Positions 1 to 64,000 of a stretch of DNA of 64,000 nucleotides are shown piece after piece. The position numbers and the translations under genes are program-made. Numbering within the stretch: position 1 is the first letter of the stretch; the number at the start of each line of letters is the position of its first letter. The notes beneath the pieces are model-generated. The model saw only the letters and a program-made list of their open reading frames with translations, ran no database searches and was not told the origin of the DNA. Origin of the DNA: Streptomyces sp. NBC_00457 (GTDB lineage Bacteria; Actinomycetota; Actinomycetes; Streptomycetales; Streptomycetaceae); the NCBI RefSeq assembly GCF_036014015.1, contig NZ_CP107905.1, forward strand, positions 8,184,001 to 8,248,000, given 5' to 3'.

Positions 1-2
1 GC

Positions 3-125
3 AAGGCACTTGCCACCGGAGTCGCGGAAGAGCGGCCGGTCAGTCACGAGGAAGAACTCGAACTTCCCGAAGAGATCACGGAAGTCGAGGCGTCCACGCC
101 CGAAGAGGTGCCGGTCGCCCGATGA
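3..125 (+). CDS. C-terminal end of an upstream gene (partial)
   Basis: Only the last 40 codons are inside the window, in frame from base 3 to a TGA at 123-125. The visible peptide is very acidic (runs such as HEEELELPEEITEVEA), which looks like a disordered tail. Its stop overlaps the ATG of the next gene by 4 nt (ATGA at 122-125), so the two are probably translationally coupled. The function cannot be judged from the tail. Confidence 0.7.
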   Translation, partial: KALATGVAEERPVSHEEELELPEEITEVEASTPEEVPVAR

Positions 126-799
126 GGCTGCGGCTTCCGGAGGAACGCCCGACGGAGCCGCCGACCGGATACAAGATCGCCCACCCGATGCTGTCCCAGG
201 ACGGCACCCGGGCCGGGTTCACCGGTGTGTCGCTGGGCGGCGCGCTGCCGTACGGGGTTCTCGACGAGGCCCAGTGCGTCTACGGACTGCGGCACCGCGC
301 GCCGCACCGCCGCTGCGACTGCGGTTTCCACTGCGTGCATGACCGTACGGCGGCCGAGGCGCTCCTCACCACCGCCGAGCACCGCGCGGCCGTGCTGCTC
401 GAAGTCTCCGTCCTGGGCGCCTACATCCGGTTCGAGCGCGGTTTCCGGTACGCCCGGCAGCGGGTGCGCACCGCGACCGTCGGACCCTGCGCGTGCGGCG
501 CCGTCGCGGCGGCCCTCGCCGACGCCGGCTGGGGCAGGCCCGGCTGGTACGCGCTGGCCCCCTCCTGCGGGGGCTGCGTGCGCGGTCGTACGTCCGTGTC
601 GCTCGCCGGGTTCGCGCGGCTGGCGGGGGAGGGGGTGCGGGTGATCGCGGGGAGCGGCGGTACGGCGATCTCGGCGGCCGGTCTCGATGTGCCCGAACTC
701 GTCGCGGAGGCGGCCCTGTTGCAGGCCCGCCTCGACTGGTTCCAGACCCAGCTGGCCCGGCTCGGCGAGCGCGGGACCGGCGGTGGCGGGAGGGGGTAG
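122..799 (+). CDS. Conserved hypothetical protein, Cys-rich N-terminal half
   Basis: A 225-aa protein that I cannot assign to a named family; it resembles conserved Streptomyces proteins of unknown function. Cysteines cluster in paired motifs: a CDCGFHC element near residues 65-71 (following HRR), a CACG near 122-126 and a CGGC near 150, which suggests metal binding, though no classical zinc-finger spacing is clear. There is no signal peptide or membrane segment. The start codon is the ATG of an ATGA overlap with the upstream acidic protein, so it is probably the distal gene of an operon entering from the left. Confidence 0.8.
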   Translation: MRLRLPEERPTEPPTGYKIAHPMLSQDGTRAGFTGVSLGGALPYGVLDEAQCVYGLRHRAPHRRCDCGFHCVHDRTAAEALLTTAEHRAAVLLEVSVLGAYIRFERGFRYARQRVRTATVGPCACGAVAAALADAGWGRPGWYALAPSCGGCVRGRTSVSLAGFARLAGEGVRVIAGSGGTAISAAGLDVPELVAEAALLQARLDWFQTQLARLGERGTGGGGRG

Positions 800-864
800 C
801 GGGGGCAGGTGCGGGTACCCGGATGTTCCGAAGAGGCAGGGCACCACCCGGGAAAGGCACCACG

Positions 865-1224
865 ATGACGCACAGGACAGCGCCGGAGGTCACGGGCGGC
901 GGGGCCAAGGGCCCCGACGAACTGCGGCAGCAGCTCGAACACGCCAGGGGCCGACTCGGCCGTACCGTCGAGGAGTTGGCCGACAAGGCCCACCTGAAGA
1001 CCCGCGCCGCCGACCTCAAGGACAAGGCCGGCGCGATGACCGTGCAGTTGCGCAGCAGCGCCACCAAGGCCGGCCACACCGTGGAGCACAACGTCCCGCG
1101 TCCCGTCGCGAACGTCGTCCAGGCCGGCCTGCGGCACCCCCGGCCGGTCGTCGTCGCCGGCGCCGCCGCGGGCGCGGTGGTCGCGGCGGGCCTGCTGCGG
1201 CGCCGCCACAACGGCCACCACTGA
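865..1224 (+). CDS. DUF3618 family protein
   Basis: A 119-aa protein. The start ATG at 865 has GGAAAGG about 7 nt upstream; an in-frame GTG or ATG further up would lack this site. Residues 18-60 carry the DUF3618 signature (DELRQQLEHARGRLGRTVEE then LADKA..KTRA), a charged amphipathic helix followed by a hydrophobic Ala/Val/Gly segment near residues 92-112 that may sit in the membrane, and an RRRHNGHH tail. Related actinobacterial proteins lie near phage-shock-like or stress membrane proteins, but no function is established. The 3' end lies in a tandemly repeated sequence. Confidence 0.85.
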   Translation: MTHRTAPEVTGGGAKGPDELRQQLEHARGRLGRTVEELADKAHLKTRAADLKDKAGAMTVQLRSSATKAGHTVEHNVPRPVANVVQAGLRHPRPVVVAGAAAGAVVAAGLLRRRHNGHH

Positions 1225-1373
1225 GCCGCGTCGCGTCAGCTCCGGTCTTCCGTCGCGGGGCCGCCACGACGGCCACCACTTAGCTGCGCCGGTCAGCTTC
1301 GGTCGTCCGCCGCGGCGCCGCTGCAACGGTCACCTCTGAGCCGCCTCGCATCAGCTCCGGTCGTCCGCCGCGG
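1201..1373. repeat. Three imperfect tandem copies of a ~57-bp unit
   Basis: Copies start near 1201, 1260 and 1316. Each reads roughly CGCCGCCACAACGGCCACCA, then TGAGCCGC, then TCAGCTCCGGTCGTCCG, then CCGCGGG, with several substitutions per copy. Copy 1 includes the last codons of the DUF3618 gene and copy 3 supplies the last codons and stop of the convergent monooxygenase gene, so the duplication lies between and inside two gene ends. Confidence 0.75.
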
Positions 1374-1704
1374 GAAGTCCCACTCCGCCGAGGACAGTGA
1401 GATCCGTGCGCTGCGGTGGCGACGACAGCAGCGCGAGGACGTCCGCGGGGGCCGGAGCACCGGCGGTCGGCGGCGCGGCGAGTGCCGCCTGCGCATCGGA
1501 CTCGTCCCGCCAGACCTCGGTTACATGCACCGTGTCCGGATCGGCCGAGTCCCGGCTGATCAGATAGATCTCACAGCCCGGGAAGCCGTGCAGTCCCTCC
1601 GCGACCCTCAGCAGGAGCGCGGCGAGTTCCTCGCCCTTGCCCGGGTGCGCGGTCATGGTCATCAGTCGGCCGATCATGCCCGCGGATGTGCTTCGCGTGT
1701 TCAT
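1351..1704 (-). CDS. Antibiotic biosynthesis monooxygenase (ABM) family protein
   Basis: A 117-aa single-domain protein of the ABM (quinol monooxygenase, dimeric ferredoxin-like) fold: IGRLMTMTAHPGKGEELAALL forms strand 1 and helix 1, GCEIYLISRDSADPDTVHVTEVW gives the central strands with the conserved E-x-W, then a helix. Members oxidise quinols or polyketides or degrade haem without classical cofactors; the substrate here is unknown. The start at 1704 is the first ATG giving normal family length, but no good Shine-Dalgarno is seen, and ATG 1677 is also possible. It is divergent from a second ABM gene across a palindromic operator. The last nine codons lie inside a tandem repeat, so the C-terminus may be recent. 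Confidence 0.8.
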   Translation of the reverse strand: MNTRSTSAGMIGRLMTMTAHPGKGEELAALLLRVAEGLHGFPGCEIYLISRDSADPDTVHVTEVWRDESDAQAALAAPPTAGAPAPADVLALLSSPPQRTDLTVLGGVGLPAADDRS

Positions 1705-1736
1705 GGAAGAGAAGGTAATGCGCGGGCGGAATCGGC

Positions 1737-1760
1737 TTGACCTGAACCTTGGTTGAGGTC
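1737..1760. promoter_or_regulatory. MerR-type operator/promoter palindrome between divergent ABM genes
   Basis: A -35-like TTGACC (1737-1742) runs into an inverted repeat whose arms are GACCTGAACC (1739-1748) and GGTTGAGGTC (1751-1760) around TT; only one base pair of the arms is mismatched. TTGACCTnAA...TTnAGGT palindromes overlapping a promoter spacer are typical of MerR-family sites (SoxR sites share the CCTCAA/TTGAGG arms). No good -10 box was found at a 19-20 bp spacing, and no merR gene is in the window. Confidence 0.55.
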
Positions 1761-1805
1761 GGAGGGTGGTCGGTACAGGCATCGCCCAGCGATCAGGAGA
1801 CCGAC

Positions 1806-2507
1806 ATGACCCGCCGTACCGACGCCCACCCCGACCTCACCCGCCCGGAGGTCGGCGCGCCCTTCTTCAGTACCTGGCGGGTGGGGACGCCCGAGCGGCA
1901 GAAGCAGACCGTCGAGGCGATCGCGGCCACATGGGAACGCCGTCCGTGGCCCGCCTCTGACCTGCTCGGGTACCACATCTACACCGGGCACGACGGCACA
2001 ACCCTGATGCACTACTCGCAGTGGGCGAGCGAGCAGGCCTACGAGGCTTTCCGGAAGACGCATCGGCAGGAGCGCAACGACGAGATCGACACCGCGGTGC
2101 CGGGCATCGAGCGGCTGCACCTCGGCCGGTACCGGCGCTACCGCAGCGGCGACCGCGACGGCGACACGCGTATCCCCGGGTGCATTGTGATCGTCGACAT
2201 CGAATTCGAGGGACCCGACCCCGACCGGCAGCGCGCCTGGGTGGATGCGGTCTTCGACGCGCTGGAGAGCGAGGCCGACCCGCACCCCGGTGGGATGTCC
2301 GCCCACTTCCACCTGAGCACCGATGGCACCAGGGTCCTCAACTACGCCGAGTGGGAGAGCGCCCAGGCTCATATCGACGCGCTCGCCGCGCCGGGTGACG
2401 GTATCGGCTCGCCCACGGCCCAGTGGCAGCGCGTGCAGAGCTGGCCTGGGCTGAAGGGCAGCACCGTCAGCCGCTACGACCACGCCCTCGGCCTCATCCC
2501 CGACTGA
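1806..2507 (+). CDS. Two-domain ABM family monooxygenase-like protein
   Basis: A 233-aa protein. The start at 1806 follows AGGAGA with about 6 nt spacing. It has two ABM-like ferredoxin folds. The first, near residues 15-105, contains FFSTWRVGTPERQKQTVEA, the strand GYHIYTGHDGTTLMHYSQW and the helix QAYEAFRKTH. The second, near 120-225, contains IVIVDIEFEGPDPDRQRAWVD, the strand SAHFHLSTDGTRVLNYAEW and the helix AQAHIDAL. The S/A-x-W ending of each central strand matches the family. The substrate is unknown. The divergent single-domain ABM gene and the shared palindrome suggest joint induction, perhaps by redox-active compounds or antibiotics (inference). Confidence 0.8.
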   Translation: MTRRTDAHPDLTRPEVGAPFFSTWRVGTPERQKQTVEAIAATWERRPWPASDLLGYHIYTGHDGTTLMHYSQWASEQAYEAFRKTHRQERNDEIDTAVPGIERLHLGRYRRYRSGDRDGDTRIPGCIVIVDIEFEGPDPDRQRAWVDAVFDALESEADPHPGGMSAHFHLSTDGTRVLNYAEWESAQAHIDALAAPGDGIGSPTAQWQRVQSWPGLKGSTVSRYDHALGLIPD

Positions 2508-2565
2508 CCCCACCGAACACTTACCCCTCCTGGACAAAAAAAGTTTTCGGTGAGACCGTGGACCC

Positions 2566-3171
2566 ATGCTGGACGTGACCGTGATCGAAGACCCCGAGGC
2601 CGCAGCCGTATCCCTGGACCCCATCAGGGCCCGGCTGCTCGCCGAGCTGGCGGCCGGGCCCGCCTCGGCCGCCATGCTGGCCGGCAAGGTGGGGCTGCCC
2701 CGGCAGAAGGTGAACTACCACCTCAAGGCGCTGGAGCGGCACGGCCTGGTCGAGCTGGCCGGAGAGCGCCGCAAGGGCAATGTCACCGAGCGGCTGATGC
2801 AGGCGACCGCGGCGTCGTACGTCATCTCGCCGCTGGCGCTTGCCGCCGTGCAGCCCGACCCGGACCGCTTCCGGGACCAGCTCTCCGCGCGCTGGCTGCT
2901 GGCGGTCGGCGCCCGGCTCGTCCGGGACGTCGGTTCGCTGATCACCGGCGCGGCGAAGGCCCGTAAACGCCTCGCCACCTTCGCGCTGGACGGTGAGGTG
3001 CGGTTCGCCTCGGCCGCCGACCGGGCCGCCTTCATCGAGGAACTCACCGCCGGCGTGAGCGGACTGCTCCGCAAGTACGACGCCCCGGACGCCGAGGGCG
3101 GCCGCGACCACCGGATCGTCGTGGCCTTCCATCCCACGGTCAAACCCGAGACCACCCACGAGAGTCAGTGA
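2566..3171 (+). CDS. ArsR-family winged-helix transcriptional regulator
   Basis: A 201-aa protein. Residues 15-80 form an ArsR/HTH_20-type winged helix: SLDPIRARLLAELAAGPAS, AAMLAGKVGLPRQKVNYHLK as helix-turn-helix with recognition helix, then a wing ERHGLVELAGERRKGN. The C-terminal part has no Cys metal site, so this is not a classical metalloregulator. The next gene, an SRPBCC protein, starts 13 nt downstream; this ArsR plus AHSA1/SRPBCC pairing is common in actinobacteria, where the regulator usually controls the pair. No Shine-Dalgarno precedes ATG 2566. The leader holds an unusual A7 tract (near 2536-2542) for such GC-rich DNA. Confidence 0.88.
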   Translation: MLDVTVIEDPEAAAVSLDPIRARLLAELAAGPASAAMLAGKVGLPRQKVNYHLKALERHGLVELAGERRKGNVTERLMQATAASYVISPLALAAVQPDPDRFRDQLSARWLLAVGARLVRDVGSLITGAAKARKRLATFALDGEVRFASAADRAAFIEELTAGVSGLLRKYDAPDAEGGRDHRIVVAFHPTVKPETTHESQ

Positions 3172-3184
3172 CCAGGAGCGCACC

Positions 3185-3928
3185 ATGTCCAAGGAATTCG
3201 AGATCGCCCGCGAGTTTGAGGTCGACGCCACGCCCGAGGAGGTGTGGGAGGCCGTCACCGCCGGAACGGGTGGCTGGCTGTGGCCGATGGAGGCGCCCGA
3301 GCCGCGTGAGGGCGGCAAGGGCCCCTTCGGATCCACGATCACCGCCTGGGACCCGCCGCACCGCTACACCAACCGCGTCGAGGACGTCGACGGGATCTCC
3401 GAGCAGACCGCCAACCAGCTCGACTACACCATCGAGCCGCGCGACGAGGGCCGGCGCGCCTGGGTGCGGTATGTGCACAGCGGCATCTTCGTCGACGACT
3501 GGGACAACCAGTACGACGGCGCCAACCGGCACACCGACTTCTACATGCACACCCTGCGCGAGTACCTCACCCGCTTCCGGGGCCGCCCGCTCACTGCCTT
3601 CGCCACCTTCGACGGACCCGAGGCCTCGAAGACCTCCGACGCGTTCGTCACCGTGTGTCGCGCGCTCGGGCTCGCCGACGACACGGCGGAGGGCGAGCGC
3701 GTGCGCGTGCGGGGTCCCGAGGGCCAAGTCATCGATGCCGTCGTCGACTTCCGCAACCCGTACTTCCTCGGTCTGCGCACGGACGACGCGTTGATCCGCT
3801 TCTTCGGCCGCAACCACTGGGGCTACATGGTCGGTATGTCCGTCCACGACTTCGCCCCGGACGCCGACGCCAAGACGGACGAGGACATGTGGAAGGGCTG
3901 GCTGGACGGGGTGTTCAGCCAGCCCTGA
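3185..3928 (+). CDS. SRPBCC (AHSA1-type) domain protein
   Basis: A 247-aa protein, starting at ATG 3185 behind AGGAG, 13 nt after the ArsR gene. The N-terminal part carries the START/Bet v1-like opening IAREFEVDATPEEVWEAVTAG, with GGWLWPMEAP and later ITAWDPPHRYTNRVE, standard for AHSA1 proteins. The C-terminal third (FVTVCRALGLADD... FFGRNHWGYMVGMSVHDF) looks like a second, diverged half of the same fold. Such domains bind hydrophobic ligands or act as chaperone cofactors; the ligand is unknown. It is probably cotranscribed with and controlled by the ArsR protein. Confidence 0.85.
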   Translation: MSKEFEIAREFEVDATPEEVWEAVTAGTGGWLWPMEAPEPREGGKGPFGSTITAWDPPHRYTNRVEDVDGISEQTANQLDYTIEPRDEGRRAWVRYVHSGIFVDDWDNQYDGANRHTDFYMHTLREYLTRFRGRPLTAFATFDGPEASKTSDAFVTVCRALGLADDTAEGERVRVRGPEGQVIDAVVDFRNPYFLGLRTDDALIRFFGRNHWGYMVGMSVHDFAPDADAKTDEDMWKGWLDGVFSQP

Positions 3929-3938
3929 GCACACGGTG

Positions 3939-5765
3939 TTACGGGCGGAACCGCAGCACCTGCGGGTCGTGGTCGCTGATCTGGTCGTTGAACTCCGCGT
4001 TGATGTGCACGCTGTCGTACGTGAAGTCGCAGCTGTAGCGGATCGACGGGGAGATCAGGATCTGGTCCAGGACCTGGCTGTTGCCCTGGTAGTCGTACGT
4101 GTAACGCTCGCTCTTCGGCAGCGACTTGATCGCCGACCACAGGGCGCCGTCGGACTCGAGGATCTTCGTGGTGCCGGAGAACTCGAAGTCGTTGATGTCG
4201 CCGAGCGTGATCACGTCCGCGTTCCGCTGCTTGGCCAGGATGTCCTTGACGAAGGCGTTCACCGCCGTCGCCTGGGCGTGCCGCTGGGTCTCCGAGCTGC
4301 GGACCGGCGGCTGGTACTGCGAGGTCAGACCCTGGTCGCCACCCTTGGAGTTGAAGTGGTTGGCGATCAGGAAGACCGACTTCCCACGGAACGTGAACTC
4401 GCCCACCAGCGGCTTACGGCTGTTCGCCCAGGCCGTGTCGGCGGGATCGATACGACCGGGGGAGGCCGTCAGCTGCGCCCTGCCGTGCACCTTGGTGACG
4501 CCGACGGCGGTCGTCGCGTCGCCGCCCGCACGGTCGGTGAAGGAGACCCGCTCCGGGTTGAACAGGAACACCTGGCGGATGTTGCCGCCGGGCTCGCCGC
4601 CGTCCGTGTTGTTCGCCGGGTCGATGGAGCGCCAGTCGTACGTCGGCCCGCCCGCGGCGGCGATCGCGTCGATCAGCTTCCGCACCGTCTGATCGGCGGC
4701 CACCGTACCGTCGTTGGCCGAGCCGTTGTTGTCCTGGATCTCCTCCAAGGACAGGATGTCGGGCGACTGCAGGTTGTTCACGATCGCAGCCGCGTGCTCC
4801 TCGAAGGAGGAGTCGGACGGGTCGAGGTTCTCGACGTTGTACGTCGCCACCGCCAGCTCGCTCCGGGACTGCTTGCGGGTCGTCTCCCGCTCCAGGCCGC
4901 CGCTCTTCAGCGTGCCGATCTCATTGGCGACGAGCGTGTAGCCGCCGAACTGGTTGTAGTCCAGCGGGCCGGAGGTGGCGCCGGTGAGGGTGTCGCCCAC
5001 GTTCGCGGCCGGGAAGTCGGCGACCTTGCCGAGTGACTGGATCTGCAGCCGGCCGGTGTTCTGCGAGGTGTAGGTGCCGTAGACCGTGCCGCCGCGGCTG
5101 TTGCGGTTCTCCCACGGCTTGACCGTGACCCACAGCTCGGTGAACGGGTCGGTGGCGCCGACCACGCGGGTGTCGGAGACCTGGACGTTCATGCCCTCCA
5201 GGGACTCGTAGCGGTCCAGGGCGTACTGCGACGGCTGGAGCGGCAGGCCGTTGACCGAACCGTTCGCGGCGGTGTCGCCGGCCGGGGCGTAGGCCGCGGG
5301 CACCGACTTCGCGTCGATCTTCGTCGCGGCCGGGAGCGCGTTGCCGCTGGAGACGACGGTGATCGTCGGGCGGGTGATCTCGGTGATCGACTGGTTGCCG
5401 GAGGAGGTCCCGCCCGGGACGTACTCCGAGATGGTGCCCGACACGAGCACCGAGTCGCCGACGGCGACCTTCGGGGTGGAGCTGGTGAAGACGAAGACGC
5501 CCTCACTCGTGGCCGGGTTGTCGTCCGCGCTCTGATCCTGGATCCAGAAGCCCTTGGACTGGCCGTAGGTGCGGACGCCGGTGACGATTCCGGCCATGTC
5601 CGTGACCGTCTTTCCGGCGTACGGGGATATTCGGGTGGTGCCCTGAATGTCATGGATGCGCACGGTGTCCGCGTGCGCGGGAGAGGTCAGGGCGATGGTG
5701 GACGCCGCGGAACAGACGGCGGCGACGGTGAGCGCGGCGAGGCGCGTGGAACTCCTGCTCGGCAA
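3939..5765 (-). CDS. Secreted ExeM/NucH-type endonuclease (EEP fold)
   Basis: A 608-aa protein. I chose the TTG start at 5765 because GGAGGG lies 6-8 nt upstream and a normal Sec signal peptide follows at once (SSTRLAALTVAAVCSAA... SPAHA, cleavage before DTVRIHDIQG). The N-terminal ~270 residues are an OB/NucH-like region (GIVTGVRTYGQSKGFWIQD, FVFTSSTPKVAVGDSVLVSG). The C-terminal EEP nuclease domain shows YNVENLDPSD, the Mg-binding LEEIQDNNG, NHFNSKGGDQG, GDINDFEFSG and the final SDHDPQVLRF. It should degrade extracellular DNA or RNA, and so supply phosphate and nucleosides. It is convergent with the SRPBCC gene. The promoter region holds nested repeats. Confidence 0.88.
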   Translation of the reverse strand: MPSRSSTRLAALTVAAVCSAASTIALTSPAHADTVRIHDIQGTTRISPYAGKTVTDMAGIVTGVRTYGQSKGFWIQDQSADDNPATSEGVFVFTSSTPKVAVGDSVLVSGTISEYVPGGTSSGNQSITEITRPTITVVSSGNALPAATKIDAKSVPAAYAPAGDTAANGSVNGLPLQPSQYALDRYESLEGMNVQVSDTRVVGATDPFTELWVTVKPWENRNSRGGTVYGTYTSQNTGRLQIQSLGKVADFPAANVGDTLTGATSGPLDYNQFGGYTLVANEIGTLKSGGLERETTRKQSRSELAVATYNVENLDPSDSSFEEHAAAIVNNLQSPDILSLEEIQDNNGSANDGTVAADQTVRKLIDAIAAAGGPTYDWRSIDPANNTDGGEPGGNIRQVFLFNPERVSFTDRAGGDATTAVGVTKVHGRAQLTASPGRIDPADTAWANSRKPLVGEFTFRGKSVFLIANHFNSKGGDQGLTSQYQPPVRSSETQRHAQATAVNAFVKDILAKQRNADVITLGDINDFEFSGTTKILESDGALWSAIKSLPKSERYTYDYQGNSQVLDQILISPSIRYSCDFTYDSVHINAEFNDQISDHDPQVLRFRP

Positions 5766-5803
5766 GGGATCCCTCCGGGGATGTACGTGGGCGCCGGGAC
5801 GAG

Positions 5804-5875
5804 AGTGGTGCGAGGTGGTGCAGGGGTGGCGCGAGGTGGAGCCAGGTGGTGCGAGGGTGGCGCATGAGGCGCGTA
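5804..5875. repeat. Degenerate GGTGG-rich tandem repeats in the nuclease leader
   Basis: On the + strand the segment repeats elements such as GTGGTGCGAGG, GTGGTGCAGGG, GTGGCGCGAGG, GTGGAGCCAGG and GTGGTGCGAGGG, with a period of roughly 15-18 bp and drift between copies. It lies between the proposed promoter elements and the TTG start of the nuclease, so it would be in the 5' untranslated mRNA as a C/CACC-rich strand. No open frame with coding character is seen in it. Confidence 0.55.
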
Positions 5876-5946
5876 TGACGCGCGTAGAAAAGAGTGAACA
5901 GCCCAGGAAAGAGTGAACAGTTGTCCCCCTGTTTCTACGCGCGTCA
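5876..5946 (-). promoter_or_regulatory. Nested inverted and direct repeats upstream of the nuclease gene
   Basis: A perfect 15-bp inverted repeat, TGACGCGCGTAGAAA (5876-5890) and TTTCTACGCGCGTCA (5932-5946), encloses two direct repeats AAAGAGTGAAC (5889-5899 and 5908-5918, 19-bp period). On the strand of the nuclease gene the direct repeats read GTTCACTCTTT and so contain the GTTCA core of PhoP-type units, but 19 bp is not a multiple of the 11-bp PHO unit, so PhoP control is only a possibility. The rest of the 320-bp gap to 6085 shows nothing else clear. Confidence 0.5.
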
Positions 5947-6085
5947 ATCTCCTGCCTGATCACGCCAGTTGTCAAGGTTTCAGCCATGTACAGGGCCTGA
6001 CCGGGAGATGAACCGGGCGGCATGGGTGTAAATCCGTCTACGCTGAGCGTCTAAGTGGTAGAACGCGCCCGAGGAGAACCAGTTC

Positions 6086-7513
6086 ATGTCTGACAGCTCC
6101 CCCCTGCCGCCGGTGCGGCTGCACCCCGAAGCGGAGCTGGCGCGGGACGCGCTGTCCACGCCGTTGCTGTCCCGCGCGGCACGGCTCGCCCGCTGGGCCG
6201 GACCCGAGACCCGCGTCGACGCCGGTGGCGGGCTCGTCGACGAGCAGTTGCCCGCCGCCGCCGAGGCCCTCGGGCTGACCGGCGACGACGCCGCCGCCTG
6301 CGCCAGCGAGGCCTGGCGGGTGGCCGTCGACACCGGCCTCGTCGAGATCGCCGACGAGGAGGAGGGCACGGTCGTGACGGGCGACGACCTCGCCCTGCTC
6401 ACCGGCGGCTCGCCCCACGACGTGCTCGCGGTGTGGCTCGGAGCGCTGGAGACGGTGCTCGCCGACGCGAGCGTCCCGGACCTCGACGACCTGGTCGAGG
6501 CGGTCGACGAGGGCGGCGGCATCGACTTCTCCTCCCTCGACTGGGACCCCGAAGCGGAGGCGCAGTTCCTCGACGGAGTGCTGGCCAACCTGTATGTGCT
6601 GACGGTCAGCGAGGACGGTCCGGGCGGCGGGCCGGTGCCGCTGCCCGCGCTCGCCGCGTCCATGATCGTGCCCAGCGACATGGGGGAGCCCACCAACGAC
6701 GTCCTGGAGCAGGTCTCCGACGCGATGATGCGCCTCGACGACCAGTTCCGGATGCTGGCGCCCGTCGGTCTCGTCGAGTTCCAGCCGGTCGACGAGGCGC
6801 TGATGGCCGACGCCGACGAGGAGCCCGCGTCACCGGTCGACGACACGGACGTCTCCCGCTACGGCATGGTCAGGCTGACCCCGCTCGGGCTCTACGGGCT
6901 GCGGGCGCGGCTGCTGGAGGCCGGGGTCGAGGCGCCGGCCGTCGGCGATCTCGCGGACAAGGGCGCCGACGCGCTGCTCGACGGGACCTCCGTCTTCCCG
7001 CCGGCCGCCGCGCAGGCCGAGACCGAGCAGTGGCTGGCCCGCCGCGACCCCCTCGCCGCGGCGCGGGAGTTGCTGGCCGCGGCGCGCGGGGCCGACGAGG
7101 GCGCCCCACTGCGGAGGCTGCGCTGCCAGCAGGCACTGTCACTCGTCGGCGCGGAGGCCGAGCCCGCGCTGCGGGAAGTGCTCGACGACGCGGAACTGGG
7201 CGGGCTGGCGCGGGTCTGGCTCACCGAGCACGGGGCGCCGGACGTGCCCGCGCCGTCCGAGGCGATGGTGTTCTGGCTGACCATCGACACGGTTGCCGCG
7301 CAGCTTGCGGCCGAGGGTAATTCCGATGAGCTGAGGGGGCTGGTGGAGGGGCTCGCTCAGCAGCACGGGGGGTTCTTCGCGGCGGCCTGGCGGGTGGAGC
7401 ATCCGGCCACCGCGGATGTGCTGGAGGCGATGGGGCGGTTGCATCCGGACAAGCGGGTTGCGAAGGAGGCGCGGAAGGCGGCGTTCAAGGCGCGGTCGCA
7501 GCAAGGGGGGTGA
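6086..7513 (+). CDS. Conserved hypothetical acidic protein
   Basis: A 475-aa protein with GAGGAGAACC upstream of ATG 6086. I recognise it only as a conserved Streptomyces protein of unknown function. It is strongly acidic, mostly helical and rich in Ala/Leu/Glu, without signal peptide, membrane segment or catalytic motif. Segments such as [24 protein letters not shown] look like a winged-helix element, and residues 320-380 ([25 protein letters not shown]) resemble a HEAT-like helical repeat, so a scaffold or interaction role is possible. A dispersed repeat and the PHO-box promoter of the next gene follow it. Confidence 0.8.
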
Positions 7514-7540
7514 GCTTGTCGGGCGGGTGCGGGCTCGTCG

Positions 7541-7570
7541 TGGCTGGTCGCGCAGTTCCCCGCGCCCCTG
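7541..7570 (+). repeat. Dispersed repeat, copy A
   Basis: A 30-bp core beginning TGGCTGGTCGCGCAG and ending CCGCGCCCCTG, preceded by GTGCGGGCTCGTCG. The same core recurs at 43007-43035 (reverse), 51676-51705, 54054-54083 and 57851-57880, and as a variant at 38475-38529. This copy lies 27 nt after the stop of the acidic protein gene. Confidence 0.85.
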
Positions 7571-7609
7571 GCGGCGTTCGTGGAAGCGTGTGTTCTGGAG
7601 ATCCCCGGA

Positions 7610-7631
7610 GTTCAACCGCAGTTCACACGTG
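7610..7631 (+). promoter_or_regulatory. PHO box (two PhoP direct-repeat units)
   Basis: Two adjacent 11-bp units, GTTCAACCGCA (7610-7620) and GTTCACACGTG (7621-7631), match the Streptomyces PhoP direct-repeat consensus (G-T-T-C-A-C/A-C-C-x-x-x). The box lies 72 bp before the start of a PhoX-family phosphatase gene, the expected target of phosphate-starvation control. Confidence 0.75.
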
Positions 7632-7702
7632 AGCGGGAGCGTGGTGGCCGAATACCGAGGTTCGCCACCCTCCACGGCATACCCACCGTTACAGGAGTAC
7701 GC

Positions 7703-9154
7703 ATGTCGCTCACCCGTAGGGACTTTGCCAGAAGCTCCGCGATCACCGGTGCCGGTGTCGCGCTCGCGGGCAGTGTCGGCGCCCTCGCCACCGCACCGAA
7801 CGCGCTCGCCTCCACCGACGTCGAGAGCGAGGCCGAGGGAACGGACGCCGCGTACGGCCGGGTCGGGTACGGGCCGCTGATCCCCGACCCCGACGGCATC
7901 CTCGCGCTGCCCGCCGGCTTCAAGTACCGCGTCATCACCTACAGCGGCAAGACCAAGCTGGAGTCGGGCGAGACCACCCCGTCCAACCACGACGGCACCG
8001 CCGCCTTCGACGGCCCGCGCGGCACCACGCTGCTGGTCAACAACCACGAGATCGGCGGCCCGTACGCCGACGCGGACGCCCCGGTCCCGCTCGCCGAGGG
8101 CCTCGTCTACGACCCGGCCGCGGCCGGCGGCTGCACGGTCGTCGAGGTCCGCCCCGGCGGCGAGGTCGCCGAGTGGGTCGGCATCGCCGGCACCTCCACC
8201 AACTGCGCCGGCGGCAGCACCCCTTGGAACACCTGGCTCACCTGCGAGGAGACCGAGGACAAGGCCGGCTCCAGGGGCATGACCAAGGACCACGGCTACG
8301 TCTTCGAGGTCGACCCCTCCGACCGCCGCGCCAACAAGAACCCCAAGCCCATCAAGGCGCTGGGCCGCTACGCCCACGAGGCCGTTGTCATCGACCCCAA
8401 GCGCGGCCACGCCTACCTGACCGAGGACGCGTCCAACCCCAACGGCCTGCTGTACCGCTGGACCCCGCCCGAGGGCTTCCGCCACGGCCGCGGCAAGCTG
8501 CGCACCCTCGCCGACGACGCGGGCACGTTCGAGGCCTTCAAGTGTTTCGACTCCGGCGGCAAGTTCGTCGACGACCTCTCCCGCGCCACCAAGATCGGCA
8601 CGGTCTACGGCGTCGACTGGATCGACGTCCCCGACCGCGACGCCAGGACGACCTCCGTGCGCAAGCAGTTCACCACCGGCCAGGTCACCCGCTGCCGCAA
8701 GCTGGAGGGCATGTGGTGGGGCGACGGCGGCGCGTACATCGTCTCCTCGTACGCCCGCGCGGAGAGCCCCGGACAGCCGCACGACGGCCAGGTCTGGTTC
8801 TACGACCCCAAGCGCCGCACCCTCACCCTGAAGGTCCTGCTCGGCGTGAACGCCGACCCGTCCAAGGACGGCGCCCTCGACGGCCCCGACAACATCACCG
8901 TCTCCCCGTACGGCGGCCTGATCCTCGCCGAGGACGGCGAGGGCATCCAGCACCTGTTCGGCGCGACGGACAGCGGTCGGACGTACCCCATCGCCCGCAA
9001 CGACCTCAACGTCGGCACCGAAGAGGAGCCCGAGTACAGCGAGTTCACCGGCGTCACCTTCTCGCCCTGCGGCCGCATCCTGTACGCGAACATTCAGGAC
9101 CCGGGCATCATGGTCGCGATTACCGGCCCTTGGAAGCGCCAGAAGCGCGGCTGA
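7703..9154 (+). CDS. Tat-exported PhoX-family (DUF839) phosphatase
   Basis: A 483-aa protein. The start ATG 7703 follows AGGAG. The N-terminus has a twin-arginine signal, LTRRDFARSSAITGAG, and an Ala-rich h-region ending ALAS. The body is the PhoX/DUF839 beta-propeller: YGPLIPDPDGILALPAGFKYRV, NNHEIGGP, WNTWLTCEET, the acidic metal-site region HEAVVIDPKRGHAYLTEDAS, LEGMWWGDGG, DGPDNITVSPYGGLILAEDGEG and FTGVTFSPCGRILYANIQDPG. PhoX enzymes are iron/calcium phosphomonoesterases acting outside the cell. The PHO box upstream supports induction on phosphate limitation. Substrate specificity is not readable. Confidence 0.9.
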   Translation: MSLTRRDFARSSAITGAGVALAGSVGALATAPNALASTDVESEAEGTDAAYGRVGYGPLIPDPDGILALPAGFKYRVITYSGKTKLESGETTPSNHDGTAAFDGPRGTTLLVNNHEIGGPYADADAPVPLAEGLVYDPAAAGGCTVVEVRPGGEVAEWVGIAGTSTNCAGGSTPWNTWLTCEETEDKAGSRGMTKDHGYVFEVDPSDRRANKNPKPIKALGRYAHEAVVIDPKRGHAYLTEDASNPNGLLYRWTPPEGFRHGRGKLRTLADDAGTFEAFKCFDSGGKFVDDLSRATKIGTVYGVDWIDVPDRDARTTSVRKQFTTGQVTRCRKLEGMWWGDGGAYIVSSYARAESPGQPHDGQVWFYDPKRRTLTLKVLLGVNADPSKDGALDGPDNITVSPYGGLILAEDGEGIQHLFGATDSGRTYPIARNDLNVGTEEEPEYSEFTGVTFSPCGRILYANIQDPGIMVAITGPWKRQKRG

Positions 9155-9187
9155 TTAATTCAATGGCCCGGCCCGCGGTACGCCTCC

Positions 9188-9193
9188 TACAGT
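9188..9193 (+). promoter_or_regulatory. Candidate -10 box for the Y-RNA cluster
   Basis: TACAGT fits a TAnnnT -10 element and would place transcription initiation near 9200, exactly where the closing helix of the first Y-RNA-like RNA begins. No convincing -35 is visible. Nothing similar precedes the second and third RNAs, so one transcript processed into three RNAs is possible. Confidence 0.35.
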
Positions 9194-9199
9194 GATGCA

Positions 9200-9339
9200 T
9201 GTCCAGGTGCGAAGGCAGGACCTACTTCCACTGATAATGGGGCGGCCGCGGGTTCGAGTCCCGCCACCGGTACAACGCGCCGGTGTAGCTCAGGGGTTAG
9301 AGCACCTACGTCGGTTCCGCCGGCCTTGAACTCTGGACA
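9200..9339 (+). ncRNA. Y-RNA-like RNA 1 with circularly permuted tRNA-like domain
   Basis: About 140 nt. Outer helix TGTCCAG (9200-9206) pairs with CTGGACA (9333-9339). An internal loop GTGCG/GAACT follows, then inner helix AAGGCAGG (9212-9219) with CCGGCCTT (9320-9327, one A.G mismatch). This bulged helix, with CGAAGG on the 5' side and CTTGA on the 3' side, resembles the Ro60-binding part of Y RNAs. Inside sits a tRNA-like unit in permuted order: T arm GCGGG-TTCGAGT-CCCGC (9248-9264), acceptor 3' strand CACCGGT (9265-9271), a 7-nt cap, acceptor 5' strand GCCGGTG (9279-9285), then D arm GCTC/GAGC (9288-9303). There is no anticodon arm in the usual place. Bacterial Y RNAs are known to mimic tRNA this way, and rsr follows directly. 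Confidence 0.85.
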
Positions 9340-9360
9340 CCACAATTTCATGCATGTCAC

Positions 9361-9438
9361 GCACCTCCCGGTGCGCAGGCTGCGGCTACTTCTCTCTCAA
9401 AGAATCCACGCCGCCGCCGACTTGATCTCGGGAGGCGC
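9361..9438 (+). ncRNA. Y-RNA-like RNA 2, minimal form without tRNA-like domain
   Basis: About 78 nt. Outer helix CCTCCCG (9364-9370) pairs with CGGGAGG (9429-9435), extendable to 9361/9438. Internal loop GTGCGCA (9371-9377) faces GACTTGATCT (9419-9428). Inner helix GGCTGCGGC (9378-9386) pairs with GCCGCCGCC (9410-9418) with one mismatch, closing a 23-nt loop. The 5' element GGTGCGCAGGC is shared with the other two RNAs, as is the TACTTCT after the inner helix, so it is a paralogue in which the tRNA-like module is absent and only the putative Ro-binding stem remains. Confidence 0.75.
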
Positions 9439-9449
9439 AGCAGATGGTG

Positions 9450-9587
9450 TGTGCCCGGTGCGCAGGCAACGGTTACTTCTGGGATCAGAGGGTTGCGGGT
9501 TCGAGTCCCGTCATCGACTCAGGGTCGGTGTAGCTCAATCGGCAGAGCATCTGACTGTTCCGTCGCCGACTCCTGACCTCGGGCACA
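9450..9587 (+). ncRNA. Y-RNA-like RNA 3 with circularly permuted tRNA-like domain
   Basis: About 138 nt. Outer helix TGTGCCCG (9450-9457) pairs perfectly with CGGGCACA (9580-9587). Internal loop GTGCGCA/GACTCCTGACCT. Inner helix GGCAACGG (9465-9472) with CCGTCGCC (9560-9567). The tRNA-like module is permuted: TCAGA (9485-9489) pairs with TCTGA (9550-9554) where a tRNA has its anticodon stem; T arm GCGGG-TTCGAGT-CCCGT (9495-9511); acceptor CATCGAC (9512-9518) and GTCGGTG (9524-9530) joined by a 5-nt cap; D arm GCTC/GAGC (9533-9548) with GG in the D loop. It ends 54 nt before the rsr start codon. Confidence 0.85.
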
Positions 9588-9622
9588 TTCCATTTGCTGC
9601 GCCTCCCCCTTGGAAAATCAAT

Positions 9623-9638
9623 GAATTCGGGGGAATTC
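9623..9638 (+). promoter_or_regulatory. Possible hairpin holding the rsr ribosome-binding site
   Basis: Two GAATTC hexamers (9623-9628 and 9633-9638) flank GGGG, so the RNA can fold as a 6-bp stem with a G4 loop. The G-run, the only Shine-Dalgarno-like element before ATG 9642, would sit in the loop. Ro60 or Y-RNA levels might act through it, but this is inference. Confidence 0.3.
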
Positions 9639-9641
9639 ACC

Positions 9642-11225
9642 ATGGCGCGTTTCAACACCAAGAACACCAGGGCACAGCCCACTTCCCGCGTGACGTCGAC
9701 CGGGCGCGTTCTGCGTACCCACCAGGGCGGCCGGGGTCAGGAGCGTGACGCACGCTCCGAGCTCTTTCTCCTCTCGATCGCCAACTTCGTCGCGCAGCAG
9801 ACCTTTTACGAGAGCGGCGAGGCCCGCGACGACCGGTTCGCCGAGCTCGTACGCCGGGTCGCCGTCGAGGACCCGGAGTGGACCGCGGGCCTGCTCGGCT
9901 GGCTGCGCGGTGAGGGCAACCTGCGTACGGCCTCGATCGTGGGCGCCGCTGAATACGTGAAGGCGCGCCTCGACGCCGGCGCGACGGACGGCCCGTCCAA
10001 CCGGCAGGTCATCGACTCCGTGCTGCGCCGCCCCGACGAGCCCGGCGAGCTGCTCGCGTACTGGACTTCGCGGTACGGCCGAGCCATCCCGAAGCCCGTG
10101 AAGCGTGGCGTCGCCGACGCCGTACGCCGCCTCTACAGCGCCAAGTCGCTCCTGAAGTACGACACGGCGTCCAAGGGCTACCGCTTCGGCGACATCCTGA
10201 ACCTGGTGCACGCCGCGCCGGATCCTCAGAAGCCGTGGCAGGGCGACCTGTTCCAGTACGCCCTCGACCGCCGGCACAACCCGGACACGGCTGTGGTGCC
10301 CAAGTCGCTGCCGGTTCTGGCGGCCCACCGTGACCTGATGGCACTGCGGCCCGCCAAGCGGCGCAGGGTCGTGACCGGTGCGGGCGGCGCGCAGCGTCTC
10401 GCGGACGCGGGCATCACCTGGGAGGCGCTGGCCGGCTGGCTGCAGGGCCCGATGGACAAGGCGGCCTGGGAGGCCGTGATCCCGTCCATGGGCGCCATGG
10501 CACTGGTCCGCAACCTGCGGAACTTCGACGAGGCCGGTGTCTCGGACGAGGTGGCGGCCCAGGTCGCCGCGAAGATCAGCGACCCGGCGGAGGTGGCGCG
10601 CTCGCGGCAGTTCCCGTTCCGCTACCTCGCCGCGTACCAGCACGCCCCGTCGCTGCGCTGGTCGTACCCGCTGGAGCAGGCACTCGGTCACTCGCTGGCC
10701 AACGTGCCCGCGCTGCCGGGCCGCACGCTGGTGCTCGTCGACCGCTCGGGCTCGATGTTCTGGTCGCGCCTGTCCGACCGCTCGGAGCTGAACCGGGCGG
10801 ACGCCGCGGCGATCTTCGGTACGGCGCTCGCGCTGCGGGCGGCGGACGCGGATCTCGTCGAGTTCGGCACGAGCAGCAACCGGATCCGCTTCCGCAAGGG
10901 CGAGTCCGTACTGAAGGTGCTCGACCGCTTCGGTGACCTCGGCGGTACCGATACCACCGAGGCGGTGCGCAAGCACTACAAGAAGCATGACCGCGTCCTG
11001 ATCATCACGGACGAGCAGGCCGCGTACAGCCACCACGGCGACCCCACCGAGCAGGTGCCGGCCCGCGTGCCGGTCTACACCTGGAACCTCGCCGGGTACC
11101 GGGCGGGCCACGGCCCGTCGGGCCGTGGCAACCGCCACACCTTCGGTGGCCTGTCGGACGCGGCGTTCCGGATGGTGCCGCTTCTCGAGAGCGCACGGGA
11201 CGCCGACTGGCCCTGGGTCGCGTAG
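9642..11225 (+). CDS. rsr: Ro60 orthologue (TROVE plus vWA domain RNA-binding protein)
   Basis: A 527-aa protein. I chose ATG 9642 (MARFNTKNTRAQP) because family proteins begin this way; upstream ATGs at 9594 and 9621 would add a tail unlike the family. The TROVE HEAT-repeat ring covers residues ~15-350, with signature stretches FVAQQTFYESGEARDDRF, LLGWLRGEGNLRTASIVGA, DSVLRRPDEPGELLAYW and FGDILNLVHAAP. The C-terminal vWA domain has an intact MIDAS: D367-R-S369-G-S371, GGTDTTEA near 435 and D457 in IITDEQA. Ro60 proteins bind Y RNAs and misfolded RNAs, and in bacteria tether exoribonucleases such as PNPase. Three Y-RNA-like genes lie immediately upstream, so the locus is self-contained. No rtcB lies in the window. 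Confidence 0.95.
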   Translation: MARFNTKNTRAQPTSRVTSTGRVLRTHQGGRGQERDARSELFLLSIANFVAQQTFYESGEARDDRFAELVRRVAVEDPEWTAGLLGWLRGEGNLRTASIVGAAEYVKARLDAGATDGPSNRQVIDSVLRRPDEPGELLAYWTSRYGRAIPKPVKRGVADAVRRLYSAKSLLKYDTASKGYRFGDILNLVHAAPDPQKPWQGDLFQYALDRRHNPDTAVVPKSLPVLAAHRDLMALRPAKRRRVVTGAGGAQRLADAGITWEALAGWLQGPMDKAAWEAVIPSMGAMALVRNLRNFDEAGVSDEVAAQVAAKISDPAEVARSRQFPFRYLAAYQHAPSLRWSYPLEQALGHSLANVPALPGRTLVLVDRSGSMFWSRLSDRSELNRADAAAIFGTALALRAADADLVEFGTSSNRIRFRKGESVLKVLDRFGDLGGTDTTEAVRKHYKKHDRVLIITDEQAAYSHHGDPTEQVPARVPVYTWNLAGYRAGHGPSGRGNRHTFGGLSDAAFRMVPLLESARDADWPWVA

Positions 11226-11236
11226 TCAGGGTGTGC

Positions 11237-11272
11237 AGGGTGTGCCCCGCACTTCGGTGCGGGGCACACCCT
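11237..11272 (+). terminator. Strong hairpin terminator after rsr
   Basis: A 16-bp perfect stem, AGGGTGTGCCCCGCAC with its complement, closed by a TTCG tetraloop, starts 12 nt after the rsr stop. There is no U-run, as is common for Streptomyces terminators. Confidence 0.85.
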
Positions 11273-11295
11273 TGTCCGGCGCCGTGACTGACATC

Positions 11296-11301
11296 TAACA
11301 T
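11296..11301 (+). promoter_or_regulatory. -10 box for a leaderless GntR-type gene
   Basis: TAACAT at 11296-11301 fits a -10 element. Initiation 8-9 nt later would fall on the GTG at 11310, and no Shine-Dalgarno precedes that GTG, so a leaderless transcript is likely. Confidence 0.5.
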
Positions 11302-11309
11302 TTCAGTTT

Positions 11310-11948
11310 GTGGAAGCCATACCGCGCACCCTGCTCCGCGACCGTGCCTACGAAGCGATACGGGACGCCATCGTCGCCGGTGAGATCGAGCCCGGTGCGG
11401 TCGTGCGGGACGGAGAGTTCGCCGAGCGGCTGGGGCTGTCGCGGGCGCCGGTGCGGGAGGCGTTCTCGCGGCTCGTGGACGAGGGGCTGCTGGAGAGCAA
11501 GCCGCAGAGCTATACGCGGGTGACTCCGGTCGTCGCGGGCGACGTACGGGACGCGGCGGCCGTCGTCGGAGCCATGCACGAGCTGGCCACCCGGGTCGCC
11601 GTGCCCCGGCTGTTCGCCGCGGACATCGAGAAGATGCGGGCCGCCAACGAGCGGTTCGCCGCCGCCGTCCGCGCGGGCGACGTCGACACCGCCCTGCACG
11701 CCGACGACGAACTGCACGACGTCCTCGTCCGGGTCAGCGGCAACCGCGCCGCCGCGGCCACCGTCGCCCGCTACACCCCCCTCATCCGCCGGCTGGAGCG
11801 ACGCCGCTTCGGTGAGGGCGGCACGTGCCGGTCGCCCGGACTGCACGAACGGCTGATCGCGGCCTGCGGGGACAAGGACGTGGACGAGGCGGTCCGCGTC
11901 ACCGCTGAGATCTGGCGCACCCTCGTGGACCTGGCCGACTCCGACTGA
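11310..11948 (+). CDS. GntR-family (FCD subfamily) transcriptional regulator
   Basis: A 212-aa protein starting at GTG 11310, probably leaderless. Residues 7-70 form the GntR winged helix: [59 protein letters not shown]. The C-terminal ~140 residues are an FCD-like all-helical ligand domain ([47 protein letters not shown]), with the acid/His residues that bind a metal and carboxylate in this family. It lies 14 nt upstream of the ACC deaminase gene on the same strand, so it probably regulates acdS and itself. The effector is unknown. Confidence 0.9.
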
Positions 11949-11962
11949 GCCAAGGAGGCTCC

Positions 11963-12979
11963 ATGTCCCTCTCCTCGTACGAGCGTTACCCGCTGCTCTT
12001 CGGCCCCTCACCGGTGCACCGGCTGGACCGCCTCACCGAACACCTCGGCGGCGCGTCCCTGTGGGCCAAGCGCGAGGACTGCAACTCCGGTGTGGCGTAC
12101 GGCGGCAACAAGACCCGCAAGCTGGAGTACCTGGTCGCCGACGCGCTCGCCAAGGGCTGCGACACGCTCGCCTCCATCGGCGGGGTGCAGTCCAACCACA
12201 CCCGTCAGGTCGCCGCCTGTGCCGCCCGCGCGGGACTCAAGTGCGTGCTGGTGCAGGAGAGTTGGGTGGAGTGGCCCGACTCGGTGTACGACAAGGTCGG
12301 CAACATCCTCATCAGCCGCCTTGCCGGCGCGGACGTACGGCTCGTGCGCGCCGGGTTCGGGATCGGCTTCAAGGAGAGCTGGGAGCAGGCACTCAGGGAG
12401 GTCGAGGAGGGGGGTGGGAAGCCGTACGCCATTCCTGCCGGCGCCTCCGACCATCCGCTCGGCGGCCTGGGCTTCGCCGGGTGGGCGTACGAAGTCGCCG
12501 ATCAGGAACGGGAGTTGGGCGTCTTCTTCGACACCGTGATCGTCTGCTCGGTCACCGGGTCGACGCAGGCCGGCATGGTCGCCGGATTCCGTGCGCTGGA
12601 GGAGGCGGGCGGGCGCACCCGACGGGTCATCGGCATCGACGCGTCCGCCGCCCCCGTCCGCACCCGGGAGCAGATCGCGCGGATCGCGCAGGGCACCGGG
12701 CAACTCATCGGCGTACAGAAGGAGTTGACGGAAGCCGACGTCGAGCTGGACGAGCGCTACCACGCGGGCACGTACGGGATTCCCGACGAGGCGACGCTCG
12801 CGGCGATGCGGCTCGCCGCCCGGACCGAGGGGATGGTCACCGACCCCGTGTACGAGGGGAAGTCGATGGCCGGGATGATCGACCTGGTCTCGCGGGGAGA
12901 GATCGGCCGGGACTCCACGGTGCTCTACGCCCATCTCGGCGGGCAGCCCGCGCTGAACGCGTACAGCGCGCTGTTCTAG
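11963..12979 (+). CDS. acdS: 1-aminocyclopropane-1-carboxylate deaminase
   Basis: A 338-aa fold-type II PLP enzyme that cleaves ACC, the plant ethylene precursor, to 2-oxobutyrate and ammonia. AAGGAGG precedes ATG 11963. The PLP lysine is K50 in [26 protein letters not shown] and [10 protein letters not shown] form the substrate and phosphate sites. Two positions separate true deaminases from D-cysteine desulfhydrases: the Glu in VYEGKSMAG and the Leu in [10 protein letters not shown] are both the deaminase type. The length equals the family norm. It is cytoplasmic. With the upstream GntR regulator it forms a two-gene unit closed by a hairpin, and it fits a root- or plant-litter-associated life alongside the pectinases. 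Confidence 0.95.
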
Positions 12980-12984
12980 ACGAC

Positions 12985-13027
12985 CGAACGCCGGGCCGCC
13001 CCCGCGGTCGGGGCGCCCCGGCGTTCG
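12985..13027 (+). terminator. Hairpin terminator between acdS and the TerD gene
   Basis: CGAACGCCGGG (12985-12995) pairs with CCCGGCGTTCG (13017-13027), with further pairing of the inner GC-rich bases. It lies between convergent genes and could serve both. Confidence 0.8.
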
Positions 13028-13046
13028 TATCGACTCGACTCGGCCG

Positions 13047-14273
13047 CTACAGCGACTGGGCCGCGGGCTTCACCATGCCGCGCACCGTCCGCGACTTGAC
13101 GAAGTCGCCGATCGCCGTCATCTCCCACTCGCCGGAGAACTGGCGGATCAGCTTGGCCATGATCACGCCCGTCTGCGGTTCGGCGCTGGTGAGGTCGAAG
13201 CGGACCAGTTCCTCGCCGGTCGAGGCGTCCAGGAGGCGGCAGTAGGCCTTGGCGACCTCGGTGAACTTCTGGCCGGTGAAGGAGTTGACGGTGAAGACCA
13301 GGCCGGTGACGTCCTGCGGGAGGCGGCCGAGGTCTACGGTGATCACCTCGTCGTCTCCGCCGCCCTCGCCGGTGAGGTTGTCGCCCGAGTGACGGATCGC
13401 GCCGTTCACGATCTGGAGCTTGCCGAAGTAGCAGCTGTCGATGTGGTTGCGCTGCGGGCCGTACGCGATGACCGAGGCGTCCAGGTCGATGTCCTTGCCG
13501 CGGTACGCCGGCTCCCAGCCGAGGCCCATCTGGACCTGGGAGAGCAGGGGGCGGCCGCCCTTCATCAGGGACACCGTCTGGTTCTTCTGGAGGCTGACCC
13601 GGCCCTTGTCGAGGTTGATCTTTCCGGCGCCGGGGGCGGGGGCGGCCGGGGGCGGGGACATGGCAGGGGCCGGCGGGGTGACCGGGGACTGCATCGTGGG
13701 CGTGGGGGCCGGCGGGGGCGGCGGCGGGGTGACCGGCTGGGGCGGTGCTACGGGAGCCGGGGTGGGCGCCGGTTCTTCCACGCTGACGCCGAAGTCGGTG
13801 GCGATGCCCGCCAGGCCGTTGGCGTATCCCTGGCCCACCGCGCGGGCCTTCCAGACGCCGTTGCGCAGATAGATCTCCACGACCACCAGGGCCGTCTCGG
13901 CGCCGAGCTGCGGGGGCGTGAAGGTGGCCAGGGCGCTGTTGTCGTCCGCGTTGCGGATCGTGGCCGTGGGTTCGATGCCCTGGAAGGTCTGGCCGGGGGC
14001 GTCCGGGCTGGCGGTGACGACGATCTTCTCGATGCCGGGGGGTACGGCCGCGGTGTCTACCGTGATCGCGTCGGGGGCGGTGCCGCCGCCCGAGCGGTAC
14101 GTCACGCCAGGGCCGCTCGGCTGGTTGTAGAAGATGAAGTCGTCGTCCGAGCGCACCTTGCCGTCGGCGGTGAGCAGCAGGCCCGATACGTCGAGCCGCA
14201 CCGGGGCGGCGACGTCCACCGTCACGCGCGCGGTGGGAAGAGGGATGTTCGAGCCGGGGGTCATAGCTGTCAT
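13047..14273 (-). CDS. Double TerD-domain protein (tellurium/stress type)
   Basis: A 408-aa protein with two TerD domains. Domain 1 (~8-165) has TVDVAAPVRLDVSGLLLTADGKVRSDDDFIFYNQPSGPGV and ends with IYLRNGVWKARAVGQGYANGLAGIATDFG. A Pro/Ala linker (~170-220) follows. Domain 2 (~222-405) has INLDKGRVSLQKNQTVSL, LGWEPA, IDLDASVIAYG and GGGDDEVITVDLGRLPQDVTGLVFTVNSF. The Asp-rich loops are the Ca-binding NDD-type motifs of the family. TerD proteins are linked to tellurite, colicin and general stress resistance in Ca-dependent surface complexes, but their molecular role is unclear. MTAM and MTPG starts are both possible; neither has a good ribosome site. Confidence 0.88.
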   Translation of the reverse strand: MTAMTPGSNIPLPTARVTVDVAAPVRLDVSGLLLTADGKVRSDDDFIFYNQPSGPGVTYRSGGGTAPDAITVDTAAVPPGIEKIVVTASPDAPGQTFQGIEPTATIRNADDNSALATFTPPQLGAETALVVVEIYLRNGVWKARAVGQGYANGLAGIATDFGVSVEEPAPTPAPVAPPQPVTPPPPPPAPTPTMQSPVTPPAPAMSPPPAAPAPGAGKINLDKGRVSLQKNQTVSLMKGGRPLLSQVQMGLGWEPAYRGKDIDLDASVIAYGPQRNHIDSCYFGKLQIVNGAIRHSGDNLTGEGGGDDEVITVDLGRLPQDVTGLVFTVNSFTGQKFTEVAKAYCRLLDASTGEELVRFDLTSAEPQTGVIMAKLIRQFSGEWEMTAIGDFVKSRTVRGMVKPAAQSL

Positions 14274-14350
14274 GCCCGGTGAACGAGCGAGGGTGTTTTG
14301 CCGTTCCCTTACCTGGGGGCCAATCGGCTGAGTGGGGTTTCAGCGGCGGT

Positions 14351-14572
14351 TCAGTGGCGGTTGCGGGGGTGGTTGCGTGCCGTGCGTTCGTTGCCGCGTT
14401 TGTAGTTTCCCGTCCAGCGGGCCATGACGAGCTGCGGGTCGGCCGTGGTGACCTCGTGGCGGAACTGGTCCGCTCGGGAGCCGCGCAGGACTGTTGCCTC
14501 GCGGCCGGAGTGCGTGATCAGGACGGTGCCGTCGGGGCGGTCCTCGTACTGGAAGCCCTGGGGTCTTGGCAT
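14351..14572 (-). CDS. Small conserved hypothetical protein
   Basis: A 73-aa protein, MPRPQGFQYEDRPDGTVLITH and so on, with a central GREATVLRG and a basic tail (YKRGNERTARNHPRNRH). It resembles small Streptomyces proteins of unknown function. It has no signal peptide or cysteine motif and may be nucleic-acid binding given the basic C-terminus. It is codirectional with the TerD gene (78 nt gap). A 300-bp repeat block lies upstream. Confidence 0.65.
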   Translation of the reverse strand: MPRPQGFQYEDRPDGTVLITHSGREATVLRGSRADQFRHEVTTADPQLVMARWTGNYKRGNERTARNHPRNRH

Positions 14573-14614
14573 GGTCGCGATGGTACGGGCGCGGGGTGGT
14601 ACGGCCCATCGATT

Positions 14615-14922
14615 TTCGCCCCCGCCGCCCCTACCCGTCCCATCCCTGGGGGCTGCCGCCCCCAGACCCCCGCTTCGGCCTGAACGGCCTCGTCCTCAAA
14701 CGCCGGACGGGCTGAAATGCACGCACCGGCGCTGAGAAGCGCGCGCCCCCAGCGGGTGGGTGGGGGTTGGGGATGGCGGTTCTCGTCTTCGAACGCCGGA
14801 CAGGCTGGAAAACCAGCCTCTCCGGCGTTTGAGGAGCGGGGGTCCAGGGGGCAGAGCCCCCTGGCGGGGTTGAAGGGGCGGAGCCCCTTCAGGATGGGAC
14901 GGGTAGGGGCGGCGGGGGCGAA
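14615..14922. repeat. Block of intergenic repeats bounded by a perfect 31-bp inverted repeat
   Basis: The outer arms, 14615-14645 (starting TTCGCCCCCGCCGCCCC) and 14892-14922, are exact reverse complements over 31 bp. Further inside are inverted copies of a GGGGG/CCCCC hairpin (near 14646-14672 and 14835-14890) and of CTCAAACGCCGGA (near 14692-14705 against 14820-14833). The whole block is therefore a large imperfect palindrome of ~308 bp in a 357-bp gap without a gene. It ends 8 bp from the stop of the dehydrogenase gene. It could be a non-autonomous mobile element or a compound terminator. Confidence 0.75.
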
Positions 14923-14929
14923 GAAAGGG

Positions 14930-15919
14930 CTACGGCACTACCACGATCTTGCGGCCGACCCCCGATGCGAACTGGTCCAGTGCCTCCGGGTACCGGTCCA
15001 GGGGGATGCGGTCGCTGATGAAGATGTCGGGGTTCAGGACGCCCGTTGCGAAGAGTTCTGCCGCGCGTTCGAAGCTGTGGAGGACTGCCATTGAGCCCGT
15101 GATGGTGATCTCCTGGTTGTAGATGCGGTACGGGTCGATCGTCACGCGCGTCGCGTAGTCCGCCACGCCGAACTGCAGGAACGTGCCCGCCTTCGCCACC
15201 CGTTCCAGACCGTCCTGGATCGCCGCAGCGTTGCCGGTGGCGTCGATGACGAGGTCCCAGCCCTGGGGGCGGTCGAGTTCGTCGGGGTTCGCGGCCGAGG
15301 ATGAGACGCCCAGGCGGCGGGCTGTCTCCAAGCGGGTGGGGTTCACATCCACCACGTCGACGCTCGCCGCGCCGGTCCGCTTGGCCAGTTCCAGCATCAT
15401 CAGGCCCATCGTGCCGGAGCCGTAGATGAGGACGTGGGCGCCTAGGCGGGATTGGAGGACGTCGTAGCCACGGACGGCGCAGGACAACGGTTCCACCAGT
15501 GCCGCGTCCTGTGTGCGGACGTGTTCGGGCAGTCGTACGCAATTCGCCACCGGAGCCACCGCGTACTGCGCCGCACCCCCGGCCGTCGTCACGCCGATCG
15601 CCGCCCAGCGTTCGCAGAGGTTGTTGTGGCCCGTGCGGCAGTACCGGCACTCGTAGCAGTAGAGGGATGGGTCCACCGCTACTCGATCGCCTATCGACAG
15701 CTCCGTGACCTGGGTTCCCACCCCGACCACCTCGCCCGCGAACTCGTGGCCGGGCACGATCGGCAGCTTGGGGGCGAACTCGCCCTGGAGGATGTGCAGA
15801 TCCGTTCCGCACAGGCCGCACGCCGCGACCTCGACCACGACATCGCGTGGTCCTGGCGTCGGGTCCGGGACCTCGGCTACGACGGCCTTGCCCACGGACT
15901 CGATGACGGCGGCCTTCAT
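14930..15919 (-). CDS. Zinc-dependent medium-chain alcohol/polyol dehydrogenase
   Basis: A 329-aa MDR enzyme. Its ATG at 15919 overlaps the permease stop by 4 nt (ATGA). The catalytic zinc site is C37 in GLCGTDLH with H58-E59 in PGHEFAGEV. The structural zinc cysteines are C88, C91, C94 and C102 (YCYECRYCRTGHNNLCE). The Rossmann motif is VLIYGSGTMGLMMLELAK. It is closest in style to sorbitol, L-threonine or sugar-alcohol dehydrogenases. It is the last gene of an operon with a DeoR regulator and an ABC importer, so it should oxidise the imported polyol or sugar. The exact substrate is not readable. Confidence 0.88.
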   Translation of the reverse strand: MKAAVIESVGKAVVAEVPDPTPGPRDVVVEVAACGLCGTDLHILQGEFAPKLPIVPGHEFAGEVVGVGTQVTELSIGDRVAVDPSLYCYECRYCRTGHNNLCERWAAIGVTTAGGAAQYAVAPVANCVRLPEHVRTQDAALVEPLSCAVRGYDVLQSRLGAHVLIYGSGTMGLMMLELAKRTGAASVDVVDVNPTRLETARRLGVSSSAANPDELDRPQGWDLVIDATGNAAAIQDGLERVAKAGTFLQFGVADYATRVTIDPYRIYNQEITITGSMAVLHSFERAAELFATGVLNPDIFISDRIPLDRYPEALDQFASGVGRKIVVVP

Positions 15920-16761
15920 TTGACGGCTCCCAACGACAGGCCCTGGACCAGCTTGTCCTGGGCGGCGAACCCCGCGGCGAGCACCGGCAGGGAGATGACG
16001 AGCGACGCGGCGCACACCTTCGCCAGGAACAGGCCCTGGCTGGTGATGAAGCCGGTCAGGAAGACGGGGGCCGTTTCGGCTACGACGCCTGTCAGCACCC
16101 TCGCGAACAGCAGCTCGTTCCAGCTGAAGATGAAGCAGATGAGGGAGGTTGCGGCGATGCCTGGCAGGGCGATGGGGGCCACCACTCGGGCCAGGATCGT
16201 CGGGAGTCGCGCACCGTCCACCCTGGCCGCCTCGATCACCTCCACCGGGATCTCGGAGAGGAAGGACTGCATCATCCAGACCGCGATCGGCAGGTTCATC
16301 GACGTGTAGAGGATGACCAGCAGCCAGACGTTGTCGAGCATGTCCGTGTTCTTGGCGAACAGGTAGATGGGCAGCAGGCCCGCCACCACCGGCAGCATCT
16401 TCGTGGAGAGGAAGAAGAACAGGACGTCCGTCCACTTCTTCACCGGGCGGATCGACAGGGCGTATGCCGCGGGGAGGGCGAGGAGGAGGACGAACAGTGT
16501 CGACGCCACCGATGCCACCGCCGAGTTGATCAGGGACGGCCAGGGGCTCGCGCCGCCGCCCGCTCCGAAGAACTCGCGGTAGCCGTCGAGGGTGAGGGCG
16601 GCCGCGATGGACGGCGGGTTGGTCGCCGCGTCCTCCTCGGAGTGGAAGGACGTCAGCGCCATCCAGGCGATGGGCAGGAAGAAGACGATGCCGGTCAGCC
16701 AGGCCACCAGGCCCAGGCTGATGCCCTTGCGCTTGCGGATGCGTACGGCGATGTCGCTCAT
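15916..16761 (-). CDS. Carbohydrate ABC transporter permease (MalG type)
   Basis: A 281-aa inner-membrane permease with six predicted helices, beginning GLVAWLTGIVFFLPIAWMALTSF. The EAA loop is near residues 185-205 (EVIEAARVDGARLPTILARVVAP), matching the EAA---G contact for the ATPase. It overlaps its neighbours by 4 nt on both sides. The paired MalF-type gene is upstream. No ATPase gene is present; MsiK-type sharing is usual in Streptomyces. Confidence 0.92.
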   Translation of the reverse strand: MSDIAVRIRKRKGISLGLVAWLTGIVFFLPIAWMALTSFHSEEDAATNPPSIAAALTLDGYREFFGAGGGASPWPSLINSAVASVASTLFVLLLALPAAYALSIRPVKKWTDVLFFFLSTKMLPVVAGLLPIYLFAKNTDMLDNVWLLVILYTSMNLPIAVWMMQSFLSEIPVEVIEAARVDGARLPTILARVVAPIALPGIAATSLICFIFSWNELLFARVLTGVVAETAPVFLTGFITSQGLFLAKVCAASLVISLPVLAAGFAAQDKLVQGLSLGAVK

Positions 16762-17696
16762 GCGCGGCCCACCTCCTCGCGGAACAGGGACGACACGACG
16801 CGCAGGGCGAAGGTCGCGATGATGATCGAGCCGATGACCACCAGGACGCCGGCGGCCGAGGCGAGGCCGTTCTCATGGGCCTGGTAGAAGGTCTGGTAGA
16901 CGGTGTAGGGGAGGTTGGCGGTGCCCAGGCCGCCCGATGTGATCGTGAAGACCGCGTCGAAGTTCTGGACGATGTAGATCGAGCCCAGCAGGGCGCCCAG
17001 TTCGAGATAGCGGCGCAGATGCGGGAGCGTCAGGTAGCGGAAGATCTGCCAGTCGCTCGCGCCGTCCACCCGCGCGGCCTCCATCTGCTGCTGGTCGCGG
17101 CTCTGCAGGCCCGCCAGCAGGATCAGCATCATGAACGGGGTCCACTGCCAGACCAGCGCGGCTTCGACGGCTAGGAGCGGGGTGTTGGAGATCCAGTCCG
17201 GCTGTGGGCCGCCGACGTAGTGCAAGAGGCCGTTGAACAGGCCGTATTCGGGGTTGTAGAGGACGTGCTTCCAGAGCAGCGCCGCAGCCACCGGGACGAC
17301 CAGGAAGGGGGCGATCAGCAGGGTGCGGACCAGTCCCCGGCCCTTGAACTTCCGGTCCAGGAGCAGCGCCAGGGCCAGGCCCAGGACCAGGCTGGCCAGC
17401 ACCACGGCCACGGTGAGCAGGATCGTCGTCCATACGGAACGGCGCAGGTCCGGGTCGGTGAGGACTTCGGAGTAGTTGGCGAAGCCGGTGAACTCGCGGG
17501 CGTCGGGGTAGAGCGAGTTCCAGTCGAAGAACGAGATCACCAGCGTGGCCACGAAGGGGAGCTGGGTCACGACGATCATGAAGATCAGGGCGGGGAGGAG
17601 GGGGGCGCGGGTGGCCCAGGCGCGCATGCGTCCCGAGGGGCGCTTCTCGGCGCGGACGGTTGGTGTGGCGATCGGAGCGGTGGTCGTGGCGGTCAT
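16758..17696 (-). CDS. Carbohydrate ABC transporter permease (MalF type)
   Basis: A 312-aa membrane protein. The ATG at 17696 overlaps the stop of the binding-protein gene, giving MTATTTAPIATPTVR and a first helix LLPALIFMIVVTQLPFVATLVISFF. The EAA-type loop MEAARVDGASDWQIFRYLTLPHLRRYL is at residues ~210-235. It should form the translocation pore with the downstream MalG-type protein. The architecture (MalF, MalG, binding protein, zinc dehydrogenase, DeoR) resembles sorbitol/mannitol uptake systems. Confidence 0.92.
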   Translation of the reverse strand: MTATTTAPIATPTVRAEKRPSGRMRAWATRAPLLPALIFMIVVTQLPFVATLVISFFDWNSLYPDAREFTGFANYSEVLTDPDLRRSVWTTILLTVAVVLASLVLGLALALLLDRKFKGRGLVRTLLIAPFLVVPVAAALLWKHVLYNPEYGLFNGLLHYVGGPQPDWISNTPLLAVEAALVWQWTPFMMLILLAGLQSRDQQQMEAARVDGASDWQIFRYLTLPHLRRYLELGALLGSIYIVQNFDAVFTITSGGLGTANLPYTVYQTFYQAHENGLASAAGVLVVIGSIIIATFALRVVSSLFREEVGRA

Positions 17697-19063
17697 CGTC
17701 CCTCGTACTCCTCGGAGATCTTCTCGGCGAGCTGCTGGGACTTGCTCAGGGCCGAGTCGACGGACTGGCGTCCGGCGATGGCCGCGCTGATCTCCTGGGA
17801 GACCTTGGTGCCGAGGTCGGTGAACTCGGGGATGCCGACGAACTGGATGCCGGGTGCCGGGCGCGGCTGCACTCCCGGGTCGTTCGGCTGGGCGCCTTCG
17901 ATGGCTTCCTTCGTCGTCTCCTGGAAGGCGGCGGCCTCCGCGCGGTAGTCGGGGTTCTCGTACGTCGACGCGCGCTTGCCCGCCGGTACGTTCGACCAGC
18001 CGATCTCGTCGCCGACCAGCTGCTCGTACTCCTTGCTGGACGCCCAGGACACGAACTTCCAGGCCTTGTCGGGGTTGCGGGAGGCGTCCTGGATGCCCCA
18101 GGCCCAGGTGTAGAGCCAGCCGGCGGACTCGGTCTTCTCGACCGGCGCGGGCACGTAGCCGACCTTGCCCTTGACCGGGGAGTCGGCGGACTCCAGGGAA
18201 CCGGCCGCGGAGGTGGCGTCGTACCACATGGCGACCTTGCCCTGGGTCATGTTGTTCAGGCACTCGGCGAAGCCGGACTGGGCGGCGCCGGACTCGCCGT
18301 GGTCACGGACCAGGTCGACATAGAACTTCACCGCCTTCTCCCACTCGGGGGAGTCGAGCCGGGCCTTCCAGTCCTTGTCGAACCAGGTGCCGCCGAAGGT
18401 GTTCACGACCGTGGTGAGCGGAGCCATGACCTCGCCCCAGCCCGGCAGGCCGCGCAGACAGATGCCCTTCATGCCGGACTCGGCGCCGTCGGTCTGCGCG
18501 GCGAGGTCCGCCACCTGCTGCCAGGTGGGGTGCGCGGGCATCGTCAGGCCCTGCTTCTCGAAGACGTCCTTGCGGTACATCAGGAAGGACGACTCGCCGT
18601 AGAAGGGCTGGCCGTAGAGCTTGCCGTCCTCGGCGGTCAGGGACTCGCGCATCGGCTTGAGGATGTCCTGCTCGTCGTACGCCGGGTCCTTGGCGACGTA
18701 CGAGTCCATCTCGTGCAGCCAGCCGTTCTTGGCGTAGATCGGTATCTCGTAGTTGGACAGGGTGGCCACGTCGTACTGGCCGGCCTGGTTGGCGAAGTCC
18801 TGGCTGATCTTGTCGCGGACGTCGTTCTCGGGGAGGACGGTGAAGTTGACCTTGATGCCGGTCTCTTTGGTGAAGTGGGCGGCGGTGAGCTTCTGGAGCT
18901 CCACCATCTGGGGGTTGTTCACCATGAGGACGTTGATCGAGTTTCCGCCCGATCCGGCCCCGCCCGCGCCGACCCAGCAGCCGGTGAGCAGCGGGGCGAG
19001 CAGCGTCCCTGCGGCGACCGCGGCGAGTGTGGCTCGCGGCCTCCGACGGCTCTGGGTTCGCAT
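17693..19063 (-). CDS. Extracellular sugar/polyol-binding lipoprotein
   Basis: A 456-aa solute-binding protein. The N-terminus is a lipoprotein signal: RRRPRATLAAVAAGTLLAPL then LLTGC, with lipobox Cys at residue ~29. The mature part has the family start INVLMVNNPQMVELQKL, PIYAKNGWLHEMD, FYGESSFLMYRKDVF and the hinge-side YTWAWGIQDASRNPDKAWKFVSW. It resembles SmoE/mannitol-type binding proteins. CAGGAG precedes ATG 19063. It delivers ligand to the two downstream permeases; its stop overlaps the first permease by 4 nt. Confidence 0.92.
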   Translation of the reverse strand: MRTQSRRRPRATLAAVAAGTLLAPLLTGCWVGAGGAGSGGNSINVLMVNNPQMVELQKLTAAHFTKETGIKVNFTVLPENDVRDKISQDFANQAGQYDVATLSNYEIPIYAKNGWLHEMDSYVAKDPAYDEQDILKPMRESLTAEDGKLYGQPFYGESSFLMYRKDVFEKQGLTMPAHPTWQQVADLAAQTDGAESGMKGICLRGLPGWGEVMAPLTTVVNTFGGTWFDKDWKARLDSPEWEKAVKFYVDLVRDHGESGAAQSGFAECLNNMTQGKVAMWYDATSAAGSLESADSPVKGKVGYVPAPVEKTESAGWLYTWAWGIQDASRNPDKAWKFVSWASSKEYEQLVGDEIGWSNVPAGKRASTYENPDYRAEAAAFQETTKEAIEGAQPNDPGVQPRPAPGIQFVGIPEFTDLGTKVSQEISAAIAGRQSVDSALSKSQQLAEKISEEYEGR

Positions 19064-19138
19064 GGATCGCTCCTGAACATTTGGGGAGATAAGGGGTGTT
19101 GCCGGGCAAGGAGGTGCCCTACAGGGGGGGGTGGATTT

Positions 19139-19909
19139 TCAGACCCGGATGACCTGTGGCCCCAGCAATGAGTAGCGGTGGGCCTCGGCCGTCGGGAGCA
19201 GGGTGCTCGTGACGATCGCCTCCAGTGCGCCGACCTCGGCGAACCGGCAGAAGCTCACCGCCCCGAACTTGGTGTGCACGCCCGCGAACACGGTGCGCCG
19301 GGAGGCGCGCACGGCCTGTGCCTTGACCTCGCTGACCGCGGGGTCGGGGGTGGTCAGACCGTGTTCGCGAGAGATGCCGTTGGCGCCGATGAAGGCGAGG
19401 TCGATGACGAAGCCGGCGAGCATCTTCGTCGTCCAGTGGTCGACGGTGGCCAGGGTGCCGGAGCGGACCCGGCCGCCGAGGAGCAGCACCGAGATGCCCT
19501 CGACCTCGGCGAGCGTGCCCGCGACCGGCAGGGACGCGGTGACCACGGTCAGCGGCCGGTCCCGGGGGAGTGCCTCGGCGATGAGCTGGGGGGTGAACCC
19601 CTCGTCGACGAAGACGGTCTCGGCGTCCCCGAGCAGCTCGGCCGCGGCGACCGCGATGCGTCGCTTCTCGGGGACATGGCTGGTGGCGCGGAAGGCGAGC
19701 GTCGTCTCGAAACCGGCGCTCTCCACGGGATACGCGCCGCCGTGGGTGCGGCGGACCAGTCCGTGGTCCTCCAGGGCGCGCAGATCCCGTCGTACGGTCT
19801 CCTTCGCCACGCCCAGCTCGGCGGCGAGCGCGGTGACATCGACCGAGCCGGAGGCGCGAGCGACGCGGACGATCTCCCGCTGACGCTCTTCCGCGGTCTT
19901 CTCGCCCAT
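19139..19909 (-). CDS. DeoR/GlpR-family transcriptional regulator
   Basis: A 256-aa protein. The N-terminal DeoR helix-turn-helix is at ~8-60: ERQREIVRVARASGSVDVTA, LAAELGVAKETVRRDLRALE, DHGLVRRTHGGAYPVE. The C-terminal sugar-phosphate sensor domain (DeoRC) contains the conserved FVDEGFTPQLIAEAL, LTVVTASLPVAGTL, LLLGGRVR and LAFIGANGISREHGLTTPD. Family members are usually repressors released by a phosphorylated sugar. It is 75 nt upstream of the binding-protein gene on the same strand, so it most likely controls that importer operon. Confidence 0.92.
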   Translation of the reverse strand: MGEKTAEERQREIVRVARASGSVDVTALAAELGVAKETVRRDLRALEDHGLVRRTHGGAYPVESAGFETTLAFRATSHVPEKRRIAVAAAELLGDAETVFVDEGFTPQLIAEALPRDRPLTVVTASLPVAGTLAEVEGISVLLLGGRVRSGTLATVDHWTTKMLAGFVIDLAFIGANGISREHGLTTPDPAVSEVKAQAVRASRRTVFAGVHTKFGAVSFCRFAEVGALEAIVTSTLLPTAEAHRYSLLGPQVIRV

Positions 19910-20128
19910 GACCGACACCTGCCTTCGTACGGTGAGCTCCGTTGCCCGTTCGGGCCCGGTGGGACCCATGGAGGAAGTTCTACAGCGGGCGCGCGACACT
20001 GACCAGGCCTGTTGGGGGCCCGATAATGCCCGTGTGTGCCCGTTCGACTCTACCGGTGCCCGCCTCGGACCAGCACGGCTGTCGAGAAGGGCGTGAGATC
20101 GGGCAGGACCCGTGCCCGGATACGCCGA

Positions 20129-20155
20129 CGGGCGGGCCCGTTCGGTGCCCGCCCG
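20129..20155 (-). terminator. Hairpin terminator downstream of udh
   Basis: CGGGCGGGC (20129-20137) and GCCCGCCCG (20147-20155) form a 9-bp stem with a 9-nt loop, about 55 nt beyond the udh stop. The rest of the 302-bp gap 19910-20211 holds the deoR promoter side and the short direct repeat listed next; no gene is seen. Confidence 0.7.
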
Positions 20156-20177
20156 CCGTAGAAGTGCTCTCGCGTAC

Positions 20178-20204
20178 GTATGAGTGAAGCAAGTATGAGT
20201 GAAG
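20178..20204. repeat. 12-bp direct repeat, 15-bp period
   Basis: GTATGAGTGAAG occurs at 20178-20189 and again at 20193-20204, separated by CAA. It lies just after the udh stop codon. Its role is unknown. Confidence 0.6.
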
Positions 20205-20211
20205 TCGGACG

Positions 20212-21036
20212 TCAGTACGGCCAGATCGGCGGATCGCTGACGAAGTGGCCGCCGAGGTAGGCGTGCGCCACGTTCTCCGGGTCGAGCTCGCCCTGTTCGG
20301 CGATGAGCTTCTCGGCGTACGGCTCGGAGTCGTCCTGCGGTGCGTAGCCAAGGGCCCGCGCGGTGGTCAGGTCCCACCACAGGCGGGTGTTGGCGGAGGA
20401 GCCGTAGACGACGGTGTGGCCGACGTGCTCGGCGGTCAGGGCCGCGTGGAAGAGCCGGGCGCCGTCGGCCGGACTCATCCACACCGAGAGCATGCGCACG
20501 CTGGTCGGCTCGGGGAAGCAGGAGCCGATGCGCACGGAGACGGTCTCCAGGCCGTGCTTGTCCCAGAAGAACTGGGCGAGGTCCTCGCCGAATGACTTGG
20601 ACAGGCCGTAGAAGGTGTCGGGGCGGCGCGGTGTGTCGATCGGGATCAGTGCGCTTGAATCGTGGGGTGCGTCGCCCTGCGGGCGGGGCGTGAAGCCCAC
20701 CGCGTGGTTGGAGGAGGCGAAGGCGATGCGCTCGACGCCCTCCTGGTGGGCCGCCTCGTACAGGTTGTACGTCCCCTCGATGTTCGCCCTGAGGATTTTC
20801 TCGAACGGGGCTTCCAGGGAGATGCCCGCGAGATGGATGATCGCGTCGACGCCCCGGACGGCCTCGCGCAGGGCGCCCTTGTCGGCGAGGTCGGCGACGA
20901 TCGCGTCCGGCTCGCCCTCGATCGGGCGCAGATCGAGCAGGCGGAGTGTGTAGCCGTAGTCCGGGAGCAGGTCCCGCATCAGGGTGCCGAGCCCGCCGGC
21001 GGCGCCGGTGAGCAGAACGATGCGGGGGGCTGGCAT
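20212..21036 (-). CDS. udh: Uronate dehydrogenase
   Basis: A 274-aa extended-SDR enzyme that oxidises D-galacturonate or D-glucuronate with NAD to the aldaro-lactone. The nucleotide motif is TGAAGGLGTLMR (G11-A-A-G14-G-L-G). FASSNHAVGFTPR is typical of uronate dehydrogenases. The catalytic Y143-x3-K147 is in TFYGLSKSFGE, followed by RIGSCFPEPTSVRML. AAGGAGAACCGAGG precedes ATG 21036. It is divergent from kdgD, which acts two steps later. With the secreted pectate lyases and pectinesterase it explains how galacturonate from pectin can enter the oxidative, non-phosphorylated route. A galactarolactone isomerase and a galactarate/glucarate dehydratase are not seen in the window. Confidence 0.9.
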   Translation of the reverse strand: MPAPRIVLLTGAAGGLGTLMRDLLPDYGYTLRLLDLRPIEGEPDAIVADLADKGALREAVRGVDAIIHLAGISLEAPFEKILRANIEGTYNLYEAAHQEGVERIAFASSNHAVGFTPRPQGDAPHDSSALIPIDTPRRPDTFYGLSKSFGEDLAQFFWDKHGLETVSVRIGSCFPEPTSVRMLSVWMSPADGARLFHAALTAEHVGHTVVYGSSANTRLWWDLTTARALGYAPQDDSEPYAEKLIAEQGELDPENVAHAYLGGHFVSDPPIWPY

Positions 21037-21144
21037 CCTCGGTTCTCCTTGAGTTCAGGGGCCGTATGCATGCACGCACGGTATTCACATTCATGGACAA
21101 GCTAGGGATCACCGACCTTGCCCGTCAAGGGTGGCGCAGCCTGC

Positions 21145-21170
21145 GTTCATAAACGTAAACTCTGATCAGA
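21145..21170. promoter_or_regulatory. Candidate operator between udh and kdgD
   Basis: The 203-bp divergent gap contains the perfect palindrome TCTGATCAGA (21161-21170) next to GTTCATAAACGTAAAC (21145-21160), an AT-rich GTT...AAC element. Both stand out from the surrounding GC-rich DNA and could bind one regulator controlling both genes. No regulator can be assigned. Confidence 0.35.
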
Positions 21171-21239
21171 AACCTGCATGCCGTTCTCCTCCTGTGCAAC
21201 CGCCCTCGTTCGCAGCCGTCCTCGTTATAGGGAGCGCCC

Positions 21240-22181
21240 GTGACGCCAGCCCCCCTTGCCGCACGCCTGAGCATCCCCAGCGGGCCGCTGTTCTTCCCCG
21301 TCACCGCCTACGGCCCCGACGGCGCGGTCGACCTGGACGTCTACCGCACCCATGTCCGCCGGGGCGTCGAGGCCGGGGCCGCCGCCGTGTTCGCCTGCTG
21401 CGGCACCGGGGAGTTCCACGCGCTCACGCCGGAGGAGTTCGAGGCCTGTGTGGGCGCGGCCGTCGAGGCGGCCGAGGGGCGCGTCCCGGTCGTCGCGGGC
21501 GCCGGCTACGGCACCGCGCTCGCCGTGCGGTACGCGCGGCTCGCGGCGGCGGCCGGGGCGGACGGGCTGCTCGCCATGCCGCCGTACCTCGTCGTCGCCG
21601 GGCAGGAGGGGCTGCTGCGGCACTACCGGGAGGTGGCGGACGCGACCGCGCTGCCCGTGATCGTCTACCAGCGCGACAACGCCGTGTTCACGCCGGAGAC
21701 GGCCGTCGAACTGGCCCGCACGGACGGGATCATCGGGTTCAAGGACGGGCTCGGCGACCTGGACCTCATGCAGCGCGTCGTGAGCGCCGTCCGCACCGAG
21801 GCCCCCGGCGACTTCCTCTACTTCAACGGACTGCCGACCGCCGAACAGACCCAGCTCGCCTACCGCGGCATCGGCATCACCCTCTACTCCTCCGCCGTGT
21901 TCTGCTTCGTCCCGGAGATCGCCCTCGCCTTCCACCGGGCGCTCGGCTCCGGCGACGACACCACCGCGCACCGGCTGCTTGACGGCTTCTACCGGCCCTT
22001 CGTCGACCTGCGCGCCCAGGGCCGCGGCTACGCCGTCTCGCTGGTCAAGGCGGGCGTACGGCTACGGGGGCTCGACGTCGGTCCGGTACGGTCGCCGCTG
22101 CACGAACCGGCCGGGGAACATGTGAAGGAGCTGGCCGAACTCATCGACAGGGGCTACGAGTTGCTGCAGGAGGATGCGTGA
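21240..22181 (+). CDS. kdgD: 5-dehydro-4-deoxyglucarate dehydratase
   Basis: A 313-aa DHDPS-superfamily TIM barrel. It starts at GTG 21240 with GGGAG upstream. It converts 5-keto-4-deoxyglucarate to alpha-ketoglutarate semialdehyde, CO2 and water. KdgD features are GPLFFPVTAYGPDGAVDLD, FACCGTGEFHALTPEEFE, PPYLVVAGQEGLLRHYR, the Tyr Y143 in VIVYQRDN, the Schiff-base Lys K168 in GIIGFKDGLGD, and YFNGLPTAEQTQLAYRGIG. These separate it from the other DHDPS-like protein at 26.5 kb. It is divergent from udh, and the next gene overlaps its stop by 4 nt (GTGA). Confidence 0.9.
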   Translation: MTPAPLAARLSIPSGPLFFPVTAYGPDGAVDLDVYRTHVRRGVEAGAAAVFACCGTGEFHALTPEEFEACVGAAVEAAEGRVPVVAGAGYGTALAVRYARLAAAAGADGLLAMPPYLVVAGQEGLLRHYREVADATALPVIVYQRDNAVFTPETAVELARTDGIIGFKDGLGDLDLMQRVVSAVRTEAPGDFLYFNGLPTAEQTQLAYRGIGITLYSSAVFCFVPEIALAFHRALGSGDDTTAHRLLDGFYRPFVDLRAQGRGYAVSLVKAGVRLRGLDVGPVRSPLHEPAGEHVKELAELIDRGYELLQEDA

Positions 22182-23350
22182 AGGCGTCGACATTCGCCTA
22201 CCCCTGGGACGTCAACGGCGACCCGGCGGCCCCCGGCCGGATCGCCGCGCTCGGGGTGCGGCAGGTGACGCTCGCCGCCGCCTACCACTCCACCCGCGCC
22301 CTCACCCCCCGCCACCCGCGTCACCGCATCGTCACCGCCGAGCACGCGGCCGTGCTGTATCCCATGGACGACCGGTGGGCCGGGCGGCAGCTGCGCCCGT
22401 ACGCGGCCGGTGACTGGGCCCCGGGCGACGCCTACGGTGAGGCGGCCGCCGCGCTCGCGGACGCCGGCCTGGAGGTGCACACCTGGGTCGTCCTCGCGCA
22501 CAACTCCCGTATGGGCGCCGAGCATCCGGACACCTCGGTCGTCAACGCCTACGGCGACCGCTACCCGTGGGCGCCTTGTATCGCCCAGCCCGACACGCGC
22601 GCGTACCTGATCGACCTGGCCGCCGAGGCGGCGGTACGGCCCGGCGCGCGCGGCACCGAACTGGAGTCCCTCGGCTGGTACGGGCTGCAGCACCTGCACG
22701 CCCACGACAAGACCGGCGGAGTGGGCCTCGGGGACGCCGGGCAGTACCTGATGTCGCTCTGCTTCTGCCCGCACTGCCGCACGGGGTACGGCGAACAGGG
22801 TCTGGACGCCGACGAGTTGGCGGCAGCCGTACGCACCGCGCTGGAGCCCGTGTGGCAGGGCGCCCCCTCCGACGGAGGCTGGGCGGCGATCGAGAAGCTG
22901 CTCGGCGAGACGAACGCGACGGCCACGCGCGCGTGGCGCGACGACACTGCCCGCACGCTCCAGGAGGCCGCGGTCCGAGCCGTGCGCGCGGCCGCTCCCG
23001 ACGGCTTGCAGGTCCTGCTGCACGCCGACCCGGTGTCGTACCACTGCGGTGCGAACGCGGGGGTGGACCCCGAGCACATCCTGTCGGTGGCGGACGGTGT
23101 GGTCGTACCGTGCGCGGGCGGGCCGGGTCTGCTCACGCCCTTCGTGGAGCAGGGCGGTGTGGAGCGGGGGAGTGCTGTCATCGCCGCCAACTTCACCGTC
23201 GTCTCCGGTATGGGCGGCAGCCCGGCCACGCTCTCCGCGGACCTGGCCCGCGCCCGGGAACTCGGGGCGACCGAAATGCGGCTGTATCACGCCGGGTTGG
23301 CATCGGACGGCGACCTGGAGGCGGTGCGCGCCGCACTCACCGCGAGCTGA
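22178..23350 (+). CDS. Uncharacterised TIM-barrel-like protein coupled to kdgD
   Basis: A 390-aa protein that I do not recognise by name. The GTG at 22178 overlaps the kdgD stop. The pattern (YPWDVNGDPAAPGRIAALGVRQVTLAAAYHS, GLEVHTWVVLAHNSRMG, ESLGWYGLQHLHAHDKTG, then LQVLLHADPVSY) resembles a glycoside-hydrolase-like (beta/alpha)8 barrel with alternating strands and Ala-rich helices. A CFCPHC motif near 190-195 could bind a metal. There is no signal peptide, so it is cytoplasmic. Coupling to kdgD suggests work on uronate-derived sugars. The last 64 bp overlap the 3' end of the opposite MFS gene. Confidence 0.8.
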   Translation: MKASTFAYPWDVNGDPAAPGRIAALGVRQVTLAAAYHSTRALTPRHPRHRIVTAEHAAVLYPMDDRWAGRQLRPYAAGDWAPGDAYGEAAAALADAGLEVHTWVVLAHNSRMGAEHPDTSVVNAYGDRYPWAPCIAQPDTRAYLIDLAAEAAVRPGARGTELESLGWYGLQHLHAHDKTGGVGLGDAGQYLMSLCFCPHCRTGYGEQGLDADELAAAVRTALEPVWQGAPSDGGWAAIEKLLGETNATATRAWRDDTARTLQEAAVRAVRAAAPDGLQVLLHADPVSYHCGANAGVDPEHILSVADGVVVPCAGGPGLLTPFVEQGGVERGSAVIAANFTVVSGMGGSPATLSADLARARELGATEMRLYHAGLASDGDLEAVRAALTAS

Positions 23351-24498
23351 GCCGCCGCCGTCAGCCACGCCAGGCCCAGGACCGGCAACAGCAGCCGGTG
23401 GTCGACCAGTTCGACGAGACCGGCGCCCACGGCCAGCCCGACCACGTTCGGCGCGAACATCAAGGTGTTGGCCGTGGCGACCGTACGCCCCAGCAGCGCA
23501 TCCGGTGTCTCCCGCTGTACGGCGGTCAACGCGGCGATCAGTACGCACGGCAGCCCCGCGCCGATCGCCGCGCTGCACACCAGGGCGACCGCGTCGGACG
23601 GCACCGCCCGCAGGGCCGCCGCGACGGCCGTCACCGCCATCCCGCACGCCGCGAAACGAGGTGCGCCGAGGCGCCGCAGCCCCGCGCCCGAGAGCAGGCC
23701 GACCGCCACCGAACCGGCACCCTGGACGGCGGCGAGCAGCCCGGCGTACGCGGGGGAGTGGCCGAGGCCGTCGACGACGGCGTAGACCAGCGCGCCGTTC
23801 ACGCCCGCGCAGAGCATCGTCGTACCGCCCGCGAGGACGAGGGGCCGCAGTCGGGGGTGCGCCCGCAGGTGCCGGGCGCCCTCGGAGGTCCGCCCACGCC
23901 CGCCGGAGACCGGCCGGGGCTTCTCCTCCCGGACGCGGAGACCGGCGTACAGGCCGATGGCCAGCGCGAACGTCATCGCGTCCAGAAGCGCCACGCTCGG
24001 GCCGCCGTACGCCGTGTACAGGCCCGCGCCCGCCAGCGGGGCCACGAGTTTCATGCCCTCGGTGGCGGTCATCCGCAGCCCGTTGAAGTCGCCGAGCAGG
24101 GATCGGTCGACGGCGGTGACGACCAGCGCCGACTCCGCCGCGTCATGTACGACGCCCGCCGCGCCGTACACGAACAGGACCGCGAACAGCAGCCACAGGC
24201 CGTCCGCGGAGTCGACGGTGAGGAGGGCGGGCAACAGGGCGGCCAGGAGCACGTTGGTGCCGATGAGGAGAGGTTTGCGGCGGGTGCGGTCGGCGAGCGT
24301 GCCCAGGAGGGGGCCGAACAGGGTCGGCGCCCACATGGCGAGCATGCTGAGCGCGGCCAGGCCGTCCGAGCCGGTGAGGTCCTTGACCCATACGCCGGAC
24401 GCCAGCCACAGGGCCGACGTACCGAAGCCGGAGACGACCACGCCCGAGAGATACAGCCCCGCGTTGCGGTCGCGCAGCACTGTCCAGGTCGGTGTCAT
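23287..24498 (-). CDS. Major facilitator superfamily transporter
   Basis: A 403-aa protein with about 12 membrane helices. The first loop holds the MFS signature-like GTLADRTRRKPLLIGTN between helices 2 and 3. The first half begins LYLSGVVVSGFGTSALWLASGVWV, and the second half restarts near LRPLVLAGGTTMLCAGVNGALV. It looks like a drug/metabolite exporter of the MFS_3 or ENTS type (DGLWLLFAVLFVYGAAGVVHDAAESALV). The substrate is unknown. Its 3' end overlaps the convergent upstream gene by 64 bp, unusual for the window. Confidence 0.88.
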   Translation of the reverse strand: MTPTWTVLRDRNAGLYLSGVVVSGFGTSALWLASGVWVKDLTGSDGLAALSMLAMWAPTLFGPLLGTLADRTRRKPLLIGTNVLLAALLPALLTVDSADGLWLLFAVLFVYGAAGVVHDAAESALVVTAVDRSLLGDFNGLRMTATEGMKLVAPLAGAGLYTAYGGPSVALLDAMTFALAIGLYAGLRVREEKPRPVSGGRGRTSEGARHLRAHPRLRPLVLAGGTTMLCAGVNGALVYAVVDGLGHSPAYAGLLAAVQGAGSVAVGLLSGAGLRRLGAPRFAACGMAVTAVAAALRAVPSDAVALVCSAAIGAGLPCVLIAALTAVQRETPDALLGRTVATANTLMFAPNVVGLAVGAGLVELVDHRLLLPVLGLAWLTAAAQLAVSAARTASRSPSDANPA

Positions 24499-24617
24499 GC
24501 CTGGTCATGGTGGTTCTAAGGCAGGGTGGCGGGCATCGGGCAGATGCCTTAATACGGCTGCGGAAGCACGATGGAAGGACGGGCGCCGGTCAGTCGTCCG
24601 GGCGAGGAGGCAGCCCT

Positions 24618-25052
24618 GTGGAATGGACCCTTGAAGTGATCCCGGTCCCGGTGTCCGACGTGGACCGGGCCAAGAGCTTCTATGCCGATCAGTGCGGTTT
24701 CCATGCCGACGTCGATGTCTCGCCGTTCGAGGGCGGGCGGTTGGTGCAGCTCACGCCGCCCGGCTCGCGGTGCTCCATCGTGCTGCAGAGCGGTCTGCCG
24801 CAGACGCCGGGCCAGCCGGAGATGGCGCCCGGCTCGCTCCAGGGCCTCCAGCTCTGCGTCGCGGACATCGAGGCGGCCCGGGAGCAACTGGTCGCGCGGG
24901 GTGTCGAGGTCGGGCCGGTGCGACATGTGGGCGCGTCCGGGTGGGAGGAGGGCAAGGGCGAGGGCGACTGGAACTCCTTCGTGTTCTTCAAGGACCCCGA
25001 CGGCAACGGCTGGGTGGTCCAGGAGATGCCGGCGCCGCTCGCGCAACGCTGA
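24618..25052 (+). CDS. VOC-family (glyoxalase-like) protein
   Basis: A 144-aa protein. GTG 24618 follows GAGGAGG with 7 nt spacing; longer upstream frames lack a ribosome site. It has paired beta-alpha-beta-beta-beta modules: VIPVPVSDVDRAKSFYADQCGFHADVDVSP and LQLCVADIEAAREQLVARGVEVG, closing with WNSFVFFKDPDGNGWVVQEM. The conserved E of VQEM is a metal-ligand position. The enzyme could be a dioxygenase, an isomerase or a resistance protein; no specific activity can be chosen. Confidence 0.88.
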   Translation: MEWTLEVIPVPVSDVDRAKSFYADQCGFHADVDVSPFEGGRLVQLTPPGSRCSIVLQSGLPQTPGQPEMAPGSLQGLQLCVADIEAAREQLVARGVEVGPVRHVGASGWEEGKGEGDWNSFVFFKDPDGNGWVVQEMPAPLAQR

Positions 25053-25147
25053 GGAGGCGATGAGCGGACCGGCCGATGAGTTTTGTGTCGTGGGCGGGTC
25101 CACCACCTGAGCAGAGACCGCGACCGCCGACATCAGGAGGACCCGCC

Positions 25148-25741
25148 ATGCCCGAGCCGATCATCGACCTCGGCCCGCAGACCAGGATCGTGGCACGCCT
25201 GGCGGACGGTGTGCCCGACGAACGGCTCGGGGACGTGACGCCCTGCCCCGACTACACCGTGCGCAACATGCTCGGGCACCTCACCCACCTGGCCGCCGCC
25301 TTCCGCGACGCCGGCCGCAAGGACCTCGGCCCCGGCACGGACACCGACCCCGGCGCCTCCGTGCCGGACATCGCACCCGGCTGGCGCGAGGAGCTGCCCA
25401 AGGTCCTCGACGAACTCGCCGAGGCCTGGCGCGACCCGGCGGCCTGGACCGGCGAGACCCGCGCGGGCGGTGTGCCGCTGTCGGGCGCGGAGGCCGGAGC
25501 CGTCGCCGTGGACGAGCTGGTCATCCACGGCTGGGACCTGGCCCGCGCCACCGGCCAGCCCTACGAGCCCGACCCCGCCGCCCTCCAGCTCTGCCACGGC
25601 CTGCTCCTCGCCGCAGCCGACGACCCCTCCCGCGGCGGCGGCATCTTCGGCCCGGTCGTCCCGGTACCGGAGGACGCACCACTGCTCGACCGAGCGGTGG
25701 GCCTGAGCGGCCGCGACCCGGGGTGGACGCCCGCGCCGTAA
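25148..25741 (+). CDS. TIGR03086-type DinB/MDMPI-like metal-binding protein
   Basis: A 197-aa protein starting at ATG 25148 behind AGGAGG. It has the mycothiol-dependent maleylpyruvate isomerase / DinB-like four-helix fold: RIVARLADGVPDERLGDVTP, CPDYTVRNMLGHLTHLAAAF with the metal-binding His in GHLTH, and VDELVIHGWDLARATGQPY with the second His motif (E-x-x-x-H-G-W-D). Family members bind zinc or nickel and often use mycothiol. The substrate is unknown. It may share a transcript with the VOC gene 95 nt upstream. Confidence 0.88.
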   Translation: MPEPIIDLGPQTRIVARLADGVPDERLGDVTPCPDYTVRNMLGHLTHLAAAFRDAGRKDLGPGTDTDPGASVPDIAPGWREELPKVLDELAEAWRDPAAWTGETRAGGVPLSGAEAGAVAVDELVIHGWDLARATGQPYEPDPAALQLCHGLLLAAADDPSRGGGIFGPVVPVPEDAPLLDRAVGLSGRDPGWTPAP

Positions 25742-25775
25742 CTTCAATTTCCTTCGGCAGAACCTGTCAGAAGCA

Positions 25776-25804
25776 TTGACGAAACATTGCGCCCCTCTTA
25801 CCTT
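25776..25804 (+). promoter_or_regulatory. Vegetative-type promoter of the arabinose/pectin operon regulator
   Basis: TTGACG (25776-25781) and TACCTT (25799-25804) are separated by exactly 17 bp, a good match to HrdB-type promoters. Initiation would be near 25811, at the start of the palindromes listed next, 55 bp before the GntR gene. Confidence 0.6.
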
Positions 25805-25810
25805 CAACGC

Positions 25811-25839
25811 GTCGTACTTCGTACGTCATATATGAGACG
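25811..25839 (+). promoter_or_regulatory. Candidate GntR operator just downstream of the promoter
   Basis: Two short palindromes lie side by side: CGTACTTCGTACG (25813-25825) and TCATATATGA (25826-25835). The AT-rich second one is exceptional in this DNA. Their place at and after the predicted start of transcription would let the GntR protein encoded downstream repress its own operon. Confidence 0.45.
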
Positions 25840-25865
25840 CGATATGTGAGATCCGAGAGGCGCGC

Positions 25866-26546
25866 ATGACCTCTGTGCCCACGCCGATCCCCTCCCGCAC
25901 GCAATATGTGCAGGAGGAGATCAAACGCCGCATCCTCACCGGGCAGTTGACGCCCGGTCAGGCCCTGGTCGAGACCGAGCTCGCCGCGCAGTTCGGGGTG
26001 TCGAAGACCCCCGTGCGGGAGGCGCTGAAGACCCTGGCCGGGACCGGGCTCGTCGTGATGAACCAGTACAAGGGCGTCACGGTGCGCATGGTGGACGCGG
26101 ACATGGCACGCGAGGTCTACGACGTGCGGCTGCTGCTGGAGCCCGAGGCGCTGAAGCGCGCGGTCCGGCGCGGCGCCTCGCTCGACGCCGCGCGCGCCGC
26201 GCTGACCCGCGCCGACGCGGCCGGCGACACCGCCGAACGCTCTCTCGCCAACCGGGAGTTCCACCGCGCCCTGTACCTGCCCTGCGGCAACCCGCTGCTC
26301 GGCCGGATGCTCGACGAGGTCCGCGACCAGGCCGCCCTCGTCTCCGCCGTCGCCTGGGCCGCCTCGCCCTCCTGGGACCGGGAGGCCGGCGAGCACCGCG
26401 AGATCCTGCGGCTGGCCCTGGAGGGCGACGCGGACGGTGCGGCCCGCGCCCTCCACGCGCACATCGCGTCGTTCGTGCGGCGGGCCTTCCCCGGGGCCCA
26501 TGAAGAGATCCAGGCCGAGCAGCAGGACGAGGAAGGTCAGGAATGA
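25866..26546 (+). CDS. GntR-family (FCD) regulator heading the arabinose/pectin operon
   Basis: A 226-aa protein. Winged helix at ~12-75: RTQYVQEEIKRRILTGQLTP, ETELAAQFGVSKTPVREALK, TGLVVMNQYKGVTVRMVD. The FCD ligand domain follows (ADMAREVYDVRLLLEPEAL, NREFHRALYLPCGNPLLGRML, GEHREILRLALEGDADGA), with its three conserved His-containing helices (EFH...EHR...HAH) for a metal-carboxylate site. FCD regulators commonly respond to sugar acids. Its stop overlaps the start of the DHDPS-family gene by 4 nt, so it is the first gene of the operon and probably its repressor. Confidence 0.9.
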   Translation: MTSVPTPIPSRTQYVQEEIKRRILTGQLTPGQALVETELAAQFGVSKTPVREALKTLAGTGLVVMNQYKGVTVRMVDADMAREVYDVRLLLEPEALKRAVRRGASLDAARAALTRADAAGDTAERSLANREFHRALYLPCGNPLLGRMLDEVRDQAALVSAVAWAASPSWDREAGEHREILRLALEGDADGAARALHAHIASFVRRAFPGAHEEIQAEQQDEEGQE

Positions 26547-27454
26547 GCAGCGTGACGTTCGAGGCCCAGCGGGCGGCCCTGGCCGACGTGGTGGCGATCC
26601 CGGTGACCCCGTTCGCCGAGGACGGCAGCGTCGACCAGGACACCCACCGGGCCCTGCTGCGTCGGCTGCTCGACGGCGGCATCGGCATCCTCACGCCGAA
26701 CGGGAACACGGGCGAGTTCTACACCCTCACGCCCCAAGAGCGGCAGCTCGTCACCGAGTTGACCGTCGACGAGGCGGGCGACCGCGCCGCCATCCTGGTC
26801 GGCGTCGGCCACGACATCCCCACCGCCGTCGCCTCCGCCCGGCACGCCCGTGAACTCGGCGCCCAGATGGTGATGGTCCACCAGCCCGTCCACCCGTACG
26901 TCTCCCAGGGCGGCTGGGTCGACTACCACCGCGCCATCGCCGAGTCCGTGCCCGAGCTGGGCGTCGTCCCGTACCTCCGCAACGCCCAGCTCAGCGGCTT
27001 CCGCCTGGCCGAACTCGCCGACGCCTGCCCGAACGTCATCGGCGTGAAGTACGCCGTCCCGGACGCCGCGAGGTTCGCCGCCTTCGCCCGCGACGCGGGC
27101 CTGGAACGCTTCGTCTGGGTCGCCGGCCTCGCCGAGCCCTACGCCCCCTCCTACTTCTCCGCGGGCGCCACCGGCTTCACCTCGGGACTCGTGAACGTCG
27201 CCCCGTCCGTTTCGCTGAACATGATCGAAGCGCTTCGATCCGGCGACTACCCGGCCGCCATGAAGGTCTGGGAGCAGATCCGCCGCTTCGAGGAACTCCG
27301 CGCCGCCAACGGCTCCGCGAACAACGTCACCGTCGTCAAGGAGGCCCTCGCCTCCCTCGGCCTGTGCCGCCGCGACGTCCGCCCGCCGAGCAAGTTGCTG
27401 CCCGAGGACGAACGCGCCGAGGTCGCCGCGATCGCCGCGGGGTGGTCCATATGA
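26543..27454 (+). CDS. DHDPS-family sugar-acid dehydratase/aldolase (2-keto-3-deoxy-L-arabinonate type)
   Basis: A 303-aa class I aldolase-type barrel: VVAIPVTPFAEDGSVDQD, PNGNTGEFYTLTPQER, the catalytic Tyr Y144 in VPYLRN, and the Schiff-base Lys K169 in NVIGVKYAVPD. The TGEFYTL motif and context separate it from lysine-pathway DapA. Directly downstream and overlapping by 4 nt is an L-arabinonate-type dehydratase, so the best guess is dehydration of 2-keto-3-deoxy-L-arabinonate to alpha-ketoglutarate semialdehyde. An aldolase giving pyruvate plus glycolaldehyde is the alternative. A perfect 18-bp palindrome lies inside the gene. Confidence 0.8.
   Translation: MSSVTFEAQRAALADVVAIPVTPFAEDGSVDQDTHRALLRRLLDGGIGILTPNGNTGEFYTLTPQERQLVTELTVDEAGDRAAILVGVGHDIPTAVASARHARELGAQMVMVHQPVHPYVSQGGWVDYHRAIAESVPELGVVPYLRNAQLSGFRLAELADACPNVIGVKYAVPDAARFAAFARDAGLERFVWVAGLAEPYAPSYFSAGATGFTSGLVNVAPSVSLNMIEALRSGDYPAAMKVWEQIRRFEELRAANGSANNVTVVKEALASLGLCRRDVRPPSKLLPEDERAEVAAIAAGWSI
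27223..27240. promoter_or_regulatory. Perfect 18-bp palindrome with AAGCGCTT core, inside a gene
   Basis: GATCGAAGCGCTTCGATC is a perfect palindrome within codons for MIEALRS. The AAGCGCTT centre recurs at 29232-29239 and 35978-35985. The shape is that of LacI/cre-like operators, but it may reflect codon choice only. Confidence 0.35.
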
Positions 27455-29181
27455 CCGGAAGAAAGCGCCCGGAAGAACTCAGAAGCCACCAGTGGTACGG
27501 CACCGAGGGCCAGTTGCGAACCTGGTCGCACAACGCCCGCATGCGCCAGCTGGGATACGAGGCGGAGGAGTACCGGGGCCGCCCGGTGATCGCCGTCCTC
27601 AACACCTGGTCCGACATCAACCCCTGCCATGTCCATCTGCGCGAGCGCGCCCAGGCGGTCAAGCGGGGGGTGTGGCAGGCCGGCGGCTTCCCGCTGGAGT
27701 TCCCGGTCTCCACGCTCTCGGAGACCTACCAGAAGCCGACCCCGATGCTCTACCGCAACCTGCTCGCGATGGAGACGGAGGAACTGCTGCGGTCGTATCC
27801 GATCGACGCGGCGGTGCTGCTCGGCGGCTGCGACAAGTCGACGCCGGCGCTGCTCATGGGCGCGGTCTCGGCCGATGTGCCGTCGATCTTCGTTCCCGCG
27901 GGTCCGATGCTGCCGGGGCACTGGCGCGGTACGACCCTGGGGTCCGGTACCGACATGTGGAAGTACTGGGACGAGCACCGCGCGGGCAACCTGACCGACT
28001 GTGAACTGCGCGAACTCCAGGGCGGGTTGGCGCGTTCGCCGGGTCACTGCATGACCATGGGGACCGCCTCCACGATGACCGCGGCGGCGGAAGCTCTCGG
28101 CATGAGCCTGCCGGGCGCCTCCTCGATACCGGCCGTCGACTCCGGACACGAGCGGATGGCGGCCGCCTCCGGGCGCCGCGCGGTGGAGCTCGCCTGGACC
28201 GGGATCGCGCCGTCCTCCATCCTCACCCGCGAGGCCTTCGAGGACGCGGTGACGACCGTCCTGGGTCTCGGCGGCTCCACCAACGCCGTGATCCACCTGA
28301 TCGCCATGGCGGGACGGGCCGGCGTCAAGCTCACCCTCGACGACTTCGACCGCATCGCCCGCACCGTGCCGGTGCTGGCCAACGTACGGCCCGGCGGACG
28401 GACGTACCTCATGGAGGACTTCCACTTCGCCGGCGGCCTGCCTGCCTTCCTCTCGCGGATCACCGACCTGCTGCACCTGGACCGGCCGACCGTGAACGGA
28501 ACCCTGGGCGAGCAGATCGAGGGTGCCGTCGTCCACAACGACGACGTCATCCGCCCGCGCGATAACCCGGTCGCGCCAGAAGGCGGGGTCGCCGTGCTGC
28601 GCGGCAACCTCTGCCCGGACGGCGCCGTCATCAAGCACATCTCCGCCGAGCCGCACCTGCTCAAGCACACCGGCCCCGCGGTCGTCTTCGACGACTACAA
28701 GGCGATGCAGCGGACCATCAACGACCCGGCGCTGAACATCACCGCCGACAGCGTGCTGGTGCTGCGCAACGCCGGGCCCAAGGGCGGTCCGGGCATGCCG
28801 GAGTACGGGATGCTGCCCCTGCCCGACCATCTGCTGAAGCAGGGTGTACGGGACATGGTGCGGATCTCCGACGCCCGGATGAGCGGCACGAGTTACGGCA
28901 CGTGCGTGCTCCACGTGGCGCCGGAGTCGTACATCGGAGGCCCGCTCGCGCTGGTGCGCACGGGCGACTCGATCACCCTGGACGTCGACGCGCGAACGCT
29001 CCAACTCAACGTGGACGACGAGGAGTTGGAGCGCCGCAGGGCGGAGTGGACGCCGCCGCCCGTGCGGTACGAGCGTGGATACGGCGCGCTCTACAACGAA
29101 CAGATCACCCAGGCGGACACCGGCTGCGACTTCGAGTTCCTCGCGCGGCCGGGCACGGTGCAGGACCCGTACGCGGGCTGA
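27451..29181 (+). CDS. IlvD/EDD-family sugar-acid dehydratase (L-arabinonate dehydratase type)
   Basis: A 576-aa iron-sulfur enzyme. ATG 27451 overlaps the upstream stop by 4 nt. Cluster cysteines are C59 (NTWSDINPCH), C127 (GGCDKSTPA) and C200 (SPGHCMTMGT), the same numbering as I recall for the characterised Rhizobium L-arabinonate dehydratase. The catalytic Ser is in RISDARMSGTSYGT (~478). LSETYQKPTPMLYRNLLAMETEELLRSYP is typical of the sugar-acid branch rather than dihydroxy-acid dehydratase. It should remove water from L-arabinonate (or a similar aldonate) to give the 2-keto-3-deoxy acid used by the upstream gene product. GH43 arabinosidases in the same operon support arabinose as the source. 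Confidence 0.85.
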   Translation: MTGRKRPEELRSHQWYGTEGQLRTWSHNARMRQLGYEAEEYRGRPVIAVLNTWSDINPCHVHLRERAQAVKRGVWQAGGFPLEFPVSTLSETYQKPTPMLYRNLLAMETEELLRSYPIDAAVLLGGCDKSTPALLMGAVSADVPSIFVPAGPMLPGHWRGTTLGSGTDMWKYWDEHRAGNLTDCELRELQGGLARSPGHCMTMGTASTMTAAAEALGMSLPGASSIPAVDSGHERMAAASGRRAVELAWTGIAPSSILTREAFEDAVTTVLGLGGSTNAVIHLIAMAGRAGVKLTLDDFDRIARTVPVLANVRPGGRTYLMEDFHFAGGLPAFLSRITDLLHLDRPTVNGTLGEQIEGAVVHNDDVIRPRDNPVAPEGGVAVLRGNLCPDGAVIKHISAEPHLLKHTGPAVVFDDYKAMQRTINDPALNITADSVLVLRNAGPKGGPGMPEYGMLPLPDHLLKQGVRDMVRISDARMSGTSYGTCVLHVAPESYIGGPLALVRTGDSITLDVDARTLQLNVDDEELERRRAEWTPPPVRYERGYGALYNEQITQADTGCDFEFLARPGTVQDPYAG

Positions 29182-29228
29182 ACCACTCTCGGCCGGACCC
29201 TCTTCGGTCGAGATCCCGAACGTTGATC

Positions 29229-29243
29229 GGTAAGCGCTTCACC
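29229..29243 (+). promoter_or_regulatory. Possible LacI-like half-palindrome before the permease genes
   Basis: GGTAAGCGCTTCACC contains the AAGCGCTT core at 29232-29239 in the only sizeable gap (111 bp) of the operon. The full 15-mer is palindromic only with a one-base shift. A TTGATC (29223-29228) just before it could be a -35 element. Confidence 0.35.
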
Positions 29244-29292
29244 CGCGTGACGAGTGAGCGCACGAGCAAACGCACGAGAACGGAGAACAGTC

Positions 29293-30231
29293 ATGGCCCA
29301 AGCCGCAGCCGTGGCGAAACCGCCCGCGCCACCGAGGCGGCGGCGCCGTGCCTCTGCCACCCCGCGCAGACTGCCGTACCTGCTGATCGCCCCGGCCGCC
29401 GTGCTGATGCTCGGCTTCATCGCCTACCCGGTGCTCAGCGTCTTCTACTACAGCCTGCAGAACTACAACCCCACCAAACCCTGGCGGAACGGCTACGCGG
29501 GCTTCGACAACTTCGTCCACGCCTTCACCGAAGACCCGATCTTCTGGGACACGCTGGTCTTCAGCGCGAAGTGGGTCGTCGTCGAGGTCGGGCTGCAGTT
29601 GCTGTTCGGTCTCGCGCTGGCGCTGATCGTCAACCAGACGTTCGTCGGACGGGGACTGGGCCGCGCGCTGGTGTTCTCGCCGTGGGCCGTCTCCGGTGTG
29701 CTGACCTCCGCGATCTGGGTGCTCCTCTACAACTCCCAGACGGGCATCACCCGTTACCTCGCCGACATGGGCATCGGCACCTACGGCACCAGCTGGCTGT
29801 CGGACACCTCCACCGTCTTCCCGGCGGCGATCGTCGCCGATCTCTGGCGCGGCGTGCCCTTCTTCGCGATCCTCATCCTCGCCGACCTCCAGTCCGTCTC
29901 GAAGGACCTGTACGAGGCGGCCGAGGTCGACGGGGCGACCAGGCTGCAGCAGTTCTGGCACATCACGCTGCCCCATCTGAAGGACGCGATCATCCTGTCC
30001 ACGCTGCTGCGCGCGGTCTGGGAGTTCAACAACGTCGACCTGCTGTACACGCTCACCGGCGGCGGACCGGCGGGCGAGACGACGACACTCCCGCTCTACA
30101 TCGCCAACACCAGCGTCGACGCCCACAACTTCGGCTATGCGTCGGCCCTGACCACCGTCGCGTTCGTGATCCTGCTCTTCTGCTCGATGGTCTATCTGCG
30201 GCTGAGCAAGTTCGGAAGTGAGGCCAAGTGA
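29293..30231 (+). CDS. Sugar ABC transporter permease (MalF/LacF type)
   Basis: A 312-aa membrane protein. ATG 29293 has CGGAGAAC upstream. After an Arg-rich cytoplasmic tail come six helices starting PYLLIAPAAVLMLGFIAYPVLSVFYYSL. The EAA loop is LYEAAEVDGATRLQQFWHITLPHL (~218-241). It forms an importer with the next permease and probably the lipoprotein at 37.1 kb. The likely cargo is oligogalacturonides or arabino-oligosaccharides released by the secreted lyases. No ATPase gene is present. Confidence 0.92.
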   Translation: MAQAAAVAKPPAPPRRRRRASATPRRLPYLLIAPAAVLMLGFIAYPVLSVFYYSLQNYNPTKPWRNGYAGFDNFVHAFTEDPIFWDTLVFSAKWVVVEVGLQLLFGLALALIVNQTFVGRGLGRALVFSPWAVSGVLTSAIWVLLYNSQTGITRYLADMGIGTYGTSWLSDTSTVFPAAIVADLWRGVPFFAILILADLQSVSKDLYEAAEVDGATRLQQFWHITLPHLKDAIILSTLLRAVWEFNNVDLLYTLTGGGPAGETTTLPLYIANTSVDAHNFGYASALTTVAFVILLFCSMVYLRLSKFGSEAK

Positions 30232-31127
30232 GCACCATCAAGGAGGCCACCGCAGTCGCCCCGGCAGCCCGCCGCCCGGCACCCGAGCCGCAGCGTCCGG
30301 CGAAGAAGCGCCGCGCCTGGGACGAGGCCCCGCGCTGGCAGATCTACACCCCGCTGGGGATCTACCTGGTCTTCACCCTGATCCCCTTCTACTGGATCCT
30401 GCTCTTCGCGCTCCGCCCGGCAGGATCCACCTCGCTGGTGCCCTGGCCGATGACCTTCGACCACTTCGAGAAGGTGTGGACGGACCGGTCCTTCGGCACC
30501 TACTTCCAGAACAGCGTCCTCGTCGGCGTCGCGACCCTGGTCATGACGACGATCGTCGCGCTGGCCGGCGGCTACGCCCTCGCCCGGTTCGACTTCAAGG
30601 TCAAGCGGGCCTTCATGCTGGGCCTGCTGTGCTCGCAGTTCGTGCCGGGCGCGCTGCTCCTGGTGCCGCTGTTCGAGATCTTCGCCGAACTGCAGATGAT
30701 CAACTCGCTGGGCAGCGTCATCCTCGCGGAGACGGTCTTCCAGCTGCCGCTGTCGATGATCCTGATCAGCAACTTCATCAAGAACGTGCCGTACTCCCTG
30801 GAGGAGGCCGCCTGGGTCGACGGCTGCAACAGGATGACCGCCTTCCGGATCGTCGTCCTGCCGCTGCTGCGGCCCGGTCTGATCGCCGTCGGCTCCTTCG
30901 CCTTCGTGCACTCCTGGAACCACTTCCTGTTCGCCCTGATGTTCCTCAACAACCAGGACAAGCAGACCATCCCCGTCGGCCTCAACACCCTGATGAGCGC
31001 GGACAGCGTCGACCTGGGCGCGCTCGCCGCGGGCGGCATCATCGCCGCCGTACCCGTGGTGATCGTCTTCGCCTTCATCCAGAAGTGGCTGATCACCGGC
31101 TTCAGCGCGGGGGCGGTGAAGGGGTGA
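30228..31127 (+). CDS. Sugar ABC transporter permease (MalG type)
   Basis: A 299-aa membrane protein. The GTG at 30228 overlaps the upstream stop (GTGA). After a 40-residue charged tail, helix 1 is YTPLGIYLVFTLIPFYWILLFALRP. The EAA loop SLEEAAWVDGCNRMTAFRIVVLPLLRPG sits at ~190-217. It pairs with the MalF-type protein. The stop overlaps the next gene, a secreted pectate lyase, by 4 nt. Confidence 0.92.
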   Translation: MSTIKEATAVAPAARRPAPEPQRPAKKRRAWDEAPRWQIYTPLGIYLVFTLIPFYWILLFALRPAGSTSLVPWPMTFDHFEKVWTDRSFGTYFQNSVLVGVATLVMTTIVALAGGYALARFDFKVKRAFMLGLLCSQFVPGALLLVPLFEIFAELQMINSLGSVILAETVFQLPLSMILISNFIKNVPYSLEEAAWVDGCNRMTAFRIVVLPLLRPGLIAVGSFAFVHSWNHFLFALMFLNNQDKQTIPVGLNTLMSADSVDLGALAAGGIIAAVPVVIVFAFIQKWLITGFSAGAVKG

Positions 31128-32407
31128 GAAAGCATCAGCTCATCGTGCCGCTGGCCGTGTTGGCCGCGCTCAGCGTCCCCGCCCACGCCGAGGACCGTGA
31201 CATCAGCCGCGACACCCTGCCCGTGAACGACGGCTGGGCGGCGTACGGTCCCGGCACCACCGGAGGATCGGCGGCCGACGACGCCCACGTCTTCACCGTC
31301 AGCGACCGCGCCGAACTGGTCCGCGCCCTCGACGGCGGCAGCGACACCCCGAAGATCATCCGGATCGCCGGGACGATCGACGCCAACACCGACGACGACG
31401 GCCACCACCTGGACTGCGCCGACTACGCCACCGATGGCTACAGCCTGAAGAAGTACCTCGCTGCCTACGATCCCCGCACCTGGGGTGCGGCGAAGCCGAG
31501 CGGCCCCCAGGAGGAGGCCCGCCAGGCCTCCGCCGCCCGGCAGACCGAACGGGTCGTCCTGAACGTCGGCTCCAACACCACGATCGTCGGCCTCGGCTCC
31601 TCGGCGGTACTCAAGGGCGCGAGCCTCCAGGTCAAGAACGCGAACAACGTCATCATCCGCAACCTCGAACTCCGCGACGCCTACGACTGCTTCCCCGTCT
31701 GGCAGCCCAACACCGGCGGCCTCGGCGACTGGAAGACGGCGTACGACACCCTGTGGCTGAACGGCGCCACCCACGTCTGGGTCGACCACATCACCGCCAG
31801 CGACAAGGGCCACCCCGACGCGAAGGAACCCACCTACTTCGCCCGCAACTACCTCCGCCACGACGGCCTGCTGGACATCACGGGCGGCTCGGATCTGATC
31901 ACCGTCTCCTGGAGCCGGTTCGCCGACCACGACAAGGCGATGCTGATCGGCAACGGCGACACGGCGACGGGCGATCGCGGCAAGCTCCGGGTGACCCTGC
32001 ACCACAACGAATTCGAGTCCGTCGTACAACGCGCCCCGCGCGTCCGCTTCGGACAGGTGCACGTCTACAACAACCGGTACGACGTGGAGGACGGCCACCG
32101 GTACTCACTCGGCGTCTCCACCGAGTCCGCCCTCTACGCCGAGAACAACGCCTTCCACACCCCCGGCCACATCGAGGCCGCCGACCTGGTGAAGAGCTGG
32201 AACGGCACCGCCCTGCACCAGACCGGCACCCTCTTCAACGGCTACCCGGTCGACCTGCTGGCGATCCACAACGCCTACAACTCCGGCAGCGAACGCGATC
32301 TCACGGCAGACGTCGGCTGGACACCTACCCTGCACACAAAGATCGACAGCGCCGAGCGGGCCGACCGAGAGGTGGCGCGCGGCGCGGGCGCGGGGAGGAT
32401 CCCATGA
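31124..32407 (+). CDS. Secreted pectate lyase, PL1 family (a)
   Basis: A 427-aa protein. GTG 31124 is set by the GTGA overlap and gives a compact signal peptide, MRKHQLIVPLAVLAALSVPAHA. The parallel beta-helix shows PL1 landmarks: IIRIAGTIDAN, NTTIVGLGSSAVLKGASLQVK, NVIIRNLELRDAYDCFP, the Ca-binding-side THVWVDHITASD, VSWSRFADHDKAMLIGNGD, and the catalytic Arg region QRAPRVRFGQVHVYNNRY. It cleaves polygalacturonate by beta-elimination outside the cell. It is unusual to find a secreted lyase translationally coupled to permease and cytoplasmic genes. It is close in layout to the PL1 protein at 39.4 kb. Confidence 0.92.
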   Translation: MRKHQLIVPLAVLAALSVPAHAEDRDISRDTLPVNDGWAAYGPGTTGGSAADDAHVFTVSDRAELVRALDGGSDTPKIIRIAGTIDANTDDDGHHLDCADYATDGYSLKKYLAAYDPRTWGAAKPSGPQEEARQASAARQTERVVLNVGSNTTIVGLGSSAVLKGASLQVKNANNVIIRNLELRDAYDCFPVWQPNTGGLGDWKTAYDTLWLNGATHVWVDHITASDKGHPDAKEPTYFARNYLRHDGLLDITGGSDLITVSWSRFADHDKAMLIGNGDTATGDRGKLRVTLHHNEFESVVQRAPRVRFGQVHVYNNRYDVEDGHRYSLGVSTESALYAENNAFHTPGHIEAADLVKSWNGTALHQTGTLFNGYPVDLLAIHNAYNSGSERDLTADVGWTPTLHTKIDSAERADREVARGAGAGRIP

Positions 32408-33558
32408 GCGTAGACATCGTCCTGGCAGGCGCGCGCGGCCACGGCCGCTGGCACCTCGACAACATCCGCCGACTCCAGGACAAGGGCATCGTCCGGCTCG
32501 CGGGCATCTGCGAGCTGACCCCGCTGACGGAAGGGGAGCTCCCGGACGGCCTGGGCACGCCCGCCCAGTCGCCGGATTTCGGCGCCCTCCTCGACTCCAC
32601 CGGCGCGCGGATCGCCGTGATCTGCACGCCGATCCCGACCCACACCGACCTCGCCCTGACCGCCGCCGAGCGGGGCGTGCATCTGCTGCTGGAGAAGCCG
32701 CCCGCGCCGTCGTACGCCGAGTTCCGGCGGATGGCCGACGGGGTCGCCCGGGCGGGGGTCGCCTGCCAGATCGGGTTCCAGTCGCTGGGCTCGCACGCGG
32801 TGCCGGTGATCCGTGAGCTGATCGCCGAAGGGGCGATCGGTGAGCTGGTCGGCATCGGCGGGGCGGGGGCCTGGGCGCGCGCTGAGGCGTACTACCGGCG
32901 TGCGCCGTGGGCGGGCAAGCGGCGGCTGAACGGTGTCGAGGTGATCGACGGAGTGCTGACCAACCCGCTCGCGCACGCCGTCGCCACCGCCCTCGCGCTG
33001 AACGGCACGACCCGCGCCGAGGACGTCACCGACATCGAGACCGAGCTGCTGCGCGCCAACGACATCGAGTCCGACGACACCTCCTGCGTCCGCGTCACGA
33101 CCACAACGGGCCGCACGGTCACCGTCGCCGCGACCCTGTGCGCCGAGGTTCCCGACGAGCCGTACGTCCTCGTGCACGGCAGCCGCGGCCGGATCACCTT
33201 CTGGTACAAGCAGGACCGCGTGCTGCTCCAGCGCGCCGACCACGGCCCGGAGGAGACCGAGTACGCCCGTACGGACCTGCTGGAGAACCTCGTCGACCAC
33301 GTCACCACCGGCGCCGCGCTGCTGGTCACGCCGGACTCGACGGGCGCCTTCATGAAAGTCGTTGAAGCGATTCGACTGGCCCCCGACCCGGCCCCGCTGC
33401 CCGAGGAGGCCTGGGACTTCGTCCCCGAAGAGGGCCGCCGGGTGGTCCCCGGCGTCGACGGCCTCGTCGCCGCCGCCGCCGACACCCTCTCCCTCTACTC
33501 CGAGCTGGGCGCCCCCTGGGCGCTCCCGCAAGCGCGCCCGAAAGAGGTGAGCACCTGA
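32404..33558 (+). CDS. Gfo/Idh/MocA-family oxidoreductase
   Basis: A 384-aa NAD(P)-dependent enzyme. The start ATG 32404 overlaps the lyase stop by 4 nt. The Rossmann start is VDIVLAGARGHGRWHLDNI, and the family motif EKPP is in LLLEKPPAPSYAEFRRMADG. The C-terminal substrate domain includes NPLAHAVATALALNG where the family has its catalytic His. Candidate roles are a dehydrogenase for a pectin sugar: Azospirillum L-arabinose 1-dehydrogenase is a Gfo/Idh protein, which would fit the arabinonate branch. Alternatively it acts with the DUF6807 and GH43 proteins that follow. No sugar specificity is readable. Confidence 0.85.
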   Translation: MSVDIVLAGARGHGRWHLDNIRRLQDKGIVRLAGICELTPLTEGELPDGLGTPAQSPDFGALLDSTGARIAVICTPIPTHTDLALTAAERGVHLLLEKPPAPSYAEFRRMADGVARAGVACQIGFQSLGSHAVPVIRELIAEGAIGELVGIGGAGAWARAEAYYRRAPWAGKRRLNGVEVIDGVLTNPLAHAVATALALNGTTRAEDVTDIETELLRANDIESDDTSCVRVTTTTGRTVTVAATLCAEVPDEPYVLVHGSRGRITFWYKQDRVLLQRADHGPEETEYARTDLLENLVDHVTTGAALLVTPDSTGAFMKVVEAIRLAPDPAPLPEEAWDFVPEEGRRVVPGVDGLVAAAADTLSLYSELGAPWALPQARPKEVST

Positions 33559-34403
33559 TGACGACCACCGACTCCCCGGTCCTGCGCGTCGCGGGCCGCC
33601 CTGTCGCCCGCTATGTGACGCGGCCCGAGCTGGCCCCCCGGCTCTCCCCACGCCCCTATCTGCACCCCGTCACCACCCTGGCCGGCACGGCGGTCACCGA
33701 GCTGAGCCCCGCCGACCACACCCACCACCTCGGCGTCGGTGTCGCCGTTCCCGACGTCGAGGGGCACAACTTCTGGGGCGGACGCACCTACGTCCGCGAC
33801 CAAGGCCCCACCGAGCTGGACAACCACGGAGCCCAGCGGCACACCGCGTTCCAGCTCCGCGACCCCGACGGCTTCGTGGAGGAGCTGCGCTGGGTGGCCG
33901 CGGGAGCCGAGCTGCTGCGCGAGCGCCGTACCGTGGCGGCCACCGAACTCACCGACGCCGCCTGGGCGTTGGACCTCACCTTCTCCCTCACCAACATCAC
34001 CTCCAACCTGCTGTCGATCGGCAGCCCGGCCACCAACGGCCGCCCCGGCGCTGCTTATGGCGGCTTCTTCTGGCGGGCGCGCAAGGAGTCCACGGCGCCG
34101 GACGTGTTCACCCTCGACCGCGAGGGCGAGCAGGAGATCCACGGCACCTGCGCCGCCTGGGTGGCTCTCGCCGGCTCCACCTGGACCCTGATCTTCGCCG
34201 GGGCCACCGAACACACCCGCCGGGACCGGTGGTTCGTGCGCGCCACGGAGTACCCCGGCGTCGGCTCCTCCCTCGCCGCCGAACAGCGGCTGCCGATCCC
34301 GCCCGGCGAGACCGCCGTCCGCCGGATCGTCACCGTCGTCGCCGACGGCCGCATCAGCCGGCTCGAAGCGGCGTCCCTGATCCGCAAGGCGGTGAACGCA
34401 TGA
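33558..34403 (+). CDS. DUF6807 (PmoA-like) family protein
   Basis: A 281-aa protein sharing one base with the upstream stop (TGATG). YLHPVTTLAGTAVTELSPAD then HTHHLGVGVAVPDVEGHNFWGG, with RPGAAYGGFFWRARKES further on, identify the family labelled PmoA in some databases; it is unrelated to particulate methane monooxygenase in function. The His cluster HTHH suggests a metal site. These proteins commonly neighbour Gfo/Idh oxidoreductases in carbohydrate loci, but no reaction is established. There is no signal peptide. The stop overlaps the GH43 start by 4 nt. Confidence 0.8.
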   Translation: MTTTDSPVLRVAGRPVARYVTRPELAPRLSPRPYLHPVTTLAGTAVTELSPADHTHHLGVGVAVPDVEGHNFWGGRTYVRDQGPTELDNHGAQRHTAFQLRDPDGFVEELRWVAAGAELLRERRTVAATELTDAAWALDLTFSLTNITSNLLSIGSPATNGRPGAAYGGFFWRARKESTAPDVFTLDREGEQEIHGTCAAWVALAGSTWTLIFAGATEHTRRDRWFVRATEYPGVGSSLAAEQRLPIPPGETAVRRIVTVVADGRISRLEAASLIRKAVNA

Positions 34404-35908
34404 CGACCGACACCTACCGCAATCCGATCCTCGACGCCGACTGGTCCGACCCGGACGTGGTCCGCGTGGGCGACGACTTCTACCTCACGGCCTCCAGCTT
34501 CGGCCGCGCCCCCGGCCTGCCCCTGCTCCACTCCCGCGACCTGGTCAACTGGACCCTGGTCGGCCACGCACTCGAGCGCCTGGAACCGGCGGCCGAGTTC
34601 AGATCCCCGCGCCACGACTGCGGAGTCTGGGCACCGGCTCTACGCCACCACGACGACCGCTTCTGGATCTTCTGGGGCGACCCCGACCAGGGCATCTTCC
34701 AGATCAACGCCCCCGAGATCCGGGGCCCCTGGACCCGCCCCCACCTCGTCAAGGCGGGCAAGGGCCTGATCGACCCCTGCCCCCTCTGGGACGAGGAGAC
34801 CGGCGAGGCCTATCTGATCCACGCCTGGGCCAAGTCCCGCTCCGGCATCAAGAACCGCCTCACCGGCCACCGGATGCAGCCTGACGGGACGTCACTCCTC
34901 GACGAGGGCAAGGTGATCGTCGACGGGGACCGCATCCCCGGCTGGTTCACCCTCGAAGGCCCCAAGCTCTACCGGCACGACGGCTGGTTCTGGATCCTCG
35001 CCCCCGCCGGGGGAGTGGAGACCGGCTGGCAGGGCGCCTTCCGCTCGCGCGGGTTCTTCGGTCCGTACGAGGAGAGGATCGTCCTCGAGCAGAAGGACAC
35101 CGACGTCAACGGACCGCACCAGGGCGGCTGGGTGCGCACCCCGTCCGGTGAGGACTGGTTCGTGCACTTCCAGCAGCGCGGTGCCTACGGCCGGGTCGTC
35201 CATCTCCAGCCGATGCGCTGGGGCACGGACGGCTGGCCCGTGCTCGGCGACGACGGCGCCCCCGTCGCCGTACACAAGCGTCCGGACCTGCCGCCGCAGC
35301 CGGCCACCGCGCCCGCCACCGACGACGGCTTCCCCGGCGGACGCTTCGGCCGCCAGTGGTCGTGGACCGCCAACCCGCAGGACGGCTGGGCCACCCAGCA
35401 CTCCGGCGACGGCCTCCGCCTCACCTGCGTCCGCTCGGCCGACACGCACGACCTGCGCAAACTGCCGAGCGTCCTCACCCAGCGACTGCCCGGGACGCCC
35501 TGCACGGTGGAGGTCGGGTTGCAGCTCCACAGCGAGGAGCCCGGGTCCAGGGCAGGGCTCGCGGTGCTCGGAGACGCCTTCAGCTGGATCGGGTTGCAGC
35601 GGGGGACCGACGGGACGGTCCACCTGGTGCACCGGTTCGCCGAGGCTGTGGCCGAGCAGGAACGGGACGCCGCCCATCCGCGGCTCGCGCCCGGCGGACG
35701 GGCCCGGCTGCGGATCGAGATCGGCTCCGGGGCACGCTGCCGCTTCTCGTACGACGTCGGCGACGGCTGGACGTCCTCCGGTCCCGTCTTCGCCGCCACC
35801 CCCTGGCGCTGGGTCGGCGCCCTGCTCGGACTGTTCGCGCTCGCGCCCGCCGGCGGGGGACACGCCGGCGCCGCGGTCTTCACGCACTTCCGGATCACCC
35901 CCCTGTAA
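34400..35908 (+). CDS. Cytoplasmic GH43 glycosidase (arabinofuranosidase/xylosidase type)
   Basis: A 502-aa protein without signal peptide. The five-bladed GH43 propeller covers ~1-310, with catalytic residues in NPILDADWSDPDVVRVGDDFY (base Asp), GLIDPCPLWDEETGEAYL (pKa-tuning Asp) and GWFTLEGPKLYRHDGWFW (acid Glu). A C-terminal beta-sandwich (~320-502, ending GGGHAGAAVFTHFRITPL) of the DUF1349/concanavalin type follows. It probably trims imported arabino-oligosaccharides. It is the last gene of the overlapping run that starts at the GntR regulator. Confidence 0.9.
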   Translation: MTTDTYRNPILDADWSDPDVVRVGDDFYLTASSFGRAPGLPLLHSRDLVNWTLVGHALERLEPAAEFRSPRHDCGVWAPALRHHDDRFWIFWGDPDQGIFQINAPEIRGPWTRPHLVKAGKGLIDPCPLWDEETGEAYLIHAWAKSRSGIKNRLTGHRMQPDGTSLLDEGKVIVDGDRIPGWFTLEGPKLYRHDGWFWILAPAGGVETGWQGAFRSRGFFGPYEERIVLEQKDTDVNGPHQGGWVRTPSGEDWFVHFQQRGAYGRVVHLQPMRWGTDGWPVLGDDGAPVAVHKRPDLPPQPATAPATDDGFPGGRFGRQWSWTANPQDGWATQHSGDGLRLTCVRSADTHDLRKLPSVLTQRLPGTPCTVEVGLQLHSEEPGSRAGLAVLGDAFSWIGLQRGTDGTVHLVHRFAEAVAEQERDAAHPRLAPGGRARLRIEIGSGARCRFSYDVGDGWTSSGPVFAATPWRWVGALLGLFALAPAGGGHAGAAVFTHFRITPL

Positions 35909-35950
35909 CTCACGTCACCCGTAAGCCTGTTACGCCCGTCGGGAGCCGCA

Positions 35951-37048
35951 ATGACGCACTTCCACAGCCTCCATAGCAAGCGCTTGCCCCATGCTTCGAG
36001 ACCGGGGTACGGCCTCGTCCTGGCCGCGGTCGTGGGCCTGGTCGCCGCACTGTGCCTCGGATCCGTCGGGGAGGCGAAGGCCGCCGCCCCGGCCTCCTGG
36101 TCCCGCTGGAGCGACCAGCCGCACGGGTTCGCCTCGCTCGCCGGCGGTACCACCGGGGGCGCGGGCGGCAAGGTCGTCACCGTCACCGACCAGGCCTCGC
36201 TGATGAAGTACGCGGGCGCCGAGGAGCCGTACATCATCCGGGTCCAGGGCACGATCACGGCTCAGCCGTTCGGCGCGAGCGTCGAGGTCGCCTCGGACAA
36301 GACGATCGTCGGGGTCGGCGCGAGCGGTGAGCTGGTGCAGGGCGAGTTCCATCTCAGCCCCGGCACGCACAACGTGATCATCCGCAACATGACGATCCGC
36401 GACTCGGCGATCGAGGGCAACTGGGACTGCAAGGACACCGACTTCGACGGCATCCAGATGGACACCGTCCACCACGTCTGGGTCGACCACAACCGCTTCT
36501 CGAACATCTGCGACGGACAGCTCGACGTCCGCAAGGACAGCGAGTACGTGACCGTCTCCTACAACCGGTTCGAGAACAACAACAAGACGTTCGGGCTTGG
36601 TTGGACCACCAACGTCAAGACCCAGATCACCATCGACCACAACTGGTTCGCCCACACCAAGCAGCGCAACCCGTCCATCGACAACGCCGCGTACGCGCAC
36701 CTCTACAACAACTACCTGACCGCACAGGTGGATCCCGGCGACCCCGTGTGGACGTACGGGAACTGGTCACGCGGCAAGACCAAGATGGTCATCGAGAACT
36801 CCTACTACCAGGACGTCCAGCACCCCTACCAGGCCGATGCCACCGCCGAGTTGGTGCAGCGCGGGTCGATCCTGAAGAACACCAGCGGGCGGCACGACGC
36901 GTGGGGTGCGGCCTTCGATCCGCGGGAGTTCTACGACTACCGGCTCGACCCGGCCGCCGCCGTGCCCGCGATCGTGAAGCGGTTCTCCGGCCCGCAGGAG
37001 CGGATCGGGGTGGCGCTTGAGCCGACTCAGACCCCCACAACTTCATAA
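35951..37048 (+). CDS. Secreted pectate lyase, PL1 family (b)
   Basis: A 365-aa protein. GGGAG lies 5 nt before ATG 35951. A long n-region then YGLVLAAVVGLVAALCLGSV..AKA forms the signal peptide. It is a short PL1 type: WSDQPHGFASLAGGTTGGAGG, YIIRVQGTI, KTIVGVGASGELVQGEF, NVIIRNMTIRDS, DFDGIQMDTVHHVWVDHNRF with Ca-ligand Asp residues, and TKQRNPSIDN with the catalytic Arg. The ending DYRLDPAAAVPAIVKRFSG is typical of actinobacterial pectate lyases. A GCAAGCGCTTGC palindrome lies in codons 9-13, which may be an operator. Confidence 0.92.
   Translation: MTHFHSLHSKRLPHASRPGYGLVLAAVVGLVAALCLGSVGEAKAAAPASWSRWSDQPHGFASLAGGTTGGAGGKVVTVTDQASLMKYAGAEEPYIIRVQGTITAQPFGASVEVASDKTIVGVGASGELVQGEFHLSPGTHNVIIRNMTIRDSAIEGNWDCKDTDFDGIQMDTVHHVWVDHNRFSNICDGQLDVRKDSEYVTVSYNRFENNNKTFGLGWTTNVKTQITIDHNWFAHTKQRNPSIDNAAYAHLYNNYLTAQVDPGDPVWTYGNWSRGKTKMVIENSYYQDVQHPYQADATAELVQRGSILKNTSGRHDAWGAAFDPREFYDYRLDPAAAVPAIVKRFSGPQERIGVALEPTQTPTTS
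35976..35987. promoter_or_regulatory. Perfect 12-bp palindrome at the start of the pectate lyase b gene
   Basis: GCAAGCGCTTGC lies 26 bp after the A of the start codon, where a bound LacI-type repressor could block transcription. It shares the AAGCGCTT core with two other sites in the operon. Confidence 0.4.
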
Positions 37049-37082
37049 CTCAGCTGGATCCAGAAGAAGAAGAGAGCCGACC

Positions 37083-38432
37083 ATGAAGATCAGTATTCGC
37101 AGAAGCAGGCGCGCGGCCATCGCGGTCGCCCTGGGGTCAGTGCTCGCGCTGACCGCCACCGCCTGCGGTGACGACGGCAGCGGGACGGGCGGTGACACGG
37201 GCGCGGAAGGCAGCGGCAAGGGCAAGGTCGTCTTCTGGGACAACAACGGCGGTGTCCGCACCGACATCTGGAAAGAGATCATCGCCGACTTCGAGAAGGC
37301 CAACCCGGACATCGACGTCGAGTACGTCGGTATCGCCTCCACCGAGTACCAGTCCAAGGTCGACACCGCCATCCAGGCCGACGGCCTGCCCGACGTCGGC
37401 GGTGTCGGCGCGGCCATGCTCGCCGGGTTCTCCGCGCAGAACGCGCTGGAGCCGCTGGACGACCGACTCGCCAAGTCCTCGCTGAACGGCAAGCTCAACG
37501 AGGACATAGTCGAGTCGCTGAAGGCCGCCGGCGGCGGGGACGACGCGCTGTACTCGATTCCGACCTCGGCGAACAACGGTGTCCTGTACTACCGCACCGA
37601 TCTGTTCAAGGCGGCCGGGCTGGAGGAGCCGCTCACCTGGGAGGCCTTCTACAAGGCCGCTGAGAAGCTGACCAACTCCGGGAAGAACGAGTTCGGTTAC
37701 ACCATTCGTGGTGGCGCCGGGTCCATCGCGCAGGCGCTGGACGCGATGTACGGGCAGTCCGGGATCACGTCCTTCTGGGACGCGAGCGGTGAGAAGACGA
37801 CCGTCAACGACCCCAAGAACGTGGCGGCGTTGGAGAAGTACGCGGCTCTGTACAAGAAGGTCACTCCGGCTGCCGACCTCAACAACGACTTCACCAAGAT
37901 GGTCGCGCAGTGGGATTCCGGCACGATCGGGATGCTGAACCACAACCTGGGGTCGTACCAGGATCATGTGAAGGCGCTCGGGGTCGACAAGTTCCGGGGT
38001 ATTCCGCAGCCGATCGGCTCCGGCGGCAAGCGGGTCCAGGTGTCCAACCCCGTGGACGGGCTGGGGTTGTTCAAGAGCTCCAAGAACAAGGACGCGGCGT
38101 GGAAGTTCATCGAGTTCGCCACGTCGCCCGAGGAGAACTCGAAGTTCAACAAGTCGGCGGGGCAGGTGCCGGCGAACACGGATGCGGCCAAGGACGCGTG
38201 GATCTCTGAGGCCGAGCCCACGAAACTGGCTGCGCAGGCGTTGAGTGACGGGTCGACGACGATTGTGCAGCTGCCGTACTACCTGCCTGACTGGAACACG
38301 ATTTCCAAGGCGGAGAACGAGCCGAACTTCCAGAAGGTGCTGCTCGGAGACATGAGCGCGAAGGACTTTCTGGACACGCTCGCCGACCAGCTGAACGAGG
38401 CTCAGGCCGAGTGGAAGGAACAGAACGGCTGA
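37083..38432 (+). CDS. Sugar-binding lipoprotein of the pectin-oligosaccharide importer
   Basis: A 449-aa solute-binding protein. The signal RRAAIAVALGSVLALTATAC gives a lipobox Cys at residue ~28 followed by a Gly/Asp linker. The mature domain is KVVFWDNNGGVRTDIWKEII, SANNGVLYYRTDLFKAAGL, and WDSGTIGMLNHNLGSYQ, ending with a ligand-cleft PYYLPDW. It lies between two lyase genes, 6 kb after the permeases at 29.3-31.1 kb, and is the only binding protein of this importer in the region. The ligand is probably an oligogalacturonide or arabino-oligosaccharide (inference from context). Confidence 0.9.
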   Translation: MKISIRRSRRAAIAVALGSVLALTATACGDDGSGTGGDTGAEGSGKGKVVFWDNNGGVRTDIWKEIIADFEKANPDIDVEYVGIASTEYQSKVDTAIQADGLPDVGGVGAAMLAGFSAQNALEPLDDRLAKSSLNGKLNEDIVESLKAAGGGDDALYSIPTSANNGVLYYRTDLFKAAGLEEPLTWEAFYKAAEKLTNSGKNEFGYTIRGGAGSIAQALDAMYGQSGITSFWDASGEKTTVNDPKNVAALEKYAALYKKVTPAADLNNDFTKMVAQWDSGTIGMLNHNLGSYQDHVKALGVDKFRGIPQPIGSGGKRVQVSNPVDGLGLFKSSKNKDAAWKFIEFATSPEENSKFNKSAGQVPANTDAAKDAWISEAEPTKLAAQALSDGSTTIVQLPYYLPDWNTISKAENEPNFQKVLLGDMSAKDFLDTLADQLNEAQAEWKEQNG

Positions 38433-38474
38433 GAGATTGGTGCGTTTCGGTTGTGGGGGGCTGCGGGGCTGGTG

Positions 38475-38529
38475 TGGCTGGTCGCGCCCACGCGGCGGAG
38501 CCGCAAATCGATACAGCCCCGCGCCCCTG
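38475..38529 (+). repeat. Dispersed repeat, copy B (variant with inserted segment)
   Basis: TGGCTGGTCGCGC is followed not by AGTTCC but by CCACGCGGCGGAGCCGC and AAATCGATACAG before CCCCGCGCCCCTG resumes. The inserted part can fold as a GCGGCGGAGCCGC hairpin. It lies 42 nt after the binding-protein stop. Confidence 0.7.
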
Positions 38530-38565
38530 GGTGGGTGATCTTCCCCTTACTGAAAGGGCACCGTT

Positions 38566-39354
38566 GTGTCTCTCAGTCGTAGACAGGTTGCTGCTGCATT
38601 TGGGGTCGTTCCGATTGTCGCGACCGGTACCGCTCATGCATCTGGCCGCCGACCCCGCACCCTCTTCATCGCCGGTGATTCCACCGCCGCCCAGAAGTAC
38701 GCCGCCGCCGCTCCGGAAACCGGGTGGGGAATGGCGCTTCCCTTCTTCCTCCACAAGGACCGGCCCGTTTCCAACCATGCGGTGAACGGCCGTAGTTCGA
38801 AGAGCTTCGTCGATGAAGGGCGGCTCGATGTCGTCCTCGGACAGATTCGGGCCGGTGACTTCCTCCTGATCCAGTTCGCGCACAACGACGAGAAGGCCGA
38901 CGATCCGACTCGGTACACGGAGCCCTGGTCGACGTATCAGGAGTATCTGCGGTTGTACGTCGACGGGGCTCGGGCGCGTGGGGCGCGGCCCGTGCTGGCG
39001 ACGGCCGTCGAGCGGCGTCGGTTCGATGTGGGCTGCAACGCTGTGCCCAGTCATGGCGACTATCCGGCGGCGATGCGGGCGCTGGCCCAGGAGGAGCGGG
39101 TGGCGTTGCTCGACCTTCAGGCGCTGTCGCTCGCGTTGTGGCAGGGGCTCGGGGTCGAGGCGACGAAGAAGTACTTCAACTGGACCGAGACCGAGCAGGA
39201 CAACACGCACTTCAATCCGCCGGGTGCGATCGCCGTGGCGCGGATCGCGGCGCGGGAGCTGGTGCGTACGCGTGTGCTCCGCCCGCAGGACGTGCGCCGG
39301 CTCGACGAGGAGATCCCGGAGTCCTGGATCACCTGGCCGCAGGCCGCCGCGTAA
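38566..39354 (+). CDS. Exported rhamnogalacturonan acetylesterase (CE12, SGNH fold)
   Basis: A 262-aa protein starting at GTG 38566 (GAAAGGG upstream). The N-terminus SLSRRQVAAAFGVVPIVAT resembles a short Tat signal. SGNH blocks: nucleophile S39 in LFIAGDSTAAQ; NHAVNGRSSKSF (block II Gly/Asn); IQFAHNDEK with N107; and D212-x-x-H215 in DNTHFNPPG. These match CE12 enzymes, which remove acetyl groups from rhamnogalacturonan I so that the lyases can act. It is clustered with PL1, PL4 and CE8 genes. Confidence 0.9.
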   Translation: MSLSRRQVAAAFGVVPIVATGTAHASGRRPRTLFIAGDSTAAQKYAAAAPETGWGMALPFFLHKDRPVSNHAVNGRSSKSFVDEGRLDVVLGQIRAGDFLLIQFAHNDEKADDPTRYTEPWSTYQEYLRLYVDGARARGARPVLATAVERRRFDVGCNAVPSHGDYPAAMRALAQEERVALLDLQALSLALWQGLGVEATKKYFNWTETEQDNTHFNPPGAIAVARIAARELVRTRVLRPQDVRRLDEEIPESWITWPQAAA

Positions 39355-39396
39355 CCACACCGACCACAGACGACCACCAGAAAAGAGAGCCGCACA

Positions 39397-40710
39397 ATGA
39401 ACGCACAGAGATGGCATGCGCATGCCACAACCAAGGCAGCTGTGTTGATCGGCTGCACCGCGCTCGTCCTCGGTCTCACCGGCACCAGTGCCCAGGCCGG
39501 ACCCCGTGACCTGGGCCGTCAGGTCCTCAGCGCGGGTGACGGCTGGGGATCGGAGGGTGCGGGGACGACCGGTGGTTCGGCAGCCGACGCCGAGCACGTC
39601 TACACCGTCACCACGTGGGCCGAGTTCAAGGCCGCGCTGCAGGCCGGGGGAGACGCACCGAAGATCATCAAGGTCAAGGGCGTGATCGACGCCGTCTCCC
39701 AGGGCTGCGAGGCCTTCGTCACCGACGGCTACGACCTCCAGCAGTACCTCAAGGACTACGACCCGGCCGTCTACGGCAACGACAAGGTCGCCATGGGACC
39801 GCAGGAGGACGCGCGGGTCGCGTCCGCCGCCAACCAGGACGCGGAGATCAAGGCCTTCATCCCCAGCAACACCACCATCGTCGGCGTCGGGAAGAACTCC
39901 GCCATCCTCGGCGCCAGCCTCCAGATCCTCGGTGTCTCGAACGTCATCCTGCGCAACCTCACCATCGAGGCCCCACTCGACTGCTTCCCCAAGTGGGACC
40001 CGACCGACGACAACAACACCGGGAACTGGAACTCCGAGTACGACACCGTCGTCGTCTACGGCACGGATCACGTGTGGCTCGACCACAACACGTTCACCGA
40101 CGGGCGCTTCCCCGACAGCGAGCGGCCCGTCTACTTCGGCAAGGTCTTCCAGCAGCACGACGGCCTGACGGACATCGTGCGCGGCTCCAACTACGTGACG
40201 GTGTCCTGGAACCGCTACGAGAACCACGACAAGAACATGCTGATCGGCAACGGCGACGGCCTCGCCGCCATCGACGCCGGCAAGCTCAAGGTCACCATGC
40301 ACCACAACCGCTTCGACGGGATCCTCCAGCGTTCCCCGCGCGTGCGGTTCGGACAGGTCGACGTCTACAACAACCACTACGTGGTGAACGAGGAACAGCA
40401 GGACGACTACTACATCTTCGGCGTCGGCATCTCCTCGCAGCTCCACGCCACCGACAACGCGATCACGCTGCCGCCCGGCGCGAGCGTCGGCAAGGCGCTG
40501 AAGAAGTGGAACGAGTCACCGCTGACCGCCGAGAACAACTACGTCAACGGCAAGCGGACCGACCTCATCGCCGTCCACAACGCCGAGATCCCGGAGGAGA
40601 CCCTCCAGTCCGGCGCCGGCTGGAAGCCGACCCTGCGGACGAAGGTCGACCACCCCAAGGCGGTCCCGGGAATCGTCGCCCACCGCGCGGGCGCCGGCCG
40701 CCTGCGCTGA
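39397..40710 (+). CDS. Secreted pectate lyase, PL1 family (c)
   Basis: A 437-aa protein with signal peptide TTKAAVLIGCTALVLGLTGTSAQA. The fold and motifs mirror the lyase at 31.1 kb: GDGWGSEGAGTTGGSAADAE, KIIKVKGVIDA, NTTIVGVGKNSAILGASLQI, NVILRNLTIEAPLDCFP, DHVWLDHNTFTDG, VSWNRYENHDKNMLIGNGD, and the catalytic QRSPRVRFGQVDVYNNHY. The two are paralogues, with diverged C-terminal segments. It acts on exposed homogalacturonan outside the cell. It is 42 nt after the acetylesterase gene, probably cotranscribed. Confidence 0.93.
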   Translation: MNAQRWHAHATTKAAVLIGCTALVLGLTGTSAQAGPRDLGRQVLSAGDGWGSEGAGTTGGSAADAEHVYTVTTWAEFKAALQAGGDAPKIIKVKGVIDAVSQGCEAFVTDGYDLQQYLKDYDPAVYGNDKVAMGPQEDARVASAANQDAEIKAFIPSNTTIVGVGKNSAILGASLQILGVSNVILRNLTIEAPLDCFPKWDPTDDNNTGNWNSEYDTVVVYGTDHVWLDHNTFTDGRFPDSERPVYFGKVFQQHDGLTDIVRGSNYVTVSWNRYENHDKNMLIGNGDGLAAIDAGKLKVTMHHNRFDGILQRSPRVRFGQVDVYNNHYVVNEEQQDDYYIFGVGISSQLHATDNAITLPPGASVGKALKKWNESPLTAENNYVNGKRTDLIAVHNAEIPEETLQSGAGWKPTLRTKVDHPKAVPGIVAHRAGAGRLR

Positions 40711-40808
40711 ATCCAAGAGCGCGAGCGAGCGGACGGGCCGGGGGGCCGCACCCCTCCGGCCCGCCTGCCCACCCACCCACACGAGCCGCACCGCGAAGGA
40801 GTACCCGT

Positions 40809-41918
40809 ATGCCCTCGCAGTTCCCGTTGTCCCGCCGAGGATTCCTCATGGCGTCCGCCGCGGCGGGCGCCGCCCTCGGTCTCGCCTCCGCCCCCGCGCG
40901 GGCAGGCGGCAGACCGCGACCGTTCGGCCGGTACGGTTCACCGGCCGCCCGCCGCACCCCGAAGTCTCTGTACGTCGACCCGCGCGGCCAAGGCGACTTC
41001 ACCTCCGTACAGGCCGCCGTGAACGCCGCGGCCGGCAGCGGCTGGACGCTGGTCCTGGCACCCGGCACCTACCGGGAGACGGTCGCCGTCGACGCCAGCC
41101 GGACGGAAGCGACCTGGATCGGCGCCTCGGAGAACCCCCGCGACGTCGTGATCGTGTACGACAACGCGGCTGGTACTCCGAAACCCGGCGGCGGCACCTA
41201 CGGCACCAGCGGGTCCGCCACCACCACCGTGCAGGCTGACGGGTTCACCGCGCGGGACATCACCTTCGCCAACGACTGGCTCCGCGCCGACCACCCCGAG
41301 ATCACCGGCACCCAGGCCGTCGCCATCAAGGTGCAGGGCGACCGCTCGGCGTTCTGGCGGTGCCGGTTCCTCGGGCATCAGGACACGCTGTACGCCGACT
41401 CGATGGCGCTCGGCACCTTCGCCCGGCAGTACTTCGCGCACTGCTACGCCGAGGGTGACGTCGACTTCGTCTTCGGGCGGGCCACCGCCGTGTACGAGCA
41501 CTGCCGCTTCCACACGCTGGCCCGGGACGTCGACTTCACGCCCAAGGGCATGGTGTTCGCGCCGTCCACGGCCCGTGGCAACCCGTACGGCTACCTGGCC
41601 GTGAAGTGCCGTATCACCAGCGGCGCGGAGGACGGGGCGTACAAGCTGGCCCGGCCCTGGGTGCCGAGTTCCGACACCACGGCGCGGCCTGCCCTCGTCG
41701 TGCGCGACACCTGGATGGGCACGGGCATCGACGCCGCCGCGCCCTACACCAACATGGCATCCGGCTTCCCCTGGCAGGACCAGCGGTTCGCCGAGTACCG
41801 CAACACCGGACCCGGCGCCGCGATCACCGTCCCGGCGAACCGTCCCCAGCTCAGCGCCGATGAAGCCGAGTCGCACACCCGGAAGGCATACCTCCGTGAC
41901 TGGCGCCCCGCTGCCTGA
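40809..41918 (+). CDS. Tat-exported pectinesterase (CE8)
   Basis: A 369-aa protein with twin-arginine signal LSRRGFLMASAAAGAALGL. The CE8 beta-helix begins KSLYVDPRGQGDFTSVQAAVNAAA. Catalytic residues lie in GHQDTLYADS (first Asp) and GDVDFVFGRATAVYEHC (second Asp), and the substrate Arg in YKLARPWVPSS. It removes methyl esters from homogalacturonan, producing the substrate for the neighbouring pectate lyases. The GTG start of the hydrolase gene lies inside its 3' end. Confidence 0.93.
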   Translation: MPSQFPLSRRGFLMASAAAGAALGLASAPARAGGRPRPFGRYGSPAARRTPKSLYVDPRGQGDFTSVQAAVNAAAGSGWTLVLAPGTYRETVAVDASRTEATWIGASENPRDVVIVYDNAAGTPKPGGGTYGTSGSATTTVQADGFTARDITFANDWLRADHPEITGTQAVAIKVQGDRSAFWRCRFLGHQDTLYADSMALGTFARQYFAHCYAEGDVDFVFGRATAVYEHCRFHTLARDVDFTPKGMVFAPSTARGNPYGYLAVKCRITSGAEDGAYKLARPWVPSSDTTARPALVVRDTWMGTGIDAAAPYTNMASGFPWQDQRFAEYRNTGPGAAITVPANRPQLSADEAESHTRKAYLRDWRPAA

Positions 41919-42951
41919 GTTCCACTCCACCCTCAAGGACGACCTGCGTTTCCCGCTCGCCTGGGGCACCTCGCCGATCCGGGACTTCGAGGAGTGGCGG
42001 CGGGCGGCGCGGGCCAAGGTGGAGGAACTGCTGGTCGTCGGGCGGCAGGACGGGGTTCCGTATGCGCCCGAGGTCACGGACGCCGTACAAGACGACTTCT
42101 GCACGCGGGAGTTGGTCACCCTCTCCCTCACCCGCTACGAACGCGTCCGCGGTGTTCTGCTCACCCCGCACGGCCCCGGCCCCTTCCCCGCCGTACTGCT
42201 GCTGCACGACCACGGAGCCACGTTCGACATCGGGAAGGAGAAGCTGGTCCGTCCCTGGTACGACGACACCCGGCTCGCCTCCGCGCGGGCCTGGGCGGAC
42301 CGGCACTTCAGCGGCAGGTTCATCGGCGACGAGCTCGCCCGGCGCGGGTATGTCGTCCTCTGCCTGGACGCGCCCGGCTGGGGCGATCGAGGGCCCCTCG
42401 CCTATGACCAGCAGCAGGCCCTGGCCAGCACCTTCTACCACCTCGGCTCCTCGCTCGCCGGGCTCATGGCCCGTGAGGACGCCCGCGCGGCCGACTTCCT
42501 GGCCGGCCTGCACCGCGTGCGCGGGGTCGCCACGCTCGGCTTCTCCATGGGCGCCTATCGCGCCTGGCAGACCGCCGCGCTGACCGACTCCGTCGCGGCC
42601 ACGGCGGCCGTCTGCTGGATGACCGGCCTGAAGGAAATGATGGTGCCCGGCAACAACACGCTGCGCGGGCAGTCGTCGTACTACATGCTCCACCCCGGGC
42701 TTCCCCGGTTCCTGGACTACCCCGACGTGGCGGGCATCGCCGCACCCAGGCCGATGCTCTTCTTCAGCGGCGCCCTGGACCCCCTCTTCCCCGCCGACGG
42801 CGTACGGGTGGCCCACGACAAGCTGACCGCCGTCTGGCGCTCGCACCACGCCGAGGAGCGGCTGCGCCTGAAGACATGGCCCGACCTGGGCCATGTCTTC
42901 GAGGACCGCATGCAGGACGAGGTGTTCGCCTGGCTCGACACCGTCCTGTGA
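41896..42951 (+). CDS. Alpha/beta-hydrolase (dienelactone hydrolase/acetylesterase-like)
   Basis: A 351-aa protein. GTG 41896 overlaps the pectinesterase gene by 23 nt and has GGAAGG about 10 nt upstream; ATG 41860 is less likely. The core is PFPAVLLLHDHGATFDIGKEK with the oxyanion region, ELARRGYVVLCLDAPGWGDRG, the nucleophile Ser in VATLGFSMGAYRAWQTA, an Asp in FFSGALDPLFP and the catalytic His in PDLGHVFEDR. The family includes acetyl esterases of pectin and xylan loci. There is no signal peptide, so it would act on imported acetylated oligosaccharides (inference). Confidence 0.85.
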   Translation: MTGAPLPEFHSTLKDDLRFPLAWGTSPIRDFEEWRRAARAKVEELLVVGRQDGVPYAPEVTDAVQDDFCTRELVTLSLTRYERVRGVLLTPHGPGPFPAVLLLHDHGATFDIGKEKLVRPWYDDTRLASARAWADRHFSGRFIGDELARRGYVVLCLDAPGWGDRGPLAYDQQQALASTFYHLGSSLAGLMAREDARAADFLAGLHRVRGVATLGFSMGAYRAWQTAALTDSVAATAAVCWMTGLKEMMVPGNNTLRGQSSYYMLHPGLPRFLDYPDVAGIAAPRPMLFFSGALDPLFPADGVRVAHDKLTAVWRSHHAEERLRLKTWPDLGHVFEDRMQDEVFAWLDTVL

Positions 42952-42997
42952 GTGAGCTGAGCCAAGCGCGCCCGGCGAAGTCCGCTGCGGTTCGGCA

Positions 42998-43035
42998 GCG
43001 CCCCGAAGGGGCGCGGGGAACTGCGCGACCAGCCA
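42998..43035. terminator. Hairpin fused to dispersed repeat copy C (reverse)
   Basis: GCGCCCC-GAA-GGGGCGC (42998-43014) is a 7-bp hairpin in the 136-bp gap between convergent genes. It runs into the reverse form of the dispersed repeat (43007-43035, ending GCGCGACCAGCCA), as in copies D and E, so the repeat and hairpin travel together and probably act as a terminator. Confidence 0.65.
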
Positions 43036-43087
43036 CGACGGTGCCGCAGGCGACCGACCGTATAGAGCGGCACTTCCCGCGGAGCGC

Positions 43088-45286
43088 TCAGCGCCGTACC
43101 GGCCTGATCGACTCCAGGGTCGGCACCACCGGCTTGATCGTGCCGTCGGCCGCGAACTCCATGCGGTCGACGGTGGTCTCGCGGTGGGTGCCGTCGCCGC
43201 CCGCCGTGCCGGGGCCGTTGAGGGCGAACCGGTGGTAGACCATGTACCAGTCGTCGGTGCCGGGCGTGTTCACCACCGAGTGGTGGCCCGTTCCCTTGAT
43301 CCCGTACTCCGGGCGCTTGGACAGGATCGTGCCCCGCTTGGTCCACGGGCCGAGCGGGGACGGTCCCGTCGCATAGGCGACGTGGTAGTTCTCGCTGCGG
43401 GTGTCGTCCTCGGACCACATGAAGTAGTACGTGCCCTTGCGCTTGACGACGAAGGAGCCCTCACGGAAGTTGTCCGGGGTGATGTCCCGCACCTTCGAAG
43501 GGTCGTACGAGGTCATGTCGTCGCCCAGCGGGACGACGTAGCCGTGTCCGTTGCCCCAGTAGAGATACGACGTCCCGTCGTCGTCCGTGAAGACGGACGG
43601 GTCGATCATCTGGCCGCTGAGGGAACCGCCCTTGGCGACGAGGGGCTTGCCGAGGGCGTCCTTGAACGGGCCCGCGGGGGAGTCCGCGACGGCCACCCCT
43701 ATCTGCTGCTCGGCGCAGAAGTAGAAGTAGTACTTGCCGTCCTTCTCGGCGATCGCGGGAGCCCACGCGTTCTTGTCGGCCCACGAGACATCAGGACCCA
43801 GGTCGAGGATCACGCCATGGTCCTTCCAGTGGACCAGGTCCTTCGACGAGAACGCCTTGAACTGGGTACCGCTCCAGCCGGGGAAGCCGTCCGTCGTCGG
43901 GTAGATCCAGTAACGGCCGTCCATGTAGCGGATGTCGGGGTCGGCGTACAGCCCCGGCAGGACCGGGCTGCGGGTCGGCACCGCCTCGACGGTCCAGGTT
44001 CTGGTCGTTCCGTCCGCCGCCGTCACCTTGTACGTCTGCGGCTTGCGGAAGTCTCGGCGCGTGCCGCTGGGCGGGGTCATCTTCGCGCCCACACCGACGG
44101 CGAACCGGGGCGCCAAGTGCCGTAGATCCGCCGCGGGTTGCATCGGGAGCACGACCTTGCTCGTCGCCTCGGTGACGACCGCGTACCCCTTCTGGCCCTT
44201 CGCCGTCGCGTCCACGACCGACGTCGGGGTGACCGGGTAGGCCGCAAGGAGCCGGTCGTACTCGGCCTGCGTCACCGGAATCACCGTGCCGTGCCGGGGA
44301 CTTGCGGGAAGCTGGTAGTTCGCGGACATGGTCCACTTGCCCGAGTCGAGGTCGGTGGTCTCGAAGGGGACGTAGCCCCGGCCGCCGTACTCGTCGATGA
44401 ACAGGTACCACTTGTCCTCGGTGTTCGACTTGAACACCGTCGGGCCCTCACCGCGGTCGATCGAGCCGCTGCCGATGCAGTCCGAGACGAAGTCGTACGA
44501 GGTGTCCGTCAGCGTCGTCGACTTCTCGGCGGTGATGAACTTCGAGCAGGGGCTGGAGGAGGTGGGGTCCCGCTCGTCCTTGGTGTAGCGGTAGTAGGTG
44601 TCCTTGTGCTTGACCACGGTCGAGTCGATGACCGAGTAGCCGGGGTCGTCCCAGACCTTCGGCTCGCTGAAAGTGCGGAAGTCCTTCGTCGTCGCGTACA
44701 GCATCTTGTTGTACGTCGAGCCGGTGTGGTCGGGGTCGTCGTCGGCGTACAGCTTGGACGCCCAGAAGACGACGTACGCGTCCAGCGTGTCGTCCCAGTA
44801 GGCCTCCGGCGCCCAGGTGTTGCCCGCGTTGTCCGGGGACACCTTCACCAGGCGCTGGTCGGTCCAGTTGACCAGGTCGGTGGACTCCCAGACCATGATG
44901 GACTTGCTGCCGTGCCGCTGGACGTGGTCCCAACTGCCGCTGCTGTTCTGGTACATGCGCAGGTCGGTGGCGATCAGATAGAACTTGTCGCCCTTGGGGG
45001 AGCGGATCACGAACGGGTCGCGCAGGCCCTTCTCGCCGATGGTGGAGGTGAGGACCGGCTTGCCCGCGTTCAACTCGCGCCAGCGCAGCGGGTCGTTGCC
45101 GCGGCTGAGGGCGTAGCGGATCTGCTCGCCGTCGGCGGTGCCCTCGCCGGTGAAGTAGGCGAAGAGATAGCCGGCGTACTTGGACTTGCTCACGGGCGGC
45201 GCTCCTGATTGCGCGGTGCCGGCTGGGGCGGTGACAAGGGTGAGGAGGAGGGCGAGACAGGCGACGAGCACGGCTCTGGGGCGCAT
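43088..45286 (-). CDS. Secreted protein with two GH43 propellers (arabinan-active type)
   Basis: A 732-aa protein. Signal peptide RAVLVACLALLLTLVTAPAGTAQ. Propeller 1 (~35-345): YFTGEGTADGEQIRYALSRG, GLRDPFVIRSPKGDKFYLIA, WAPEAYWDDTLDAYVVFWAS and SIDRGEGPTVFKSNTEDKWY. A small linker domain (~350-445) follows. Propeller 2 (~450-725): PGLYADPDIRYMDGRYWIYP, MIDPSVFTDDDGTSYLYWG, and FREGSFVVKRKGTYYFMWS with the acid Glu. Both propellers keep plausible Asp/Asp/Glu sets. It would release arabinose from the arabinan side chains of rhamnogalacturonan. It is divergent from the PL9 gene, across a CGAAAGTTTCG element. Confidence 0.9.
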   Translation of the reverse strand: MRPRAVLVACLALLLTLVTAPAGTAQSGAPPVSKSKYAGYLFAYFTGEGTADGEQIRYALSRGNDPLRWRELNAGKPVLTSTIGEKGLRDPFVIRSPKGDKFYLIATDLRMYQNSSGSWDHVQRHGSKSIMVWESTDLVNWTDQRLVKVSPDNAGNTWAPEAYWDDTLDAYVVFWASKLYADDDPDHTGSTYNKMLYATTKDFRTFSEPKVWDDPGYSVIDSTVVKHKDTYYRYTKDERDPTSSSPCSKFITAEKSTTLTDTSYDFVSDCIGSGSIDRGEGPTVFKSNTEDKWYLFIDEYGGRGYVPFETTDLDSGKWTMSANYQLPASPRHGTVIPVTQAEYDRLLAAYPVTPTSVVDATAKGQKGYAVVTEATSKVVLPMQPAADLRHLAPRFAVGVGAKMTPPSGTRRDFRKPQTYKVTAADGTTRTWTVEAVPTRSPVLPGLYADPDIRYMDGRYWIYPTTDGFPGWSGTQFKAFSSKDLVHWKDHGVILDLGPDVSWADKNAWAPAIAEKDGKYYFYFCAEQQIGVAVADSPAGPFKDALGKPLVAKGGSLSGQMIDPSVFTDDDGTSYLYWGNGHGYVVPLGDDMTSYDPSKVRDITPDNFREGSFVVKRKGTYYFMWSEDDTRSENYHVAYATGPSPLGPWTKRGTILSKRPEYGIKGTGHHSVVNTPGTDDWYMVYHRFALNGPGTAGGDGTHRETTVDRMEFAADGTIKPVVPTLESIRPVRR

Positions 45287-45390
45287 GGGCAGTCCTGTAG
45301 GAGTGTGGGCGTTTCTGTTGGATGATGCGGCGCCTTCGGAGTGTCACCAGTGGGAAACAGCACGTCAATCGGTAGGCATGAGATGAAGGG

Positions 45391-45417
45391 TGGCGAAAGT
45401 TTCGGTCGCTTTCGCCA
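45391..45417. promoter_or_regulatory. Operator-like palindromes between the GH43 and PL9 genes
   Basis: TGGCGAAAG (45391-45399) and CTTTCGCCA (45409-45417) are perfect 9-bp arms. Overlapping the first arm is CGAAAGTTTCG (45394-45404), of the form CGAAAS-TTTCG known from regulatory regions of Streptomyces xylanase genes. Its position in the 203-bp divergent gap suits coregulation of both plant-polymer genes. Confidence 0.6.
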
Positions 45418-45489
45418 GGGACACGGCAACCTCTTGCGGTCGCGGCGGCGACTGCATCGCGTCCCCATCCCCCAGGAAAGGAACGCCCA

Positions 45490-46644
45490 GTGCGGCTCAG
45501 CACCGGACGCCACCGCAGGACGCGCACCCTCTCGATCGCGGCGGCGGTGGCCGTCTCCGCCGGCGCCGGCGGCGTCTACCTCGGACTGTCGAACGGCGGC
45601 GCCCAGGCGGCCGCGACGACCGTCACCGTCTCCAGCACCGCCCAGCTGGAGTCGGCCGTCGCCCGCGCCGCCGCGGGCACCGTCATCCAGGTGCGCGCCG
45701 GCACGTACTACCCGACGGCCACCCTCAAGTCCGCGGCCGACGGCACCGGTTCGAACCGCATCACGCTGCGGGCCTACGGCAGCGAGAAGGTGAAGATCGA
45801 CGGCTCCAAGCTGCCCGACGGCTCCTGGCTGGCCGGGATCTACGGTGACTACTGGACCGTGCAGAACCTCACCTTCCAGAACTCCCCGGCCCAGGGCTTC
45901 GTCGCCACGTCGTCCGTGGGCGGCGTCTTCAAGAACCTGGTCACCGCGAACAACGGCGACTCCGGATTCACCCTGCGCGGCGACGGCACGAGCGACAACC
46001 TCGTGCAGAACCTGGACAGTCACGGCAACTACGACCCGGCCGGGCACGGCCAGAACGCCGACGGGATCGCCGTGAAGTTCGGCTCCGGTACGGGCAACAG
46101 GATCACGGGCGCTCGCCTCTACAACAATTCCGATGACGGGCTCGACCTGTGGCAGTTCTCCTCGCCGGTCACCATCGACCACGCGTGGGCCTTCGGCAAC
46201 GGCAAGAACCGGTGGGGCGACTCCGCGTTCGAGGGCAACGGCAACGGGTTCAAGCTGGGCGGCGGTGGCGCCACGGTCGCGCATGTCGTCAACAACAACG
46301 CGGCCTGGGACAACACGCTGCACGGCTTCACCGAGAACTCCAACACCGGCGCGATGGCGCTGCACCGCAACACCGCGTACGCCAATGCCGAGGCCGGGTT
46401 CTACTTCGCCACAGGTAAGGCGCGGCTGGCGCGGAATCTGGCGGTGGGCAACAAGGGCGGGCTGTCGAAGGTGGGTTCCCGCACGGTGTGCGCCGCGAAC
46501 AACTGGGACAGCGGGGTGAGTACGCCGGGCTTCAAGTCGACGGATGCGGCTACGGCGTACGGGGCGCGTAAGGCGGACGGCTCGCTGCCTGCGACGACCT
46601 TTCTGACGACGGGTTCTACGGCGATCGGGTCGCCGATGAACTGA
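45490..46644 (+). CDS. Secreted pectate lyase, PL9 family
   Basis: A 384-aa protein starting at GTG 45490 with AGGAAAGGAAC upstream. Signal: TLSIAAAVAVSAGAGGVYLGL..GGAQAA. It is a right-handed parallel beta-helix: TVIQVRAGTYYPTATLK, NRITLRAYGSEKVKIDGSKL, YWTVQNLTFQNSPAQGF, then SHGNYDPAGHGQNADGIAVK with the PL9 Ca-binding Asp and Lys set, DDGLDLWQFSSPVTIDHAWA and GNGNGFKLGGGG. It cleaves polygalacturonate or rhamnogalacturonan. It is convergent with the PL4 gene, with a strong terminator between. Confidence 0.9.
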   Translation: MRLSTGRHRRTRTLSIAAAVAVSAGAGGVYLGLSNGGAQAAATTVTVSSTAQLESAVARAAAGTVIQVRAGTYYPTATLKSAADGTGSNRITLRAYGSEKVKIDGSKLPDGSWLAGIYGDYWTVQNLTFQNSPAQGFVATSSVGGVFKNLVTANNGDSGFTLRGDGTSDNLVQNLDSHGNYDPAGHGQNADGIAVKFGSGTGNRITGARLYNNSDDGLDLWQFSSPVTIDHAWAFGNGKNRWGDSAFEGNGNGFKLGGGGATVAHVVNNNAAWDNTLHGFTENSNTGAMALHRNTAYANAEAGFYFATGKARLARNLAVGNKGGLSKVGSRTVCAANNWDSGVSTPGFKSTDAATAYGARKADGSLPATTFLTTGSTAIGSPMN

Positions 46645-46663
46645 ACGGGCCGGGCACACGGAA

Positions 46664-46693
46664 AGGCCCCGCCGGTCGTCACCGGCGGGGCCT
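46664..46693. terminator. Strong terminator between PL9 and PL4 genes
   Basis: AGGCCCCGCCGGT pairs over 13 bp with ACCGGCGGGGCCT around CGTC, followed by CTCTTGCTTT. The perfect stem could serve both convergent genes. Confidence 0.85.
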
Positions 46694-46745
46694 CTCTTGC
46701 TTTGCCGAGGGGGGCTCAGGCCGGCGACTGCTGATCGAGGGGGGC

Positions 46746-48428
46746 TCAGATCAGCAGGTCTATGCAGTCGAACGACGTGCCCGGGCTGAGGTAGGCCGAG
46801 CCGGTCGAACCACTGACGATGTTGAGCTTCAGGACGTTGTACTGACTCACGTCCGTCTTCCACGCACTACTAGGGACGTTGAACGTGAACGAGTGGTTGT
46901 GTCCCCTGTACGAACCTGTGGTGAGAGAGCGCGTAGTTGGCTGAGTGGGGGCGGTGGGGATGGCCGAAACCCAGTCGTTCACGGTCACCCGCGGCCGACC
47001 GTTGATGTAGGCCGTGGTGACGCCGACGCGCAGGGTGTGCGCGGAGGCGGCCTGCTCCTCGGTCAGCTTGAAGTAGACGAGGACGCCGTCGTTGACGTCC
47101 TTCCACATGTACGCCGGGAAGGACGCGGCCTCGCTGCCGCTGCCGATCGTGACGTTGCCCGTCCACTTCGCCGCGCGGGCGTCGGACGGATGCGCGTACG
47201 TCATCAGCTCGGCGTTCTTGAACTCGCCGGGTGTGCCGTCCCAGTCGCCGAGCCGCCAGACGGCCGGCGCAGCGGAGGGGTCGCCGGTGAGGGTGAGGGT
47301 GTTGAGCGCCGTGGAGCCGCCCGCCGTCACCTTCACTTCCCGGGTGTGGACGGCGAGTTCGCCCTTGTAGACGGTCAGTGTGTACGTCCCCGGCAGCATC
47401 CCCTTGCAGGAGAAGGCGCCGGTGCCGGCGGCGGCCTTCGTCCAGTACTGGGCGTCCTTGTTGGCGAAGCCCACCGTGTAGGCGTACGTGGCGTCCATGC
47501 CCTTCAGGCCGACGCCCGCCACCTTGCCGCGGCCCGCCTTGCCGACCCAGCCGGTGATGCCGAGGCCGTCGACCCAGGAGGTGTCGAGGTTCGCGTGGAA
47601 CAGCGAGGACGCGGGGGCGCCGCCGTCCGTGAAGGACAGGACGTAGGGGCCCTGGAGACCGAAGCGCTGGGCCTCCGTCTGCGACTGGTTGTAGTGCAGG
47701 ATCTCGTAGAGGCCGACGCCGAGGTCGTTCGAGTGGCGCAGCAGTGAGCGGTAGAACGGGCCGCCGGACGCCTTCTCATGGTTGGAGCGGACCAGCCAGA
47801 GGCCGACGGAGCCGGTGGTGAAGCCGACGTGGTCGTAGTCGATGACCCGCTTGCCCGAGTAGTGCTTGGAGTGGGTCGTGCCGTCCGCGCGCTGCCAGAC
47901 GTCTCCCGCCTCGATGACCTTGTCCGAGGCCTCGATCCAGGTGTCCGGGCCCTCGTTCGGGAAGATCCCGGGCTTGAGCCGGACGATGTAGCGGGTCGCG
48001 GTGAAGGAGGCGTCCGCCTTGTCGGTCCACAGGTAGACGTTGTTCTGGCCGCTGCGGGCCGCGTACCACTGGGTGATCGCGCCGTGCACGGCCTTCACGA
48101 GGATCGTCGACCCGGATTGCCTGATTGTGACCGTCGACGCGCCGAGGCCGGACTCGACGTGCGAGTGCCTGCCGCCGTACCCCTCGTACTCCTTGCCCTT
48201 GTGGACCAGGGACGTGATGTCGCCGGTCGACTTCGAGACCTTGAAGACCAGCGAGGCGCCCGTGTCGATCACGTAGTTCGAGCCGTCGTCCTTGTAGCCG
48301 AAGGTCGCCGCGGACGCGGACGGGAGGAGGCCGGTGCCGCCCGCGACGGCGGCGCCGGTGGCGGCGACACCGATCGCCGAGGCCCCGAGCACGCGTCTGC
48401 GTGTGAGGTGCTTCTTGTGCGTGCTCAA
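46746..48428 (-). CDS. Tat-exported rhamnogalacturonan lyase (PL4)
   Basis: A 560-aa protein with Tat signal LTRRRVLGASAIGVAATG. It has the three PL4 domains. The N-terminal supersandwich (~40-305) has SNYVIDTGASLVFKVSKSTG, DITSLVHKGKEYEGYGG, WYAARSGQNNVYLWTDKAD and FYRSLLRHSNDLGVGLYEIL, with the catalytic Lys/His region. A small fn3/Ig-like domain follows (~308-385, GTYTLTVYKGELAVHTREVK). A C-terminal jelly roll (~390-560) starts VWRLGDWDGTPGEFKNAELM. It cleaves the rhamnose-galacturonate backbone of rhamnogalacturonan I. The catalytic residues were not aligned. Confidence 0.9.
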   Translation of the reverse strand: MSTHKKHLTRRRVLGASAIGVAATGAAVAGGTGLLPSASAATFGYKDDGSNYVIDTGASLVFKVSKSTGDITSLVHKGKEYEGYGGRHSHVESGLGASTVTIRQSGSTILVKAVHGAITQWYAARSGQNNVYLWTDKADASFTATRYIVRLKPGIFPNEGPDTWIEASDKVIEAGDVWQRADGTTHSKHYSGKRVIDYDHVGFTTGSVGLWLVRSNHEKASGGPFYRSLLRHSNDLGVGLYEILHYNQSQTEAQRFGLQGPYVLSFTDGGAPASSLFHANLDTSWVDGLGITGWVGKAGRGKVAGVGLKGMDATYAYTVGFANKDAQYWTKAAAGTGAFSCKGMLPGTYTLTVYKGELAVHTREVKVTAGGSTALNTLTLTGDPSAAPAVWRLGDWDGTPGEFKNAELMTYAHPSDARAAKWTGNVTIGSGSEAASFPAYMWKDVNDGVLVYFKLTEEQAASAHTLRVGVTTAYINGRPRVTVNDWVSAIPTAPTQPTTRSLTTGSYRGHNHSFTFNVPSSAWKTDVSQYNVLKLNIVSGSTGSAYLSPGTSFDCIDLLI

Positions 48429-48511
48429 GGGGTCAGGCCCTTCGTGCTGGGATCCTTACGTCTCCCGGTCGCCACGCGTGCGGGAAAGGTTGCCGCGTCC
48501 TCGGAACTTTT

Positions 48512-49369
48512 TTACGAGTCGCCTTCGGACGCCGACTCGTCGCCCTCGTGCGGGGCGAAGTCGCCTGCCACGGACAGCTGCTGGTCCCCTGCGGTGGCCG
48601 TCGCCGCGTAGCCGTCGTCCCCCGCGTCGCGCCCGCCGCGCTCATGGTTGTACTGGCCGGCGAACACCCACTCGCCCTTCGGGACCGTACGGCCCTCCTT
48701 GAGGACCCAGGTGTAGACGAGGAAGCCGTCCTGCTCGCCGGCGGTGAGGGTGAAGTCCTGCTCGGGCAGTGCGCGCCAGGCGCCGGTGGAGCTCACCCCG
48801 CCGGTCTGCTTCACCTTCAACTGGACGGTCAGCGCGGTGAGTTGCTCGTCGGTCCGGACGGTCACATTGCTCTGCGCCCAGAAGTCGTTGCTGTGCGGGT
48901 CGACCGAGCCGTCCGACCAGAGCGGGCCGTCCTTCTCGCCGTTCGCGGGCGCCAGGGTGGTGGCGGGCGCGGAGGGGGACGCCGACTCGGGGGTGCTCGG
49001 TTGCCCGGACTTCGGCGGCGCGCTCCGCGTCGGGTCCACCGGCGGGACGGGGGCGCGGCTCGTCGCGTCCGGCGACGGCGTGGGAGTCGCCGAGACGGCG
49101 ACCTCCTGCTGCGGGGAGGGTTCGTCCTTCACGGCGGAGGCGACCGCGTACCCGCCGACCGCCAGCACGCTCGCGACCGCCGCGGTGGCGCTGACCACCC
49201 GCACCCAGCCGAAGACCGGCGGACGGGTGGCCCGGTGGTCCGGCCGGGTCTGCTCGGTCATGCCACGCTCGACGCGGGCCAGGATGCGCGCGCGGTCGGG
49301 CTCGTGCTGTCCGGCCGCCTCGTGCAGCCGGGCGCGCAGTTCGTCGTGCACGTCCCGCCGCATGGTCAT
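48512..49369 (-). CDS. Membrane-anchored partner of the SigE-type sigma factor (putative anti-sigma)
   Basis: A 285-aa protein. GGAGGAACCG precedes ATG 49369, which overlaps the sigma-factor stop by 4 nt. The N-terminal ~50 residues are cytoplasmic (MTMRRDVHDELRARLHEAAG), followed by one membrane helix (~55-78, VVSATAAVASVLAVGGYAVA), a Ser/Pro/Thr-rich spacer (~85-145), and an extracellular domain (~150-270) with SNVTVRTDEQLTALTVQLKV. The order fits a one-pass anti-sigma or sensor protein, but no zinc-binding anti-sigma motif is visible. The role is inferred from the coupling. Confidence 0.82.
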   Translation of the reverse strand: MTMRRDVHDELRARLHEAAGQHEPDRARILARVERGMTEQTRPDHRATRPPVFGWVRVVSATAAVASVLAVGGYAVASAVKDEPSPQQEVAVSATPTPSPDATSRAPVPPVDPTRSAPPKSGQPSTPESASPSAPATTLAPANGEKDGPLWSDGSVDPHSNDFWAQSNVTVRTDEQLTALTVQLKVKQTGGVSSTGAWRALPEQDFTLTAGEQDGFLVYTWVLKEGRTVPKGEWVFAGQYNHERGGRDAGDDGYAATATAGDQQLSVAGDFAPHEGDESASEGDS

Positions 49370-49932
49370 CGGTTCCTCCCTCCGGCGTCACTGGTGCGTG
49401 CCATCGCCGCGTGCACCCTGGGCGGAGCACCCTGTGTGCCGAGCAGTTTCTGCAGCTCGGCCATTCCCTTCGAGGTCTGGCTCTTCACCGTACCCACCGA
49501 GATCCCCAGGGCGAGCGCCGTGTCCTTCTCCGAGAGGTCGAAAGCATGCCGCAGCACCACACAGGCCCGTTTGCGGAACGGAAGTCTACGCAACGCCTCT
49601 TGGACATCGACCACGCCCGCGACGTCCGGGTTCTCGGTCTTCTCCTCGCGCTGCGACCAGAACAGGGCGACCCGCCGCCGTTCGCGGACCGCGCTGCGGA
49701 TCCGGGTACGGGCGAGGTTGGCGACGACTCCGCGGGCGTAGGCCACCGGATGATCGGCGGCGCGTACCCGGTCCCAGCGGTGCCACAGCGCCAGCAGCGC
49801 GTCCGCCGCCAGATCGTCGGCGGCGTCCGACTCACCCGTCAAAAGGTGGGCGAGACGGGACAGTTCGGCGTAGTGGCGCTCGAAGAAGGCATGGAACTCC
49901 ACGGAGGCTGCGTCGTCGACGACTGTGCCCAC
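49366..49932 (-). CDS. SigE-family ECF-type RNA polymerase sigma factor
   Basis: A 188-aa sigma factor. Region 2 is FHAFFERHYAELSRLAHLLT then AADDLAADALLALWHRWDRV, with region 2.4 VAYARGVVANLARTRIRSAV. Region 4 is ALRRLPFRKRACVVLRHAFD then SEKDTALALGISVGTVKSQTSKGMAEL, a clear helix-turn-helix. It directs RNA polymerase to an unknown regulon. The coupled membrane protein downstream is probably its regulator. It is divergent from the purine permease gene. Confidence 0.9.
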   Translation of the reverse strand: MGTVVDDAASVEFHAFFERHYAELSRLAHLLTGESDAADDLAADALLALWHRWDRVRAADHPVAYARGVVANLARTRIRSAVRERRRVALFWSQREEKTENPDVAGVVDVQEALRRLPFRKRACVVLRHAFDLSEKDTALALGISVGTVKSQTSKGMAELQKLLGTQGAPPRVHAAMARTSDAGGRNR

Positions 49933-50182
49933 GGGCGACCTCTCCTGGCTCTGCGTGGCATGTGGAAGACGTGTGATCGTCCGGAGATCATCCGGTCGAG
50001 ATGCGGAAGCCTAGCAGTGATCGAACACGTGATTCGTACGAGGCTTCGAACACCGTGTGGCAGGTCGCACGGTGAGCAGCTCCGATTCCGTAACACGGGG
50101 AAAACCTGAAACGGGTTCGGCAGGGGAACAATCCAGCCAGCATCCGCACACTGATCAATCAGGCAGCAAGGAGTCCGTGTCC

Positions 50183-51637
50183 ATGACCGATTCGCAGAAG
50201 GTGGCCGACCGGCCAAGCCCCGCGCCCTCCGCGGTGAGCAGCCTCGACCGGTACTTCAAGATCTCCGAACGGGGCTCCACCTTCGGCCGTGAGATACGCG
50301 GCGGCTTCGCCACGTTCTTCACCATGGCCTACATCCTTGTCCTGAACCCGATCATCCTCGGCAGCGCCAAGGACAAGTTCGGCGAACAGCTCGACCCCGT
50401 CCAACTCACCACCGCCACCGCCCTGGTGGCCGCGGTGATGACGATCATCATGGGCATCGGCGGCAACCTGCCGCTCGCCCTCGCCGCCGGCCTCGGCCTC
50501 AACGCGGTCGTCGCCTTCCAGATCGCCCCGCTGATGAGCTGGGACGACGCGATGGGCCTCATCGTCCTCGAAGGCCTGCTGATCTGCGTGTTGGTGCTGA
50601 CCGGCCTGCGCGAGGCCGTCATGCACGCGATTCCGCAGCCGCTGAAGCAGGCGATCAGCGTCGGTATCGGCCTGTTCATCGCGTTCATCGGCTTCGTCGA
50701 CGCCGGCTTCGTCACCCGCATCCCCGACGCCGCCAACACGACCGTGCCGGTTCAGCTCGGCGGCACCGGCTCGCTGACCGGGTGGCCGATCCTCGTCTTC
50801 TGCCTCGGAGTTCTGCTCACCATCGCGCTGCTCGCCCGGAAGGTGAAGGGCGCGATCCTGATCAGCATCGTCGCCATGACGGTCGTCGCGCTCATCATCA
50901 ACTCGATCGCCGACGTCAAGGCCTGGGGGCTGACCACGCCCGAGTGGCCCGACAAGATCGTCGACACCCCCGACTTCGGACTCATCGGCCAGTTCAGCCT
51001 GTTCGGCGCGTTCAGCGCGACCGACGTGGGTGTCATCACGGTCATCCTGCTGATCTTCACGCTGATCCTGTCGGACTTCTTCGACACCATGGGCACGGTC
51101 GTCGGCATCAGCGCGGAGGCGGGCCTCCTGGACGAGCAGGGCAAGGTCCCGAACCTCGGCCGGGTCCTGCTCATCGACGGTGCGGCCGCGGTCGCCGGCG
51201 GTGCGGCGTCCTCGTCCTCCGCGACGTCGTACATCGAGTCGGCGGCGGGCGTCGGCGAGGGATCGCGCACGGGCTTCTCGAACCTGGTCACCGGTGGGCT
51301 CTTCGCGCTCGCCCTGTTCCTCACGCCGCTGCTGACGATCGTGCCGCTTCAGGCGGCGGCGCCTGCGCTGGTCGCCGTGGGGTTCCTGATGATGACCCAG
51401 GTCAAGCACATCGACTGGGACAAGTACGAGATCGCGATACCGGCGTTTCTCACCATCGCCGTGATGCCCTTCACGTACTCGATCACCAATGGGATCGGGG
51501 CGGGGTTCTTGGCGTATGTGGTGATCAAGTCGGTGCTGGGGAAGGCGAAGGAGGTTCACTGGTTGCTGTGGGGGGCGTCGGCGTTGTTCCTGGTGTACTT
51601 CGCTATTGACCCTATTGAGCAGATTCTCGGCGTGTGA
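50183..51637 (+). CDS. NCS2/AzgA-type purine (adenine/guanine/hypoxanthine) permease
   Basis: A 484-aa membrane protein. AAGGAG lies 9 nt before ATG 50183; the GTG six bases earlier is too close. It has 12-14 helices with AzgA features: FATFFTMAYILVLNPIIL, GLGLNAVVAFQIAP, LSDFFDTMGTVVGISAEAGLLD (TM8 substrate region) and AAASSSSATSYIESAAGVGEGSRTGFSNLV (TM10 region). It is a proton-driven importer of purine bases. The 250-bp leader (49933-50182) contains GGGAAAACCTGAAACGGGTT, a weak possible hairpin, but no known riboswitch that I can recognise. Confidence 0.92.
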   Translation: MTDSQKVADRPSPAPSAVSSLDRYFKISERGSTFGREIRGGFATFFTMAYILVLNPIILGSAKDKFGEQLDPVQLTTATALVAAVMTIIMGIGGNLPLALAAGLGLNAVVAFQIAPLMSWDDAMGLIVLEGLLICVLVLTGLREAVMHAIPQPLKQAISVGIGLFIAFIGFVDAGFVTRIPDAANTTVPVQLGGTGSLTGWPILVFCLGVLLTIALLARKVKGAILISIVAMTVVALIINSIADVKAWGLTTPEWPDKIVDTPDFGLIGQFSLFGAFSATDVGVITVILLIFTLILSDFFDTMGTVVGISAEAGLLDEQGKVPNLGRVLLIDGAAAVAGGAASSSSATSYIESAAGVGEGSRTGFSNLVTGGLFALALFLTPLLTIVPLQAAAPALVAVGFLMMTQVKHIDWDKYEIAIPAFLTIAVMPFTYSITNGIGAGFLAYVVIKSVLGKAKEVHWLLWGASALFLVYFAIDPIEQILGV

Positions 51638-51675
51638 AGTGAGGTTTTGCTGCGCGGTCGGGTGCGGGCTCGTCG

Positions 51676-51714
51676 TGGCTGGTCGCGCAGTTCCCCGCGC
51701 CCCTGACGGGGCGC
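51676..51714. terminator. Dispersed repeat copy D ending in a terminator-like hairpin
   Basis: The 30-bp core (51676-51705) runs into GCGCCCC-TGAC-GGGGCGC (51697-51714), a 7-bp hairpin whose last base touches the stop codon of the penicillin-binding-protein gene. It lies between convergent genes and is the only hairpin there, so it probably ends both transcripts. Confidence 0.7.
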
Positions 51715-53163
51715 TTACTCGACCGCTGCTTCCATCATTGCCTTGGCTATCGGGGCCGCCAAGCCGTTGCCGCTTACTTCGGAGCGGGCCGCGTCCGACT
51801 GTTCGACTATCACCGCTACGGCTACTTCCTTGTCCCCGGACTTGGCGTAGGAGGTGAACCAGGCGTACGGCGTCTGGCTGTTGTTCTCGCCGTGCTGGGC
51901 CGTGCCGGTCTTGCCGCCTACCGTGGCGCCCGATATCTGGGCGTTGGTGCCGGTGCCCTTGGAGACGACCGTTTCCATGGCGGACTGCAGTTGTTCGGCC
52001 GTGTCGTCGCTGACGATGCGGGTGGTGTTGGTGTTGTCGTCGTAGTTCTCCAGAGCGTCGCCGCCGCTGTCGGTGATCTCGGAGACCATGTGGGGGGTGA
52101 CCAGCTCGCCGCCGTTGGCTATGGCGGCGGACACCATGGCCATCTGCAGCGGTGTGGCCGTGACGTCGAACTGGCCGATGCCCGTCAGGGCGGTCTGCGC
52201 CTCGTCCATGCCGGACGGGTAGACGCTGGGATAGGCCCGCACCGGCACGTCCTGGGTCTCGTCGTTGAAGCCGAACTTCTCGGCCATCGCCTTCACCTTG
52301 TCCTGGCCGAGGTCGACGGCCATCTTGCCGAAGACGTTGTTGCAGGAGTACTGCAGCGCGGTGCGGATGGTGGCGTTCTCGCAGGGCGCGGACGCGTTCT
52401 CGTTGTCCAGGGTCCTCGTCGTGCCCGGCAGGGGGTACGGGTTGGGGCTGTCCGTCTTCTCGTCGACCGACGAGTACAGCCCGTCCTCCAGCGCGGCAGC
52501 CGCGACGACCAGCTTGAAGGTGGAGCCCGGCGGCAGGGGTTGGCGCAGGGCGCGGTTCGTGAGCGGCTTGTCGGAGTCCGCGTTGAGCTTCTTCCAGGCC
52601 GCTCCGGCGGTGCCCGCGTCCGTCAGCGACGTCGGGTCGTACGACGGGGTCGACACGACCGCCAGGATCTTGCCGGTCGTCGGGTCGATCGCGACGGCCG
52701 CGCCCTTCGTGTCGCCGAGCGCGTCGTACCCCGCCTTCTGCACGGCCGGGTCGATCGTCGTGACCACGTTGCCCGGGTCGGCCCGCTTGTCGGTGACCGT
52801 GTCCATCAAGGTCTTCAGCCGGGTGTCCGTGCCGTTGAGCAGGTCCCCGTAGATGCCCTCCAGCTGCGTGGGCGCGTAGCTCTGCGAGGCGTAGCCCGTC
52901 ACCGCGGCGTACAGCTCGCCGTCGGTGTACGTGCGTTTGTACGCGAGGTCGCTGCCCTTCGTCGGTGCCGAGCCGGTGATCGCGTCGCCGGCCACGATGA
53001 TGTTCCCGAGCGGCGACGAGTACGTCTCGATCGCGTTCCGCCGGTTCTTGCTGTCGTCCGCGAGTGCCTGGCCGTCGTAGAACTGCACCCAGGTCGCCCT
53101 GATCAGCAGAGCGAACACCAGCAGCAGCGTGAAGACCGATACACGCCTGATCGTCTTGTTCAT
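51715..53163 (-). CDS. Class B penicillin-binding protein (PBP2/PbpA type)
   Basis: A 482-aa protein with an N-terminal membrane anchor (VSVFTLLLVFALLIRATWVQF). The non-catalytic domain covers ~35-130. The transpeptidase domain has S214-T-F-K217 (PPGSTFKLVV), S273-C-N275 (QYSCNNVFGK) and K418-T-G420 (GGKTGTAQ), the three active-site motifs of D,D-transpeptidases. It cross-links peptidoglycan at the outer face. Streptomyces has several such paralogues; this one stands without an ftsW/rodA neighbour in the window. A terminator-like repeat abuts the stop codon. Confidence 0.93.
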   Translation of the reverse strand: MNKTIRRVSVFTLLLVFALLIRATWVQFYDGQALADDSKNRRNAIETYSSPLGNIIVAGDAITGSAPTKGSDLAYKRTYTDGELYAAVTGYASQSYAPTQLEGIYGDLLNGTDTRLKTLMDTVTDKRADPGNVVTTIDPAVQKAGYDALGDTKGAAVAIDPTTGKILAVVSTPSYDPTSLTDAGTAGAAWKKLNADSDKPLTNRALRQPLPPGSTFKLVVAAAALEDGLYSSVDEKTDSPNPYPLPGTTRTLDNENASAPCENATIRTALQYSCNNVFGKMAVDLGQDKVKAMAEKFGFNDETQDVPVRAYPSVYPSGMDEAQTALTGIGQFDVTATPLQMAMVSAAIANGGELVTPHMVSEITDSGGDALENYDDNTNTTRIVSDDTAEQLQSAMETVVSKGTGTNAQISGATVGGKTGTAQHGENNSQTPYAWFTSYAKSGDKEVAVAVIVEQSDAARSEVSGNGLAAPIAKAMMEAAVE

Positions 53164-53228
53164 CCCGCCAAGAAGACGAACGAGGCCTTGCGGAGGGTTC
53201 CGTTCCGCCCGCTTTTCTCATCGGGTGT

Positions 53229-53903
53229 TCATGAAGCCGGCCGGGGTGACTTCAGGAACCCCGCCTCGTACGCGGCGATCACCGCCTGCGTACGGTCCCG
53301 CGTGCCGGTCTTCGCCAGGACCGCCGCCACGTGCGTCTTCACGGTGGCCGGGCCGACCTCCATGCGCCGCGCGATCTCCGCGTTGGTCAGCCCGGCCGCC
53401 ATGAGCCGCAGCACCTCGCTCTCCCGGCCGGTGAGCTTCGCCACCCAGGCGGGTGGAGCGGGGTGCACGCGCGCGTGCTCGGTGGCGAGGGTCCGTACGG
53501 CGGACGGGAACAGCAGGGTGTCGCTGCGCGCGACCAGCCGTACCGCCTGCACGAGCGTGTCGGCGTCCGCCCGCTTCAGCAGGAACCCGGCGGCTCCGGC
53601 GCGCAGGGCGTCGTACACATAGGAGTCGTTCTCGAAGGTGGTGACGACGACGATCCGGGGTGGTGCGTCGAGCGTGGCGAGGATCTGTTCGGTGGCCCTG
53701 ATGCCGGTTGCCTCCGGCATGCGGACGTCCATGAGGACTACGTCGGGTTGGAGGTTCCGTACGACCGAGACCGCCTCCGCGCCGGTTGCCGCCTCGCCGA
53801 TGACCTCCATGTCCGGTTCTGCGGAGAGGATCGCGCGTAGGGCGGTGCGGACCATGCGCTCGTCGTCGGCGAGGACGACACGGATCGTCGGTGGGCCGGT
53901 CAC
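53229..53903 (-). CDS. NarL/LuxR-type response regulator
   Basis: A 224-aa protein. The receiver domain has VVLADDERMVRTALRAIL, the phospho-acceptor D59 in DVVLMDVRMPE, T88 in VVTTFENDSYVYDAL and K110 in GFLLKRADA. The LuxR helix-turn-helix is at ~157-215 (LTGRESEVLRLMAAGLTNAE, then IARRMEVGPATVKTHVAAVL). It is coupled by a 4-nt overlap to the upstream kinase gene. Because that kinase lacks its phospho-acceptor region, phosphorylation may come from another kinase or from small phosphodonors. Confidence 0.93.
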   Translation of the reverse strand: MTGPPTIRVVLADDERMVRTALRAILSAEPDMEVIGEAATGAEAVSVVRNLQPDVVLMDVRMPEATGIRATEQILATLDAPPRIVVVTTFENDSYVYDALRAGAAGFLLKRADADTLVQAVRLVARSDTLLFPSAVRTLATEHARVHPAPPAWVAKLTGRESEVLRLMAAGLTNAEIARRMEVGPATVKTHVAAVLAKTGTRDRTQAVIAAYEAGFLKSPRPAS

Positions 53904-54790
53904 GTGGGGCCCTTTCTTGGCAGGCGTACGTGTAGGCGCCAGGTGTCCTCGGTGGGGCCTGCGTGGGCGGTGCCGCCTAGTAGGTGGGCTCGGTCTCTTA
54001 TGCCGGGAAGTCCATGGTGGCCGCCGGGACGGTGGTCGTCTGCGGGTTCGTTGTGGCTGGTCGCGCAGTTCCCCGCGCCCCTGCGGGGCGCTTCACCTGG
54101 GTCTCTCAATGGGTTCTCCAGGGTTATGTCCAGGTGCTCGCCTGCGGTCTTGATGTGGAGGGTCACTTGCTTGTCGGCGGCGTGCTTTAGGGCGTTGCTC
54201 AGGCCCTCCTGCACGATGCGGTACGCCTCGCGGGAGACGACCGGTGGGAGGGTCTCGGGGGCGACGTCGATCACGTCCCTGATGCGTAGGCCGGTCGCGC
54301 GTGTGCGGCGTAGGAGGTCGTCCAGGTCGGCGGCGAGCGTCGGCGCCGGAACGGTCGAGTCGCCGTTGCGCAACACGCCCAGAACTGCGTCGCACTCGTC
54401 GAGGAAGGGCTCACGCTCGGTGTCGGCGGCCGTGGACACGCTCCCGCCGAGCGTCCTCACGAGGAGCTGCAACGGAAACCCGGTCATGATCGGCGCGAGC
54501 AGCCCGGTCGCGACCCACACCGGAAACGCCAGCAGCCACGCGGGCACCCGCAGCCCCCACGGCCGGGTCAGCACCAGCGCCAGCACGATGACGGCGCTGT
54601 CCAGCACCACGGAGACACTGTTGGCGACGGCCATGGACGTCCGGTGCTCCAGCAGCGAACTGCCGTCCGGAATCCCCACCCGGCTCCCGGCGACCCAGGC
54701 GACCTTGAGGGCGAGATACGGCACGCAGGAGACGACGGCGACGGCACGGAGGAGCCGGCGGGGCCTGGTGGCGACGAGTGACGTGGTCAT
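53900..54790 (-). CDS. NarL-type sensor kinase lacking the HisKA_3 region, with a repeat insertion
   Basis: A 296-aa protein, ~100 residues shorter than usual for its class. It has three or four membrane helices (~12-110). The segment EPFLDE then CDAVLGVLRNGDSTVPAP joins membrane region directly to what is normally the end of the HisKA_3 helix; no H-box (L-H-D) occurs anywhere. The ATPase domain keeps the N-box (SREAYRIVQEGLSNALKHA) and G-box (GGHHGLPGIRDRAHLLGG), but between them lies APRRGAGNCATSHNEPAD, the translation of dispersed repeat copy E. Both changes keep the frame. It may be a decaying or non-phosphorylating kinase. The stop overlaps the response-regulator start. Confidence 0.75.
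   Translation of the reverse strand: MTTSLVATRPRRLLRAVAVVSCVPYLALKVAWVAGSRVGIPDGSSLLEHRTSMAVANSVSVVLDSAVIVLALVLTRPWGLRVPAWLLAFPVWVATGLLAPIMTGFPLQLLVRTLGGSVSTAADTEREPFLDECDAVLGVLRNGDSTVPAPTLAADLDDLLRRTRATGLRIRDVIDVAPETLPPVVSREAYRIVQEGLSNALKHAADKQVTLHIKTAGEHLDITLENPLRDPGEAPRRGAGNCATSHNEPADDHRPGGHHGLPGIRDRAHLLGGTAHAGPTEDTWRLHVRLPRKGPT
54054..54083 (+). repeat. Dispersed repeat, copy E, inside the sensor-kinase gene
   Basis: The 30-bp core is identical in sequence to copies A, D and F, with GCGCCCC-TGC-GGGGCGC hairpin potential at its right end. It lies within the coding sequence on the opposite strand and adds about 18 codons in frame. Confidence 0.85.
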
Positions 54791-54893
54791 GCGTCCACGC
54801 TCCCGTGCGGAGCCCGACCGGCACGTCCTGCGCCACGACGATCCGCCTCCGCCGCACGGGGGAGAAGCCTCAGCCCGAGATTCAGCCTCAGCC

Positions 54894-55367
54894 TCAGCCC
54901 TCCAGCATCAGAACGACCTCGTCGATCTCCTCGCCCCGCGCGTTCGCGAAGCCCCTTTCCCGGGCCGTCTCCCGGAAGCCGCACCGCTCCAGCACGCGCA
55001 GCGACCCCGCGTTGTCCGCCGCGGCCCGTGCGTACAGCGGGCGTTCAGGGGCCTGAGTCAGCAGCACCCGGAGGGCCGCCGTGGCGACACCCCGCCCCCA
55101 GTACGCCCGGTCGATCCAGTACGTCACCTCACGCTCGCCGGGCTCCCCGAACACCGACGCGTGCCCCACCACGTCACCGTCCAGCAGGACCGTGCGGTGG
55201 AGGACGCCGGCCAAGGACCGGATCCGCTTCCAGTGGGCGTCGAAGGCGTCCCGGTCGGTCGGGTCCTTCGGGGTGAAGGCCGCCATCCACAAGGCCTCGG
55301 GATCGTTCATCTGCCGGTAGAAGACGGGCAGATCGCTGTCGTGAACCTCGCGGAGTTCCACATCCAT
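54894..55367 (-). CDS. GNAT-family N-acetyltransferase
   Basis: A 157-aa protein of the RimJ-like GNAT type: VELREVHDSDLPVFYRQMND at the start, and the acetyl-CoA motif A in YWIDRAYWGRGVATAALRVLL (W-G-R-G-V/I-A), then AAADNAGSLRVLERCGFRE. The substrate is unknown. It starts 4 nt after the IclR gene stop, so the two are probably cotranscribed. Confidence 0.9.
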   Translation of the reverse strand: MDVELREVHDSDLPVFYRQMNDPEALWMAAFTPKDPTDRDAFDAHWKRIRSLAGVLHRTVLLDGDVVGHASVFGEPGEREVTYWIDRAYWGRGVATAALRVLLTQAPERPLYARAAADNAGSLRVLERCGFRETARERGFANARGEEIDEVVLMLEG

Positions 55368-55371
55368 GGGG

Positions 55372-56145
55372 TCAGAGCCTACGGGTCGCCAGTGTCAGCC
55401 GGTCCCGCGCGTCGAACAGCGCGTCCTTCACCATCTGCTCATGGGCGGGCGTCAGCCGCGCCACCGGTACCGAGCAGCTGATCGCGTCCCGCGCCGGGGT
55501 GCGGTACGGGATCGCGACGCCGAAGCAGCGCAGCCCCAGCGTGTTCTCCTCGCGGTCGACGGCGAAGCCCTGCTCCCGGACCTGGTGCAGCTCCTCGATG
55601 AGCTTCTCGCGGTCGGTGATCGTGTTCTCGGTGAGGGCGGGCAGCGTCTCCGGGAGCATCTTGCGGACCTGTTCGTCGGAGTACGTGCTCAGCAGCGCCT
55701 TGCCGAGGGAGGTGGAGTGGGCCGGGAGGCGGCGGCCGACCCTGGTGAAGGGGCGGAGGTAGTGCTGGGACTGGCGGGTGGCCAGATAGACGACGTTCGT
55801 GCCGTCCAGGCGGGCCAAGTGGATGGTTTCCGTCGTGTCGTCCGAGAGGCGGTCCAGCGTCGGACGGGCCGCCGCGACCACCTCGTCCCCGTCGATGTAC
55901 GAGGTGCCGACCAGCAGCGCCCGTACGCCGATCCCGTACCGCGTGCCCGTCGCGTCCGTCTCCACCCAGCCCAGCTCGACCAGTGTGCGCAGCAGCATGT
56001 AGAGGCTGGACTTGGGGTATCCGACGGCCTCCTGGACCGCCGCGAGGGAGTGCATTCCCGGGCGTCCGGCGAAATACTCGAGCAGTTCAACCGTCCGCAC
56101 CGCGGACTTGACCTGCGCTCCGCCCCCCGTCTCGCCAGCCGACAT
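55372..56145 (-). CDS. IclR-family transcriptional regulator
   Basis: A 257-aa protein starting at ATG 56145; a longer frame to 56202 lacks family similarity. Winged helix at ~12-75: KSAVRTVELLEYFAGRPGMH, SLAAVQEAVGYPKSSLYMLL, TLVELGWVETDATGTRYGIG. The C-terminal ligand domain has LARLDGTNVVYLATRQSQHYLRPFTRVGRR, HSTSLGKALLS and GFAVDREENTLGLRCFGVAIP. It is divergent from the aldehyde dehydrogenase gene and probably controls it; sugar acids or semialdehydes are likely effectors (inference). Confidence 0.92.
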   Translation of the reverse strand: MSAGETGGGAQVKSAVRTVELLEYFAGRPGMHSLAAVQEAVGYPKSSLYMLLRTLVELGWVETDATGTRYGIGVRALLVGTSYIDGDEVVAAARPTLDRLSDDTTETIHLARLDGTNVVYLATRQSQHYLRPFTRVGRRLPAHSTSLGKALLSTYSDEQVRKMLPETLPALTENTITDREKLIEELHQVREQGFAVDREENTLGLRCFGVAIPYRTPARDAISCSVPVARLTPAHEQMVKDALFDARDRLTLATRRL

Positions 56146-56208
56146 CGCCCTTGACCCCTTCGTTCGACGGGAAATAGTCTCCGACAGCATATTCACCATC
56201 AAAGACAG

Positions 56209-56226
56209 CGTTCAGCATATCGAACG
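56209..56226. promoter_or_regulatory. Candidate IclR operator
   Basis: CGTTC (56209-56213) and GAACG (56222-56226) flank AGCATATC. A second CAGCATATT occurs at 56185-56193. The AT-rich half-sites lie in the 133-bp gap between the divergent IclR and aldehyde dehydrogenase genes. Confidence 0.45.
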
Positions 56227-56278
56227 ACCCTGGTGAATGACCCAGTACTGCGGCATTACATGTGTGGAGGGACCCGCG

Positions 56279-57808
56279 GTGGCAGCAGCACCAGTCTGGA
56301 GTGTCGACCCCCGAACCGGGAAGCAGCGGGAACAGGTTGCGGTGGAGGCCACAGCCCAGGAGGTGGACGCCACTGTCCGCGCCGCGCACGACGCGCGCGG
56401 GGCCCTGGCCGACCGCACGGTCCGCTCGGCCTTCCTGCGGACCGCCGCCGACCGGCTCGAGGCGGCCAAGGACCAGCTCGTCGAGGCCGCCGACGCGGAG
56501 ACCGCGCTCGGCCCGGTCCGGCTGACCGGGGAACTCGCCCGCACCTGCTACCAGCTGCGAGCCTTCGCCGACATCGTCGACGAGGGCGCCTTCCTCGACG
56601 TCGTCATCAACCACCCCGACGCCACCGCGACCCCGCCGATCCCGGACCTGCGCCGCTACAAGGTGCCCCTCGGCGTCGTCGCCGTCTACTCGGCGTCCAA
56701 CTTCCCCTTCGCCTTCTCGGTCGCCGGCGGCGACACCGCGAGCGCGCTGGGCGCGGGCTGCCCGGTGGTCGTCAAGTCACACCCCGACCACCCGGGCCTG
56801 TCCGAGCTGGTCGCGGCCGTGCTGCGGTCCGCCGCCGCGGCGCACGACATCCCCGCGGGCGTCCTCGGCCTCGTCCACGGCTTCGAGGCGGGCATCGAGC
56901 TGATCAAGCACCCGCACGTCGCTGCCGCGGGCTTCACCGGTTCGATCCGGGGTGGCCGGGCCCTCTTCGACGCGGCTGCCGCGCGGCCGGTCCCGATCCC
57001 CTTCCACGGCGAGCTGGGCTCGCTGAACCCCGTCGTGATCACCGAGGCCGCCGCCGCCGAGCGGGCCGAGGCGATCGGTACGGGGCTCGCGGGCTCCATG
57101 ACGCTGGGCGTCGGCCAGTTCTGCGTGAAGCCGGGGCTTGTGTTGGTGCCGTCCGGTGCGGCGGGCGACGGCCTGGTCAAGGCGCTCACGGACGCCGTCA
57201 GCGACACCGACGCCGGCGTCCTTCTCGACCACCGGATGCGGGACAACTTCGTCGCCGGGGTCGCCGAGCGTGCCGAGCTCCCCGACGTGGAGACCCCGGT
57301 GACGCCGGGCGCCGGGGGCGAGCACACCGTCAGCCCCGGCTTCCTGGCGGTCGCCGCCGAGAAGCTGACGAGCGAGGGCGCGTACGACCTGCTCCTGGAG
57401 GAGTGCTTCGGCCCGGTGACGGTGGTGGCCCGCTACGACGACGACGCGCAGGCGCAGGCAGTGCTGTCCCGCCTGCCCGGCAACCTCACGGCGACGGTTC
57501 ATCTGTCGGCCGAGGAGGCGGCGGGTGAGGGCCGCGGCGCGGAGATCCTCGCGGAGCTGACACCGCTGGCCGGGCGTGTGCTGGTGAACGGATGGCCGAC
57601 GGGTGTCGCCGTCGCGCCGGCCCAGCATCACGGTGGGCCATACCCGGCGACGACCTCGACGTCCACTTCCGTCGGCGGTACAGCGATCGAGCGCTGGATG
57701 AGGCCGGTCGCCTACCAGGGCGCCCCCGAGGCGCTGCTTCCTGCGGAGCTTCGGGACGAGAATCCGCTGGGGTTGCCTCGGCGGTTCAACGGGCGCTTGG
57801 AGCGGTAG
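56279..57808 (+). CDS. Aldehyde dehydrogenase, alpha-ketoglutarate semialdehyde dehydrogenase type
   Basis: A 509-aa protein. I prefer GTG 56279, with GGAGGG 7 nt upstream, over the ATG at 56237. Landmarks are SASNFPFAFSVAGGDTASAL (N141), GFTGSIRGGRALF, the general base E245 in HGELGSLNP and the nucleophile C282 in GQFCVKPG. The SNFPFAFS and GELGSLNP forms are typical of the NADP-dependent class III KGSA dehydrogenases that end the glucarate/galactarate and L-arabinose oxidative routes. It would turn the product of kdgD and of the 26.5-kb enzyme into alpha-ketoglutarate, although it lies 30 kb away under an IclR regulator. Confidence 0.88.
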   Translation: MAAAPVWSVDPRTGKQREQVAVEATAQEVDATVRAAHDARGALADRTVRSAFLRTAADRLEAAKDQLVEAADAETALGPVRLTGELARTCYQLRAFADIVDEGAFLDVVINHPDATATPPIPDLRRYKVPLGVVAVYSASNFPFAFSVAGGDTASALGAGCPVVVKSHPDHPGLSELVAAVLRSAAAAHDIPAGVLGLVHGFEAGIELIKHPHVAAAGFTGSIRGGRALFDAAAARPVPIPFHGELGSLNPVVITEAAAAERAEAIGTGLAGSMTLGVGQFCVKPGLVLVPSGAAGDGLVKALTDAVSDTDAGVLLDHRMRDNFVAGVAERAELPDVETPVTPGAGGEHTVSPGFLAVAAEKLTSEGAYDLLLEECFGPVTVVARYDDDAQAQAVLSRLPGNLTATVHLSAEEAAGEGRGAEILAELTPLAGRVLVNGWPTGVAVAPAQHHGGPYPATTSTSTSVGGTAIERWMRPVAYQGAPEALLPAELRDENPLGLPRRFNGRLER

Positions 57809-57850
57809 CGCCGTTGGGGTGCGGGTTGTTCGCGGGCTGCGGGCCGGCTG

Positions 57851-57880
57851 TGGCTGGTCGCGCAGTTCCCCGCGCCCCTG
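57851..57880 (+). repeat. Dispersed repeat, copy F
   Basis: A perfect copy of the 30-bp core (TGGCTGGTCGCGCAG to CCGCGCCCCTG), 42 nt after the aldehyde dehydrogenase stop. It lacks the right-hand hairpin arm. Confidence 0.85.
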
Positions 57881-57912
57881 AGTAGCTCCACCCGGCCTGA
57901 GACACTGGAGCG

Positions 57913-58521
57913 ATGGACGTGGAACTTCCCGAACTGCCTTTCCCCCTCCGTACCTACGGGCCCGACGGGCATTGGGCCTACGAGGACGGCATTCTCAGTG
58001 GGTGGGCCGGGTCGCGGCAGGATCGGTTTGTGCCGCCCACCGGTGAGGGCCTGGACCCGGCGTCCGATGCGCCGCGGTTGTTGGGGGCGCCCGTGGGGGA
58101 CTTTCAGCTGATCGCTCGGGTCACCGTCGGGTTTGCCGCGGCCTTTGACGCGGGGGTGTTGTACGTCCATGTCGGGGAGCGGGCCTGGGCGAAGTTGTGT
58201 CTGGAGTACTCTCCGGATGTGCCGACCGTGTGCACGGTGGTCACCCGGGGGCACTCCGATGACGCCAACTCCTTCACCGTGGAGGGCAGTTCGGTCTGGC
58301 TCCGGGTGAGCCGGACCGGCCGTTCCTTCGCCTTCCATGCCTCGCGTGACGGTGAACGCTGGACCTTCGTGCGGCTGTTCACGCTGGGCGACGCGGAGGA
58401 GACGGGCGCTGCCCTGGTCGGCTTCATGTCGCAGTCGCCGATGGGGGAGGGGTGTGTGGTGACGTACGACCACATCGAGTTCAGGCCGGACTGGCCGAAG
58501 GACCTGAGGGACGGCAGTTAG
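57913..58521 (+). CDS. DUF1349 family protein
   Basis: A 202-aa protein of the concanavalin-like DUF1349 fold: GPDGHWAYEDGILSGWAGSRQDRFVP, FQLIARVTVGFAAAFDAGVL, YVHVGERAWAKLCLEYSPDV, VTRGHSDDANSF, VWLRVSRTGRSFAFHASRDG and the end GALVGFMSQSP. Such proteins are thought to bind carbohydrates. There is no signal peptide. The C-terminal sandwich of the GH43 at 34.4 kb belongs to a similar fold. No specific role can be given. Confidence 0.88.
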   Translation: MDVELPELPFPLRTYGPDGHWAYEDGILSGWAGSRQDRFVPPTGEGLDPASDAPRLLGAPVGDFQLIARVTVGFAAAFDAGVLYVHVGERAWAKLCLEYSPDVPTVCTVVTRGHSDDANSFTVEGSSVWLRVSRTGRSFAFHASRDGERWTFVRLFTLGDAEETGAALVGFMSQSPMGEGCVVTYDHIEFRPDWPKDLRDGS

Positions 58522-58572
58522 AGGCGCCGTCGCGGCGGAACCGTAGCGGGGGCCTGGCACGTCCTCGGTGGC

Positions 58573-59064
58573 ATGATCAGGGAGCCGCTGACCGGGAACC
58601 GAGTGATCCGTACCGTCCTGCCCGCCGAGGCGGATACCGTCGCCGCGTTGCATGCGCGGGCCCGGGCGACGTACTACCCGGGCGGTGTCCCAGACGACGG
58701 CACCGACTGGGTCGCCGCCTGGCGGGGTGTGATCGGGCGGCCGGACGCCCATGTGCTGTGTGCCGTCGAGTGCGGCCGTATCGCCGGTGTCGCGTCCTTC
58801 CGCACTCCTGAGGGCGCCCCCGCGGAATCGGTCACGCTGTTCCAGTTCCATGTCGACCCCGATCACTGGGGGGCCGGCATCGGTACGGCCCTGCACACGG
58901 CCTGTGTCGAGCAGTGGCGGGTCGACGGCAAGCGCACCGGCGTACTCGATGTGCATGTCGACAACCAGCGGGCCCGGGCCTTCTACGGGCGCCGGGGCTG
59001 GGTCGCGGAGCCGTTCGACGGGAGCCGTCATCTGCGGCTGCACCTCATGATCGACGGGGAATGA
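58573..59064 (+). CDS. GNAT-family N-acetyltransferase
   Basis: A 163-aa protein. VIRTVLPAEADTVAALHARA begins the fold, FQFHVDPDHWGAGIGTALHT supplies the acetyl-CoA loop (W-G-A-G-I-G), and VDNQRARAFYGRRGWVAEP closes it, a standard GNAT C-terminus. GTG or ATG starts a few codons apart are possible; ATG 58573 lacks a good ribosome site. The substrate is unknown. Confidence 0.88.
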   Translation: MIREPLTGNRVIRTVLPAEADTVAALHARARATYYPGGVPDDGTDWVAAWRGVIGRPDAHVLCAVECGRIAGVASFRTPEGAPAESVTLFQFHVDPDHWGAGIGTALHTACVEQWRVDGKRTGVLDVHVDNQRARAFYGRRGWVAEPFDGSRHLRLHLMIDGE

Positions 59065-59139
59065 AAACGGCCGCTTGAACGTTCACACACTCCGGCGGAG
59101 GGAGTCTCCGTTCCCGTAAGAGCTGGAGAGAGCCGAGAC

Positions 59140-59859
59140 ATGCGCGTCGAGATCTGGAGTGACATCGCCTGCCCCTGGTGCTACGTCGGCAAGGCCCGCT
59201 TCGAGAAGGCGCTCGCGGCCTTCCCGCACCGGGACCAGGTCGAGGTGGTGCACCGGTCCTTCGAGCTGGACCCCGGCCGGGCCAAGGGCGACACCCAGCC
59301 CGTGATCACGATGCTCACCAAGAAGTACGGCATGAGCGAGGCCCAGGCGCAGGCCGGTGAGGAGAACCTCGGTGCGCAGGCCGCCGCCGAAGGACTCGAC
59401 TACCGCACCCGCGGCCGGGACCACGGCAACACCTTCGACCTGCACCGGCTGCTCCACTTCGCCAAGGAACAGGGCCGGCAGGACGAGCTGATCCAGGTCT
59501 TCTACCGGGCCAACTTCGCCGAGGAGCGCTCCCTCTTCACCGAGGGCGACGAGCGGCTGGTGGAGCTGGCCGTGGAGGCCGGGCTCCTCGCGGCCGATGT
59601 CCGCAAGATCCTCGCCGACCCGGAGGCCTACGCCGACGACGTCCGCGCCGACGAGCGCGAGGCCGCCGAACTGGGCGCGAACGGCGTGCCCTTCTTCGTT
59701 CTCGACCGCAAGTACGGGGTCTCCGGCGCCCAGCCCCCCGAGGCCTTCGCCCAGGCCCTGACCCAGGCGTGGGGCGAGCGGTCCCCGCTCAAGCTCGTCG
59801 GCGGGGGAGACGAGGCAGAGGCCTGCGGTCCCGATGGCTGCGCGGTGCCGCAACACTGA
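59140..59859 (+). CDS. FrnE-type DsbA-family thiol oxidoreductase
   Basis: A 239-aa protein with GGAGAGAG upstream. The thioredoxin-fold active site C11-P-W-C14 is in WSDIACPWCYVGKARFE. The helical insert (~60-150) and the cis-Pro region GVPFFVLDRKYGVSGAQPPE are typical of FrnE/DsbA-like 2-hydroxychromene-2-carboxylate isomerase relatives. A C-terminal CGPDGC could form a second redox pair. There is no signal peptide, so it acts in the cytoplasm, probably in disulfide or mycothiol redox reactions or polyketide modification. Confidence 0.9.
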   Translation: MRVEIWSDIACPWCYVGKARFEKALAAFPHRDQVEVVHRSFELDPGRAKGDTQPVITMLTKKYGMSEAQAQAGEENLGAQAAAEGLDYRTRGRDHGNTFDLHRLLHFAKEQGRQDELIQVFYRANFAEERSLFTEGDERLVELAVEAGLLAADVRKILADPEAYADDVRADEREAAELGANGVPFFVLDRKYGVSGAQPPEAFAQALTQAWGERSPLKLVGGGDEAEACGPDGCAVPQH

Positions 59860-59930
59860 CATCAGCCCTGAACTCGCAGGTCAGGGGCGACGTATAAGGG
59901 TTCCTTCGCGGTACCACGTAAAAATACGCA

Positions 59931-61016
59931 ATGGACTACGACTTCATCGGGGCCCAGAGTGGAGCCATGGAGACCTTCGAGAGCCTGGTCCGTTCCGAGT
60001 TCGCCCCGAAGAGCACCTACCTCAACACCGCGAGCACCGGCCTGATGCCGGCCCGTACGGTGGCCGCCATGCAGGCTGCCGTGGAGGCTTCGGCAGCCGG
60101 GCGGCCGACCGACATGTTCGCCGACGTCGAGGCCGCCCGCGCCTCCTTCGCGCGCCTGACCCGGGTGCCCGGCCGCCGGGTGGCGGCGGGGGCCTCGGTC
60201 GCCGTCTACACCGGCCTGATCGCCGCCTCCCTGCCCGCGGGCGCCGAAGTCCTCACCGCCGAGGCCGACTTCAGCTCCACGGTGACCCCCTTCCACATCC
60301 GCGGCGACCTCAAGGTGCGCACGGTGCCGCTGGAGCGGATCGCCGACTCCGTGCGGCCCGGCACCGCGCTGGTCGCGGTGAGTGCCGCGCAGTCGGCCGA
60401 CGGCCGGATCGCCGACCTGCCCGCGATCCGCGCCGCCGCGCACGAGCACGGGGCGCGCACCTACATCGACGCGTCCCAGGCCACCGGCTGGCTGGACCTC
60501 GACGCTAACGACTACGACTTCGTCTCCTCCGTCGCCTTCAAGTGGCTCGTCTGCCCGCGCGGCGTCGCCTTCCTGGTCGTCCCGGAGGACCTCGGCGGTC
60601 TCGCCCCGGTCTTCGCCGGCTGGGTCGCGGGAGAGGAGCCCTGGGACAGCTGCTACGGCCCCGTCGAGGAACTCGCCCACTCCGCACGGCGGTTCGACGA
60701 GAGCCCGGCACTCTTCGCCTACGCCGGCGCCCGCCACTCCCTCGCCTTGCTGGAGGAGATCGGCGTGGACGCCGTACGCGCCCACGACCTGGCCCTCGCC
60801 GACCGCTTCCGCACCGGTCTCGCCGCCCTCGGCCACGAACCCGTGCCCGCCCCCGGCTCGGCGATCGTCTCCGTGCCCGGACTCGGCCGCCGTCAGCCGG
60901 AGCTGAGCAGCGCCGGAATCGAGGTCTCCAACCGGGCGGGCAACCTGCGCGCAGCCTTCCATCTGTACAACACGACGACCGACGTCGACCGCCTGCTGGA
61001 GGCTCTGTCTTCCTGA
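59931..61016 (+). CDS. Class V aminotransferase-like PLP enzyme
   Basis: A 361-aa fold-type I PLP protein: TYLNTASTGLMPARTVAAMQ, GASVAVYTGLIAASLPAGAE, ALVAVSAAQSADGRIADLPA, TYIDASQATGWLDLDANDYD with the Asp that binds PLP, and the Schiff-base Lys in SSVAFKWLVCPRGVAFL. It resembles isopenicillin-N-epimerase or cysteine-desulfurase relatives. The substrate is unknown. Neither ATG 59931 nor ATG 59967 (METFESLV) has a well-spaced ribosome site; I kept the longer form. Confidence 0.82.
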   Translation: MDYDFIGAQSGAMETFESLVRSEFAPKSTYLNTASTGLMPARTVAAMQAAVEASAAGRPTDMFADVEAARASFARLTRVPGRRVAAGASVAVYTGLIAASLPAGAEVLTAEADFSSTVTPFHIRGDLKVRTVPLERIADSVRPGTALVAVSAAQSADGRIADLPAIRAAAHEHGARTYIDASQATGWLDLDANDYDFVSSVAFKWLVCPRGVAFLVVPEDLGGLAPVFAGWVAGEEPWDSCYGPVEELAHSARRFDESPALFAYAGARHSLALLEEIGVDAVRAHDLALADRFRTGLAALGHEPVPAPGSAIVSVPGLGRRQPELSSAGIEVSNRAGNLRAAFHLYNTTTDVDRLLEALSS

Positions 61017-61073
61017 ACCACTGGCGCGGGCCCGCCGAGGACGCTAGGAAGGGGCATCAGGGGTGGTGGTGCC

Positions 61074-61679
61074 GTGGAGTCCACGGGCAATACGTCCGTC
61101 GAGCTGTCCGCAGACGCGGAGCTGCACCGGCGGCTGGTCTACGGGGACGAGTCCGCGCTGGCCGAGGCGTACACGGCGTACGGCGGCCTGGTGCGGCGCG
61201 TGGCCATGCGGGTCACCCGCAGTCCGGCCGCCGCGGAAGACGTGGCGCAGGAGGTCTTCGCCCAGCTGTGGAGCAGGCCGTACGCCTTCGACGCACGCCG
61301 TGGCTCGCTGCGCACCTGGCTGTCCATGCTGTCCCACCGGCGGGCCGTGGACTGGGTGCGCAGCGAGGCCCGGCACCGCAAGGACGCCCGCGCCGACGAC
61401 TTGGCGCTGCACGCCATCCCCGACACCGGACCCGGCCCCGACGAGACGGTCGTCGACCGGGAGCGCTCCCTGCTGCTGCACTCCGCGCTCGCCGAACTAC
61501 CGCAGCCGCAACGCGAGGTCGTCCACCTCGCCTACTTCGCCGGCCGCACCTACCGACAGGCCGCCGTGGAGCTGGGGATACCCGAGGGCACGGCCAAGAC
61601 CCGGCTGCGCACCGCCCTGCGCACCTTGGCGGAAACTTTGGCCGACCCACCCGACCCGGCGCTCGAAAGGGGCGCATGA
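61074..61679 (+). CDS. ECF RNA polymerase sigma factor
   Basis: A 201-aa sigma factor with a GTG start at 61074. Region 2: ALAEAYTAYGGLVRRVAMRV, SPAAAEDVAQEVFAQLWSRP (core-binding), and TWLSMLSHRRAVDWVRSEAR (-10 recognition). Region 4: LAELPQPQREVVHLAYFAGRTY, RQAAVELGIPEGTAKTRLRTAL (-35 helix-turn-helix). The length and the RTYRQAAVELGIPEGT motif match SigK-like (ECF19-type) factors. A zinc-finger anti-sigma gene follows 61 nt downstream on the same strand, so they form a sigma/anti-sigma pair. Confidence 0.92.
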   Translation: MESTGNTSVELSADAELHRRLVYGDESALAEAYTAYGGLVRRVAMRVTRSPAAAEDVAQEVFAQLWSRPYAFDARRGSLRTWLSMLSHRRAVDWVRSEARHRKDARADDLALHAIPDTGPGPDETVVDRERSLLLHSALAELPQPQREVVHLAYFAGRTYRQAAVELGIPEGTAKTRLRTALRTLAETLADPPDPALERGA

Positions 61680-61740
61680 TGGCGGGAGGGGTACTCGCAA
61701 CGGACAGGCACCATGAACAGGCACGGGGAGGAGGCGCGCG

Positions 61741-62742
61741 ATGACCGACGATCACGATGCGGTACGTGACCTGCTCGTCGCCTGGGGATTCGGCGTCCTC
61801 GACCCGGCCGACGAGCGGACGGTCCGGACGCACCTGGCCGGGTGCGAGAGCTGCGCGGCGGAGGCGGCACGGCTGCGGGAGACGGTACGACTCCTGGACG
61901 GGCCGCCGCTGAACGCTCCCGCACAGCCGGCCGACGGTGCGCTCTCCTTCGCCCTGCGCGCCCGCCCGGCCGCCTTCCGAGCCGCCGCGCACGCCGCCCC
62001 CTACGCCGCCGCCGTCGCCGGGCTCAAGGCCCTGCTGCCCGAGCTGGAGGGCCGGTGGGGCACACCGGTCGTGCACGACTGGGACGCGCACGCCACCGTC
62101 GCCCACCTCCTCGCCGCCGACGAACACCTGGCAGGCCGGCTGGGCGTCGAGGCGCGCGTGCCGCCCTCGCGGATCGAGGAGGGCGCGCCCTGGGAGGACG
62201 CCTGGAACCGCCGCACCGCCGATGTCATCGCCCACGAGCACGGCCGTACGCCCCAGGAGACCGTGGCCGACTGGGCCGCGCAGGCGGACGCGCTGCTCGG
62301 CACGCCCGAGGCCCGCGACGCCGAACTCGCCGCACGCGCCATGACGTTGATGGGGATGCGGCTGCCCGTCGCCGATCACTTCCTGGTGCGCGCCTTCGAG
62401 ACGTGGATCCACACCGACGACATCGGCCGCGCCCTCGGCCTCGCCGTCCCGCCGCCGCCCCAGGAGCACTTGGGGCAGCTGGTCCGCCTCGCCGTCCGGG
62501 TCCTCGGCCTGTCCCTCGGACCCACCGCGCCCCCGGTGCTGTTCTCGGTCATCGGGGGCGAGGAGTGGGTGCTGGGCTCGGATGCCGAGCCCGTACAGGC
62601 CGAACTCACCCTCGACCCCGTCGACTTCTGCCTGCTCGTCGGCGGGCGGTACGCGCCTGAGACGGTGCCGAGGGGAGAAACGGGCGACGCGGCCGCCGTA
62701 CGGAACGTACTGGAGCGGGCCGCGTCGCTGTCGTGGCTGTGA
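61741..62742 (+). CDS. Anti-sigma factor fused to an MDMPI (mycothiol-dependent) domain
   Basis: A 333-aa protein with GGGAGGAGG before ATG 61741. The N-terminal ~60 residues hold the zinc anti-sigma motif H31-x3-C35-x2-C38 (THLAGCESC) in the order typical of ZAS domains. From ~75 to 240 comes a maleylpyruvate-isomerase/DinB-like bundle, with metal-binding His residues in DWDAHATVAHLLAADEHLA and VRAFETWIHTDDIGRALG. A C-terminal MDMPI_C-like beta domain follows (VLFSVIGGEEWVLGSDAEP). It should hold the upstream ECF factor inactive. The fused domain may sense mycothiol or thiol state, which is inference. It is soluble, without a membrane segment. Confidence 0.88.
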   Translation: MTDDHDAVRDLLVAWGFGVLDPADERTVRTHLAGCESCAAEAARLRETVRLLDGPPLNAPAQPADGALSFALRARPAAFRAAAHAAPYAAAVAGLKALLPELEGRWGTPVVHDWDAHATVAHLLAADEHLAGRLGVEARVPPSRIEEGAPWEDAWNRRTADVIAHEHGRTPQETVADWAAQADALLGTPEARDAELAARAMTLMGMRLPVADHFLVRAFETWIHTDDIGRALGLAVPPPPQEHLGQLVRLAVRVLGLSLGPTAPPVLFSVIGGEEWVLGSDAEPVQAELTLDPVDFCLLVGGRYAPETVPRGETGDAAAVRNVLERAASLSWL

Positions 62743-62758
62743 GATCACTTCACGGAGA

Positions 62759-63652
62759 TCACTTCACCGGCGTGAAGTCCCTCGCGCCGATGAACTCCGG
62801 ACGCCGGATCGGTGCCGCGAACGGCTCGACCGCCGCGTTCTCCACGCTGTTGAACACGATGAACACGTTGCTGCGCGGGAACGGCGTGATGTTGTCGCCC
62901 GACCCGTGCATGCAGTTGCAGTCGAACCAGGTCGCCGAACCAGCCCGGCCGGTGAACAGCTTGATGCCGTACTCACCGGCCATCGAGGTCAGCGCCTCGT
63001 CGGACGGGGTGCCCGCGTCCTGCATCTGGAGGGACTGCTTGTAGTTGTCCTTCGGCGTTGCCCCCGCGCACCCGAGGAACGTCTTGTGCGACCCCGGCAT
63101 GATCATGAGGCCGCCGTTGGTGTCGTAGTTCTCGGTCAGCGCGATCGAGACGGACACCGTGCGCATGTTCGGCAGACCGTCCTCGGCGTGCCAGGTCTCG
63201 AAGTCGGAGTGCCAGTAGAAGCCGCTGGCCCCGAAGCCGGGCTTCACGTTGATCCGCGACTGGTGGACGTACACGTCCGAGCCGAGGATCTGCCGGGCCC
63301 GTCCGACGACCCGCTCGTCCCGCACCAGCGCGGCGAACACCTCGCTGATCCGGTGCACTTCGAAGACCGAGCGGATCTCCTGGGACTTGGGCTCGACGAT
63401 GGACCGCTCGTCGGCGCGGATCGCCGGGTCGGTGACGAGCCGCTCCAGCTCCTGCCGGTAGACGGTGACTTCGTCGTCGGTGACGATCTGCTCGAGAGCG
63501 AAGAAGCCGTCCCGCTCGAACGCCTGGAGATCGGCCGCCGAGAAGGGTCCCGGCGTGCCGGGAGCCGACCAGACGACCGGGTCCTTGCGGGGGACGGCCA
63601 CCTCGGCGGCGCCTCGGGTGGGGTACAGGTCCGTGATCGTGGTCATGGTCAT
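62759..63652 (-). CDS. ectD: Ectoine 5-hydroxylase
   Basis: A 297-aa Fe(II)/2-oxoglutarate dioxygenase converting ectoine to 5-hydroxyectoine, an osmo- and thermoprotectant. The iron ligands H148-x-D150 are in GFYWHSDFETWHAEDGLPNMR, which also contains the EctD signature, and H249 in FDCNCMHGSGDNITPFPRSN. PGSHKTF carries the 2-oxoglutarate-side residues. The start is MTMTTITDLYP; the third residue Met is an alternative. It begins 6 nt after the ectC stop, as in the usual ectABCD order. Confidence 0.96.
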   Translation of the reverse strand: MTMTTITDLYPTRGAAEVAVPRKDPVVWSAPGTPGPFSAADLQAFERDGFFALEQIVTDDEVTVYRQELERLVTDPAIRADERSIVEPKSQEIRSVFEVHRISEVFAALVRDERVVGRARQILGSDVYVHQSRINVKPGFGASGFYWHSDFETWHAEDGLPNMRTVSVSIALTENYDTNGGLMIMPGSHKTFLGCAGATPKDNYKQSLQMQDAGTPSDEALTSMAGEYGIKLFTGRAGSATWFDCNCMHGSGDNITPFPRSNVFIVFNSVENAAVEPFAAPIRRPEFIGARDFTPVK

Positions 63653-63658
63653 GAGGTG

Positions 63659-64000
63659 TCAGCCCTCCTCGGTCAGCAGCGGGTATACGCCGTTCTCGTC
63701 ATGGTCCTCCCGGCCGGTCACGGGCGGGTTGAAGACACAGATGCAGCGGAAGTCCTCCTTGATCCGCATCGTGTGCCGCTCGTGACCGTCGAGGAGGTAC
63801 ATGGTCCCGGGCGTGATCGTGTACTTCCGCCCGGTCTCGTCGTCGGTCAGCTCGGCCTCGCCCTGCACGCATACGACGGCCTCGATGTGGTTCGCGTACC
63901 ACATCGACGTCTCCGTACCCGCGTACAGGATCGTCTCGTGCAGGGAGAAGCCGACCTTCTCCTTGGCGAGGACGATGCGCTTGCTCTCCCAGGTGCCGGA
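63659..64000 (-). CDS. ectC: L-ectoine synthase, 3' part (gene runs off the window)
   Basis: The last 113 codons are present; the 5' end is beyond 64000. The cupin-fold enzyme cyclises N-gamma-acetyl-diaminobutyrate to ectoine. Recognisable segments are [20 protein letters not shown] then [31 protein letters not shown], then [20 protein letters not shown] and the end [22 protein letters not shown]. The Glu, Tyr and His residues of the iron and substrate site are in these stretches. ectA and ectB should lie to the right. Confidence 0.96.

Follow-up and report, generated by a model that had tools for sequence, protein, structure and literature searches.

A Streptomyces Ro60 locus with three candidate Y RNAs, two of them carrying permuted tRNA-like modules

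Introduction

What is encoded in the short interval that separates phoX from rsr, the gene of a Ro60 orthologue, on a Streptomyces chromosome? The original prediction, made from the letters of the DNA, placed three tandem Y RNA-like genes there. The stretch analysed here (the window; 64,000 nt, numbered from its first letter) belongs to a 10.8 Mb Streptomyces chromosome assembled in one contig, and 79 of the best 80 relatives of its rsr are named Streptomyces. Vertebrate Y RNAs have a lower stem that binds Ro60 and contains a conserved GGUNCGAAGG-like element, in which they may resemble the units described below; they are encoded by separate genes and are not known to carry a tRNA-like module. 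The Salmonella Y RNA YrlB is not known to have a tRNA-like module either, like the second of the three units.

According to PMC4726728, Rsr binds the lower stem of its Y RNA, which in Deinococcus serves as a tether of Rsr to PNPase and as a gate for its substrates. The tRNA-like domain of another bacterial Y RNA, YrlA, is described as resembling D, T and acceptor arms and as being modified by DusA and TruB (PMC8394870), and YrlA aligns with tRNA by way of a circular permutation (PMC11472068). For the role of this tRNA-like part, PMC7790460 offers a set of possibilities.

Results

Three structured units between phoX and rsr

Three structured units occupy window positions 9200–9587, between phoX (7580–9154) and the ATG of rsr at 9642. 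The rsr gene (9642–11225, forward strand) encodes a protein of 527 aa that matched the Pfam TROVE family (PF05731) with an E-value of 4.4e-13, and all 80 relatives aligned to it from query residue 1. By sequence, its only matches among solved proteins were the TROVE domain proteins 9kop (E about 5e-27) and 9l5y (about 6e-27); Pfam returned no vWA family for the product, and the vWA part was read off the alignment to 9kop. An NCBIfam search with the rsr product gave no match at E ≤ 0.01, and PADLOC gave no anti-phage annotation for rsr and three neighbours. No rtcB gene was found beside rsr of the kind present in the Salmonella RNA-repair operon (rsr-yrlBA-rtcBA); two RtcB genes lie at chromosome positions 9321495 and 4810550, more than 1 Mb from rsr (8193642). 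The ribosome-binding stretch of rsr (GGGGG, 9629–9633) is contained in the repeat GAATTCGGGGGAATTC (9623–9638, forward strand), a possible operator; an exact copy lies no more than 40 nt from the start codon of rsr in 64 of the 80 relatives. Several of the remaining 16 relatives carry one extra G in this repeat.

All three units follow one order, from a closing helix through GGTGCGNAGGC, a GGC/GCC helix and one mismatched pair to a second short helix, after which comes (C/T)TACTTC or a near variant. The element GGTGCG(A/C)AGGC stands behind the closing helix in each of them, so that the predicted arrangement of three units with closing helix and shared element in front of rsr was seen in full. 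CTTC was found 20–40 nt into the unit in all 61 units compared, linked and unlinked, a set that comprised the window's three, ten loci of other genera, the unlinked units and the first units of three divergent loci (L157–L159) and that left out several second units.

Unit 1 (Y1, 9200–9339) is closed by TGTCCAG (9200–9206) and CTGGACA (9333–9339), unit 2 (Y2, 9362–9437) by CCTCCCG (9364–9370) and CGGGAGG (9429–9435), and unit 3 (Y3, 9449–9587) by TGTGCCCG (9450–9457) and CGGGCACA (9580–9587), all on the forward strand. Their measured lengths of about 140, 76 and 139 nt agree with the roughly 140 nt expected for the first and third units and 78 nt for the second. The linkers are 22 nt between Y1 and Y2, 11 nt between Y2 and Y3, and 54 nt between Y3 and the rsr ATG; the claim that all units end within 54 nt of rsr is thus correct for Y3 but not for Y1 and Y2, which end 302 and 204 nt away.

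Y1 and Y3 are long because each holds a permuted tRNA-like module, their upper part reading as a tRNA in the order T arm, 7-bp acceptor-like helix with its loop, and D arm. The Y1 module (9248–9304, forward strand), as read from the sequence, consists of a T arm (9248–9264), a 7-bp acceptor-like hairpin (9265–9285) and a D arm (9286–9304), and its T arm is also a weak tmRNA match in Rfam (9247–9264). The Y3 module (9485–9554, forward strand; helices 3–6 of the class I alignment) has an anticodon-like stem (9485–9489 with 9550–9554) around a T arm (9495–9511), an acceptor-like hairpin (9512–9530) and a D arm (9531–9549). This stem runs into the putative Ro-binding stem, and the position of the anticodon loop is open there. 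Y2 is short and has no such module. What had been described as an asymmetric internal loop and a second helix is therefore, in Y1 and Y3, a tRNA mimic that had been overlooked, as the matches to the Rfam YrlA model given below also indicate.

Covariance model searches

A covariance model (R2) was trained on 14 unlinked Y RNAs taken from other Streptomyces, with no window sequence among them. Searched against the 10.8-Mb genome, it returned exactly three matches at E ≤ 1e-9, and likewise at E ≤ 1e-5, which were Y1 (110.5 bits, 9198–9338), Y2 (60.1 bits, 9362–9434) and Y3 (89.4 bits, 9449–9585). R2 is independent of the window in its letters but not in its discovery, because its 14 sequences came from a model (R1) that included unit 3.

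The Rfam model of YrlA (RF02553; gathering score 69) matched Y3 over the full length of the model with 42.9 bits (9469–9572) and Y1 with 32.9 bits (9241–9306). At gathering thresholds, Rfam reported nothing in the window and no YrlA match in the loci of 18 relatives. The permuted T arm, acceptor-like hairpin and D arm that mark YrlA are present in Y1 and Y3 and missing in Y2. Because the gathering score was not reached, we file Y1 and Y3 as actinobacterial Y RNAs with a YrlA-like architecture and not as members of Rfam YrlA. ARAGORN found no tRNA gene in the window, where the best score of the Rfam tRNA model (RF00005) was 19.4 bits against a cut-off of 29. Weak R1 matches in many genomes without rsr (at most 53.5 bits, model positions 19–120) span 94–99 nt and lie side by side in one genome (G106); they were taken for tandem tRNA genes and excluded.

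Conservation of base pairing

Helix loss without compensating changes in orthologous loci had been named beforehand as the outcome that would speak against the units. It was not seen, pairs being kept in 97.0–99.3% of cells, with Y1 alone uninformative on compensation. Y3 sequences were sorted by D-arm type ahead of alignment, and the proportion of paired cells was 98.3% for the class I type (39 of 39 distinct sequences), 97.4% for the Leu type (36 of 38; L032, which has an insertion, and L047 were excluded), 97.0% for Y1 (56 distinct sequences of 64) and 99.3% for full-length Y2 (49 of 66 distinct sequences, the other 17 being excluded likewise). In slid controls, pairing dropped to 28–57%. 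Changes on both sides of a pair were seen at 8 of 34 pairs in class I Y3, 13 of 38 in Leu-type Y3 and 4 of 15 in Y2, and none of 500 shuffles equalled any of these counts; the number of further pair types in Y2 was matched in 104 of 500 shuffles. Y1 is nearly invariant and therefore has almost no covariation of its own (1 of 31 pairs, equalled in 496 of 500 shuffles).

The unlinked relatives are the strongest covariation test. In the 14 unlinked Y RNAs, 98.5% of cells were paired and 12 of 29 pairs had changed on both sides (0 of 500 shuffles equal), among them 4 of the 6 pairs of the closing helix, which upholds the proposal that the differing closing helices represent covariation. Among orthologues, closing-helix pairing ranged from 87.8 to 100% of cells, with the minimum in Y1 (whose outermost pair is kept in 8 of 56), and the 5' and 3' ends of the units pair into a conserved lower stem, as expected of Y RNAs.

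Folding of the single sequences gave z-scores of −0.96 for Y1, −3.47 for Y2 and −2.07 for Y3, and 37 of 200 shuffles folded as well as or better than Y1. By the nearest-neighbour model, about 13 kcal/mol separates the tRNA-like structures of Y1 and Y3 from the more stable predicted minimum. For these two units, energy folding is neutral to unfavourable. Energy-only folding of Y1 and Y3 missed the full tRNA-like shape, and the structure obtained by comparison was retained instead.

Co-occurrence with rsr in Streptomyces, other genera and viral contigs

Among 150 Streptomyces genomes, rsr was found in 82 (E ≤ 1e-30) and a Y RNA in 76 (R2, E ≤ 1e-9); among 296 genomes of the class, TROVE was found in 37, R2 matches (E ≤ 1e-5) in 37 and both in 35. 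A Y RNA was thus present in 75 of the 82 Streptomyces genomes with rsr and 1 of the 68 without, and in 35 of the 37 class genomes with TROVE and 2 of the 259 without (Fisher p 3e-33 and 1e-40, values that overstate independence because the genomes are related and kinship is uncorrected). Together with the TROVE match of the neighbouring product, this co-occurrence supports the prediction that the Y RNA genes adjoin a Ro60 gene. In the sole Streptomyces exception (G125, locus L145), Y2 and Y3 are kept upstream of a broken rsr remnant that matches query residues 10–143 and 449–511, and the two class genomes with R2 matches only score below 40 bits. In seven Streptomyces genomes with rsr, R2 found nothing at E ≤ 1e-9. 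Weaker matches to R1 or R2 stand upstream of rsr in six of them, one being marginal (L163, E 0.0017), and the seventh (G066) has an rsr fragment.

Outside Streptomyces, arrays were surveyed in 10 of the 21 R2-positive class genomes. Upstream of rsr, R2 found five units in G202, four in G292 (with a fifth by eye), four each in G382, G400, G232 and G432, two each in G185 and G254, and one each in G192 and G275, the latter with a possible second unit by eye. Y units (E ≤ 1e-4) were found on 34 of 37 viral contigs encoding rsr (L197–L233), the other three ending at rsr, although some of these contigs seem to be duplicates (equal match tables for L197/L198, L199/L200 and L203/L204) and some could be proviruses flanked by host DNA. 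The number of units reaches six on one viral contig (L224), and on some the units are spread over 2 kb upstream.

Several divergent loci were also observed. Where rsr has about 53% identity (L157, L158, L159), the first unit has a T arm and hairpin, and a D arm was not seen; to judge from its letters, this unit appears to be a reduced tRNA mimic. A second, divergent rsr (64–71% identity) accompanies the main rsr in six genomes (G013, G016, G039, G101, G110 and G134), and three rsr loci of about 70% identity in other genomes (L160–L162) have a single short Y unit upstream.

Layout across Streptomyces rsr loci

The layout was compared between the window and 80 named rsr loci, which ranked highest among 290. 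In one of these (L063) the contig starts at the array and Y1 could not be assessed, hence 80 assessable loci. Y1 was present in 64 of the 80, Y2 in all 81 loci (77 by pattern; L013, L026, L077 and L080 by eye), and Y3 with a tRNA-like module in 79 of 81 (78 by pattern, L005 by eye), the module having been lost in L024 and L071. At other loci, the number of units ranges from one to six. The triplet had been thought unusual for an actinobacterium, a view that did not hold: the long-short-long arrangement is shared by 52 of the 80 assessable Streptomyces loci, and the multi-unit arrays of other genera (four to five units) and of viral contigs make a triplet ordinary. In ten loci (L004, L011, L012, L013, L015, L017, L039, L040, L077 and L080), Y2 was seen reduced to a hairpin of about 30 nt with the closing helix retained. 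On the rsr tree, this reduction accounts for at least seven changes.

Y RNA genes far from rsr

R2 matches far from rsr or on another contig numbered at least 21, in at least 18 of the 150 Streptomyces genomes, counts that are lower bounds because the matches considered reach down to about 57 bits, and for which unlinked status was judged by eye (ambiguous in G081, and surer in closed than in fragmented assemblies). All 18 genomes have rsr (hypergeometric p 7e-6, kinship uncorrected). Several of the unlinked genes were seen by eye to follow closely on a TANNGT box and to be followed at once by a GC hairpin with a T-containing tail. Their 21 D arms were nearest to tRNA-Glu in 12 cases, to tRNA-His in 3 and to tRNA-Ser or tRNA-Tyr in 6.

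Free-standing Y RNA genes were noted at 14 loci (L147–L154, L156 and L165–L169), 12 of them with a tRNA-Glu-like D arm and several with an apparent promoter box and terminator hairpin of their own. At six others (L155, L170 and L193–L196), a Y unit or pair with a Ser/Tyr-like module occupies what is apparently one shared site between metK and priA, a placement made by Pfam for L155 and by similar flanks for the rest, and one that would make it a second unlinked Y locus of some Streptomyces; L155 also holds an Rfam Streptomyces-metK RNA. In genome G065 (L146, 4318–4565), a short Y unit adjoins a long one with no rsr beside them, and a rhamnogalacturonan lyase and a PASTA protein are encoded nearby.

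Exchange of the imitated tRNA at unit 3

When the acceptor strand was counted in, the closest tRNA of the own genome to the Y1 module was tRNA-His(gtg) for 59 of 64 orthologues. For the window's Y3 it was tRNA-Arg(acg), with tRNA-His(gtg) a close second. Across the loci, the Y3 module is of class I in 40 of 79 and tRNA-Leu-like in 39. The Leu-like form has a tRNA-Leu D arm and mostly a long variable arm, the first pair of which is present in 30 of 36 aligned sequences, and tRNA-Leu of the source genome was nearest for its 5' half in 39 of 39 cases, for the whole module in 35 of 39 and for the 3' half alone in 12 of 39. Some Leu-like modules without the long arm (for example L008 and L045) seem intermediate. 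A single tRNA model for class I Y3 was rejected, the nearest tRNA being His in 16, Arg in 9, Asn in 8, Ile in 3, Trp in 2 and Pro in 1 of 39, in a ranking that shifts once the acceptor strand is omitted.

Mapped on a tree of rsr (80 rows, 78 typed; L056 was excluded for an interrupted match), the Y3 type changes at least 19 times, 13 of them forced by well-supported branches, and at least 18 changes, 9 of them forced, fall on a tree of the upstream gene phoX (72 rows, 71 typed); these counts are limited by a short tree search, by support from SH-aLRT alone and by recombination within the marker genes. Shuffled types gave means of 26.2 changes on the rsr tree and 24.0 on the phoX tree, with 2–6 of 500 shuffles equally low. 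The observed numbers lie below the shuffled ones, and the Y3 type therefore tracks descent, though weakly. Presence of Y1 changes 10 times when L063 is left out and 11 times when it is counted as lacking Y1. Overall, the frequent change both in the number of Y RNAs and in the tRNA imitated suggests that the imitation itself matters. Such frequent exchange of the mimic points either to more than one tRNA shape being able to do the job or to selection for difference as such.

A single promoter-like element in front of the array

A promoter-like element (9158–9193, forward strand) precedes Y1, with ATTC at 9158–9161 and TACAGT at 9188–9193, 30 nt from start to start, and would place a transcription start near 9200. 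The pattern of ATTC (or a near form) with TANNGT 27–33 nt on, which was derived from these same sequences, precedes the first unit in 71 of 81 loci, 57 of which begin with unit 1 and 14 with unit 2, and was found before none of 60 internal Y2 and none of 78 Y3 units. Since the pattern stands only ahead of the first unit, the array looks like one transcription unit. Scans of 9100–9700 for sigma-70 promoters and terminators gave nothing; the sigma-70 scan is blind to the promoter-like element, and another sigma factor may therefore be needed.

Discussion

The three units very probably represent the Y RNAs of an Rsr particle, two of them with tRNA mimics. The simplest reading is that this is the known Rsr machine equipped with three RNAs, one minimal and two carrying such mimics. 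We infer an operon in which the promoter-like element in front of unit 1 would give rise to a single transcript running through Y1, Y2, Y3 and rsr. Nucleases would cut the short linkers and release three free Y RNAs, and the remainder would be translated into Rsr. Rsr would then bind the lower stem of each Y RNA, formed by the closing helix, by GGTGCGNAGGC opposite the 3' strand and by the mismatched second helix, with Y2 as a minimal Y RNA. In Y1 and Y3, the upper module would take up a tRNA fold whose anticodon loop is opened onto the Ro stem and whose acceptor end is shut by a hairpin loop; for these two reasons it could neither be charged nor decode, and it should be recognised by enzymes that recognise tRNA. 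By analogy with Deinococcus and Salmonella, the modules may bring Rsr to partners such as PNPase, or may gate the cavity of Rsr. Taken alone, the tethering to PNPase seems to us to fall a little short of an even chance.

An alternative explanation is that the modules are tRNA-specific baits or decoys, each of which would present Rsr, or a hostile nuclease, with the shape of a given tRNA, this shape being under changing selection. We consider this unlikely, even though several observations fit it. Unit 3 alternates between class I and Leu-like forms at the frequencies given above on both trees (at least 19 and at least 18 changes), and arrays of mixed type exist elsewhere, with Glu-like and class I modules together in L187 and L189 and Gln-like and class I modules in L184. 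Of the 16 loci that lack Y1, 14 have a class I Y3, compared with 25 of the 61 that have Y1, but this association is not significant once corrected for kinship (median p 0.125). A role of YrlA as a competitive inhibitor of an anticodon nuclease has been proposed (PMC7790460), where YrlA is, however, described as not being a substrate of that nuclease; in the modules described here the anticodon loop is open, so that an anticodon nuclease would have no anticodon to cut. Moreover, the class I mimics are not assignable to one tRNA with confidence, and recombination between two old neutral alleles would give the same picture.

The units could also form a cis-acting leader of rsr, a tRNA-like attenuator through which tRNA-binding proteins or nucleases control rsr and from which no separate RNAs are made. 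Their position between the only promoter-like element and the ribosome-binding site of rsr, with no terminator between the units in our scan, would suit such a leader. At least 18 of the 150 Streptomyces genomes, however, carry like units at a great distance from rsr, and several of these units are followed directly by the hairpin and T-containing tail seen by eye; at the rsr loci themselves the units come and go while the start region of rsr stays alike. A leader function is accordingly very improbable.

That the units are split or permuted tRNA genes maturing into working tRNAs can be virtually dismissed. Both tRNA halves are there in permuted order, some relatives have an ACCA-like acceptor end (for example L004 and L014), and one Y unit from another genus (L189:559–694, minus strand) passes the Rfam tRNA cut-off at 621–692 with 31.3 against 29 bits; yet no anticodon was seen, its loop being replaced by the Ro-binding stem, the tRNA searches of the window came out as reported above (0 genes by ARAGORN, RF00005 below its cut-off), and Y2 lacks the module entirely. 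Functionless leftovers from tRNA genes or a mobile element, which the tRNA-like letters and the presence of rsr and Y units on viral contigs might bring to mind, are scarcely credible given the compensatory changes, the pairing retained in orthologues, the conservation of the array across the genus and the tight co-occurrence with rsr.

The Y RNAs that we propose here resemble known systems to different degrees. They share with Salmonella YrlA (RF02553; structure 6CU1) the lower Ro-binding stem, the permuted series of T arm, acceptor hairpin and D arm, the adjacent rsr and, at unit 3, a match along the full YrlA model. They differ from it in scores under the gathering score (42.9 and 32.9 bits against 69), in placing three units before rsr instead of forming an rsr-yrlBA-rtcBA operon, with the RtcB genes more than 1 Mb off, and in the Leu-like unit 3 module, mostly with a long variable arm, of about half of the Streptomyces relatives. 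Salmonella YrlB and the Y RNA of Deinococcus radiodurans are likewise encoded with rsr, a likeness drawn from their published descriptions and not from sequences; compared with YrlB, again by description, the short unit in Streptomyces stands in the middle, or comes first in loci that lack Y1. A permuted order of tRNA halves is also known from circularly permuted tRNA genes and from tmRNA, and there is the weak T-arm match to tmRNA, but the modules here have no anticodon, a loop-closed acceptor end and a junction with a Ro-binding stem.

A wider and rather speculative reading, which we think improbable at present, is that Rsr carries whole sets of tRNA look-alikes in actinobacteria and in their viruses. 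Each copy would bait an enzyme, nuclease or toxin that is specific for a tRNA, in an arms race where Rsr would be the hub that catches or channels the baited target. The reading draws on arrays that reach five or six Y RNAs, on the unlinked genes, on the range of modules (class I, Leu-, Glu-, Gln- and Ser/Tyr-like) and on the repeated exchange, among close relatives, of the tRNA copied at a single position, which it would lead one to expect.

None of the titles listed in the literature searches dealt with Streptomyces Y RNAs, and Chen 2014, Wang 2018, Sim and Wolin 2018 and Wolin 2013 may describe such loci. The kind of Y RNA is already known; the actinobacterial array, the swapping modules and the unlinked genes were not found among the titles listed, and priority is not established. 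The R1 and R2 models detect Y RNAs below the Rfam cut-off, including genes far from rsr that searches next to rsr miss. The natural swaps of the tRNA-like module, of which the trees imply at least 18 or 19 while the rest of the RNA stays constant, provide a ready-made experiment on what the mimic does.
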